DNA of 38,461 nucleotides, taken from Xanthobacteraceae bacterium (GTDB taxonomy: Bacteria; Pseudomonadota; Alphaproteobacteria; Rhizobiales; Xanthobacteraceae). Shown here one piece after another: positions 1 through 38,461 of this stretch; the first letter of the stretch is position 1; every line of letters begins with the position of its first letter. The position numbers were made by a program, and so were the translations under genes. The stretch lies in NCBI GenBank assembly GCA_030041005.1, contig JASHOR010000094.1:67064-105524 (forward strand). Direction: 5' to 3'. Under the pieces are notes generated by a model. The model was not told the origin of the DNA. It worked only from the letters and a program-made list of their open reading frames with translations, and did not search any database.

Positions 1-1
1 G

Positions 2-334
2 CGCGCGATCGCCGACTGGGTCGCGCGCACGCATTGGATCGATTTTTTGGCGCGCGATCCCGCGCTGCGCTCGAACACCTCGGTATGCCTGAAAGTCGTC
101 GATCCGGCGATCACGCGGCTGCCTGCGGATGCGCAAGCGGCATTTGTCAAAGGCCTCGCCGCGTCACTGGAAAAGGAAGGCGTCGCCTACGACATCGATG
201 CCTATCGCGACGCGCCGCCCGGACTGCGCGTCTGGTGCGGTTCGACGGTTGAGCAGACCGATATCCAGGCGCTCACGCTCTGGCTCGACTGGGCCTACGC
301 CAACGCCAAGGATGCGCTGGCCAAAGCGGCGTGA
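2..334 (+). CDS. serC: Phosphoserine aminotransferase, C-terminal part (5' end outside window)
   Basis: The open frame enters from the left edge and stops with TGA at 332-334, giving the last ~110 residues. The segment with NTSVCLKVVDP followed by APPGLRVWCGSTVE matches the C-terminal domain of the alphaproteobacterial form of phosphoserine aminotransferase, a PLP enzyme that converts 3-phosphohydroxypyruvate plus glutamate to phosphoserine. The PLP lysine lies upstream and is not visible. The next gene is serA, the preceding step of the same pathway, which supports the call. A hairpin with a T run (342-366) separates the two genes. Confidence 0.9.
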   Translation, partial: RAIADWVARTHWIDFLARDPALRSNTSVCLKVVDPAITRLPADAQAAFVKGLAASLEKEGVAYDIDAYRDAPPGLRVWCGSTVEQTDIQALTLWLDWAYANAKDALAKAA

Positions 335-341
335 CCTTTTC

Positions 342-366
342 CCTCTCGCCTTGCGGGAGGATTTTT
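342..366 (+). terminator. Intrinsic terminator-like hairpin between serC and serA
   Basis: CCTCTCGC (342-349) pairs with GCGGGAGG (353-360) around a 3-nt CTT loop, giving eight pairs including one G-T. A run of five T follows at 362-366. The shape fits a rho-independent terminator or attenuator behind serC. Since serA starts about 35 bp later on the same strand, it may uncouple the two genes only partly. Confidence 0.5.
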
Positions 367-400
367 ACGAGCACTCTTGAAGGATCACAGGATTGGACTC

Positions 401-1987
401 ATGGCCCCGCGCGTTCTGATTTCCGACGCCCTTTCACCCGCCGCAGTCCAGATTTTCAAGGATCGCGGCGTCGAGGTCGACTTCCAGCCCAATCTCGGCA
501 AGGACAAGGAAAAGCTTGCCGCCGCCATTGACGGTTTCGACGGGCTCGCCGTTCGCTCCGCCACCAAAGTCACGGCCAAGCTGCTTGAGCAGGCCAAAGG
601 CCTCAAGGTCGTCGGGCGGGCCGGCATCGGCGTCGACAACGTGGACATTCCCGCGGCCACCGCGCGCGGCATCATCGTGATGAATACTCCGTTCGGCAAT
701 TCGATCACCACCGCCGAACACGCCGTCACCCTGATGCTCTCACTGGCGCGGCAAATCCCCGAAGCCGATGCCTCGACGCGGGCCGGCAAATGGGAAAAGA
801 ACAAGTTTCTGGGCGTGGAAATCTTCGGCAAGACGCTCGGGGTCATCGGCTGCGGCAATGTCGGCTCGATCGTGGCCGACCGGGCGATCGGCCTCAAGAT
901 GAAGGTGATCGCGTACGATCCCTATCTGTCGCCCGAACGCGCGCTCGATCTCGGCGTCGAGAAGGTCGACCTCGACGAGTTGTGGCGGCGCGCCGATTTC
1001 ATCACGCTGCACACCCCACTCACCGACCGCACCCGCAACATCGTCAACGTTGACACGCTGAAGCTCACCAGAAAAGGCGTGCGCCTGATCAATTGCGCAC
1101 GCGGCGAACTCGTCGACGAGGCGGCATTGTGCGCGGCGCTCAAGTCCGGTCAGGTCGCGGGCGCGGCGATCGACGTCTTCGCCGAGGAACCGGCGACCGC
1201 GAGTCCGCTGTTCGCGCTGCCCAATGTGGTGTGCACGCCGCATCTCGGCGCTTCGACACGCGAGGCGCAGGAGAACGTGGCGTTGCAGGTCGCCGAGCAG
1301 ATGTCAGACTATCTTCTGCGCGGAGCGATTTCCAACGCCGTCAATTTCCCCTCGATCAGCGCCGAGGAGGCGCCAAAGCTCAAGCCGTTCGTGGCGCTGG
1401 CGGAAAAGCTCGGCTCCTTTGCCGGCCAGCTAACCGAGACCGGGATCAGCCGCGTGCAGCTCACCTACGAGGGCGTCGTGGCGCAGATGAACGCGCGGGC
1501 GCTCACCTCGTCGGCGCTGGCCGGGCTGTTGCGCCCCATGCTGCAAAACGTCAACGTGGTCTCGGCGCCGATCCTCGCCAAGGAGCGCGGCATCGTGGTC
1601 GAAGAGACCCGGCGCGAAGCCGCGGGCGATTACGAGAGCCTGGTCACCGTCACGGTAACGACGGAGCGGCAGGCGCGGCACGTATCAGGCACGGTGTTCG
1701 CCGACGGCCGGCCGCGCATCGTCAACATCAAGGGCATCCGCATGGACGCCGAGTTTGGCCCGTCGATGATCTACATCACCAATCTCGACAAGCCGGGCTT
1801 CATCGGCAAGTTCTCCTCCACGCTCGGCGACGCCGGCATCAACATCGCCACTTTCCACGTCGGCCGCGAAGCGGCCGGCGGCAGCGCCATCGCGCTGATC
1901 GAGATCGACGGCGAACTGCCGCCCGAAGTCCTCGCCAAGGTGCGCGCGCTGCCGCAGGTGCAGCAGGCGAGGCCGCTGCGGTTCTAA
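401..1987 (+). CDS. serA: D-3-phosphoglycerate dehydrogenase (528 aa, ACT domain)
   Basis: Catalyses the first committed step of serine synthesis, NAD-dependent oxidation of 3-phosphoglycerate to 3-phosphohydroxypyruvate, in the cytoplasm. The order is substrate-binding domain, NAD-binding Rossmann domain with GVIGCGNVG near residue 146, the catalytic stretches INCARGELVDEAAL, DVFAEEP and CTPHLGAST (Arg, Glu and His of the 2-hydroxyacid dehydrogenase triad), a long intervening domain, and a C-terminal ACT domain from about residue 455 (GPSMIYITNLDKPGFIG). This is the long form, in which ACT and intervening domains allow serine feedback. I chose ATG at 401, preceded by AGGATT; a TTG at 377 would add eight residues that do not look like the family N-terminus. 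Confidence 0.96.
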   Translation: MAPRVLISDALSPAAVQIFKDRGVEVDFQPNLGKDKEKLAAAIDGFDGLAVRSATKVTAKLLEQAKGLKVVGRAGIGVDNVDIPAATARGIIVMNTPFGNSITTAEHAVTLMLSLARQIPEADASTRAGKWEKNKFLGVEIFGKTLGVIGCGNVGSIVADRAIGLKMKVIAYDPYLSPERALDLGVEKVDLDELWRRADFITLHTPLTDRTRNIVNVDTLKLTRKGVRLINCARGELVDEAALCAALKSGQVAGAAIDVFAEEPATASPLFALPNVVCTPHLGASTREAQENVALQVAEQMSDYLLRGAISNAVNFPSISAEEAPKLKPFVALAEKLGSFAGQLTETGISRVQLTYEGVVAQMNARALTSSALAGLLRPMLQNVNVVSAPILAKERGIVVEETRREAAGDYESLVTVTVTTERQARHVSGTVFADGRPRIVNIKGIRMDAEFGPSMIYITNLDKPGFIGKFSSTLGDAGINIATFHVGREAAGGSAIALIEIDGELPPEVLAKVRALPQVQQARPLRF

Positions 1988-2003
1988 GCGACACACGCCT
2001 GCC

Positions 2004-2912
2004 CTATCGTCTCGTCGCCACGGTAATGCCGCTGAACACCAGTCCGTAGCCGATCGCGTGGTAGAGGCGAAATTGCTCGCCAAGCAGCACGATCGCCAGC
2101 ACCGATCCGAACACCGGGACGAGGTGAATGAACGGCGCAGCGCGATTGGCGCCGACAAGCTCGATGCCGCGGTTGAGGAACAAATAGCCGAGCAGCGACG
2201 GGAAGATGCAGACGAAGGCAAAGCTCGCCAGGCTTTCGGCGTCCAGGATCACGGTCCGGCCGCTGGCGAGTTCCCAGGTCATTGCAGGAAACAGAAACAA
2301 CGCGCCGACGCCCATGGCGACCGCGAGAAACGACAAGGGATGGATCGCCGGCCGCTGGCGCAGATACGCCACGTAAAATCCATAGATCACGAGCGCGACC
2401 AGGAAGGAAACATCGCCGCGGTTGAAGGCAAGGCCGCGCAGTACGGCAAGGCTGCCGTGACATACGATGACCAGAACCCCGCTCAGCGAAATGGCAATGC
2501 CGCCGGTCTGACGCGGCGTCAGCCGCTCGCCGAACAGCACGAAAGTCCACATCGCCACGAACAGCGGCGAGACCGACTGCAGCAGCAAGCCGTTGATTGC
2601 CGTGGTGTATTGCAAGCCGTAATAGGCGAGCGTGTTGTAGACCGAAAAGCCGGTGAACCCGAGCAAGGCCATGATGCCGACATGCTCGCGCATTACCGGC
2701 CAGTCGCGGACAAGATGCCGGGCGGCAAACGGCAGCAGGATCAGACACGCGCCGCCCCAGCGTACGAAGGCGAGCGTGATCGGGGGCACATGCCCGGCCA
2801 CGAACCGGCCCAGGATGGTGTTCCCGGCCCAGAACAGCGACGTAAGCACCAGCAGGAGATAGGGCTGATTGAACAGCCGGCGTCCGGCGCCCGCTGCTGG
2901 TACCCACCCCAT
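2004..2912 (-). CDS. EamA/DMT-family permease (302 aa)
   Basis: Hydrophobic throughout, with about ten membrane segments arranged as two EamA repeats (roughly residues 18-140 and 155-295). FWAGNTILGRFVAGHVPP near the N-terminus and LFGERLTPRQTGGIAISLSG near residue 130 are typical of the drug/metabolite transporter superfamily. These proteins sit in the inner membrane and usually export amino acids or metabolites; the substrate cannot be told from sequence. It is convergent with serA (16 bp between stops) and divergent from purA. It may have been placed between them by rearrangement, since the flanking genes are plus-strand biosynthetic genes. Confidence 0.88.
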   Translation of the reverse strand: MGWVPAAGAGRRLFNQPYLLLVLTSLFWAGNTILGRFVAGHVPPITLAFVRWGGACLILLPFAARHLVRDWPVMREHVGIMALLGFTGFSVYNTLAYYGLQYTTAINGLLLQSVSPLFVAMWTFVLFGERLTPRQTGGIAISLSGVLVIVCHGSLAVLRGLAFNRGDVSFLVALVIYGFYVAYLRQRPAIHPLSFLAVAMGVGALFLFPAMTWELASGRTVILDAESLASFAFVCIFPSLLGYLFLNRGIELVGANRAAPFIHLVPVFGSVLAIVLLGEQFRLYHAIGYGLVFSGITVATRR

Positions 2913-3244
2913 ATGCTATGCCCCGACAGAACCGCGCCCGAGGAGCTATCTCGCGCCGATAGGCAGGACCACTGCCGCAGCCGCATGACTGCTCCCGCCA
3001 GTGGAACCTGCGACAATCCGCATCGGTTGTGCCGGCCGCCCGGTGGAAAGCGGGCTTTATTTTCGGCTATGGGCCTGATCTCGCCCAAATTTACCAAGAA
3101 AACAAGACTTTGAGCGCCACCGTAACGACCGGGGGGAGTTGCTCTGCCTTGCTTCGAACGGCATCATCCATTATGCGGGGCATCCGGCGGCGGCCGGTAT
3201 CCCATCCATGTAAACGTAGAGCACGCTGTTGGGGACTATCCCTC
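2913..3244. other. Intergenic region upstream of purA and the EamA gene
   Basis: These 332 bp lie between divergent genes and must carry both promoters. The purA frame stays open leftward to about 3029, but the extension (rich in Arg and Ser) does not resemble PurA and I leave it out. No convincing -35/-10 pair, repeat or RNA gene was found. Confidence 0.5.
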
Positions 3245-4537
3245 ATGGCTAATGTTGTCGTGGTCGGCTCCCAATGGGGCGACGAGGGCAAGGGAAAAAT
3301 CGTAGACTGGCTCTCCGAGCAGGCCGATGTCGTTGTCCGCTTTCAGGGTGGACATAACGCCGGCCATACGCTGGTGATCGACGGCACGACCTACAAACTG
3401 TCGTTATTGCCATCGGGTGTGGTGCGTCCGGGGAAATTGTCGATCATTGGCAACGGGGTCGTGCTCGACCCACAGGCGCTTTTGGCGGAGATTGCCCACC
3501 TGCAAAAGCAGGGGGTGACCGTTACGCCCGACAATCTGCGGATCGCCGAGAACGTCCCGCTGATCTTGCCGCTGCACCGCGAACTCGATGGGCTCCGCGA
3601 ATCGGCGAGCGCCGCGCTGCGCATCGGCACGACGCGGCGCGGCATCGGTCCTGCCTACGAGGACAAGGTCGGCCGCCGCGCCATCCGCCTGATGGACCTC
3701 GCCGACGGCCCGACACTCGACCGCAAAATCGAGCGCCTGCTCACGCATCACAACGCGCTGCGCAAGGGTCTCGACCTTGAACCGATCGATCCCCGGGCGT
3801 TGCGCAAGGAGCTCGATGCCGTCGCACCCGCCGTGATGCCATTCATGGACTCGGTGTGGTCGCTGCTTGAACAGAACCGTCGCGAAGGCAAACGCATCCT
3901 GTTCGAAGGCGCGCAAGGCGCGCTGCTCGATGTCGATCACGGCACATACCCGTACGTTACATCGTCCAACACGGTGGCAGCACAGGCGGCGACCGGATCC
4001 GGGGTTGGCCCCGGCGCCATCGGCTACGTGCTCGGTATCTGCAAGGCGTATACGACCCGCGTCGGCGAGGGGCCGTTTCCGACCGAGCAGAAAAACGACA
4101 TTGGCCGCACGCTCGGCGAACGCGGCAAGGAATTTGGCGTCGTAACCGGCCGGCCGCGGCGCTGCGGCTGGTTCGATGCGGTTCTGGTCCGACAGACCGT
4201 ACGCACCTGCGGCATTCACGGGCTCGCCCTGACCAAGCTCGATATTCTGGACGGCTTCGACGAGGTCAAAGTATGCGTCGGCTATATGCTCGACGGCCGT
4301 GAAATCGATTATCTGCCGGCCGGCGAGCACGTCCAGGCGCGCGTTACACCGATCTATGAGACCGTCGACGGCTGGCGCGAGCGGACGGCGCGCGCGCGCT
4401 CGTGGGCGGAATTGCCGGCGCAGGCCATCAAATACGTGCGGCGCATCGAGGAGCTGATCGGCTGTTCGGCCGCGGTTCTCTCGACCAGCCCGGAACGCGA
4501 GGACACGATCCTGATGCGCAATCCCTTCGAAGGTTGA
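3245..4537 (+). CDS. purA: Adenylosuccinate synthetase (430 aa)
   Basis: Catalyses GTP-dependent ligation of IMP and aspartate to adenylosuccinate, the first step from IMP to AMP. The N-terminus [18 protein letters not shown] holds the catalytic Asp13 and the phosphate-binding loop; GGHNAGHT near residue 40 carries the catalytic His. [14 protein letters not shown], the [19 protein letters not shown] stretch and [14 protein letters not shown] are all in place, and the length matches the family norm. ATG at 3245 gives the standard N-terminus. Downstream is an unknown membrane protein 38 bp away, possibly in the same transcript. Confidence 0.98.
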
Positions 4538-4575
4538 CCGGTGAAAATCAGCAGGAGCGAGCGTAAGCTTCACGA

Positions 4576-6219
4576 ATGACCGACTATCAGCCGCTCATCG
4601 CCCGTGCCGTCGACGGCCTTGCCAAGAACTCCGGCGAGGCGCGTCGCGCGCTTTACGAACGGGCGCGTACCGCGCTCGTCGCGCAGTTGCGCGCGGTTGA
4701 ACCGGCCCTGTCGGAATCCGACATCACCAAAGAGCGGCTGGCGCTTGAAGAGGCGATCCGCAAGGTCGAGAGCGACGCCGCACGCAAAGCGCTTGCGGAG
4801 CCGCGCGCGGCGGCGCCCGCCGCCCGATCTTCAGGCGGGGAAAACCGTTCCCGACTCTCTGGCGATTTTGCCGAGAAGCCGCGGCGTGATCGCTCCGCCG
4901 CCTCCGTAACAGAATTTTCCGGCGAGGCGGCCGCGGAAACGCAACGAGCGGCATCGGCGCAACCGCTCAAGCTGACCGATGAGGCGGAAACGGAGGCAGC
5001 CGCGCCAGCAGCAAAGCTCACCGCGCGGAGCCGGATCCTCCAGGCGCGCACGTCCGCGGCCACGTTAGGCCAAGAGGCCGTCAAGGGCTTCCGCAACGTC
5101 ATGCACGACGTGGACGGCCTCGGAGCCGCGACGGCCAGGGCGGCGCAGAAGGCACGCGAGACTCGCGATTCCTATGGAGTCTCCTCGCGCCAACGGCTCC
5201 CGGAGATGGATTTATCCCCGCCTTCCCGGCAGGAGCAGTTCGAGCCGCGAGGCGACGCGCACGAATTACCGCCCTACGAGGATAGCGCGCTCCCGCTCCA
5301 CGGTCTCGAGCCGCCCTACGATCTCGAGGACGAACAGCATGGGATGGGACTGCAGCCTGTGCGCATGCAGCCCCCGCACGCCGACGAAGTCGACGAGGGG
5401 TATGAGGAACCCCGTGCGCCCCGCTCCTACCGCGGCTGGGCGACACTCGCAGTATTACTCATTATTCTAGGCGTCATCGGCATCGGCGCTTGGCAATATC
5501 GGCCCTACATCGCGGGAGTGTACCAATCGCTGGTCAGGAGCAAGCCGCAAACACCGCCGACGACGGCGCAAACTTCAGTGCCGGCAAAGAAATTTCCCGG
5601 CCGCGTGCCGCAGGAACCGGTTCCCGGCCAGGCGCCGGCCGTCGCCGGCGCAAATCCCGGGACGCCACCGGCGCCGGAAGTGGCGCAACCAGCGGTCTTG
5701 TACGAGGCGGATCCCAACGATCCGCAAGGCAAGCGCTTTCCCGGATCGGTCGTCTGGCGCACGGAAACAGTTTCGCCCGGGCCCGGCTTGGCCCCCGAAC
5801 TCGTGGTCCGCGCCGACATCTCAATTCCTGAGCGGCACATGACAGTGACCTGGTCGCTGCGCCGCAATACCGACAAGGCGCTGCCGGCCAGTCACACGAT
5901 CGAAATCATGTTCAACCTGCCGCCCGATTTTCCCGGCGGAAGCATTTCCAACGTGCCCGGAATTCTGATGAAGGATTCGGAAGAGGTGCGCGGCATGCCG
6001 CTCGCGGGTCTGGCCGTAAAGGTGACGAACGGATACTTCCTCATCGGGCTCAACGCCGCCACCGAGGACATGCAGCACAATCTGGATCTGCTCAAGAAGC
6101 AATCGTGGTTCGACATTCTCATCGTCTATAACAACGGCAGCCGTGCCATTCTGACCATGGAGAAGGGCCCGCCCGGCGACCGCGCCTTTGCCGAGGCGTT
6201 TTCGGCGTGGGGAGAGTAA
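4576..6219 (+). CDS. Conserved hypothetical single-pass membrane protein (547 aa)
   Basis: No enzyme family recognised. The first ~75 residues (ARRALYERARTALVAQLR, then ALEEAIRKVE) form a charged, probably helical segment that I recall from uncharacterised Rhizobiales proteins. Residues ~75-285 are low-complexity, rich in Ala, Glu, Pro and Arg. One membrane helix lies at about 288-306 (TLAVLLIILGVIGIGAW). A Pro/Ala linker (~315-375) leads to a C-terminal domain of ~170 residues with regular beta-like segments, predicted periplasmic if the charged N-terminus is cytoplasmic. Cytoplasmic helix, membrane anchor, spacer and periplasmic domain suggest an envelope linker or sensor. Lying between purA and kdsD, it could be co-transcribed with either. 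Confidence 0.8.
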   Translation: MTDYQPLIARAVDGLAKNSGEARRALYERARTALVAQLRAVEPALSESDITKERLALEEAIRKVESDAARKALAEPRAAAPAARSSGGENRSRLSGDFAEKPRRDRSAASVTEFSGEAAAETQRAASAQPLKLTDEAETEAAAPAAKLTARSRILQARTSAATLGQEAVKGFRNVMHDVDGLGAATARAAQKARETRDSYGVSSRQRLPEMDLSPPSRQEQFEPRGDAHELPPYEDSALPLHGLEPPYDLEDEQHGMGLQPVRMQPPHADEVDEGYEEPRAPRSYRGWATLAVLLIILGVIGIGAWQYRPYIAGVYQSLVRSKPQTPPTTAQTSVPAKKFPGRVPQEPVPGQAPAVAGANPGTPPAPEVAQPAVLYEADPNDPQGKRFPGSVVWRTETVSPGPGLAPELVVRADISIPERHMTVTWSLRRNTDKALPASHTIEIMFNLPPDFPGGSISNVPGILMKDSEEVRGMPLAGLAVKVTNGYFLIGLNAATEDMQHNLDLLKKQSWFDILIVYNNGSRAILTMEKGPPGDRAFAEAFSAWGE

Positions 6220-6227
6220 GTTCGGCT

Positions 6228-6254
6228 CCAGTGTCCGGATTCCGAAGTTTGCAA
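6228..6254 (-). repeat. Half copy of the CTAG-family palindrome (C-type arm only)
   Basis: CCAGTGTCC followed by GATTCCGAAGTTTGCAA matches the left arm of the complete C elements at 11071 and 17164 with few differences. The complementary right arm is missing: the sequence runs straight into the kdsD start region. This looks like a decayed or truncated element, 8 bp after the stop of the preceding gene. Confidence 0.6.
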
Positions 6255-6282
6255 GAGCCGAGATCCATTTGAAGTGAGCAGC

Positions 6283-7284
6283 ATGGGTTCGCCTGACGCG
6301 AAAATCATGACATCGGCACCGAGCACGCATCTGGCTTCAGCGTTGCGCACGCTCGAGGCCGAGCGCGAAGGTATTGCCGCCCTGTCCGCCGCCATGTGCG
6401 ACAGTCTTGGCGCTTCGTTTGCCGCGGCAGTCGAACACATTCGCAGCGCCCGCGGCCGCGTGATCGTCACCGGCATGGGCAAATCCGGTCACATCGCGCG
6501 CAAGATCGCGGCGACGCTCGCCTCGACCGGCAACCCGGCGTTTTTCGTCCATGCCGCCGACGCGAGCCACGGCGACCTCGGCATGATCACCTCGGACGAC
6601 GTGATCCTGATGCTGTCCTGGTCCGGAGAGACCGAGGAGCTCAAAGACCTCATCAATTATTCGCGGCGATTCCGCATCGCGCTGATCGCGGTGACGGTCA
6701 ATGCCGGAAGCACTCTCGGCAAGGCCGCCGATGTCGTGCTGACGCTGCCGGCGGCGCGCGAAGCCTGCCCGCACAATCTCGCGCCGACCACGTCATCCTT
6801 GATGCAGCTCGCGCTGGGTGACGCATTGGCGATCGCGCTTCTGGAGAGTCGCGGCTTCACCGCTCGCGATTTCGGCGTCCTTCATCCGCGCGGCAAGCTT
6901 GGCGCCGCGCTCAAATTCGTCCGCGATCTCATGCACCCGGGGAAATCCATCCCGTTGATCCAGCGCGGGGCGCCGATGTCGGAAGCGATCGTGGAAATGT
7001 CCGCCAAGGGTTTTGGCTGCGTGGCGGTCACCGGCCGCGACGGCAAGCTTGCCGGAGTCATCACCGATGGGGATCTGCGCCGCCACATGCGACCGGATCT
7101 CCTGCAGGCTCCGGTCGATGACATCATGACGGCGTCGCCAAAGACGGTGCGTCCCGACCAGTTGGCCGGCGAAGCGCTGCAGCTCCTCAATTCATCGAAA
7201 ATTACCGCTCTCATCGTCGTGGAATCGGACCGTCCGGTCGGCATCGTGCATTTCCACGATCTGCTGCGCGCGGGCGTGGCGTAA
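6283..7284 (+). CDS. kdsD: D-arabinose 5-phosphate isomerase, KpsF/GutQ family (333 aa)
   Basis: Interconverts ribulose 5-phosphate and arabinose 5-phosphate, the first step of Kdo synthesis for the LPS inner core. An N-terminal SIS domain (~40-180) contains VTGMGKSGHIARKIAATLAS and a phosphate-sugar site around HAADASHGDLGMI. Two CBS domains follow (~210-265 and ~275-330), the usual KpsF/KdsD architecture and length. ATG at 6283 is chosen; an in-frame GTG at 6274 would add three residues and is equally possible. Proximity to the heptose genes fits an LPS role rather than sugar-alcohol catabolism (GutQ). Confidence 0.92.
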   Translation: MGSPDAKIMTSAPSTHLASALRTLEAEREGIAALSAAMCDSLGASFAAAVEHIRSARGRVIVTGMGKSGHIARKIAATLASTGNPAFFVHAADASHGDLGMITSDDVILMLSWSGETEELKDLINYSRRFRIALIAVTVNAGSTLGKAADVVLTLPAAREACPHNLAPTTSSLMQLALGDALAIALLESRGFTARDFGVLHPRGKLGAALKFVRDLMHPGKSIPLIQRGAPMSEAIVEMSAKGFGCVAVTGRDGKLAGVITDGDLRRHMRPDLLQAPVDDIMTASPKTVRPDQLAGEALQLLNSSKITALIVVESDRPVGIVHFHDLLRAGVA

Positions 7285-7354
7285 TGCTGCATGCGAGCTG
7301 CGCTCGGTCTGCCTTTTTGCCAGACCATGATCCGATCTTGCAGCGATTTGCGTT

Positions 7355-7485
7355 CGTCATTGCGAGGAAGCCGCAGCGGGGCGACGAAGCAATCCAAAAT
7401 TTCATTTTTTTCGGCGCTTAATTGCTTCGCGGAACCTGTCATCGGACCGCGCGACTGCGCGCGAGTCCGTTGGCTCGCAACGACG
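7355..7485. repeat. Long imperfect palindromic repeat between convergent genes
   Basis: The left end CGTCATTGCGAGGA and right end TCGCAACGACG are inverted copies. The arm continues with CGACGAAGCAATCC, and GCTTAATTGCTTCG follows inside. This wording (CGTCATTGCGAG... GAAGCAATCC) is a repeat I know from many Bradyrhizobium-like genomes. It fills the space between the converging kdsD and lipoprotein genes and could act as a bidirectional terminator. Confidence 0.7.
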
Positions 7486-7512
7486 ATTCAATCCGATCGG
7501 ACTCCGCTATAG

Positions 7513-7899
7513 CTAATACAGGCCGCCCTGAACGACTCCCGAACCGTTGTCCGGATGAGCGACGGCCGGCGCCAATTGTCCGCCGAGTTGCTGATTCTGC
7601 GGCTGCGATTCGGTGAATGCCGTCGACGATTGACCTGGTCCGCCGGGCTTTGGATTCGTCACCGCGGTCGCGGCAGGTTGTGCATTGCCCGCGCCAGATG
7701 CCGCGCTTTGCTGCGGCTGCCCGTGCGCAATAAACCTATTGTAGCCGGGATCGCCGGGACGCGGCGGCACGCCGTTGGGCTCGCCGCCGGCAATATGCGG
7801 CCAATGATCAGAAACGAGATCGGAAAAGGACGTGCAAGCGCCGACCGCCAACCCGAGGCCGAGCGCGCATACCAGCGCCGCAAATCGCTTGACCGCCAT
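7513..7899 (-). CDS. Small putative lipoprotein (128 aa)
   Basis: The N-terminus MAVKRFAALVCALGLGLAVG followed by Ala-Cys is a lipoprotein signal: basic start, hydrophobic core and a lipobox with Cys22. The mature part is short, polar and rich in Gln, Pro, Gly and Ala (QPQQSAASGAGNAQPAATA), without a recognisable fold. It should be anchored to the envelope. I chose the ATG at 7899; another at 7962 is in frame but would put 21 non-hydrophobic residues before the signal. It is the last gene of the minus-strand LPS block. Function unknown. Confidence 0.72.
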   Translation of the reverse strand: MAVKRFAALVCALGLGLAVGACTSFSDLVSDHWPHIAGGEPNGVPPRPGDPGYNRFIAHGQPQQSAASGAGNAQPAATAVTNPKPGGPGQSSTAFTESQPQNQQLGGQLAPAVAHPDNGSGVVQGGLY

Positions 7900-8122
7900 T
7901 CTGATCGCCGGATTGTGCGTCGATCCCAGAGTACATCCCTCGCGGATCTCTGTTTTGTTCATTTCAGCCGGCTGCCCAGATGCCCAGCGTTCGTGGCGGG
8001 ACTATGGTGCGACCGTGCGCGTGCCGGCCGCCCCTCGCCCCGCAAGCGCCCGAGCCGGCAAGCCAAAAGAGCGGGAATGAACGCGCAATCTCGCTTGAGC
8101 GCTGCCGACGTCCAACGCGGTG

Positions 8123-8533
8123 TCAGCGGCCGCCATAGGACTTCTCTTCAACGACCCGCGAACCGAACCGCAAACTGATCTGCTGCTTCAGACCGGCGCG
8201 CCTGTCGTTGGTCAGGTAAACATCGCGGGCAAGCGCGATGAAGCGCTCGCCAAAATCCTGGCGCGCCTCAAGCTCGCGAATCTCATTCTCGATGTCCCAC
8301 AGCCGCATGTTGATTGCCTTGAGTTCCGCGGCGAACGGCTGCATGTCCGCCGTATCGAGGCCGGCGGCGGACCTGGTCTCGCGGAGAAGCGCGAGTTCGG
8401 CCTCGACGTTGCGCAGCTTGGCGCCATCGGCGATCCGCTCGCGCTTGATTTCCAATATGCTGATCTTGTCGATCAGTTCGCCGATCGAGATCGGAGCGGC
8501 AATGTCGCGCTGCTGTGTTGGCGCATCGTTCAT
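8123..8533 (-). CDS. DUF6165-like small coiled-coil protein (136 aa)
   Basis: The sequence opens PISIGELIDKISILEIKRER and continues with heptad-like charged helices (ELALLRETRS..., AINMRLWDIENEIRELEAR) and a basic C-terminus. I associate this pattern with the DUF6165 family, small proteins often found beside LPS or glycosyltransferase genes; the family assignment is from memory. There is no signal peptide, membrane helix or catalytic motif, so a scaffolding or regulatory role is only an inference. It follows the GT9 gene on the same strand, with three CTAG-family palindromes filling the 250 bp between them. Confidence 0.75.
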   Translation of the reverse strand: MNDAPTQQRDIAAPISIGELIDKISILEIKRERIADGAKLRNVEAELALLRETRSAAGLDTADMQPFAAELKAINMRLWDIENEIRELEARQDFGERFIALARDVYLTNDRRAGLKQQISLRFGSRVVEEKSYGGR

Positions 8534-8548
8534 CGACGGTGTCCGCGG

Positions 8549-8626
8549 CTAGTGGAGCGGATTTGACATTCGCTACCCGCGAGCCGCCAGCTCATGAAGC
8601 GAATGTCAAATCCAAAGCTCCACTAG
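8549..8626 (+). repeat. CTAG-family palindrome, class A (A1)
   Basis: 78 bp beginning and ending with CTAG. Outer arms CTAGTGGAGC / GCTCCACTAG; inner arms GGATTTGACATTCGCT (8559-8574) and its perfect complement (8598-8613). An unpaired AAA lies on the right side between inner and outer stems. The last four bases (CTAG, 8623-8626) are also the first four of the next element, B1. Confidence 0.85.
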
Positions 8627-8700
8627 TGTGGCGGTTCAGAAGTCCGCATCATTCCTGCCGCGACCTCGTCATGCGGACTTCTGAACCACAGCCACACTAG
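8623..8700 (+). repeat. CTAG-family palindrome, class B (B1)
   Basis: 78 bp, CTAG to CTAG. Outer arms CTAGTGTGGC / GCCACACTAG; inner arms GGTTCAGAAGTCCGCAT (8633-8649) and its exact complement (8671-8687), with ACA unpaired on the right arm. The 21-nt loop (8650-8670, containing CCTGCCGCGACC) is identical in all three class B copies in the window. It shares CTAG with A1 and is followed by a 12-bp linker and C1. Confidence 0.87.
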
Positions 8701-8712
8701 ATAAATAAGTTG

Positions 8713-8787
8713 CTAGTGTCCTTTGATTCCAACATTCGCACAAGGCCGTGCCGAAACGGGATGCGAATGTTCGAATCGGACCACTAG
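8713..8787 (-). repeat. CTAG-family palindrome, class C (C1, ACATT subtype)
   Basis: 75 bp, CTAGTG to CACTAG. Inner arms GATTCCAACATTCGCA / TGCGAATGTTCGAATC with one mismatch. Read on the minus strand it aligns with class A (ACATTCGC then CCCG in the loop, AAA bulge on the right arm), so it is marked reverse. The linker before it (8701-8712) is ATAAATAAGTTG. Its right CTAG contains the TAG stop codon (8784-8786, minus strand) of the GT9 gene. Confidence 0.85.
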
Positions 8788-9896
8788 CCCGGCAACGCGC
8801 GTGCCGTCGCCGCGGAGGCGCGCGGCACGGCATTTTCGCCGATCCGCAACGCTTGGTCGACCGCGCTGAGCACTTGCCGCGACGGCAATTCGTCAAGACA
8901 ACGGCTGTAGCTCCCGATATGGCGCTCGCAGCCCTCGAACGTGCACGGCAGGCAGGGCAACGGATTTTGCACCACCCAGACATTTCCCTGGTTCTGAATG
9001 CTTGCGCTTGGCAGCCATGGCCTCGTCAGGCCGCCGAGCGGCCACGGGCCCCACACTCGCGGGTCCATCGGACCGAACAGCGCAACAGTCGGGCAGCCCG
9101 TCGCGGCGGCCAGATGGCTCACCGCCGTATCGGGACCGATATAGACGCTTGCGGCGGACAACAGCGACACGGTCTGCGGCCAGGCCGCCGGATGCACAGC
9201 GACGACGCCCTGCCAGACATTTTCCAGATATCTGCGCTCGCTCTCGTCGGGACCGCCGATGGCAATGACCGCGAGACCCCGCTCGACAAGACCGGCGGCC
9301 AGCGCGCGCCATCCTTCGCGCGTCCACTGCTTATAGCGGAACATCGGCGCGGCGTGGATCACCGCATAGCGCCCGCTTGCGCCGACGCCGTGCGCCGGCG
9401 CAGCGGCCGGAGGAACGACCTCCGCGACGCGCGCAATGCCGAGCGCATCAGCGATCCGCAGCATCTGCTCGACGCGGTGGATGTCCGCCACCATCGACGT
9501 CGAACGGCGAAAGACCAGGCGCTTGAGCGCGCCGCCCACGCCCGATCCGCGCGGCGGTACAACGCCGGCATGCGCACGGCCAGCCAGCAGCGCGAAGATG
9601 CTTGGACGATCCCCGCTCTGCGTCGATATGGCGAGATCGTATCGCTTGCAAAGCCGCGCCATGAGGCCGACCGATTCAATGGCCGTCGGCCGCTCGGGCA
9701 TCGTGACGATGCGATCGATGTCCGGATTACCTTGGAGGATGCCGGCGGCGCTGGCAAAAACCAGCGTGTCGATCTTTGCCCCGGGCCAGGCGCGGCGCAG
9801 GCTGCGAATAAGCGGCGTTGTCAGCAGCACGTCGCCGAGCCGGCGCAGCACCACGACGAGCACGCGCGGCTCACGCGGCAGTTCGATCGGTTTCAT
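8784..9896 (-). CDS. GT9-family glycosyltransferase, probable LPS heptosyltransferase (370 aa)
   Basis: Transfers a heptose or similar sugar from a nucleotide donor to the LPS core at the cytoplasmic face of the inner membrane. The N-terminal Rossmann half starts VLVVVLRRLGDVLLTTPLI, the classic GT9 opening. The C-terminal half has YIGPDTAVSHLAAATGCPTV and ALFGPMDPRVWGPW, the nucleotide-sugar site of the ADP-heptose:LPS heptosyltransferases. I chose ATG at 9896; an upstream in-frame ATG (9971) adds 25 residues unlike the family. The stop codon TAG is the end of repeat C1. It lies between GT2 and DUF6165 genes in the heptose operon. Which heptose position it modifies cannot be told. Confidence 0.86.
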   Translation of the reverse strand: MKPIELPREPRVLVVVLRRLGDVLLTTPLIRSLRRAWPGAKIDTLVFASAAGILQGNPDIDRIVTMPERPTAIESVGLMARLCKRYDLAISTQSGDRPSIFALLAGRAHAGVVPPRGSGVGGALKRLVFRRSTSMVADIHRVEQMLRIADALGIARVAEVVPPAAAPAHGVGASGRYAVIHAAPMFRYKQWTREGWRALAAGLVERGLAVIAIGGPDESERRYLENVWQGVVAVHPAAWPQTVSLLSAASVYIGPDTAVSHLAAATGCPTVALFGPMDPRVWGPWPLGGLTRPWLPSASIQNQGNVWVVQNPLPCLPCTFEGCERHIGSYSRCLDELPSRQVLSAVDQALRIGENAVPRASAATARALPG

Positions 9897-10039
9897 GCCG
9901 CACCCGACTTCAGCCGATACCCCATCGAGTTTGCGCCCGGCGATGCCCTGCACAGAAAGCTCAGGCGGCATCCGTTCATGACCTACCGCAGCGCCGATCT
10001 GTCGCGCAAGACGTCATGCGCGCGGCGCGCTGTCGTCGG

Positions 10040-10112
10040 CCAGGGTCCGATTCCAACATTCGCTTCATGAGCTGGCGGCTTGGGCTAGCGAATGTCAAAT
10101 CCGCTCCACTAG
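10040..10112 (-). repeat. Chimeric CTAG-family palindrome (C-type left arm, A-type loop and right arm)
   Basis: The left part (10040-10063, CCAGGGTCC then GATTCCAACATTCGC) is class C. From 10064 on, the loop (TTCATGAGCTGGCGGCT) and right arm (GCGAATGTCAAATCC, GCTCCACTAG) are the reverse complement of class A. The arms pair only over ACATTCGC/GCGAATGT, so the inner stem is weakened. The right CTAG provides the TAG stop (10109-10111) of the GT2 gene. Confidence 0.75.
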
Positions 10113-10945
10113 ACGGCGTGGCCCAGCGTCGAAAGACCGCGTTCGGCCCGAATCCGAGAGCCGGCCAAGACTTCGTCGAGACAACGGCTGTTCTCCGCCA
10201 GACCCGATCGGTCGGCTTCGGGATGCCACAGATGCAGCACGCCCGTTGCGAAACGCCCGTCCTTGCGCCGCACGCCGGCATGAAACAGGCGCACGACGAG
10301 ATCGGAATCTTCGAGGCCCCAGCCGCTGTACCGTCCGTCAAATCCGTCGATAAGATCAAGGTCGCTGCGCGCCACCGCCAGATTGCAGGTCTTCGCGCCT
10401 TCCCAAGCGCGGGAGTGAAGTCGGCGCAGCGGTCCGAGCGGCAGACGGATCGCCGGCAGGCAACGATTGATGCCGCCGCGCAAGCGCTCGTGCGCAAGCC
10501 GGGCAAAATCCCAGGTTTCCGCCGGCAGCCCCCCGGCGAGAACCGTCTCAGTCAGTTTTTGCGACAGCAGGATGCGGTTGCCGGCCACCAGCCAGCCGGG
10601 CTCGGCCAGCCACCGGTGGACGGAGATGAAATCGGCGCGAGCCAGGCAATCGCCGTCGAGGAAGATGCAGTAGCGTCCGGCACTCTGCAGGATTCCGCGA
10701 TTGCGAATCTCGCCGCCGCGGAAATCGTCATGCTCGTGCCAGACATGCCTGATGGGCACCGGCAGCCGCGGCCGCCAGCTCTCGATCAGGCGCGCGGTCT
10801 GCGGGCCCGACCCATCGTCGGCGACGATGATTTCGAAGGTGTTGTCCGTTTGATGCGCGAGCGCGCGCAGCGATGCATCGAGCGCATCCGGACGATTGTA
10901 GGTCGTCACGATGACGGAAATCAGATCGTCGCCCACTGCCGTCAT
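10109..10945 (-). CDS. GT2-family glycosyltransferase (278 aa)
   Basis: A GT-A fold inverting transferase. The start ISVIVTTYNRPDALDASLRA, the VADDGSG nucleotide site and the metal-binding D-x-D (IFLDGDCLARADF, Asp97 and Asp99) are typical of GT2. The C-terminal GWGLEDSDLVVRLFHAG matches the galactosyltransferase-like acceptor domain found in LPS and capsule enzymes. It probably adds a hexose to the LPS core in the cytoplasm. ATG at 10945 is chosen; a GTG at 10978 lies 2 bp from repeat B2 and would add 11 residues. The TAG stop is the end of the chimeric palindrome. Same strand as hldE upstream and GT9 downstream. Confidence 0.85.
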   Translation of the reverse strand: MTAVGDDLISVIVTTYNRPDALDASLRALAHQTDNTFEIIVADDGSGPQTARLIESWRPRLPVPIRHVWHEHDDFRGGEIRNRGILQSAGRYCIFLDGDCLARADFISVHRWLAEPGWLVAGNRILLSQKLTETVLAGGLPAETWDFARLAHERLRGGINRCLPAIRLPLGPLRRLHSRAWEGAKTCNLAVARSDLDLIDGFDGRYSGWGLEDSDLVVRLFHAGVRRKDGRFATGVLHLWHPEADRSGLAENSRCLDEVLAGSRIRAERGLSTLGHAV

Positions 10946-10980
10946 CCGTAAGGCAAAACCGTCCGCATCGGCCGTCACTC

Positions 10981-11058
10981 CTAGTGTGGCGGTTCAGAAA
11001 TCCGCATCATTCCTGCCGCGACCTCGTCATGCGGAGTTCTGAACCAAAGCCACACTAG
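10981..11058 (+). repeat. CTAG-family palindrome, class B (B2)
   Basis: 78 bp, CTAG to CTAG, same arms and same 21-nt loop as B1, with two substitutions in the inner arms (AAATCCGCAT against ATGCGGAGTT) that reduce pairing. It is followed by the 12-bp linker AGCAATAAGTTG (11059-11070) and element C2. Together they fill the space between hldE and the GT2 gene. Confidence 0.87.
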
Positions 11059-11070
11059 AGCAATAAGTTG

Positions 11071-11145
11071 CCAGTGTCCTTCGATTCCGAAGTTCGCAAA
11101 CGAGGGTGCCGCATAATGATGCGAACTTCGGAATCGGGACACTAG
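11071..11145 (-). repeat. CTAG-family palindrome, class C (C2, AAGTT subtype)
   Basis: 75 bp, CCAGTG to CACTAG. Inner arms CGATTCCGAAGTTCGCA / TGCGAACTTCGGAATCG pair perfectly over 17 bp. Its reverse complement aligns with class B through GCATCATT and CCTCGT in the loop. The terminal CTAG (11142-11145) holds the TAG stop codon of hldE. Confidence 0.87.
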
Positions 11146-12623
11146 GTCGCCGCCTTGGCAGGTTGCGCGCGATTGACGATAGCCGTCGTACTGTGGCCCG
11201 GCACCAGTTCGACGAGAATGACCTGGCCGCCGGCAGCCTCGACAAGTGTGCGACCGACGACCTCCTCGCGCTTGTAGTCGGCGCCTTTGACCAGCACATT
11301 GGGACGCACCAGTTCGATCAGTTCAAGCGGGGTGTCCTGATCAAAGACCACGACCAGGTCCACGGCCTCCAGCGCGGCAAGCACCTCGGCGCGGCTCTCC
11401 GCCGGATTGATCGGCCTGCCGTCGCCCTTCAGGCGGCGCGTCGAGGCATCGCTGTTGAGGCCCACGACCAGCACATCGCAGGCGGCGCGGGCCTGGACGA
11501 GCAATCGAATGTGGCCGCGATGAAGAAGGTCAAAGCAGCCGTTGGTGAAGCCGATGCGCCGGCCCTGTCGCCGCCATTGCGCAAGGCGCTCGTGGAGCAC
11601 CGACCAGTCGAATACGATCTTGTCCTCGGGCGCGAGCGATGCTGCCGGCAGGATGCGATGGCGCAATTCGGTAAGCGAGACGGTTGCGGTGCCGCGCTTG
11701 CCGACCACCACGGCGGCGGCGGCGTTGGCGGCGCGCATGGCCGGCTCGAACGGCGTTTTCGTTGCCAGCAGCACCGCCATGACCGCAGCGACCGTGTCGC
11801 CGGCGCCGGAGACATCGCGGATCTTCACCGGGTAGGCGGGGATGTGGACCGGCTCCCGACCTTGGACGTGCAACGTCATCCCCTGCTCGCTGCGGGTGAC
11901 CAGCACGGCGTCGCAGTCGATGGCGCCGGCAAGCTCCGCCGCGGCGGCCGCGATTTCCTGTTCGCTTGCGATCGGCCGATGCACCGCAGCGGTCAGCTCG
12001 CGGAGGTTGGGCGTGATCAGCGTCGCGCCGCGATAGACGCGATAATCGTGGTTCTTCGGGTCGACCACGACGGGTTTGCCCAGCCGACGCGCCTCGTCGA
12101 TCACGGCGCGGATGACGCGAGGCGTCAGCACACCCTTGGCGTAGTCCGACAGCACGACCGCGCCGACCTGCGGCAGCGCCGCCGCCGCGAAAGCGATCAA
12201 CGCGGTTTCACTTTGCGCGCTGACCGGCTCCGCCGCCTCCCAGTCGGCCCGCATGAGGTGCGTCGAGTGGTGCTCCGAAACGAAGCGCACTTTGCGCGTG
12301 GTCTGTCGGGCCCGATCGACCACGAGATCGGGAACGATGCCGCCGTTAAGCCTGCCAAACGCGTCGCTGAGCACGCGGCCTGCGTCATCATTGCCGATGA
12401 GCGCGACGAAGACGCAGCGGGCGCCGAGCGCGGCGATGTTGCGCGCGACGTTGCCGGCGCCGCCGATTCCGATTTCGCTGCGGCTCACCGCCAGAACGGG
12501 CGTCGGCGCTTCGGGCGAGATGCGCGTGACCTCGCCATAGACGAAATCGTCGAGCATGAGATCGCCGACGCAGAGGATGGTCTGCTGGGCGATGCGCTTG
12601 AGGGCATTCTCCAGGTCAAACAT
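11142..12623 (-). CDS. hldE: Bifunctional heptose-7-phosphate kinase / heptose-1-phosphate adenylyltransferase (493 aa)
   Basis: Makes ADP-D-glycero-beta-D-manno-heptose for the LPS core. The N-terminal PfkB/ribokinase domain (~1-325) has [35 protein letters not shown] and the [12 protein letters not shown] anion hole with the catalytic Asp. The C-terminal nucleotidyltransferase (~345-490) has [14 protein letters not shown] with the H-x-G-H motif and ends near the usual length. I chose ATG at 12623 ([14 protein letters not shown]); extending to 12674 would translate into repeat A2. The stop TAG is the end of C2. It follows hldD on the same strand; the pair forms the ADP-heptose pathway, but gmhA and gmhB are not in the window. 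Confidence 0.94.
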
Positions 12624-12653
12624 CGGTGTTGGCCGCCGGCCCCGATCCTGCGA

Positions 12654-12732
12654 GTAGTTGAGCGGATTTGACATTCGCTACCCCCAAGCCACTCGCTCGT
12701 GAAGCGAATGTCAAATCCAAAAGCTCCACGAG
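12654..12732 (+). repeat. CTAG-family palindrome, class A (A2)
   Basis: 79 bp. Left end GTAGTTGAGC is a degraded CTAGTGGAGC; right end is GCTCCACGAG. Inner arms GGATTTGACATTCGCT / AGCGAATGTCAAATCC are unchanged from A1, while the loop differs (ACCCCCAAGCCACTCGCTCG). It lies 30 bp upstream of the hldE start, so it would be in the transcript before hldE. A 12-bp linker (12733-12744, CACTTATAGTTG) leads to C3. Confidence 0.82.
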
Positions 12733-12744
12733 CACTTATAGTTG

Positions 12745-12821
12745 CCAGTGGTCCTTTGATTCCAGCATTCGCATGAGGGCGTGCCGAAAATGGGGTGCGA
12801 ATGTTGGAATCGGGACACTGG
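12745..12821 (-). repeat. CTAG-family palindrome, class C (C3, ACATT subtype)
   Basis: 77 bp, CCAGTG to CACTGG. Inner arms GATTCCAGCATTCGCA / TGCGAATGTTGGAATC pair with one G-T. Both ends have CCAG/CTGG in place of CTAG. It ends one base from the TGA stop of hldD (12823-12825), so here the element abuts but does not supply the stop codon. Confidence 0.84.
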
Positions 12822-12822
12822 C

Positions 12823-13803
12823 TCATCGATAGCGATCGCTGCCGTTGAGATGGCAGCTTACGTAACGCCCAACCGCTTCTTCGAGCGACATGAAATCGGC
12901 ATTATAGCCGGCCCGACGGAGATTTTCGGTCTCCGCGCGGGTGAAATACTGGTAGCTGCCGCGAATCGATTCCGGCATGTCGATGTATTCGATCGCGGGC
13001 TCGCGGCCGAGCGCGGCGAACATCGCGGCGATCAGATCGCGAAAGGCGCGCGCCGTCCCGGTGCCGACATTGAAAATGCCGGAAACCGACGGCGTGTCGA
13101 GGCACCAGTTCACGATGGCGACCGCGTCATCGACATAGATGAAATCGCGCTTCTGCTCGCCGTCGGCGACGCCTGCACGGTACGATTTGAACAGCCGGAT
13201 CGGGCGGCCGACCTTCGCTTCGTCGAAGCGCTTGGCGACCAGGCTCATCATCTCGCCCTTGTGATATTCGTTGGGGCCGAAGACGTTGAAGAACTTCAAC
13301 CCGACCCATTGCGGCGGCAATTGCTCCTTGCGCGCGGCGCGCGCGACGACCGCAAGATCGAACAGATGCTTGCTCCACCCATAGAGGTTCAGCGGCTTGA
13401 GGCGCTTGAGCGCAGCGAGCGAGACCTCGTCGGAAAAGCCCGCGCTGCCGTCGCCATAGGTCGCCGCGGACGAGGCATAGATGAAGGGCGTGCGCGTTAA
13501 CGCGCACCAGTCGAGCAGACGGAGCGGGAGCCGGAAGTTGGTTTCAATCAGAGCATCGCCATCGGTCGCCGTCGTTGACGAAATGGCGCCGAGATGCACC
13601 ACGGCATCGAGCTTGCGGCCGTCGAGCCATCGCTGCAGGTCGGCGGGCGGGACGAAATCGGCCAATTGCCGGCTGCCGAGGTTACGCCATTTTCCATCGT
13701 TGCCGAGGCAGTCGCTGACGACAATATCGCAGCGTCCTGCTTCATTGAGACTGGCAACGACATTCGAGCCGATAAAGCCGGCTCCGCCGGTGATCATTAA
13801 CAT
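12823..13803 (-). CDS. hldD: ADP-L-glycero-D-manno-heptose 6-epimerase (326 aa)
   Basis: Epimerises ADP-D-glycero-D-manno-heptose at C6, the last step before transfer to the LPS core. A short-chain dehydrogenase fold: NADP-binding TGGAGFIGSNVVASLN at the N-terminus, HLGAISSTTATDG near residue 70, SSAATYG near 111 and the catalytic Tyr141/Lys145 in NLYGWSKHLFDL. The motifs KFFNVFGPNEYHKG and RDFIYVDDAV are typical of HldD. It is the first gene of the minus-strand LPS run and divergent from the WaaE-like gene. ATG at 13803 or 13797 could serve as start; neither has a strong ribosome binding site. Confidence 0.95.
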   Translation of the reverse strand: MLMITGGAGFIGSNVVASLNEAGRCDIVVSDCLGNDGKWRNLGSRQLADFVPPADLQRWLDGRKLDAVVHLGAISSTTATDGDALIETNFRLPLRLLDWCALTRTPFIYASSAATYGDGSAGFSDEVSLAALKRLKPLNLYGWSKHLFDLAVVARAARKEQLPPQWVGLKFFNVFGPNEYHKGEMMSLVAKRFDEAKVGRPIRLFKSYRAGVADGEQKRDFIYVDDAVAIVNWCLDTPSVSGIFNVGTGTARAFRDLIAAMFAALGREPAIEYIDMPESIRGSYQYFTRAETENLRRAGYNADFMSLEEAVGRYVSCHLNGSDRYR

Positions 13804-14106
13804 CGACAGCCGTAGGACCGCTGGTTTTGGGATCGTGCTGTTGCCGACCGCCCCGCTCCTTTGCCTTAGACTGCGGCAGCGGGCAACATTTTCGTCCTCT
13901 GTGAGCCACTCGGCCGTGCGGAGCCACGATGCATTGAAATGAACATAGATTCATAAAATTGACGAGCTTTGATTATTCGAGCCGGCCACAATCCGCCGCC
14001 AATGTGTTACAGGATATCCGAGAGGCTAATAATGCCGCCCTTGCCGAACGAGGTCGTCGCCCGTCTCGGTCGCAAGCCCTAATCGCGCGCCTTCGAGTCC
14101 GCATCC
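13804..14106. other. Divergent intergenic region between hldD and the WaaE-like gene
   Basis: 303 bp without a credible gene. A clearly AT-rich patch (about 13930-13980) stands out from the GC-rich surroundings and probably holds promoter elements for one or both LPS operons. I could not fix a -35/-10 pair. None of the CTAG-family palindromes occurs here, in contrast to the spaces inside the operons. Confidence 0.5.
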
Positions 14107-14898
14107 ATGGACAAGCTTTCAGCCTACATCATCGCTTTCAACCAGGCCGAGAAGATTCAGGCGGCGATTGAGAGCGTGCTATGGGCCGACGAGGTGGTGG
14201 TCGTCGACTCCCACAGCACCGACGGAACCGCCGAGATCGCGACGGGTCTCGGCGCGCGGGTCGTGCAGGTTCCCTTCAACGGCTTCGGCGAACTGCGCAA
14301 TCGCGCCATCGCGGCCTGTCAATACGGCTGGATTTTCAGCCTGGACTCCGACGAGCGTTGCACCGCGGCCGTGCGCGACGAGATTCTCGGCATCCTCGCC
14401 GGCGAGCCGGCGCACGAGGTCTACCGCGTTCCCCGCCGCAACTACATGATGGGGCGCTGGATTCGCGGTTCCGGCTGGCACCCGAATTTCCGCCAGCCGC
14501 AGTTGTTCCGCAAAGGCGCGATGCGTTACACGCTCGAGCCGGTCCACGAGGGCTACGAGGTTCTGAGCGACAAACCCGTCGGCACGCTGCGGAACGCGAT
14601 CTGGCAGATTCCCTTCCGCAACCTCGAAGAACTCATTGTTAAAATGAACCGATATTCATCTCTCGGCACCAAGAGGCTGGCGCATCGGCGGACATCGATG
14701 GCGGCAGCGCTTGGGCACGGCGTCTGGTCCTTCGTCAAACACTACGTGTTCAAGCTCGGATTCATCGATGGCTGGGCTGGATTCGTCATTGCCTTTGGCA
14801 ATTTTGAAGGCACTTTTTACCGGTACGCAAAACACTTTGAACAGGAGCAGAACTGGCGCCCGCCCACCGCCGAGCCACTGCGCCGCGAACGAGCCTGA
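14107..14898 (+). CDS. GT2-family LPS core glycosyltransferase, WaaE/KdtX-like (263 aa)
   Basis: A cytoplasmic sugar transferase acting on the LPS core. KLSAYIIAFNQAEKIQAAIE, VVDSHSTDGTAEIA and SLDSDERC (D-x-D, Asp80 and Asp82) form the GT2 nucleotide-sugar site. The following RNYMMGRWIRGSGWHPNFR and LEPVHEGYEV are the pattern of the WaaE/KdtX group, which attach glucose to the inner core heptose in enterobacteria. The C-terminal hydrophobic stretch around YVFKLGFIDGWAGFVIAFGN suggests membrane association. It leads the plus-strand LPS block; waaF-like starts 7 bp after its stop, so the two are very likely co-translated. Confidence 0.86.
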   Translation: MDKLSAYIIAFNQAEKIQAAIESVLWADEVVVVDSHSTDGTAEIATGLGARVVQVPFNGFGELRNRAIAACQYGWIFSLDSDERCTAAVRDEILGILAGEPAHEVYRVPRRNYMMGRWIRGSGWHPNFRQPQLFRKGAMRYTLEPVHEGYEVLSDKPVGTLRNAIWQIPFRNLEELIVKMNRYSSLGTKRLAHRRTSMAAALGHGVWSFVKHYVFKLGFIDGWAGFVIAFGNFEGTFYRYAKHFEQEQNWRPPTAEPLRRERA

Positions 14899-14905
14899 CT
14901 ATAAA

Positions 14906-15997
14906 ATGAATAATAATTCACTCCAATACGCTGCGGACGCGACCCAGAGGGCGGGAGGGTCCCCGATCCTGATCGTACCCTACATGTGGATCGGCGATTT
15001 CGTCCGCGGGCATTCGGTCGTGAAGCTTTTGCGCAGGCGTTTTCCCGACCGGCCGATCGATCTGCTTGCCACGGCGCTCTGTGCCCCGCTTGTCGATTAC
15101 ATGCCCGGCGTGCGCCGGGCCGTTGTCGCCGAGCTTCCGCGCCGGCGACTTGCCTTGGGGGCACATCGGATGCTCGCCCAGCGGCTCAAGCGGGAGAGAT
15201 ACGGAACCGCGCTCGTCTTTCCGAAAAAGTGGAAAGCGGCCCTCGCGCCGTTCCTGGCCGGCATCCCGGAGCGAACCGGATTGCTCGGAGAAGCGCGATT
15301 TATCGTTCTCAACGATGTGCGTTCCGGCGCCGGAAAATTGCCGCGGATGATCGACGAATGCGCCGCTTTGGCGCTTCCGCGCGGCGCCCCGCTCCCGCCG
15401 GAGTGGCCCGCTCCCGAACTGCGGGTCCCGACGCCGGAAGCCGCGGACTGGCGGAACAGGCGCGGGTTGACCAGGCAGGACCGCCCGATCGTCGCCCTCG
15501 CCCCCGGCGCCGTCGGGCCAGCCAAGCGTTGGCCGGCCGCAGCCTATGCCGCGCTCGTCGGCCGGCTTCTTGCCGAAGGGTTCGCGGTCTGGGTCCTCGG
15601 CGGGCCTGACGAAAAATCCCTGGCGCAGCAAATCGTCGGTCATACCGAAGCGCGCGATCTGACCTCTACGGACCTGCGCGAGGCCATCCTGGCATTGGCG
15701 TGCGCCTCGGTCGCGGTTTCCAACGATTCCGGTCTTCTGCACGTCGCCGCCGCACTGGGCACCCCGACGATCGGAATCTTCGGCCCCACCAGCCCGTGGC
15801 ACTGGGCGCCGCTCAATCCGCTGGTTGCGGCGATCCAGGCGAAGATCGACCTGCCCTGCCGGCCCTGCCATAAGCCGGTCTGCCGTCTCGGCCACCATCG
15901 ATGCATGGGCGAAATCGGTCCGGACGAGGTGTTTTCGAGGATCCCCCATGCGATCCCGCCGGCCGCAGCGCCCGCCTCAACTGCGCAAGCCGGATAA
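14906..15997 (+). CDS. waaF: GT9-family heptosyltransferase, WaaF-like (363 aa)
   Basis: Adds a heptose from ADP-heptose to the LPS inner core. The start ILIVPYMWIGDFVRGHSVVK is the WaaF variant of the GT9 opening. VALAPGAVGPAKRWPAAAYA and SNDSGLLHVAAALGTPTIGIFGP (written here in family order around residue 270) form the nucleotide-sugar site; GPTSPWHWAPLNP is characteristic of heptosyltransferase II. Four Cys in a short stretch (LPCRPCHKPVCRLGHHRCMG) near the C-terminus also fit this family. ATG at 14906 gives the normal N-terminus. Together with the GT9 gene at 8784 the region holds two heptosyltransferases. Confidence 0.88.
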   Translation: MNNNSLQYAADATQRAGGSPILIVPYMWIGDFVRGHSVVKLLRRRFPDRPIDLLATALCAPLVDYMPGVRRAVVAELPRRRLALGAHRMLAQRLKRERYGTALVFPKKWKAALAPFLAGIPERTGLLGEARFIVLNDVRSGAGKLPRMIDECAALALPRGAPLPPEWPAPELRVPTPEAADWRNRRGLTRQDRPIVALAPGAVGPAKRWPAAAYAALVGRLLAEGFAVWVLGGPDEKSLAQQIVGHTEARDLTSTDLREAILALACASVAVSNDSGLLHVAAALGTPTIGIFGPTSPWHWAPLNPLVAAIQAKIDLPCRPCHKPVCRLGHHRCMGEIGPDEVFSRIPHAIPPAAAPASTAQAG

Positions 15998-16054
15998 CGC
16001 GGTATTCATGGAATCGGTGTAGGGCCGACAGGGCAGCAAGGCAGGTTCGCCGAC

Positions 16055-17077
16055 ATGACGACTCTGGTCACCGGAGGCGCCGGTTACATCGGCAGTCACA
16101 TGGTGTACGCGCTGCACGACCGCGGCGAAGGCGTCGTCGTGCTCGACGATCTCTCCACCGGTTTCGATTGGGCGGTCGCCCCCGGCGTGCCGCTTGTCGT
16201 CGGCGACAGCGGCGACCAGGACCTGGTGGCGAAGATCATTCGCGACCATCGGATCGAGGCCGTCATCCATTTCGCCGCCTCCGTGGTCGTGCCCGATTCC
16301 GTGCGTGAGCCGCTCGCCTATTACCGCAACAATACCGTCAACTCGCGCGCGCTGATCGAGTGCGCCGTAAAGGGCGGCGTGCGTCATGTCATTTTTTCCT
16401 CCACCGCCGCCATCTACGGCAACCCGCATGAAATCCCGGTGCGGGAGGACGCGCCGGCGCAACCGATCTCCCCCTACGGCTGGTCGAAATTCATGACCGA
16501 GACCATGCTGCGCGACGCGAGTTCCGCGCACGGGCTCAAACACATCATTCTGCGCTATTTCAATGTCGCCGGCGCCGACCCGCAATGCCGCACCGGGCAA
16601 TCGACAAATGGCGCCACGCATCTGATCAAGGTCGCGGTTGAGGCGGCGCTGGGGCTGCGTCACAGGCTCGACATTTTCGGCGACGATTATCCCACCGCCG
16701 ACGGCACCTGCATCCGCGATTATATTCACGTCAGCGATCTCGTGCTCGCGCATTGCGAAGCGCTGCGTCAGCTTCGCGCCGGAGGCCCGTCAACGACGCT
16801 CAATTGCGGCTACGGTCACGGTTTTTCAGTTCGCGACGTGATCGAAGTGGTCAAGCGGGCATCGGGCGTGGACTTCAAGGTTGAACATGCGCCGCGACGC
16901 GCGGGCGACGCCGCGCAAATCGTGGCGGACACCGCCCGGATCCGCAGGACATTGCAATGGCGGCCGCAATTTGACGACCTTGCAATCATCGTCAGGCACG
17001 CGCTCGCCTGGGAACGCGAACTCCTCAAGCGGCGCGGCGCACGCGGCGACGCTCGCGCTCACCTGGAACCGGCCTAG
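16055..17077 (+). CDS. galE: UDP-glucose 4-epimerase (340 aa)
   Basis: Interconverts UDP-glucose and UDP-galactose, supplying galactose donors for LPS or exopolysaccharide. NAD-binding VTGGAGYIGSHMVYAL, HFAASVVVPDSV, FSSTAAIYGNP and the catalytic Tyr141/Lys145 in SPYGWSKFMTE are all present. The NVAGADP and DGTCIRDYIHVSDL motifs are diagnostic of GalE rather than other epimerases. AAGGCAGG lies upstream of the ATG. The stop TAG (17075-17077) is the left end of repeat B3. A related UDP-sugar specificity such as GlcNAc cannot be excluded. Confidence 0.93.
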   Translation: MTTLVTGGAGYIGSHMVYALHDRGEGVVVLDDLSTGFDWAVAPGVPLVVGDSGDQDLVAKIIRDHRIEAVIHFAASVVVPDSVREPLAYYRNNTVNSRALIECAVKGGVRHVIFSSTAAIYGNPHEIPVREDAPAQPISPYGWSKFMTETMLRDASSAHGLKHIILRYFNVAGADPQCRTGQSTNGATHLIKVAVEAALGLRHRLDIFGDDYPTADGTCIRDYIHVSDLVLAHCEALRQLRAGGPSTTLNCGYGHGFSVRDVIEVVKRASGVDFKVEHAPRRAGDAAQIVADTARIRRTLQWRPQFDDLAIIVRHALAWERELLKRRGARGDARAHLEPA

Positions 17078-17151
17078 TGTGGCGGTTCAGAAGTCCGCAT
17101 CATTCCTGCCGCGACCTCGTCATGCGGAGTTCTGAACCAAAGCCACACGAG
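17074..17151 (+). repeat. CTAG-family palindrome, class B (B3)
   Basis: 78 bp, CTAG to CGAG. It differs from B1 and B2 at few positions, and its 21-nt loop is identical to theirs. The first bases CTAG contain the galE stop codon. It is followed by the linker ATCAATAAGTTG (17152-17163) and C4. In this case the element pair sits downstream of a plus-strand gene, whereas the other pairs follow minus-strand genes. Confidence 0.87.
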
Positions 17152-17163
17152 ATCAATAAGTTG

Positions 17164-17238
17164 CCAGTGTCCTTCGATTCCGAAGTTCGCAAACGAAGGT
17201 GCCGCATAATGATGCGAACTTCGGAATTGGGACACTGG
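17164..17238 (-). repeat. CTAG-family palindrome, class C (C4, AAGTT subtype)
   Basis: 75 bp, CCAGTG to CACTGG. Inner arms CGATTCCGAAGTTCGCA / TGCGAACTTCGGAATTG, nearly identical to C2 including the loop (GGTGCCGCATAATGA). B3-linker-C4 is almost a copy of B2-linker-C2, which argues for movement or copying as one unit. Confidence 0.86.
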
Positions 17239-17375
17239 ATGCGCGATTTCGAGCGCGCCCCGACACGCCGCCCGCGCCCGATTTAGCTTGAAAGTTTTGC
17301 CGCTTCCGGGCATGGAAACAGCCTCTTTCCGCCGGCTTGTTCAAGCCGGCCAAAGGCGGTCGAAACGGATCGTGC

Positions 17376-19175
17376 ATGAGATTTTTTCGGGCCGCGTCCT
17401 CCGACAAGTATTCGGCCTACGCGCTGTTTCGGCGGATCATTTTCGACGACGCGCTCAGCTATTGGCCGCGCTATACCGCGGCGCTGGTGCTGATGGCGGT
17501 CTTCGCGGGCGCCACGGCGATTTCCGCCTATCTGCTCGGCACGATGATCAACGCCGCCTACGTCGAGAAGAATTACCGCGAGATCGTCGCGCTCGGCCTT
17601 CTCGCCATGCTGATCTTCGTAGTGAAGGCGCTGGCGACCTACGGCTCGACCCTCCTGGTCGCCTGGATCAGCAACCGCATCGTCGCCAACAACCAGCGGC
17701 GCCTGTTCGACAAGCTCCTGCAGGAGGACATCGGCTTTTTCGCCGATCGACACTCCTCGGAATTCGTGGCGCGGCTCGTGACCGGCGCCGCCGCGGTCAG
17801 TCAAACCATCACTCTGCTCATTACGGCACTCGGACGCGATCTGATGTCGCTGATCGGGCTTACCTCGGTGATGGTCATACAGGACCCGGTCATGTCGCTC
17901 GCGGCGCTCGTCATCGCGCCGCCAGCCATGCTGATCATGCGCAAGATGGTTCGCCGATTGCGCACCATTGCGCGCACGCAGTTCACCGACAGCACGCGCA
18001 CCATCGAGACCATGCAGGAGTCGCTGCAGGGCCTGCGCATGGTCAAGGCATTCAGCCTCGAAGACGAGATGCGGCGGCGGCTCGCCGTGAGCGTCGCAGC
18101 CGTCGAGCAGGAATCGAACAAGCTCGCCCGCATCGCCGGCCGCTCCTCGCCGATGATGGAAGTCCTCGCCGGCTTCACGATTTCGCTGGCGATCGTCTAT
18201 GGCGGTTACCGCGTGATCGACACCGGAGCGACGCCCGGCCAGTTCTTCTCGTTCTTGGCGGCGTTTCTGCTTGCCTATGAGCCGGCCAAGCGGCTTGCCC
18301 GCCTCAACATCGACCTGAACAATGCGCTGGTGGGCGTGCGCATACTTTACGAAGTGCTCGACACCCCTCCGGGCGAACCGAACGACGACAGCAAGCCGTC
18401 GCTGACGCTGTCCGCAGCGCACCTGGAATTCGATCGTGTGAACTTCGCCTACCGCGCCGAGGCGCCGGTCCTGCGCGACATGAGCCTTGTCGCCGAACCG
18501 GGCAAGATCACCGCGCTTGTCGGCGCCTCGGGCGGCGGCAAATCGACCGTGTTCAACCTGATCCTGCGCTTCTACGAAGTCGGCGGCGGCCGCATCGTGA
18601 TCGACGGTCAGAACATCGCCGACGTATCCCGCCGCTCGCTGCGTCAGAACATCGCCTATGTCGGCCAGATCGTGCAGTTGTTCCGCGGCACGATCCGCGA
18701 CAACATAGCTTTCGGCCGAATGGGCGCCAGCGAGGCCGAGATCGTCGCCGCGGCAAAGGCGGCGCACGCTCATGATTTCATCATGGGGTTTCCCGCAGGC
18801 TACGACAGCCAGGTCGGCGAGCACGGACTGCAATTGTCCGGCGGACAGCGCCAACGCATTTCGATCGCGCGCGCGCTGATCAAGAACGCGCCGATCATCC
18901 TGCTCGATGAAGCCACAGCCGCGCTCGACTCCGAATCCGAGCGGGCCGTGCAGCAGGCCATCGGCGAATTGTGCAAAGGCCGCACGACGCTGGTCATCGC
19001 CCACCGTCTCTCCACCATCATGCACGCCGATTGCATTCTTGTGGTCGAGAACGGATCGATCGTCGAATCCGGCCGCCATGAGGACCTGCTGCGCAGGAAC
19101 GGCCGTTACGCCTCGTTCTACCGGCTGCAATTGAAGGAGCAGTCGCCCGAACTCAGGTCGGTCGCGGTCGGATGA
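17376..19175 (+). CDS. ABC exporter, MsbA-like half transporter (599 aa)
   Basis: An N-terminal membrane domain with six segments (starting near residues 15-45, ALVLMAVFAGATAISAYLLG) is fused to a C-terminal ATPase. Walker A GASGGGKST is near residue 383, the signature LSGGQRQRISIARAL near 487 and Walker B IILLDEAT near 508; the H-loop is VIAHRLSTI. The arrangement and length match lipid and polysaccharide exporters such as MsbA. In an LPS locus it probably flips lipid A-core or another lipid-linked glycan across the inner membrane, but the substrate is inferred from context only. ATG at 17376 is chosen over an in-frame TTG 39 bp upstream. It is separated from galE by the B3-C4 repeat pair. 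Confidence 0.88.
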   Translation: MRFFRAASSDKYSAYALFRRIIFDDALSYWPRYTAALVLMAVFAGATAISAYLLGTMINAAYVEKNYREIVALGLLAMLIFVVKALATYGSTLLVAWISNRIVANNQRRLFDKLLQEDIGFFADRHSSEFVARLVTGAAAVSQTITLLITALGRDLMSLIGLTSVMVIQDPVMSLAALVIAPPAMLIMRKMVRRLRTIARTQFTDSTRTIETMQESLQGLRMVKAFSLEDEMRRRLAVSVAAVEQESNKLARIAGRSSPMMEVLAGFTISLAIVYGGYRVIDTGATPGQFFSFLAAFLLAYEPAKRLARLNIDLNNALVGVRILYEVLDTPPGEPNDDSKPSLTLSAAHLEFDRVNFAYRAEAPVLRDMSLVAEPGKITALVGASGGGKSTVFNLILRFYEVGGGRIVIDGQNIADVSRRSLRQNIAYVGQIVQLFRGTIRDNIAFGRMGASEAEIVAAAKAAHAHDFIMGFPAGYDSQVGEHGLQLSGGQRQRISIARALIKNAPIILLDEATAALDSESERAVQQAIGELCKGRTTLVIAHRLSTIMHADCILVVENGSIVESGRHEDLLRRNGRYASFYRLQLKEQSPELRSVAVG

Positions 19176-19274
19176 GAAAGACGCCGGACCGACGATCGAC
19201 GAGGTTGACAAGCGAGGGGCGTTGATCCCTGTTCCGCACCCCGCCACTGTCATTGCCAATCACAGCGAGCCCGC

Positions 19275-19988
19275 ATGACCGAAAAAGCCGAGAGCTATGT
19301 CATTTCGCCGCCGCCGCCACGGCCCGTCCTTGCGGTTGTCGGGACGGCAAAAGCCTTTCCTGTCCGGCGCCTGTGGTGCGTCGGTCGCAATTACGTCGAG
19401 CACATCAAGGAGATGGGGCACGACGTGCGCGATCCGCCGTTCTTCTTCGCCAAACCCGCCGACGCCATCGTGCCTGACGGCGGCACCGTGCCCTACCCGT
19501 CTCTGACCAGGGACATGCATCACGAGGTCGAGCTTGTGGTCGCGCTGAAGAGCGGAGGGCGCGACATCCCGGTCGCGCGAGCGCTCGACTGCATCTACGG
19601 CTACGGCGTCGGCATCGACCTCACCCGGCGCGATCTGCAGATCGCCTCGCGCGATATCAAGCGGCCGTGGGAGATCGGCAAGGCCTTCGACCATTCCGCG
19701 CCCTGCGGCGCGCTCCAGCCCGCCTCGGCGATCGGACACCCGTCAAAGGGGCGCATCGTGCTCAAGGTCAACGGCAAGGTACGCCAGGACGGCGACCTCA
19801 ATCAGATGATCTGGAACGTGCCGGAGATCATCTCCAAGCTTTCGGAAATGGTCGAACTGGCCGCCGGCGACATCATCATGACCGGAACGCCTTCGGGCGT
19901 CGCCGCGACGGTCGCGGGCGACAGACTCGATTGCGAGATCGAGGGAGTCGGCACGCTCGCCGTGACGATCGGACAGCCGCTGAAATAG
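19275..19988 (+). CDS. Fumarylacetoacetate hydrolase family protein, fumarylpyruvate hydrolase-like (237 aa)
   Basis: Likely cleaves or isomerises a beta-diketo acid from aromatic degradation. LWCVGRNYVEHIKEMGHD, FFFAKPADAIVPDGGTVPYP and HHEVELVVAL supply the FAH-fold active site; the glutamates of the HEVEL segment and the Asp of GYGVGIDLTRRDLQ bind the divalent metal. IIMTGTPSGVAATVAGD is the usual C-terminal motif. KAFDHSAPCGAL and overall length resemble fumarylpyruvate hydrolases of the gentisate pathway, but no other gentisate gene is nearby, so the substrate is open. A TTGACA lies about 70 bp upstream without a good -10. Confidence 0.85.
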   Translation: MTEKAESYVISPPPPRPVLAVVGTAKAFPVRRLWCVGRNYVEHIKEMGHDVRDPPFFFAKPADAIVPDGGTVPYPSLTRDMHHEVELVVALKSGGRDIPVARALDCIYGYGVGIDLTRRDLQIASRDIKRPWEIGKAFDHSAPCGALQPASAIGHPSKGRIVLKVNGKVRQDGDLNQMIWNVPEIISKLSEMVELAAGDIIMTGTPSGVAATVAGDRLDCEIEGVGTLAVTIGQPLK

Positions 19989-19993
19989 CCGGA

Positions 19994-20116
19994 CGTCATT
20001 TCCGGAAACCGCGCAGCGATTGTGCGGAATCCATAACCGCGGACGGTGCAAATCTGGCCTTGACGGTGATTATGGATTCCGGGCTCGCGGGCGACAGCCC
20101 GCGCCCCGGAATGACC
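19994..20116. repeat. Long imperfect palindrome between convergent genes
   Basis: GTCATTTCCGG...GGAATCCATAACC on the left is mirrored by GATTATGGATTCCGGG...CCCCGGAATGACC on the right. Within the right arm is a smaller hairpin, GCGGGC-GACA-GCCCGC. The wording (GGAATCCATAAC, CCCCGGAATGAC) is a dispersed repeat familiar from Bradyrhizobium-type genomes. It fills the whole gap between the converging FAH and GST genes and may terminate both. Confidence 0.7.
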
Positions 20117-20117
20117 A

Positions 20118-20723
20118 TTACTGCAGCCCTTCCGCCTTCAGCGCTTCCTTCACCTTCGGCCGCGCCGCCACGCGATCCATGTAGGCCTTGATATTGGACC
20201 ACTTGGAAAGGTCCACATCGATGCGCGGCGACCAGCGCAGCACGGTGAACAGATACGCGTCGGCAACCGTGAACTTGTCTCCCATCAGGTACTGCTTGCC
20301 GGCGAGCTGTTTGTCGATCCAGTCGAAGCGCTTGCCGAGATTTTCCTTCGAGAGCTTCTTGAACTCCTCGGGAGTCGTCGGCCGGAAAATCGGTCCATAG
20401 GACTTGTGCAGCTCCGAGGTGACGAAATTCAGCCACTCCTGCACGCGGTAGCGGTCGATCGAGCCGGGCGCCGGCACCAGTCCGGAGGCAGGCTTCTGAT
20501 CGGCGAGGTATTGCACGATCACCGGACCTTCGGTGAGGCGGTCGCCGTTATCGAGTTCGAGGACCGGCACCTGGCCCTTGGGATTGATGGCCCAATAGTC
20601 CTTGCCGCTCTTGGTCTTTTTCTCGCGGTTATCGACCTGCTCGAGGTCGAGATTGATGCCGGCTTCGCGCGAGACGATGTGCGGAGACAATGAGCATGCG
20701 CCAGGCGCGTAATAAAGTTTCAT
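20118..20723 (-). CDS. gstA: Glutathione S-transferase, beta class (201 aa)
   Basis: Conjugates or reduces electrophiles with glutathione in the cytoplasm. MKLYYAPGACSLSPHIVSRE carries Cys10, the catalytic-site cysteine of bacterial beta-class enzymes. The thioredoxin-like N-terminal domain continues to GQVPVLELDNGDRLTEGPVI (glutathione-binding cis-Pro and Glu/Gly), and the helical C-terminal domain includes FTVADAYLFTVLRW. ATG at 20723 is preceded by GGGAG with good spacing; an upstream in-frame ATG at 20777 is unlikely. It is divergent from a small orphan gene. Confidence 0.93.
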   Translation of the reverse strand: MKLYYAPGACSLSPHIVSREAGINLDLEQVDNREKKTKSGKDYWAINPKGQVPVLELDNGDRLTEGPVIVQYLADQKPASGLVPAPGSIDRYRVQEWLNFVTSELHKSYGPIFRPTTPEEFKKLSKENLGKRFDWIDKQLAGKQYLMGDKFTVADAYLFTVLRWSPRIDVDLSKWSNIKAYMDRVAARPKVKEALKAEGLQ

Positions 20724-20784
20724 GACACGCATCTCCCTTGGTGCACAGGCCTGTATGGCCCATTCATATTGCTGCAATGCAGCG

Positions 20785-20812
20785 CATATAGCACAGCTCC
20801 GAAGCGAGACAA
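20785..20812 (-). promoter_or_regulatory. Candidate sigma-70-type promoter for the GST gene
   Basis: Read on the minus strand, TTGTCT (20812-20807) is followed after 16 bp by TATATG (20790-20785), about 60 bp before the GST start. The match to TTGACA/TATAAT is moderate. No operator-like repeat was seen. Confidence 0.35.
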
Positions 20813-20878
20813 TGCCGCGTTTGGAACGTCAACAGCCGTTGTGCGTTGGCAACCGTCGAAATCGCGAAGGAACACAGC

Positions 20879-21130
20879 ATGAGCCCTCGCCGCATCATCC
20901 GCGTGCAGTCTCCCGTTCCGCTTGGCGACGTGACCATGGTCCCGCCGGCCTTGTCCGGACGCGCCGAGGCCGAAATGGGCCGCGCCATGGCGGCGGCGCT
21001 CGCGGAATTCGAGCTGCCAAGCGCGGCGGACGTATTAGGCCGCGTGCGTCAAGCCTTTCCGCTGGCGCCACGCGGCGCGCGGATTGCGGCGCTCGGCATC
21101 ATGATGCAACGCAACCGGCACTCGGACTGA
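20879..21130 (+). CDS. Small hypothetical protein (83 aa)
   Basis: Starts MSPRRIIRVQSPVPLGDVTM and continues with an Ala-rich helical middle (EMGRAMAAALAEFELPSAAD) and a short hydrophobic C-terminus (IAALGIMMQRN). GAAGGA lies about 10 bp upstream of ATG 20879, and codon choice resembles the neighbours, so I believe it is real. No known domain recognised. It converges with livF, 8 bp between stops. Confidence 0.55.
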   Translation: MSPRRIIRVQSPVPLGDVTMVPPALSGRAEAEMGRAMAAALAEFELPSAADVLGRVRQAFPLAPRGARIAALGIMMQRNRHSD

Positions 21131-21138
21131 GCGCCCGA

Positions 21139-21846
21139 CTACAGACCCAGATAGGCGCTGCGCACGCGATCGTCGGCCAGCAATTCGCTGCCGCTGCCGG
21201 AGAGCGTGATGCGGCCGTTTTCCAGGACATAGGCGCGGCTGGCGAGCTTCAGCGACAGCGCAACGTTCTGCTCCACGAGCAGGCACGTCAAACCTTCGCG
21301 ATTGAGTTCGCGGATCGTGGCAAGCACGTTGTAGGCGACGGCGGGGGCGAGCCCGAGCGAGGGTTCGTCGAACATGATCAGTTCCGGTGCGCCCATCAGG
21401 CAGCGGCCGATGGCAAGCATCTGCTGCTCGCCGCCCGAGAGCGTACCCGCCGCCTGGCGCTCGCGTTCGGCGAGAACCGGAAACAGCGCGAGCACGCGCT
21501 TGCGATTGGCCTCGCGCTGCGCCCGCGCGCGCGGAACGAGCGCGCCCATGTCGAGATTCTCGGCGACCGAGAGCGTGGGAAAAATCTGGCGACCCTCCGC
21601 GACCTGGCCGATGCCGAGATTGCAGACCCGGTGACTCGGCCAGCCGGCAATGTCGGTGGAGCGAAACAGGATGCGGCCGCGCGCGGGAACGAGCATGCCG
21701 GCGATGGCGTGAATGAGCGACGTCTTGCCCGCGCCGTTGGCGCCGACGATGGCGACGATGGCGCCCTCCTCGATGTCGAGCGAGACGGCGTCGAGCGCCT
21801 GCGCGTCGCCGTAGAACACGTCGAGGCCCTCCACCCGCAGCATCAT
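21139..21846 (-). CDS. livF: Branched-chain amino acid/amide ABC transporter, ATP-binding protein LivF-type (235 aa)
   Basis: One of two ATPases of a HAAT-family importer. Walker A GANGAGKTS (~34-42), the typical LivF stretch EGRQIFPTLSVAENLDMGAL, signature TLSGGEQQMLAIGRCLM and Walker B LIMFDEPSLGL are all intact. The start codon (ATGATG) overlaps the livG stop, showing translational coupling. It is the last gene of the operon. Confidence 0.94.
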   Translation of the reverse strand: MMLRVEGLDVFYGDAQALDAVSLDIEEGAIVAIVGANGAGKTSLIHAIAGMLVPARGRILFRSTDIAGWPSHRVCNLGIGQVAEGRQIFPTLSVAENLDMGALVPRARAQREANRKRVLALFPVLAERERQAAGTLSGGEQQMLAIGRCLMGAPELIMFDEPSLGLAPAVAYNVLATIRELNREGLTCLLVEQNVALSLKLASRAYVLENGRITLSGSGSELLADDRVRSAYLGL

Positions 21847-22568
21847 AACGTCTCGGCGCCCAGGTAGGACCGCACCACCGCGGGATCGCGCACGACCGCT
21901 TCCGGCGCGCCTTCGGCGATGACGGTGCCGTGATCGAGCACCAATACGCGCGAGGCGAGCGCCATCACCGCCCGCATCACGTGCTCGATCAGAAGGATCG
22001 TGAGCCCGCTCTCGCTGTTGAGCTCGCGCAGGATCGCGACCATGCGGTCGATCTCGGTCGGCCGCAATCCGGCCAGCATCTCATCGAGCAGCAGGAGTTT
22101 CGGCTCGGTGGCAAGCGCGCGGACGACTTCGAGCCGCTTGCGGTCCGGCAAGGTCAGTGACGATGCGGGCTGCCGGCAGCGATCGAACAGATCGAACCGG
22201 CGGAGCAACGCGTGGGCGCGCTCGCGCGCCGCGTCGACATCGCGTCGGCGCAACAGGGCGCCGACGATGACGTTGTCCTCGACGCTGAGCGCGGGAAACG
22301 GCCGCACCAGTTGGAAAGTTCGCGCGACGCCGCGCCGGCACACCGCGTCGGGCATGAGCCCCGCGATCGGCGCGCCTGCAAACGCGATCGAGCCCGCGTC
22401 CGGCGCCATGGCGCCGGCGATCATGTTGAACAGGGTGGTCTTGCCGGCGCCGTTCGGGCCGATCACGGCGAAAATGCCGCCTTCCGGCACGGCGAAGCTC
22501 ACGGCGTCGACGGCGACGAGACCGCGGAAGCGCTTGCTGACCCGGTCGAGCGATAGCAGTGACGTCAT
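21843..22568 (-). CDS. livG: Branched-chain amino acid/amide ABC transporter, ATP-binding protein LivG-type (241 aa)
   Basis: Second ATPase of the importer. Walker A GPNGAGKTTLFNMIAG, the LivG-type GVARTFQLVRPFPALSVEDN and Walker B PKLLLLDEMLAGLRPTE are present. The signature region reads LTLPDRKRLEVVRAL, which lacks LSGGQ, as usual in LivG. Overlaps livM upstream and livF downstream by ATGA junctions. Confidence 0.94.
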   Translation of the reverse strand: MTSLLSLDRVSKRFRGLVAVDAVSFAVPEGGIFAVIGPNGAGKTTLFNMIAGAMAPDAGSIAFAGAPIAGLMPDAVCRRGVARTFQLVRPFPALSVEDNVIVGALLRRRDVDAARERAHALLRRFDLFDRCRQPASSLTLPDRKRLEVVRALATEPKLLLLDEMLAGLRPTEIDRMVAILRELNSESGLTILLIEHVMRAVMALASRVLVLDHGTVIAEGAPEAVVRDPAVVRSYLGAETL

Positions 22569-23581
22569 CGCTTGTCCTTGTCGAGGCCGAGCCGGCGCGC
22601 CAGCGGCGGCCAGACCCCGTCCGGCAGCGCCACGATCACGATCAGCAGGCAGACGCCGTAAAACACCTCTTTGGCTCCCGGCACGTCGAGGCCGGCGGCA
22701 GCCAGCGCCGAATCGAGCGTTTCCGCCAGGCCGGTAAGCAGGAATGAGCCGAGGATCGGCCCGAACAAGGTGCCGACGCCGCCGATGACGGGCCCGAGAA
22801 TCATCTCGATCGAACGGCCGATGCCGAAAACCTGTTCGGGGAACAGATTGTTGTAGAAGAACGCATAAAACACGCCGGCAAAGGAGGTGATAGCAGCGGA
22901 GATCGTCACCGCATACATTTTGCAGCGAAACGTATCGATTCCGGCGGAGCGCGCGGCTTGCTCGTCCTCGCGAATGGCAAGCCAATAATAACCGATGCGG
23001 CTGCCGATCAGAAAACGGCACAGCGCGAATGCGACAACGGTGGCCGCGAGAATGACGTAGTAGAACATCGTCGGATCGCCGCGCAGCCGCAGCAGGTCGT
23101 TATGACCGTATTGCGCCACCGGCAGGAACAGGCCGGCCGCGGCGTTGACCAGCGACAGGTGGTCGAAGCCGATGCGCGCAAACTCGGCAAAGGCGATGGT
23201 GAGGATGGCGAAATAGACGCCGGACACGCCGAAGCGAAAGGCAAGAAAGCCGATGATCGCGCCGCTTAAAGCGGCGACCGGCACGGAGACCAGAAATCCA
23301 AGCCACGGGTCAATGCCGAATTTCGTGAACAGAACTGCCGAAACATACGCGCCCAGGCCGGCATAGAGCGCATGACCGAGCGAAAGCTGACCGGCGAAGC
23401 CCATCATGATGTTCCAGGCCTGCCCGGTGAAAGCCGAATAAAGAATGACGATCATCACGGTGAGCAGATAATCGTTGACGAGCCATGGAGCGGCCAGCAA
23501 GGCCGCAAGAAGAACCACGAGCAGAACGGCATTGCGGCGCCGTACGCCGTCGGCCGCGCGCCCGATCGCCACCGCCGTCAT
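22565..23581 (-). CDS. livM: Branched-chain amino acid/amide ABC transporter permease LivM-type (338 aa)
   Basis: Inner-membrane permease with about nine hydrophobic segments. QAWNIMMGFAGQLSLGHALY is the family hallmark near residue 60, and the cytoplasmic coupling stretch IREDEQAARSAGIDTFRCKM (near 200) contacts the ATPase. LFGPILGSFLLTGLAETLDS and PDGVWPPLARRLG close the protein. ATG at 23581 overlaps the livH stop; the open frame extends upstream but inside livH, so this start is secure. Confidence 0.94.
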   Translation of the reverse strand: MTAVAIGRAADGVRRRNAVLLVVLLAALLAAPWLVNDYLLTVMIVILYSAFTGQAWNIMMGFAGQLSLGHALYAGLGAYVSAVLFTKFGIDPWLGFLVSVPVAALSGAIIGFLAFRFGVSGVYFAILTIAFAEFARIGFDHLSLVNAAAGLFLPVAQYGHNDLLRLRGDPTMFYYVILAATVVAFALCRFLIGSRIGYYWLAIREDEQAARSAGIDTFRCKMYAVTISAAITSFAGVFYAFFYNNLFPEQVFGIGRSIEMILGPVIGGVGTLFGPILGSFLLTGLAETLDSALAAAGLDVPGAKEVFYGVCLLIVIVALPDGVWPPLARRLGLDKDKR

Positions 23582-24450
23582 GTCGCCCTCTTGCTGAAAA
23601 GGCCCTGTGGCCGAAACAACAACACCAGAACGAGGATGGCGAAGGCGAACATGCTCTTGGCCGAGGGCGTAAACAGCAGACCCGCCAGTGCCTCGGTGAG
23701 GCCGATCAGGACTCCGCCCAACAAGGCGCCGGCCATCGAGCCGAGTCCGCCGGTAATCACGATGACGAAGGCGAGCAGCGTGTAGGTCGGCCCGAGATTG
23801 GGCGTCACGTCGACGATGAGCGTCATCATCGAGCCGGCGGCGCCGACGCAAGCCGTGCCGAGCGCGAAGCTGAGCGCATAAAGCCGATTGACATTGAGCC
23901 CGACCACAAGCGCGCCGGTGTAGTTGTCGGCGCATGCACGGATCGCCTTCCCGACCAGGCTGAAGCGAAAGAAGGCGAACAACCCGGCGGCAAAGACGAT
24001 GGCAGCGACGCCGGCGTAGGCCTTCGACGCATCGACCAGCACCGGACCAAGCTGAAAGCTGTCATAGGCGTACGAAGTCTGCACCGTGCGCGCGTCGGGC
24101 CCGAACACGATCAGCAGCACGTTGACGATGATGATTCCCACCGCCACGAGGAGGAGAAACTGGCTGTGTTCCGGGCGCGTCATGAACGGATTGATGAGCC
24201 CCGCCTGCAGAACATAACCGAAAACGAACATGACAGCCGCGATCGGCAGCAGCATGATCAAAGGATCGAGATGAAACGCGGAGAACAGCACGACCGCGAG
24301 AAACATCGCTATCGACATCATCTCGCCATGGGCGAAGTTGATCACCCGCACCACGCCGAAAATGACCGAGAGCCCGAGTGCCATCAGGCCGTAGACCAGA
24401 CCGGTCAAGATGCCGGCGACGGCGACATTCAGGTAAACGTCAAACGTCAT
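23578..24450 (-). CDS. livH: Branched-chain amino acid/amide ABC transporter permease LivH-type (290 aa)
   Basis: Partner permease. YGLMALGLSVIFGVVRVINF and AHGEMM near the N-terminus, the coupling motif KAIRACADNYTGALVVGLNV near residue 180 and VITGGLGSMAGALLGGVLIG are diagnostic of LivH. It lies 76 bp after the substrate-binding protein gene, with a hairpin between, and overlaps livM. Confidence 0.94.
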   Translation of the reverse strand: MTFDVYLNVAVAGILTGLVYGLMALGLSVIFGVVRVINFAHGEMMSIAMFLAVVLFSAFHLDPLIMLLPIAAVMFVFGYVLQAGLINPFMTRPEHSQFLLLVAVGIIIVNVLLIVFGPDARTVQTSYAYDSFQLGPVLVDASKAYAGVAAIVFAAGLFAFFRFSLVGKAIRACADNYTGALVVGLNVNRLYALSFALGTACVGAAGSMMTLIVDVTPNLGPTYTLLAFVIVITGGLGSMAGALLGGVLIGLTEALAGLLFTPSAKSMFAFAILVLVLLFRPQGLFSKRAT

Positions 24451-24501
24451 CCGTCACCTGAGGCGGGCGCGCGGGCCCACGAACATCACGCCCGGGCGCC
24501 G

Positions 24502-24517
24502 CACGCTGCGCAGCGTG
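24502..24517 (-). promoter_or_regulatory. Perfect 16-bp palindrome between SBP and livH genes
   Basis: CACGCTGCGCAGCGTG is a perfect inverted repeat in the 76-bp gap after the binding-protein gene. No T run follows on the minus strand, so it is not a classic terminator. Hairpins at this position often give more binding protein than permease by protecting or partly terminating the message; that role is inferred here. Confidence 0.4.
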
Positions 24518-24526
24518 TCAAAACAC

Positions 24527-25750
24527 TCACGCGCGATTCTGATACGGCTTCATCGGCCATTCCGGCTTGGCGTTGGCGGCCTCCTTCGGCGCGATCGTGA
24601 CGGCCTTGCCGCCGCGATTCTGGATGGCGCTGTCCTTGACCTTGTCGTTCTGCCCCTTGGCGTTGAATGCAATCCCGGGACCGACGCTGACATTATCGGT
24701 GATGTCGGTCTTGCGGATGGCGTCGACGAGCGCCTTCGGGTCGGTCGAACCGGCGCGCTTGTAGGCGTCGGCGGCGACCAGGAGCGCCTCGAAGGTGAAG
24801 ACCTGATTGGTGTTCATGTTGCTGCCCGGATAGGCTTTGACAAAGGCCGCTTCGAGCGTCTGCGCGAGCTTCTTGTTCGGGTCGAACCAGGGGACGAAGC
24901 TGATCGGCCCGTCGGACATCTTGCCGAGTGTTTTGAAATACTGGTCCTCGTACCAGCCGGGCCCCATGCTCAAGATCGCCTCCGGCGTCCAGCGCTGCTT
25001 GATAAGCTCCCGCGTCATCAGCAGCGCATCGTTGAGCCGGCCGACGACGAGCAGAACCTCCGCGTTTGTCGCCTTTGCCTTGGCGACTTCGACCGAAAGG
25101 TCGCGGGCGGCGGGATCGTACGAAATCTCCTCGAGGATCTTGTACGGCATATTGAATTTCGGCATCAACGCCGCCACGCCCTTCGACATTGCGGTGCCGT
25201 AGGTATCGTTGACGCGCATGAACACCGCGGTCTTGGGCTCGACGCCGACGATGGAGAAGATCTCCTTCTGGTTGGCGAAGCCGTCCGCGGTGATCGTGAT
25301 CGCGGTCGGGAAATTCCTGAACACGAACTTGTAGCCCTGCTCGGTGATGGCCGGCGCGCCGGCGATGTTGATGACGAGCGGAATACCCTTCTGCTCGGCG
25401 ACCTGGGCGATCGCCGTGGTCTGGCCGGAATCGAAGGCGCCGACCAGGAGCTGGGCGCCGTCGCTGATCAGCTTTTCGGCGTGTTCGCGCGCGACATCGA
25501 CATTCGAAGCGGTATCGCCGTTCATGATCGTCAGTTCCGGCAAGCCGAGCGACTTGAAAATGGGCGGCGCGATGTCCACGCCGCGCTGGCAATCCTGGCC
25601 GATGGCGGCCTCGAAACCGGAGCGCGGCAGCAACACGCCGACCTTCAGCGGGCCGTTCTGCGCACGCACGAGAGCGGGTGCGGCAAGCGTTGCCGCGCCC
25701 ACGGCCGATCCGGCAAGCAGTTGCCGGCGATTGATGCGGATTCGGGTCAT
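24527..25750 (-). CDS. HAAT-type ABC transporter substrate-binding protein with Tat signal (407 aa)
   Basis: Periplasmic receptor of the importer. The first 30 residues (MTRIRINRRQLLAGSAVG then an Ala-rich core ending ALVRA) form a twin-arginine signal; cleavage is expected after Ala30. The mature protein begins LKVGVLLPRSGFEAAIGQ and has two periplasmic-binding lobes, a Peripla_BP_6 pattern (GVDIAPPIF, LLVGAFDSGQTTAIAQVAEQ). GGGAGGAGAAGTC precedes ATG 25750, which settles the start. The amidase gene directly upstream suggests an amide, amino acid or urea-like ligand, but the ligand is not readable from sequence. Confidence 0.92.
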   Translation of the reverse strand: MTRIRINRRQLLAGSAVGAATLAAPALVRAQNGPLKVGVLLPRSGFEAAIGQDCQRGVDIAPPIFKSLGLPELTIMNGDTASNVDVAREHAEKLISDGAQLLVGAFDSGQTTAIAQVAEQKGIPLVINIAGAPAITEQGYKFVFRNFPTAITITADGFANQKEIFSIVGVEPKTAVFMRVNDTYGTAMSKGVAALMPKFNMPYKILEEISYDPAARDLSVEVAKAKATNAEVLLVVGRLNDALLMTRELIKQRWTPEAILSMGPGWYEDQYFKTLGKMSDGPISFVPWFDPNKKLAQTLEAAFVKAYPGSNMNTNQVFTFEALLVAADAYKRAGSTDPKALVDAIRKTDITDNVSVGPGIAFNAKGQNDKVKDSAIQNRGGKAVTIAPKEAANAKPEWPMKPYQNRA

Positions 25751-25810
25751 GACTTCTCCTCCCGGTCTTAAGATGATGCTAGGAAACCGCCGGACGCGAG
25801 GCAAGCGCGA

Positions 25811-27139
25811 TCAGGAGGCAAACAGCCGTTCGACCGCCGCGGCAATGCCGAGAAGCCGCGTGTCCTGCCCGTTCCGCGCAATCAGCATGAGGCCGGCCGG
25901 CATGGCGGGGCCGACGAGCGGAGCCGGCAACGAGATTGCGCAGAGATCGAAGAAATTGATGATGGACGTATTGCGCAGAAGCGCGGCGTTGCGCGTGGCG
26001 AACACTTTTGGGTCGGCGACCTCCGCGATCGCGGGGGCGACGATCGAGGTCGTCGGCATCACCAGCGCATCCAGTCCTGCCAGCCGCTGGTCCATGGCGC
26101 GGACGAGGCGCGAGCGGGCGAGCGTCATGTCGACGTAATCGGCGGCCGTGATCGCGCAGCCTCGCTCGATGCGCACGCGCACGTTCGGGTCGACGTCATG
26201 TCCGCGCCGCCGCAGGCGGTCGCGATGAATGGCGCAGGACTCGGCCGGAGAGATGCCGCCCTTGGCGTTCACCTCGGCCATGTCGTCGAACAGCGATATG
26301 GTTTCGCGGCCGATGCGCACGCGGGCGCCGTCCAGCCGTTTGATCGCCGCATCAAAGCCCGCGGCCACGGTCTCATCCAATGCCGCAAGCGGCAGCCCTT
26401 CGGCGATGCCGAAACGAAGATTGGCGAGGACGGCCGGCGCGAGCGGCGCGAAGGACAAATCCTCGCCCGCCATGACCGCGTCCGCCTTGGCGCAGTCGGC
26501 GACGTTGCGCGCGATCGGCCCGATCGAATCGAGCGTGTAGCTCAAGGGGAACGCGCCCTCGGTCGGCACGCGCTGCCGGCTCGGCTTGAGACCGACGAGG
26601 CCGCACACCGCCGCCGGAATCCGCACCGAGCCGCCGGTATCGGTGCCGATCGAAATGTCGCACATGCCGTCGGCCACCGCGACCGGCGCTCCCGCCGACG
26701 ATCCACCCGGCACGCGGCTGCGGTCGCGCGGATTGCCCGGCGTGCCGAAATGGGGATTGGCGCCGATTCCGGAGAATGCGAATTCGGTCATGTTGGTCTT
26801 GGCGACGATCACCGCGCCGGCGGCACGCAGCCGGCGCACAATCGCCGCATCGGCGGAGGCCGGCGCGGCCTCTTCGGCCAGTACCTTCGAACCCGCGCGC
26901 GTCGGCTCGCCGGCCACGTCGAACAGGTCCTTGATGCTGACGATGGCGCCGTCGAGCGGTCCGAGGCTGATGCCCTGCCGCGCGCGCGCATCGGCCGCAT
27001 CGGCTGCGGCACGGGCGGCATCGCGATAAACCGTCAGGCAGGTTCGCGACCCCTCGCCGCCGGGCTCGGCAATCCTGGACAAGGCCAGTTCAAGACGATC
27101 CCGACAGGACGAACTTTTCATGACTCCCCGACCCGGCAT
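25811..27139 (-). CDS. Amidase signature (AS) family hydrolase (442 aa)
   Basis: Hydrolyses an amide or related C-N bond in the cytoplasm. The Ser-Ser-Lys triad is intact: Lys70 in AIVSIKDLFDVAG, Ser147 in RVPGGSSAGAPVAVADG and Ser171 in GTDTGGSVRIPA. The C-terminal part is more variable, as usual. It lies 60 bp before the transporter binding-protein gene on the same strand, so it probably acts on the imported compound. A TatA/GatA-type role in tRNA amidation is unlikely, because gatB and gatC are absent. The start may be 27139 or the ATG at 27121. Confidence 0.9.
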   Translation of the reverse strand: MPGRGVMKSSSCRDRLELALSRIAEPGGEGSRTCLTVYRDAARAAADAADARARQGISLGPLDGAIVSIKDLFDVAGEPTRAGSKVLAEEAAPASADAAIVRRLRAAGAVIVAKTNMTEFAFSGIGANPHFGTPGNPRDRSRVPGGSSAGAPVAVADGMCDISIGTDTGGSVRIPAAVCGLVGLKPSRQRVPTEGAFPLSYTLDSIGPIARNVADCAKADAVMAGEDLSFAPLAPAVLANLRFGIAEGLPLAALDETVAAGFDAAIKRLDGARVRIGRETISLFDDMAEVNAKGGISPAESCAIHRDRLRRRGHDVDPNVRVRIERGCAITAADYVDMTLARSRLVRAMDQRLAGLDALVMPTTSIVAPAIAEVADPKVFATRNAALLRNTSIINFFDLCAISLPAPLVGPAMPAGLMLIARNGQDTRLLGIAAAVERLFAS

Positions 27140-27249
27140 TCAAATCCCGCAAGGGACATAAGCCGCTCATCCTAACGGGGCGTGAAACGGTTGCAAACCT
27201 CGCCGCGGACCTGCGATGATCCGCGCGCATCGACGATAGGACATTGGCA

Positions 27250-28149
27250 ATGGCGAACACAAAACCCGCGATTTCCTTCATCGGCTTCGGCGAGGCGGGG
27301 CAGGCCATTGCCGCCGGTTTGCGCGAAACGGGCGTGGACTCGCTGTCGGCCTGGGACATTCTCTTTCCCGTTCGCGAGGGGGAAAGACTGCTGCGGGCCG
27401 CCGCCGCGATCGGCATCCGCTGCGCCGGATCGGCCGCCGAAGCGGTGCGCGGTGCCGATATCATCCTCTCTGCCGTCACGGCGGCTTCCAGCGTGGAGGC
27501 GGCACAGTCGGTCGAGCCGCATCTCGCCGGACGGCCATACTTCCTCGACATCAATTCGGTTTCGCCGGGCCGCAAACAGGAAACCGCAAGCGTCTTGGGC
27601 GAACGCGCGCGCTATGTCGACGTTGCGGTCCTGGCGCCCATCCATCCGGCCCGGCACCAAACGCCCATGCTGCTCAGCGGCGCACACGCGCAGGAGATCG
27701 CGCCGGCGCTTGCGGCGCTCGGCATGCGCGTGACCGTAGCCGGAACTGAAATCGGCGCCGCCGCCGCCATCAAGATGGTGCGCAGCGTCATGATCAAAGG
27801 CATCGAAGCGCTGACGCTGGAGTGCTTTCTTGCCGCCGCCCGCGCCGGCGTCGTGGACGAAGTCGCCGCCTCGATGAAGAACAACTATCCCGGCCTCGAT
27901 TGGACAAAAATCGTGCCCTACAATCTCGAACGCATGGCCACGCACGGCGAGCGGCGCGCCGCCGAGATGGAAGAGAGCGCGGCTACTCTGCGCGAACTCG
28001 GCGTCGAGCCGGTAATGACATCGGCCACCGTGCGACGGCAGCGCGAAATGGGCCAGATCGGCAAGCTGCCGGCGGTCAACGGCGCGATGACGCGGGGCCG
28101 GGCGGCGATCCTCAATGCGATCAGCACGGCCGCGCGCGATCGGCATTGA
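27250..28149 (+). CDS. 6-phosphogluconate dehydrogenase-like NAD(P)-binding protein, DUF1932 type (299 aa)
   Basis: The N-terminal Rossmann domain begins ISFIGFGEAGQAIAAGLRET (GxGxxG) and continues with AVRGADIILSAVTAASSVEA and FLDINSVSPGRKQE, the layout of beta-hydroxyacid dehydrogenases. The C-terminal helical domain (AAAIKMVRSVMIKGIEALTL) has the conserved Lys expected at the active site and belongs to the DUF1932 group. It likely oxidises or reduces a hydroxyacid; substrate unknown. ATG at 27250 chosen; an in-frame TTG two codons earlier is possible. It is divergent from the amidase operon (110 bp). Confidence 0.85.
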   Translation: MANTKPAISFIGFGEAGQAIAAGLRETGVDSLSAWDILFPVREGERLLRAAAAIGIRCAGSAAEAVRGADIILSAVTAASSVEAAQSVEPHLAGRPYFLDINSVSPGRKQETASVLGERARYVDVAVLAPIHPARHQTPMLLSGAHAQEIAPALAALGMRVTVAGTEIGAAAAIKMVRSVMIKGIEALTLECFLAAARAGVVDEVAASMKNNYPGLDWTKIVPYNLERMATHGERRAAEMEESAATLRELGVEPVMTSATVRRQREMGQIGKLPAVNGAMTRGRAAILNAISTAARDRH

Positions 28150-28152
28150 ACG

Positions 28153-29565
28153 TTACAGCCCGCTTCGCGCCGGCCCCGCCAGATAGGCAAACGAGGATTT
28201 CGGCGTGCGCCTTTGCGTGTCGAAATCGACCCGAACGACGCCGAAGCGCCGGCTGTAGCCTTCCGCCCATTCGAAGTTATCGAGCAGCGACCAGACGAAA
28301 TAGCCGCGCAGTCGCACGCCCGCATGCAACGTGCGCCCGGCCGCGACCAGATGCGAACGCAGATACGCAATGCGCTCCTCGTCACGCACGCTGCCGTCGG
28401 CCGCCGCGAGGTCGTCGAAGCAGGCGCCATTCTCGGTGATGTAGATGTCGAGATCGCCGTGGCGTTCGCGCAGGCGGATGAGCTCTTCGGTCAAACCTGC
28501 CGCATCGATCGGCCAGCCCATGGCGGTAAAGGGCGTGCCCGCCGGCACCGCGCCGAACCATGCACCGAACAGGCTTTGCGGCGCCTGCGCGATATACATC
28601 GGCGAGTAATAGTTCAGGCCCAGGTAATCGATCGGCTGTCGCATCGCCGCAAGATCGCCGTCGGCGATAAGCGACGCGAATTCGGCCGCGATCGCCGCCG
28701 GATAGCCACCCTTGGTGAGCGGATCGAGGCAGGCCCCGTTCCAAACGGCATCGAACCGCTCGGCGGCGCGGCGGTCTTCGTCACTCTGCGAGGACGGCCG
28801 CGCCGGCTGCAGATTGATGATCGTGCCGAGGCGCAGGTCGGAGCGTTCCGCGCGCAGCGCCGCGACCGCGAGACCATGCGCCAGATTCTGGTGATGCATG
28901 GCGGCGAGCATGTTGGAACGACCGGTGAGGCCGGGCGCATGCGTGCCGATGCCGTGGCCGAACAGGGCATGCACGTTCGCCTCGTTGAAGGTGGCCCAGT
29001 GCTTCACGCGGTCGCCCAGCCGTCTGGCCACGATCTGCGCGTAGTCGGCAAAATGCCTGCAGGTATCGCGATTGAGCCAGCCGCCCTGCTGCTGCAATGC
29101 CTGCGGCAGATCCCAATGATAGAGGCACAGCCACGGCGCAATCCGCTGCGCGACCAGTGCGTCGACCAGGCGATCGTAGAAGTCGAGACCGCGATGCTCG
29201 ATCGCGCCGCTGCCGGCCGGCAGGATGCGCGGCCACGCCGTCGAGAACCGATAGGCGCCAAAGCTGCCGCGCGCCAGCAAGGCCACGTCCTCGCGCCAGC
29301 GGTGATAATGATCGCAGGCCACGTCGCCGGTATCGCCGTTCTTGATGCGGCCCGGGCTGTGACAAAAGACATCCCAGATGCTCTTGCCGCGTCCGTCGAC
29401 GTCGACCGCGCCCTCGATCTGATAGCTCGACGTGGCCGCGCCCCAGACGAAGTCCGCCGGGAATGTGCTTCCATGACCGGCGGCGGACCGCGCCGCCGGC
29501 GACTTGCCGAGGACGAACGGGGCGAGCGTCGCGATCAACATTGCTCTGCGTGACGTCCTCGGCAC
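28153..29565 (-). CDS. Family GH1 glycosidase with Tat-type signal (470 aa)
   Basis: Beta-glucosidase-like retaining hydrolase. FVWGAATSSYQIEGAVDVDG opens the TIM barrel; the acid/base Glu195 is in HWATFNEANVHA and the nucleophile Glu378 in DIYITENGACFDD; GYFVWSLLDNFEWAEGYSRR closes the barrel. The acid/base motif is NEA where most GH1 enzymes have NEP. The first ~30 residues (MPRTSRRAMLIATLAPFVLG then an Ala/Ser run) form a twin-arginine signal, so the enzyme is probably periplasmic, which is unusual for GH1. The start is GTG at 29565, which is needed to include the signal. It follows the aldolase gene by 16 bp on the same strand. Confidence 0.9.
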   Translation of the reverse strand: MPRTSRRAMLIATLAPFVLGKSPAARSAAGHGSTFPADFVWGAATSSYQIEGAVDVDGRGKSIWDVFCHSPGRIKNGDTGDVACDHYHRWREDVALLARGSFGAYRFSTAWPRILPAGSGAIEHRGLDFYDRLVDALVAQRIAPWLCLYHWDLPQALQQQGGWLNRDTCRHFADYAQIVARRLGDRVKHWATFNEANVHALFGHGIGTHAPGLTGRSNMLAAMHHQNLAHGLAVAALRAERSDLRLGTIINLQPARPSSQSDEDRRAAERFDAVWNGACLDPLTKGGYPAAIAAEFASLIADGDLAAMRQPIDYLGLNYYSPMYIAQAPQSLFGAWFGAVPAGTPFTAMGWPIDAAGLTEELIRLRERHGDLDIYITENGACFDDLAAADGSVRDEERIAYLRSHLVAAGRTLHAGVRLRGYFVWSLLDNFEWAEGYSRRFGVVRVDFDTQRRTPKSSFAYLAGPARSGL

Positions 29566-29581
29566 TGGTTCGGACCGGCCG

Positions 29582-30379
29582 TCAGCGACGGCGCTTGGCT
29601 TTGCCGCGCGCGCGGGACGCCGAACGCGCGACTTTCGGGGCGCTGCGCGGCCGTGAGGCGTGGGCGCCGCTCGATGGAACCCGCGCGCTCCAATACTCCC
29701 AGGTGCGCGTCACCACGGTAGGCAGCGCGCTGAGCGCGCCGGCGAGCTTGATCTCGCCGCGATGCAACGGCGCCCACGCGCCGAGCGTGACGGCGCGTAG
29801 CTGATATTCGGCGTTCTGGCACATGAAGATCGAGCGCGACACCAGCCCCTTCAATCCATTCCCGACGACGGTGGCGCCGTGCCGGTTCATCAGCACCACC
29901 GAATGCCGCCCGAGCGCCCGGGCCAGCGATTGACCCTCCTCCGGTTTGACCACCAGAAGGTTGGTGTCGCCGAACTCGTCGTGCTGGTCCCAGAACGGCG
30001 CCTCTTCGCCGATCGCGGCGCCGAGATGAAAGACCGGCATGACCGGTTTGCCGGCGATGACAAACGGCATGATGGCCGGCGCGTGATGATGGCACACCGC
30101 CATGACATCGCTGCGTGCCTGATAGATGCAGCCGTGAATGACGCGTTCGGCATACAGATGCACCTTCGGCGGTCTCACCGGTTCGGAATCCAGCGTGAAC
30201 TCCAAAATATCGTCGGGCTCGATCAAGGCCGGCGAGCGCGAACGCGGCAGCAGATAACGCCCCGGATCGCGAGGGTGGCGAACGCTGACATGGCCGAAGG
30301 CATCAAGCACGCCTTCGTGGGCGAGAATGCGGTTTGCGAGGGCCAGTTCCTCGACAACGTCGTTCAACTTGTCAGGCAC
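29582..30379 (-). CDS. Class II aldolase/adducin family protein (265 aa)
   Basis: A zinc-dependent aldolase or decarboxylase fold. The N-terminal helix LALANRILAHEGVLDAFGHV, VSVRHP, the metal ligands His in CHHHAPAIMPF and the later RHGATVVGNGLKGLVSRS match the fuculose-phosphate aldolase family. The last ~30 residues are strongly basic (PRSAPKVARSASRARGKAKR), an unusual tail. GAGGAGGA directly upstream supports the GTG start at 30379. It lies between an M24-fold gene and GH1 on the same strand. Substrate unknown; many such homologues act on small phosphorylated or hydroxy acids. Confidence 0.87.
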   Translation of the reverse strand: MPDKLNDVVEELALANRILAHEGVLDAFGHVSVRHPRDPGRYLLPRSRSPALIEPDDILEFTLDSEPVRPPKVHLYAERVIHGCIYQARSDVMAVCHHHAPAIMPFVIAGKPVMPVFHLGAAIGEEAPFWDQHDEFGDTNLLVVKPEEGQSLARALGRHSVVLMNRHGATVVGNGLKGLVSRSIFMCQNAEYQLRAVTLGAWAPLHRGEIKLAGALSALPTVVTRTWEYWSARVPSSGAHASRPRSAPKVARSASRARGKAKRRR

Positions 30380-30401
30380 GATTCCTCCTCATGAATTTTG
30401 T

Positions 30402-30444
30402 GACGGTTCATCTTCGCGCTTCACTGCGGTCGCATTGAACCGTC
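30402..30444. promoter_or_regulatory. Inverted repeat upstream of the aldolase gene
   Basis: GACGGTTCA (approximately 30403-30410) and TGAACCGTC (30436-30444) are inverted copies with about 25 nt between them, in the 137-bp gap before the aldolase gene. This could be an operator half-site pair or a weak terminator after the M24-fold gene; no T run follows it. Confidence 0.3.
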
Positions 30445-30516
30445 CGATACCCCACACCGTCGATCGCAACGGTGCTTTCAGACTCCCAATTCGAATCTAC
30501 TCGACCAGAGTATTCG

Positions 30517-31566
30517 CTAAAGCGGATCGACCAACACGCTGGCCGCTTCACCCTCGCCGCCCAGAAGCGCCGGCGCGCCGACCGGCACAATGAGGCCGTC
30601 AATTTGCAGCGTGGCTTGTGCCGAGACGAGCGCTCCGGGCGCCAGCGGCGTCGTCGCGGCAAAACCCGAACCCATCAAGGCCTCCAGCGGCTGCGTCAGG
30701 CGACAACCCTCGATCAGCCAGGAGTCGAAGCCTGATGCAAAACCGCGCTCGGACGGCAATTGCGCAACCGCATGGGCAAATCGCGCGGGAGCCTGTTGCG
30801 CGATATCGGACTCGCAAAAGGTGCGCACCAGTCGCACCCAGGCGCCCTTGTAGGCGACGGTGGCGCGCAGCGCAAAGCTCCTGCCCAATGCCGCCTCGCC
30901 TTCGATGCGTGCGAAACGGGCCTCGCGCGCGAGGTCAGGCGCCGCCGCGATGTAGATTTCTTCCGCGCCATTGAGCCGCGCCTGCCGTTCGATACCGGCA
31001 ATCATGACATTGAGCGTCTCGCCGCTCGCCTGCGTCAACGCATGACGCGCGATAGCGGCAGCCTTGGTCGCCAGCGCGATCTCGGCCGGATCGGCCTTTG
31101 TGCGTATTGTTGCGAACAATTCGCTGGCGTCGCGAAAGACCAGGTCCGGCCCGCCTTCGCGCAGGTCGTCGGCAATGCCGGCGGGCAGCCCGTCGAAATC
31201 GACAACGCCCACGACGGCATTCTTCGCCACGGCGCCGGCGATCTGTTGCGCGGCTTTGAGCCCGACGCGCGGGTTATGCAGAACGTCGCCGAGACGACTT
31301 GTCCGCTCGATCCAGGTTTTGACGCGGAAGGTGAGCGCGGCAACCAGATAGGGCGCGCCGTCGCGCGGCACCACCAGCAAGGCTTCCGACCAGTAGGGCA
31401 CGAAGGCCGCGAGCCAGGACACGCCGGCGGGGCGCGTGTTGTTGGTATAAATGACAAGAGCATCGAGCTGCGCGGTCGCCATCGCGCGGCGCAAGCGATC
31501 GAGCCGCTGGTCGAGGACCGCATCGGGTAATTCCGTCAATGACCGGGAAATCAGTCCGCGACGCAT
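30517..31566 (-). CDS. M24-fold (creatinase/Xaa-Pro peptidase-like) protein without metal ligands (349 aa)
   Basis: The N-terminal creatinase-like domain (RRAMATAQLDALVIYTNNTR, VSWLAAFVPYWSEALLVVPR) is clear. The C-terminal half keeps the pita-bread outline but has no recognisable metal-binding residues: the segment aligned with the two Asp ligands reads ATVAYKGAWVRLVRTF, and no GHG motif occurs. It therefore is unlikely to be a peptidase. ATG at 31566 follows GGGAGG. It lies 19 bp downstream of another M24-fold gene with similar losses; the two may form a heteromer. Confidence 0.8.
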   Translation of the reverse strand: MRRGLISRSLTELPDAVLDQRLDRLRRAMATAQLDALVIYTNNTRPAGVSWLAAFVPYWSEALLVVPRDGAPYLVAALTFRVKTWIERTSRLGDVLHNPRVGLKAAQQIAGAVAKNAVVGVVDFDGLPAGIADDLREGGPDLVFRDASELFATIRTKADPAEIALATKAAAIARHALTQASGETLNVMIAGIERQARLNGAEEIYIAAAPDLAREARFARIEGEAALGRSFALRATVAYKGAWVRLVRTFCESDIAQQAPARFAHAVAQLPSERGFASGFDSWLIEGCRLTQPLEALMGSGFAATTPLAPGALVSAQATLQIDGLIVPVGAPALLGGEGEAASVLVDPL

Positions 31567-31585
31567 CCGCTCGCCTCCCGTGCGA

Positions 31586-32692
31586 TCACGCAGCGACTTC
31601 GAACAATCGACGCGGCGTCCGGCACAAGACTTCGGAGCCGCGCTCGGTGACCAGCACGGCATCGCCAAGCACCATGTAGCCGGCCTCCGGATGATAGGTG
31701 TTGGGATGCACGATCAGCGTCATCCCCGGTTCGAGGCCGGTGTTCACGTCCTCCAGGAGGTGAGGCTTCGAATCGGCGAAAAGCCCCATGCCGTGTCCGC
31801 GCACCCGGGTCCATTGGCTGGTGGTGTACTGGCCGAGATCATATTTGCGAAACACGTCGTTCTCCGCGCGCGCGACATCGGCGGCGCGCGCTTGCGGCCG
31901 GATTGCCGCTATGCCTTCCTCCAGGGCCTCGACAAACACCGCAAAGGCGCGCTGCTGAGCGTGCGTCGCCGGCCCGACGACCAGCGTTCGGCAAATCTGG
32001 GCAAAATATCCGTCCACCGCCGGCGTAAGCTCCGTGGTCACCAGGTCGCCCGGCGCGATGCGACGCTCGGAAGGCGGCGTCATGCCCAGAACGTCCTTGC
32101 CGCCCGAGCCGATGATCATGAAATTATCCGGACAGCCGCGCCGGCGCAGGTAAGCTTCGACGTCGGCGACGATCTCAAACTGGCGCCGCCCCGGTCTGAC
32201 GCTGTGGAGGAACACCTCATAGGCCTCGTCGGCGATCTGCGCGGCGCGGCGCACTGCCGCGATTTCGCTCTCGCTCTTATGCATGAGCAGCGTATCGACC
32301 AGCGCCGTGGCGTCGTCCAGGGCAAAGCCTCGTGCCGGATCGGCGAGGTAATGGGGCAGGAAACGCCGCGGAGCCGCGGCAAGCCGTTGCCCGGCGAGGC
32401 GATCGAGCCGCGCGCCGACCGCGCGCGCAATATCAGGGGCGAAATGCACGCGCACAAGCGGCGCTTCCGCTTCCGCGCGTTCGGCTTCCACGGCGCTGTC
32501 GAGATAAAGCTCGGCGGCGCCGTCGGTGGCGATAAGCGCAATGCCATGGCCTTCGAGGATGCCGAAATCGGCGCCGTAGCGCAGATAGTCGGCTTGCCAC
32601 GCGTTGCCATAAAGCAAGAGGAGGTCGATGCCGGATTCGCGCATCGCGACCGCGAGCCGCTGCCGCCGCTCCTGCGCCAGTGTCTTCATCAT
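31586..32692 (-). CDS. M24-family protein with substituted metal ligands (368 aa)
   Basis: The N-terminal creatinase domain (MRESGIDLLLLYGN, DYLRYGADFG) and the pita-bread catalytic domain (KSESEIAAVRRAAQIADEAY onward) are both present. Of the five usual metal ligands only His300 (RGHGMGL) is kept: the first Asp is Glu221 (TTELTP), the second is Gln232 (YFAQICRT), the first Glu is His329 (LIVHPNTYHP) and the last Glu is Gly343 (VLGDAVLVTE). Creatinase is a metal-free member of this fold, so a metal-independent C-N hydrolase is plausible. Start is 32692 or 32689. It is divergent from the PEP mutase-like gene. Confidence 0.85.
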   Translation of the reverse strand: MMKTLAQERRQRLAVAMRESGIDLLLLYGNAWQADYLRYGADFGILEGHGIALIATDGAAELYLDSAVEAERAEAEAPLVRVHFAPDIARAVGARLDRLAGQRLAAAPRRFLPHYLADPARGFALDDATALVDTLLMHKSESEIAAVRRAAQIADEAYEVFLHSVRPGRRQFEIVADVEAYLRRRGCPDNFMIIGSGGKDVLGMTPPSERRIAPGDLVTTELTPAVDGYFAQICRTLVVGPATHAQQRAFAVFVEALEEGIAAIRPQARAADVARAENDVFRKYDLGQYTTSQWTRVRGHGMGLFADSKPHLLEDVNTGLEPGMTLIVHPNTYHPEAGYMVLGDAVLVTERGSEVLCRTPRRLFEVAA

Positions 32693-32735
32693 CGCTTTAC
32701 GCCTCGTGCGCCGCTCTGTCCCTGTCGCGGAAGAC

Positions 32736-32786
32736 TGGGCGCCATGCAGAAGAGTGGGCGCCAGGCAGAAGAGTTGGCGCCATGCA
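32736..32786 (+). repeat. 19-bp tandem repeat upstream of the M24 gene
   Basis: TGGGCGCCATGCAGAAGAG (32736-32754) is repeated at 32755-32773 with one change and partly at 32774-32786. It lies in the divergent gap between the M24 gene (minus) and the PEP mutase-like gene (plus). It could be a slippage product or a set of protein-binding sites. Confidence 0.6.
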
Positions 32787-32898
32787 TCAGTCTCATATGG
32801 AGTGAGCCCCGACAAGACATTGTGCCATCCCGACGCGTCGATATAATCACCGCGGGCGGACGCCGCGAACGATGAGGTCGCAGCGGCGTTGCGCCATC

Positions 32899-33768
32899 AT
32901 GCAAGAGAGATTTGTGAGCACATCCGAGCAACGGCAACGCGCCGACGACTTTCGCAAGCTGCACCGCACCCCGCCAATTCTGCTGCTGCCGAACGCATGG
33001 GACCTGATGAGCGCGCGCCTGTTCGAGGCGGCGGGATTTCCCGCGATCGCGACAACCAGCGGCGGGCTGGCCTGGGCGCTCGGCTATCCCGACGGCGAAC
33101 ACGCGCCATGGCCGGATGTGGTCGCGGCGACGCGCCGGATCGCGGCAGCGGTGCGCGTGCCGCTCACCGCCGACATCGAAGCCGGCTACGGCGCAACGCC
33201 CGAGCAGGTCGCGCGCAGCGTCGCCGACATCATTCGCGCCGGCGCGGTCGGCATCAATCTCGAGGACAGCACGCCGAACCCGAATGAGCCGGTGCGGACC
33301 CTCGCGGACGCCGCCGCACGCATCCGCGCGGCGCGCGGTGCGGCCGACGCCGAGGGCGTTCCCATCGTCATTAATGCGAGGGTCGATCTTTATCTGAAGC
33401 ATGTCGGCGAGGACTCGACGCGTTTCGCCGAGACGGTGCGCCGCGCCGAGGCCTATGTCGCCGCCGGCGCGGACTGCATTTTCCCGTTCGGCGTCGCCGA
33501 TATCGAGCTGATCCGCAAGCTCGCCGCCGCCATCAAGGCGCCCGTCAACGTCGTCGGCCGCGCCGGCATGCCGCGGCTCGACGCTTTGCAGGCGGCAGGC
33601 GTCGCCCGCGTCAGTATCGCCTCGGGCGCGACCTTGGCGATCATGTCGGCGATCCGGCGCATCGCCGAGGAGCTGCGGCAAAACGGCGACTTCGACGTGC
33701 TCAAGGCATCGATGACGCGCGTGGAGGCGCAGAAGCTGTTCGCGAACAATGAAGGAGACCGCCGATGA
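32899..33768 (+). CDS. Isocitrate lyase/PEP mutase family protein (289 aa)
   Basis: A TIM-barrel enzyme making or breaking a C-C or P-C bond next to a carboxylate. LLLPNAWDLMSARLFEAAGF, TTSGGLAWALGYPDG and TADIEAGYG hold the Mg-binding acidic residues, followed by GINLEDS, VINARVDLYL and the C-terminal GVARVSIASGATLAIMSAIR. It lacks the KKCGH motif of isocitrate lyase, so it belongs to the oxaloacetase/PEP mutase-like branch of unknown substrate. ATG 32899 is used; GTG 32914 is an alternative. The stop overlaps the next gene by ATGA. Confidence 0.86.
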   Translation: MQERFVSTSEQRQRADDFRKLHRTPPILLLPNAWDLMSARLFEAAGFPAIATTSGGLAWALGYPDGEHAPWPDVVAATRRIAAAVRVPLTADIEAGYGATPEQVARSVADIIRAGAVGINLEDSTPNPNEPVRTLADAAARIRAARGAADAEGVPIVINARVDLYLKHVGEDSTRFAETVRRAEAYVAAGADCIFPFGVADIELIRKLAAAIKAPVNVVGRAGMPRLDALQAAGVARVSIASGATLAIMSAIRRIAEELRQNGDFDVLKASMTRVEAQKLFANNEGDRR

Positions 33769-34241
33769 CAATGAAGGCGCGGATGGACTTTCGCAAAGCT
33801 TCGCCGCGGGGCGCCAAGGCGCTCAGCGGCCTGCACGCCTTCGTCCATGAATGCGGCCTCGATCATACGCTGCTCGAATTGGTCAAACTGCGCGCCTCGC
33901 AGATCAACGGCTGCGCGCATTGCATCGACATGCACACCAAGGAACTGCGCGCCGCCGGCGAAAGCGAGCAGCGGCTCTATCTGCTCAACGCCTGGGACGA
34001 ATCGCCGTTCTACAGCGAGCGCGAGCGCGCGGCGCTGGCCTGGACCGAGGCGGTCACGCTCGTCACCGACGGGCATGTATCCGATGAGGTGTACGCAAAG
34101 GCGCGCGCGCAATTCAATGAGGAAGAGCTCGTCAACCTGACGCTGGCGATCATCGCCATCAACGGCGCCAACCGCCTCAACATCGCGTTTCGCACCGTGC
34201 CAGGAAGCTACCGCGTGCCGACGCGCCAGGCGGCGGAGTGA
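33765..34241 (+). CDS. Carboxymuconolactone decarboxylase/AhpD-like protein (158 aa)
   Basis: An all-helical alkylhydroperoxidase-like protein. ASQINGCAHCIDMHTKEL contains the C-x-x-C plus His (Cys50, Cys53, His57) of the AhpD family, which acts in peroxide reduction or related redox reactions. The remaining length and the YSERERAALAWTEAVTLV helix fit the family. It starts within the stop of the PEP mutase-like gene (ATGA; AAGGAG upstream), so the two are translationally coupled; a shared reaction can be inferred but not identified. Confidence 0.9.
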   Translation: MTMKARMDFRKASPRGAKALSGLHAFVHECGLDHTLLELVKLRASQINGCAHCIDMHTKELRAAGESEQRLYLLNAWDESPFYSERERAALAWTEAVTLVTDGHVSDEVYAKARAQFNEEELVNLTLAIIAINGANRLNIAFRTVPGSYRVPTRQAAE

Positions 34242-34243
34242 GT

Positions 34244-34268
34244 TTCCTCTCCCCGTGAGGGAGAGGAA
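34244..34268. terminator. Bidirectional terminator-like hairpin
   Basis: TTCCTCTCCC and GGGAGAGGAA form a perfect 10-bp stem around a 5-nt loop CGTGA, exactly between the converging AhpD-like and dehydratase genes. There is no long T run, so termination strength is uncertain. Confidence 0.6.
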
Positions 34269-34271
34269 GAC

Positions 34272-36002
34272 TTAATGAATCTCCGGCTCGGCGACGCGCG
34301 CCGTGCCGGCGAGAAAATCGAAATCGCAGCCCTCGTCGGCCTGGCCGATATGTGCGGAGAACATCGCGCCGTAACCGCGCGGATATTTGGGCGGCGGCGG
34401 CGACCAGGCGGCGCGGCGGCGGGCAAGCTCCTCCTCGCCGACATGCAGGTGGATGCTGCGCGCGGCAACATCGACCTCGATCTCATCGCCGGTTTGCACG
34501 AAGGCGAGCGGCCCGCCGACAAAACTCTCCGGCGCCACGTGCAGAATGCAGGCGCCGTAGCTCGTGCCGCTCATGCGCGCGTCGGAAATACGCAACATGT
34601 CGCGCACGCCGACTTTGAGAAGCTTCCGGGGAATCGGCAACTGGCCCCATTCCGGCATGCCGGGACCGCCTTTCGGACCGCCGTTCTTGAGCACCAGCAC
34701 ATGGTCGGGCGTGACGTCGAGGTCGTCGCGATCGACTTCGCGCGCCATGTGATCGTAGGTCTCGAACGCGATCGCCTTGCCGCGGTGATGCAGCAAGCGT
34801 TTCTCCGCCGCGGCCGGCTTCATGACGCAGCCGCGCGGAGCGAGATTGCCGGTGAGCACGGCGGTGGCGCCTTCCGGATAAAGCGGCACCGAAAGCGAAT
34901 GGATGACGTCCGGCAGATGCACCTCCGCCCCGGCGATGTTTTCGCCGAGCGAGCGGCCGGTGACGGTCAGGCACGACAGATCAAGCAGGCCGCCCATCCG
35001 CACCATCAGCGCGCGCAGCCCGCCGGCATAGTAAAAGTCCTCCATCAGATATTTTCCTGACGGCGTAATGTTGGCGATGACCGGCACCTGTCGCGAGATG
35101 GCGTCGAAGCGCGCCATGTCGAGCGCGATGCCGGCGCGGCGGGCGAGCGCGATGACATGGATGATGGCGTTGGTCGAGCCGCCGAGCGCCATGTGCACGC
35201 GAATGGCGTTGTCGAAGGCCGCCGGCGTCAAGATTCTGTCGGGAGTCAAATCCTCCCATACCATCTCCACGGCGCGGCGCCCGGCCGCGGCGCACATGCG
35301 CGAATGATTGGCATCCGGCGCCGGGATCGATGACGCGCCGGGCAATGCCATTCCCAAAGCTTCGGCGATCGCCATCATGGTCGCGGCGGTGCCCATCACC
35401 ATGCAGGTGCCGAACGAGCGCGAAATGCCGCCCTCGATCTCGTTCCATTCCTCGTCGCCGATGCGGCCGGCGCGTTTCTCGTCCCAGTATTTCCAGGCGT
35501 CGGAGCCGGAGCCCAGCGTGTGGCCGCGCCAATTGCCGCGCAGCATCGGACCGGCGGGCAGATAGATCGCCGGCACGCCCATGGAGATCGCGCCCATGAG
35601 CAGCCCCGGCGTGGTCTTGTCGCAGCCGCCCATGAGCACGGCGCCGTCGATCGGATGGCTGCGCAGCAGTTCCTCGCATTCCATGGCGAGGAAGTTGCGG
35701 TAGAGCATGGTCGAGGGCTTCACGAACGGCTCGGCGAGCGACATCGCCGGCAGCTCGATGGGAAAGCCGCCGGCCTGATAGACACCGCGCTTGACGTCCT
35801 CGGCGCGCGCCCGCAAGTGGCCGTGGCAGGCATTGATGTCGCTCCAGGTGTTGATGATGCCGATCACCGGCTTGCCGACCCAGTCGTCGCGGTCGTAGCC
35901 GAATTGCCGCAACCGCGAGCGATGGCCGAACGAGCGCAGATCGTTCCTGCCGAGCCAGCGATGCGAACGCAGGTGTTCCGGCGACTTTTTGGAAATGCTC
36001 AT
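34272..36002 (-). CDS. IlvD/Edd family dehydratase, arabinonate dehydratase-like (576 aa)
   Basis: Dehydrates a sugar acid to a 2-keto-3-deoxy acid using an Fe-S cluster and Mg. Cluster cysteines are at 59 (SDINACHGHLR), 127 (MGGCDKTTPG) and 200 (SFGTCMVMG), the pattern of the pentonate/arabinonate dehydratases. KYLMEDFYYAGGL, NLAPRGCVMKPAA and RISDARMSGTSYG (catalytic Ser478) are in place. Length and N-terminus (LRSHRW) fit that group better than dihydroxyacid dehydratase IlvD. ATG at 36002 is chosen; the frame extends 238 codons upstream without family similarity. No sugar-acid regulator or transporter is adjacent. Confidence 0.9.
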   Translation of the reverse strand: MSISKKSPEHLRSHRWLGRNDLRSFGHRSRLRQFGYDRDDWVGKPVIGIINTWSDINACHGHLRARAEDVKRGVYQAGGFPIELPAMSLAEPFVKPSTMLYRNFLAMECEELLRSHPIDGAVLMGGCDKTTPGLLMGAISMGVPAIYLPAGPMLRGNWRGHTLGSGSDAWKYWDEKRAGRIGDEEWNEIEGGISRSFGTCMVMGTAATMMAIAEALGMALPGASSIPAPDANHSRMCAAAGRRAVEMVWEDLTPDRILTPAAFDNAIRVHMALGGSTNAIIHVIALARRAGIALDMARFDAISRQVPVIANITPSGKYLMEDFYYAGGLRALMVRMGGLLDLSCLTVTGRSLGENIAGAEVHLPDVIHSLSVPLYPEGATAVLTGNLAPRGCVMKPAAAEKRLLHHRGKAIAFETYDHMAREVDRDDLDVTPDHVLVLKNGGPKGGPGMPEWGQLPIPRKLLKVGVRDMLRISDARMSGTSYGACILHVAPESFVGGPLAFVQTGDEIEVDVAARSIHLHVGEEELARRRAAWSPPPPKYPRGYGAMFSAHIGQADEGCDFDFLAGTARVAEPEIH

Positions 36003-36194
36003 GGGCAACCCGTTCAGGCTCGCGTCAACGGATGGGGCAAGCAACCGTGTCAGTCTGGCCTCATTATCCTCGGCCGCAAAGCGGAAAGGCTGATTGCCAA
36101 CGCCGGCGTCTGCCGCGATCGCGTCCGCCAGTTTGCTTCGGGCCGGAGGCTTGCTACGATGATCGGCGTTGCCCCGCAACGAGGACATTAGTTC

Positions 36195-36899
36195 ATGATC
36201 GATCTTTATGCGCTGACCAGCCCGAACGTGCAGAAAATCTACATTATTCTCGAGGAGACAAAGCTCCCTTACAAGGAGCACTTCGTCGACGTATGGAAGG
36301 GCGACCAATACGATCCGAATTTCATCAAGATCAATCCCAACGCGAAAATTCCGGCGATCGTCGACAGCGACGGGCCGGGCGGCAAGCCCTACACCGTGTT
36401 CGAGTCCGGCGCGATTTTGATGTACCTCGCCGAGAAGACCGGAAAATTTCTGTCCAAGGACACGGCACAGAAATACGACGCGCTGCAATGGCTGTTCTTC
36501 CAGACCTCGGGCATCGGCCCGATGTTCGGGCAGTTCACACATTTCAAGCTGTTCGCGCCGAAGGACAAGGACAATTCCTATTCCATGTCGCGCTATCAGA
36601 CCGAAGTGAAGCGGCTTTACGAGGTGATGGAGAAGCGGCTGGCGCATTCGCCCTATCTCGCCGGCGGCGAATACACCATCGCCGATATCGCCGCGTTTCC
36701 CTGGACGCGCAATCACGACATCCAGGGCGTGAAGTGGGAGGACAATCCCAATCTCGCGCGCTGGTTCAACGCCATCAACGAGCGTCCCGCGGTCAAAGCC
36801 GCGCTGGCGAAGATCGGCGCCATCAAATCCAACCGCGAGACGGCAACCGACGACCAGAAGGACCGCTTCTTCAACCGCGGGCGCTACGCGCGGGCGTAA
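36195..36899 (+). CDS. Glutathione S-transferase, YfcG/YghU-like (234 aa)
   Basis: Cytoplasmic GST. MIDLYALTSPNVQKIYIILE starts the thioredoxin-like domain; NPNAKIPAIVDSDG with the cis-Pro and FESGAILMYLAEKTG form the glutathione site. The helical domain includes LAGGEYTIADIAAFPW. The TSPN start in place of a catalytic Cys or Tyr is the pattern of the Nu-class (YfcG/YghU) disulfide reductases. GAGGA lies upstream of ATG 36195. It is divergent from the dehydratase, so a detoxification or reductase role is independent of it. Confidence 0.9.
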   Translation: MIDLYALTSPNVQKIYIILEETKLPYKEHFVDVWKGDQYDPNFIKINPNAKIPAIVDSDGPGGKPYTVFESGAILMYLAEKTGKFLSKDTAQKYDALQWLFFQTSGIGPMFGQFTHFKLFAPKDKDNSYSMSRYQTEVKRLYEVMEKRLAHSPYLAGGEYTIADIAAFPWTRNHDIQGVKWEDNPNLARWFNAINERPAVKAALAKIGAIKSNRETATDDQKDRFFNRGRYARA

Positions 36900-36906
36900 C
36901 AGTTGA

Positions 36907-37015
36907 CCTTATCCCGAGGCGGCCGCGAAGCCGCCCTCGAAGGATGCAGGCCGAGGCTCCGTGGCCTCGCCCTTCGAGGCTCGGCGCTGTCGCGCCGAGC
37001 GCCTCAGGGTGAGGA
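36907..37015. repeat. Long palindromic repeat, overlapping the CocE gene end
   Basis: CCTTATCCCGAGGC...CTCGAAGGATG on the left mirrors CCCTTCGAGG...GCCTCAGGGTGAGG on the right. Inside are two perfect hairpins: GGCGGC-CGCGAA-GCCGCC and GCTCGGCG-CTGT-CGCCGAGC-like. The wording resembles the common Bradyrhizobium repeat CCTCATCCTGAGG. The right end contains the CocE stop codon (TGA on the minus strand, 37004-37006), so the last residues of that protein are repeat-encoded. Confidence 0.7.
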
Positions 37016-38461
37016 CGTCGCCGGGATCGCCGGCAGAATAAGGCACGAGACGTGAACGCCGCCGTGATGGATCGTGTCGGTGCCCATCAGCGACGGATGA
37101 TAGGGATGTGAGAACACGCCGTCGGTCGCCGGCGAGTCGCCGTTGGCGAGTTCGAGGCGGATGCGATGGCCCTGCTTGAACACGTAGGCGATCGGCAGCA
37201 CCTCGATGTCGAACGCGTAGATTTCGCCCGGCGTAAGCGGCTGCGGATTGGCGTGCGTGTAGAACGGACGCTCCGGCTTTGAACGTGCCGCATCCTTTTC
37301 GCGATGCGAGGCTTTGAGCCATCCCTTCGATACCGGCGTATGGCCCGGTTGCTCGCCCTTGCCGCGCGCCGCCGCCTCCTGCGGATGCTGGTCGGTCAGC
37401 TTGACGATGAACTGGGTGTCGATCGCGGTCGATGACGCGTAGAGCGTCAGCACGATCGGCCCGGTCACTTCGAGATCGGCTTCCAGCGGCGCGCTCGTGA
37501 ACGTGAGCACGCGCCGCACCGGGTCGACCCGTCCATCCGGCCCGATCACTGCGACGCCGTTGACCCAATCCCAGTCCGGATAGGTGTAGCTGGTCGGCGC
37601 CTCGTCGGCGGCGGGCTGTTCGAGCGAGAGGCCGCCGTCGTTGAGCGATGTGACGCTGCCCGAAGGGCCTTTACGCAGATAGTACGCGACAGGCGTAACG
37701 CGCTGCGGCGGCCATTCGTCCTCCGCGCGCCAGACATTGGCGCCGCGCACGTAAAGCCTGACCGGCTCGGCGTCCATGAAGCCGTTGTTCTTGCCTTTGA
37801 GATGCAGATCATAGAACGGCAGCAGTTCCTTCTCGTGGAATTCGATCTGATCGAACATGCGGTGCGCTTCGAAAGTGTTGCGAGCGCCGGTGACCACGAG
37901 CTTCTTCGGCGCCTTGATCTCCTCGTAGCCGAGAACGTTGCCGCGCAGGTGCAGGCCCATCTTGCCCCAGTGCCCGATCGAGAGCACCGGACACTTGATC
38001 TTGTCGAGCCGCCAGTAAGGCGAGCGCACGCGCCAGAATTCGTCGTCGAGCGGGTGATTGATCATTTCGCCGACCAGATCGAACGTCATCGGCGGCCGCC
38101 CGTGCCGGCCGGCGAGGCGGTGCTGGTTGTCGGCGCGCAGCGACGTGTACCAGACCGAGCGGTACGAGCAGTAGATGCCGCCGTGATAATTCGAGCCGCG
38201 ATATTGATCGACCAGGCCGTCATACGGCGCGATGCAGGCAAGGCCGGGCGGGTTGTAGGTCGCCATCAGCCACTGCGCCATGGCGTAATAGGACTGGCCG
38301 ATGCCGCCGACGCGGCCGTTGCACCAGGGCTGGCGCACGATCCAGGCGACCAGTTCGAGATAATCCTGCTGTTCGTTTGGGCCCATGAACTCGAACTCGC
38401 CTTGCGAGCGTCCCGAGCCGCGGACATCGGCATGCACGTAGGCGTAGCCCTGGCTCACGTA
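37004..38461 (-). CDS. CocE/NonD family alpha/beta hydrolase, 5' end outside window (485 codons visible)
   Basis: A serine hydrolase of the X-Pro dipeptidyl-peptidase S15/CocE group, cleaving esters or amides. YVHADVRGSGRSQGEFEFMG and the nucleophile Ser in RVGGIGQSYYAMAQW (G-x-S-Y) are visible, then the helical cap (PPMTFDLVGEMINHPLDDEF), and the C-terminal jelly-roll (LTFTSAPLEADLEVTGPIVL, LPIAYVFKQGHRIRLELANG). The true start lies beyond the right edge. The protein end (PAIPATSSP, stop TGA) is inside a dispersed palindromic repeat. Confidence 0.88.
   Translation of the reverse strand, partial: YVSQGYAYVHADVRGSGRSQGEFEFMGPNEQQDYLELVAWIVRQPWCNGRVGGIGQSYYAMAQWLMATYNPPGLACIAPYDGLVDQYRGSNYHGGIYCSYRSVWYTSLRADNQHRLAGRHGRPPMTFDLVGEMINHPLDDEFWRVRSPYWRLDKIKCPVLSIGHWGKMGLHLRGNVLGYEEIKAPKKLVVTGARNTFEAHRMFDQIEFHEKELLPFYDLHLKGKNNGFMDAEPVRLYVRGANVWRAEDEWPPQRVTPVAYYLRKGPSGSVTSLNDGGLSLEQPAADEAPTSYTYPDWDWVNGVAVIGPDGRVDPVRRVLTFTSAPLEADLEVTGPIVLTLYASSTAIDTQFIVKLTDQHPQEAAARGKGEQPGHTPVSKGWLKASHREKDAARSKPERPFYTHANPQPLTPGEIYAFDIEVLPIAYVFKQGHRIRLELANGDSPATDGVFSHPYHPSLMGTDTIHHGGVHVSCLILPAIPATSSP

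Follow-up and report, generated by a model that had tools for sequence, protein, structure and literature searches.

Hairpins and genes in the window

The window (the whole stretch of DNA that was analysed, 38,461 nucleotides from a Xanthobacteraceae bacterium, hereafter the host) carries palindromic elements at the ends of genes that include a glycosyltransferase-9 gene, an hldE-like gene with PfkB and cytidylyltransferase domains, and a galE-like epimerase gene. An earlier note on this DNA had described nine hairpins together with a chimera and a half copy, and direct reading confirmed all of them at their claimed sites:

6228-6252, plus strand: half copy, one outer-type end, C'-like at 22 of 25 bases
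8549-8626, plus strand: hairpin A1, bounded by CTAG at both ends and forming the left half of a unit of A-C type
8623-8700, plus strand: hairpin B1, with CTAG 8623-8626 common to A1 and B1
8713-8787, plus strand: hairpin C1 (class C), with the stop codon of the glycosyltransferase-9 gene (8784-9953, minus strand) within its outer CTAG
10043-10112, minus strand: chimera of C left arm, A loop and A right arm; its CTAG includes the stop codon of the gene at 10109-10978 (minus strand)
10981-11058, plus strand: hairpin B2, left half of composite B2-C2
11059-11070, plus strand: linker sequence of B2-C2, with similar linkers in other units
11071-11145, plus strand: hairpin C2 (class C'), its outer CTAG including the stop codon of the hldE-like gene (11142-12623, minus strand)
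12654-12732, plus strand: hairpin A2, left half of composite A2-C3
12745-12821, plus strand: hairpin C3 (class C), right half of composite A2-C3
17074-17151, plus strand: hairpin B3, its outer CTAG (17074-17077) including the stop codon of the epimerase gene (16055-17077)
17152-17163, plus strand: linker of B3-C4, with similar linkers in other units
17164-17238, plus strand: hairpin C4 (class C'), right half of composite B3-C4

The half copy is known from reading of the sequence; a profile census, which registered five clusters in the window, did not report it. Members of the C class are present where the earlier note had put them, but they really form two classes, C (C1 and C3), which accompanies A, and C' (C2 and C4), which accompanies B. 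Composites thus occupy 10981-11145, 12654-12821 and 17074-17238, and 8549-8787 is an A-B-C hybrid. The chimera presumably arose when an A-C unit lost internal sequence at the common ACATTCGC.

The paired unit and its fold

Further copies lie beyond the window, as host searches with A1, B1 and C1 each led to about 40 distinct places (40 candidates were scored per search), a dispersal far beyond chance. The profile census of 1.59 Mb of host DNA, about a third of the genome, counted 236 hairpins in 116 clusters, two of which lie within a predicted gene. The real unit is a pair of about 165-170 bp, either B-linker-C' or A-linker-C, and 160 of these hairpins belong to such pairs. Among adjacent hairpins of the same orientation, B+ is followed by C'+ 53 times (with a gap of 13-16 in all except two) and A+ by C+ 27 times. 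Solo clusters comprise 14 B, 12 C', three A and two C. Such solo copies, together with a nested solo C' that has two outer-type ends, would suit a mobile unit made of a single hairpin, with pairs resulting from repeated adjacent insertion. We disfavour this explanation as highly improbable, since the linker is alike across genera, the pairs hold one order and orientation, and the bulged inner end is retained in 12 of the 16 full-length solo copies.

The stem, bulge and loop had been described correctly in the earlier note. The single-stranded DNA of B3-C4 folds at -51.1 kcal/mol, with shuffled sequences averaging -21.7 (z -9.5), and a two-hairpin fold is found in 46 of the 47 units examined. 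Two-hairpin units are mostly 163-176 bp long, with related hairpins head to head around a linker of about 12-14 bp, and the bulge sits on the arm toward the partner hairpin. The inner end is the outer-end motif with 2-5 bases added between tip and box. Counted over the first 20 base pairs only, these added bases lie on the inner arm in 44/46 left hairpins and 46/46 right hairpins, a count that replaces an earlier fold-based one (inner in 33/46 and 37/46) which was confounded by weak loop helices. Both loops carry GCNGC, each in 34 of the 47 units (shuffle mean 5-6). GANTC is present in 42 of the 47, with 102 sites against 31 in shuffles, although the sequences are related; most sites are located about 10 nt from the tip, within the stem and not the loop.

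Insertion at CTAG and the match to IS630 ends

Whole units have inserted at CTAG in both orientations. Units of 165 bp and B-C' type are nested at CTAGs within A-C units, forward at L147 and L163 and in reverse at L158, and the nested solo C' with the outer type at both ends, at L166, is 73 bp long. Removal of the nest leaves one CTAG and an emptied site that aligns to intact A-C units, cleanly in four of the five nests tested, the emptied sites being paralogous and not orthologous; in the fifth (L187) 5 nt are left over. Relatives within the genus are distant, with 66-81% identity over this region. Tandem units have one CTAG in common. Cluster ends read CTAG in 96 cases and GTAG in four, with 47 unresolved, in a reading that sought CTAG-like words first, and most units listed across genomes have CTAG at both feet. 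CTAG is rare in the host, where it forms the stop-codon context of some genes and is also carried within the elements; at 26 of the 91 gene 3' ends that face a cluster, the stop codon overlaps the element's CTAG.

A tetranucleotide foot, a bulge in the stem, conservation of the loop, linked pairs of inverted hairpins and tandem copies also make up the layout of REP sequences in the cited excerpts (PMC8266576, PMC3116915), and the elements might accordingly be of REP/BIME/REPIN type, their folded single-strand hairpins being recognised by a RAYT-type Y1 tyrosine transposase. CTAG at both junctions would fit this single-strand mechanism too, with CTAG as its cleavage site. However, the RAYT driver that the earlier note had raised was not borne out, as the host (in an assembly 95% complete) has no Y1_Tnp match over the cut-off, its one fragment scoring 21.6 bits (cut-off 23) and containing an internal stop. 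Moreover, the elements most often have CTAG at both feet rather than GTAG (or CGTC) at one, the hairpins are about 75-79 nt long, and their outer ends match those of IS630, all of which makes the REP/RAYT explanation unlikely. From the same excerpts, the likeness to REPINs and BIMEs extends to an inverted pair that replicates as a unit, to the bulge, loop and tandem arrays, and to singlets as decayed pairs, whereas those served by RAYT have a GTAG tag, palindromes of 20-50 nt and a Y1 transposase (PMC3116915, PMC8266576).

The outer ends (n=96) match the best CTAG-TG IS630 end at a mean of 14.1/19 bases, against 8.0 when shuffled, where the IS630 ends compared (n=26) were a selection having CTAG-TG or close variants and many other IS630 loci gave no end pair or another end type. 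As a control, the match to CTAG-AG IS630 ends was 6.7/19 (shuffled 7.3). IS ends were computed for 40 of the 80 loci from named genomes, and in some the best pair is plainly no TIR. The host itself carries an IS630 element (L062:1369-2532; NF033545, E about 1e-80) with ends CTAG-TGTTCCG...CGGAACA-CTAG, which adjoins a B element via one common CTAG and whose transposase has as its stop codon the TAG of the terminal CTAG. One or both ends are of type CTAGTGTCC(C/T)GA in 16 of the 17 IS630 loci L213-L229, some with single-base variants, and L225 has no proper end pair. Locus L230 combines a C'-like end with a B-like one, and the tip variant CTAGTCA is mirrored between IS L293 and units of genomes G204, G433 and G313. 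CTAG is reportedly the target of IS630 and IS870, in work attributed to Tenzen and Ohtsubo in 1991 and to Fournier et al. in 1993, the latter being said to have found that the stop codon of IS870 is made by the target. The elements share the CTAG target with these and, with IS870, a stop codon made by the target, but unlike them are not autonomous. For ISY100, a bacterial IS630 element, in vitro insertion into TA with duplication of the TA is described in the excerpt cited (PMC2170065).

A mobile non-autonomous family was one of two explanations given in the earlier note, and it is upheld by the dispersed copies, their mutual insertion at CTAG and the IS-like ends. We consider it likely that the elements are IS630-type MITEs with a two-hairpin build, moved in trans by CTAG-specific IS630 transposases. 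A transposase of this kind (Tc1/mariner-type) would bind both outer ends, each recognised over the 25 nt from CTAG through the end of the TTCGC box, and would excise the unit and reinsert it at another CTAG, leaving one CTAG on each side, in what we infer to be cut-and-paste movement. The mis-spaced inner ends would be disabled by their 2-5 added bases, and the pair would therefore move as one. Insertion at a stop codon would restore the stop, and insertion into other copies would give rise to nests and tandems.

Several findings stand against the IS630 reading. The host has one intact CTAG-type IS630, with ends just moderately like those of the elements, and A and C reach only 13/19 and 12/19 with the best IS end. 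Among 35 element-bearing genomes, an IS630 transposase exceeds the cut-off in 12 and is absent at that cut-off in 23 (the element-rich G204, G148 and G314 among them), with some IS630 match at E <= 0.001 in 27; G204 (99% complete, one contig, 14 near-full units) has a single IS630 match, which is below the cut-off. The autonomous IS ends inspected have TIRs and no evident hairpin, and conservation of the loops in both halves is unneeded by a plain MITE.

Spread over the order and related repeats

Of 397 genomes of the order searched with a structure model, 71 contain the unit, and these represent many families. Copy number ranges from the 236 hairpins counted over a third of the host's DNA down to, for instance, two full-length copies in G371. 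On plasmids, a PLSDB search in 'distant' mode with four units gave no match. Model R1, run over 37 of the 80 loci from named genomes (623 kb), found no units near the IS630 copies there. Ten sites shared between species were compared: in five the unit is better conserved than the flanks, and in the other five it drifts as they do; at one conserved site it is identical (166/166) in three species with flanks at 92-95%. Two further shared sites (L406/L408 and L409/L411), where one copy is just a fragment, were excluded from the ten. The conserved sites hint at co-option, and some copies may have a function.

Functional RNA hairpins, the earlier note's second explanation, gained no support in general: the window has no Rfam match at gathering score, the elements are not over-represented between convergent genes (13 of the 101 sites whose two neighbours are known, compared with 228 of 1,124 intergenic gaps), and stem changes are both-sided more often than one-sided (59 versus 20 cells). 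A terminator role was rejected on the lack of enrichment in gaps of convergent genes. More broadly, the elements could serve the host as DNA or RNA (terminators, attenuators, protein or CcrM methylation sites), with the transposition that spread them lying far in the past, as an architecture fixed across many families, the conserved loops, the frequency of GANTC and the five shared sites where units are better conserved than flanks would suggest. This is quite unlikely given the wide range of copy number, the nests and decayed copies, the five sites that drift, the fragments at two more and the lack of a convergent-gene excess; GAGTC is also found in a Streptomyces IS end (L243), so GANTC may just belong to the terminal repeat.

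Among known repeats, RUP and Correia/NEMIS are MITEs which the cited excerpts tie to IS630 and which likewise have TA at the termini, target duplication, terminal inverted repeats and a mostly intergenic location (PMC2229807, PMC2817692); the present elements are set apart by a build of two hairpins with a linker, by mis-spaced inner ends and by a target that is the full CTAG. Closest in description are the Caulobacter CcrM-associated intergenic repeats (CIR; Chen and Shapiro 2003), which, in the excerpt of a 2007 review that called their mobility mechanism open, are also alphaproteobacterial and intergenic, with two stem-loop arms and a linker, TA termini and GANTC (PMC2229807). CIR are shorter, at about 110 bp against 165-170 bp, and have GANTC at a terminal loop, not in the stem. 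Other repeats in that excerpt have no arms or linker, and form one stem-loop by pairing of both ends (PMC2229807). The literature searched yielded no account of a two-hairpin CTAG family of 165 bp, most subscription papers being outside the search.

That a two-hairpin architecture stays constant across many families, and that both halves keep their loops, would not be expected of a MITE and raises the question of what maintains it. Tentatively, the elements may be a DDE counterpart of REPINs, that is, a long-lived population of paired hairpins in at least 18 families of one order, which keeps its architecture and loops through compensatory stem drift, persists in genomes where no resident IS630 is detected, includes single copies that selection has fixed, and is a larger sister of CIR or the same family. 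The IS630 ends, CTAG target and mis-spaced inner ends would offer a concrete mechanism for a class of intergenic repeats, and with stop-codon CTAGs as landing sites a mobile element could fill intergenic space at low cost.

Paired hairpins in the host genome

The hairpins that the earlier note had recorded in the window, nine complete, one chimeric and one half copy, were all confirmed when the sequence was read directly. The further copies to be expected of a mobile family were found outside the window: in the 4.9-Mb host genome (188 contigs; the window is C139:67064-105524), the class A, B and C queries each hit about 40 distinct places, with the best 40 of 86 (A), 165 (B) and 79 (C) candidates scored. 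Fixed hairpin pairs were evident from 60 copies printed with their flanks. A census with four profiles covered 1.59 Mb of the host, namely the window and 80 stretches, mostly from large contigs and partly picked for having matches, which may bias density upward; it counted 236 hairpins in 116 clusters (B 77, C' 75, A 45, C 39). Among adjacent pairs, 53 have B followed by C' and 27 have A followed by C; 160 of the 236 hairpins belong to such pairs, and 35 clusters are exactly B-C' and 21 exactly A-C. Where both outer ends (the CTAG ends of a unit) could be placed, the B-C' unit measured 163–167 bp in 22 of 25 cases (165 bp in 15) and the A-C unit 166–176 bp in 12 of 12. A single ancestral hairpin, duplicated in inverted orientation, seems to underlie each pair, since the reverse complement of B aligns with C' at 56 of 80 columns, and that of A with C at 58 of 85, both far above shuffles.

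The hairpin ends are polarised. Among full-length host copies, the spacer between tip and TTCGC box is 1 at the outer and 4 at the inner end of B (58/66), 3 at the inner and 1 at the outer end of C' (49/55), 1 and 4–5 in A (28/36), and 3 and 0 in C (29/33). The two-hairpin fold was found in 46 of 47 units sampled across the order, and the inner arm carries 2–5 extra bases, mostly after 8–10 bp, in 44/46 left and 46/46 right hairpins. The IS630 ends quoted below have the outer spacing; mis-spacing would disable the inner ends.

With 492 occurrences against 1,209 expected, CTAG is rare in the 1.59 Mb, and 172 of the occurrences fall within element clusters. Only two of the 116 clusters lie inside a predicted gene (1,377 genes, predicted for this analysis). 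At 26 of 91 gene 3' ends facing clusters, the stop codon is the TAG of the outer CTAG, while any other distance from 3' end to cluster is represented by at most three genes. In the window, the genes ending at 8784, 10109, 11142 and 17077 are terminated in this way. For the last three, alignable proteins of relatives stop no more than about 20 residues from the corresponding position; those related to the first are distant and say little about its end. Elements do occupy the gaps between the LPS genes, as first described, but these gaps are not special, because clusters occur throughout the stretches read.

Insertion at CTAG and IS630-type ends

In four of five nests tested, where one element is inserted inside another (L147, L158, L163 and L166), taking out the insert yields an A-C unit with one CTAG, or its decayed form, at the junction. 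In three of them the insert is a complete 165-bp B-C' unit, reversed in one case, and in the fourth it is a 73-bp C' with outer-type ends on both sides; the fifth nest, L187, has 5 extra nucleotides. Neighbouring tandem units have one CTAG in common. The outer tetranucleotides of clusters, sought with CTAG-like words first, were CTAG (96), CTCG (34), CCAG (24) and others in fewer cases, with 47 not resolved.

The host's single intact IS630 transposase lies within a 1,164-bp IS (L062:1369-2532, contig C183) with CTAG-TG type ends, whose target CTAG supplies the transposase stop codon. The CTAG at its right end is common to an adjoining B element. Among relatives from named genomes (Bradyrhizobium and others), ends such as CTAGTGTCCCGAGTCACAAGTTCGC occur; the C' outer end, by comparison, reads CTAGTGTCCCGATTCCGAAGTTCGC. 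For 96 outer ends (94 from 47 units of the order, plus host A and C), which come from mutually related units and are not independent, the mean best match to 26 CTAG-TG IS630 ends was 14.1/19 (shuffles 8.0), and to 11 CTAG-AG ends 6.7 (shuffles 7.3). Host A and C reached only 13/19 and 12/19. Two IS elements, L296 and L297, each have one TGACATT-type and one TAACACT-type end, an arrangement recalling A and C.

In its mode of action the element resembles an IS630-type MITE, and in its layout a REPIN. An IS630 transposase exceeded the cut-off in only 12 of 35 element-bearing genomes, which counts against IS630 as the driver. An IS630 element on a Bradyrhizobium barranii plasmid (L230:9906-11119) combines a C'-like with a B-like end, as do the outer ends of the B-C' unit, and is a candidate for the parent type. 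At L061:1501-1608 (host contig C30) there is a short remnant of Y1_Tnp, which scores below cut-off and contains a stop codon.

Distribution, structure and conservation of the units

With strict filters and at most the best 7 candidates per genome, so that all counts are lower bounds, DNA searches found the B-C' unit in at least 32 of 101 genomes, host included, and its covariance model (R1) in at least 71 of 397 genomes of the order, spanning at least 33 of 142 genera and at least 18 families (counted from the table). In a phylum sample, R1 matched at least 14 of 398 genomes, all of the host's class and one outside the order. Four query units gave no match in PLSDB plasmids.

Among 19 units from different genomes, pairing is seen in 96.1% of cells (89.7% in shuffles), and both sides have changed in 22 of 53 pairs (shuffled 8.8, slid 2–6). 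Stem changes affect both sides of a pair more often (59 cells) than one side (20), a modest indication that symmetry is kept at the DNA level. GCNGC is present in each loop in 34 of 47 units, mostly at nt 34–35 read from outside inwards (shuffle means 6.4 and 5.3, maximum 12; the 47 sequences are related and not independent). It lies at loop nt 34–36 from each outer tip, in the same outside-to-inside orientation in both loops. GANTC, the CcrM site, is present in 42 of 47 units, often paired, once in each arm of one hairpin, with compensatory changes at its N (columns 110/158 of A3); methylation at GANTC could time transposition.

Ten sites were compared at which at least two species of genera g130, g106 and g82 have the full insertion in common; two more were left out, as one copy was a fragment. 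Five show a unit better conserved than its surroundings: 166/166 at L377/L383/L392 (three species) and 166/166 at L386/L393, both with flanks at 92–95%; 165/166 at L378/L384; 161/163 plus one gap at L390/L401; and three differences, by our own count, at L430/L432, where conservation extends equally to nearby non-coding DNA. Flanks at the first two sites differ by some 5–8% between species. At the other five, units diverge as much as the flanks or more. All of these insertions predate the species split, so the two groups do not result from differences in age. In genome G371 just two copies remain at full length, and both belong to the identical ones. At L377 an adjacent gene has its reading frame extending into the unit, and this could account for constraint on no more than some 18 of the 166 bases. 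Judged by these alignments, purifying selection on single copies is possible at L377/L383/L392 and L386/L393, and the five conserved sites show signs that may reflect co-option.

Relation to described repeats

A different repeat cluster at window 7364-7490 (TCGTCATTGCGAGG...GAAGCAATCC...) looks like CGTC-tagged REPs, and there is a similar stretch after the tandem units at locus L019. For the present units, the best published match is the CIR, which has two arms, a linker, GANTC and TA termini in alphaproteobacteria (PMC2229807). CIRs, possible homologues, are shorter than these units (PMC2229807). Some IS ends have GAGTC, GATTC or GAATC at the GANTC position; if CIRs are relatives, their GANTC may therefore belong to an IS630-type terminal repeat.
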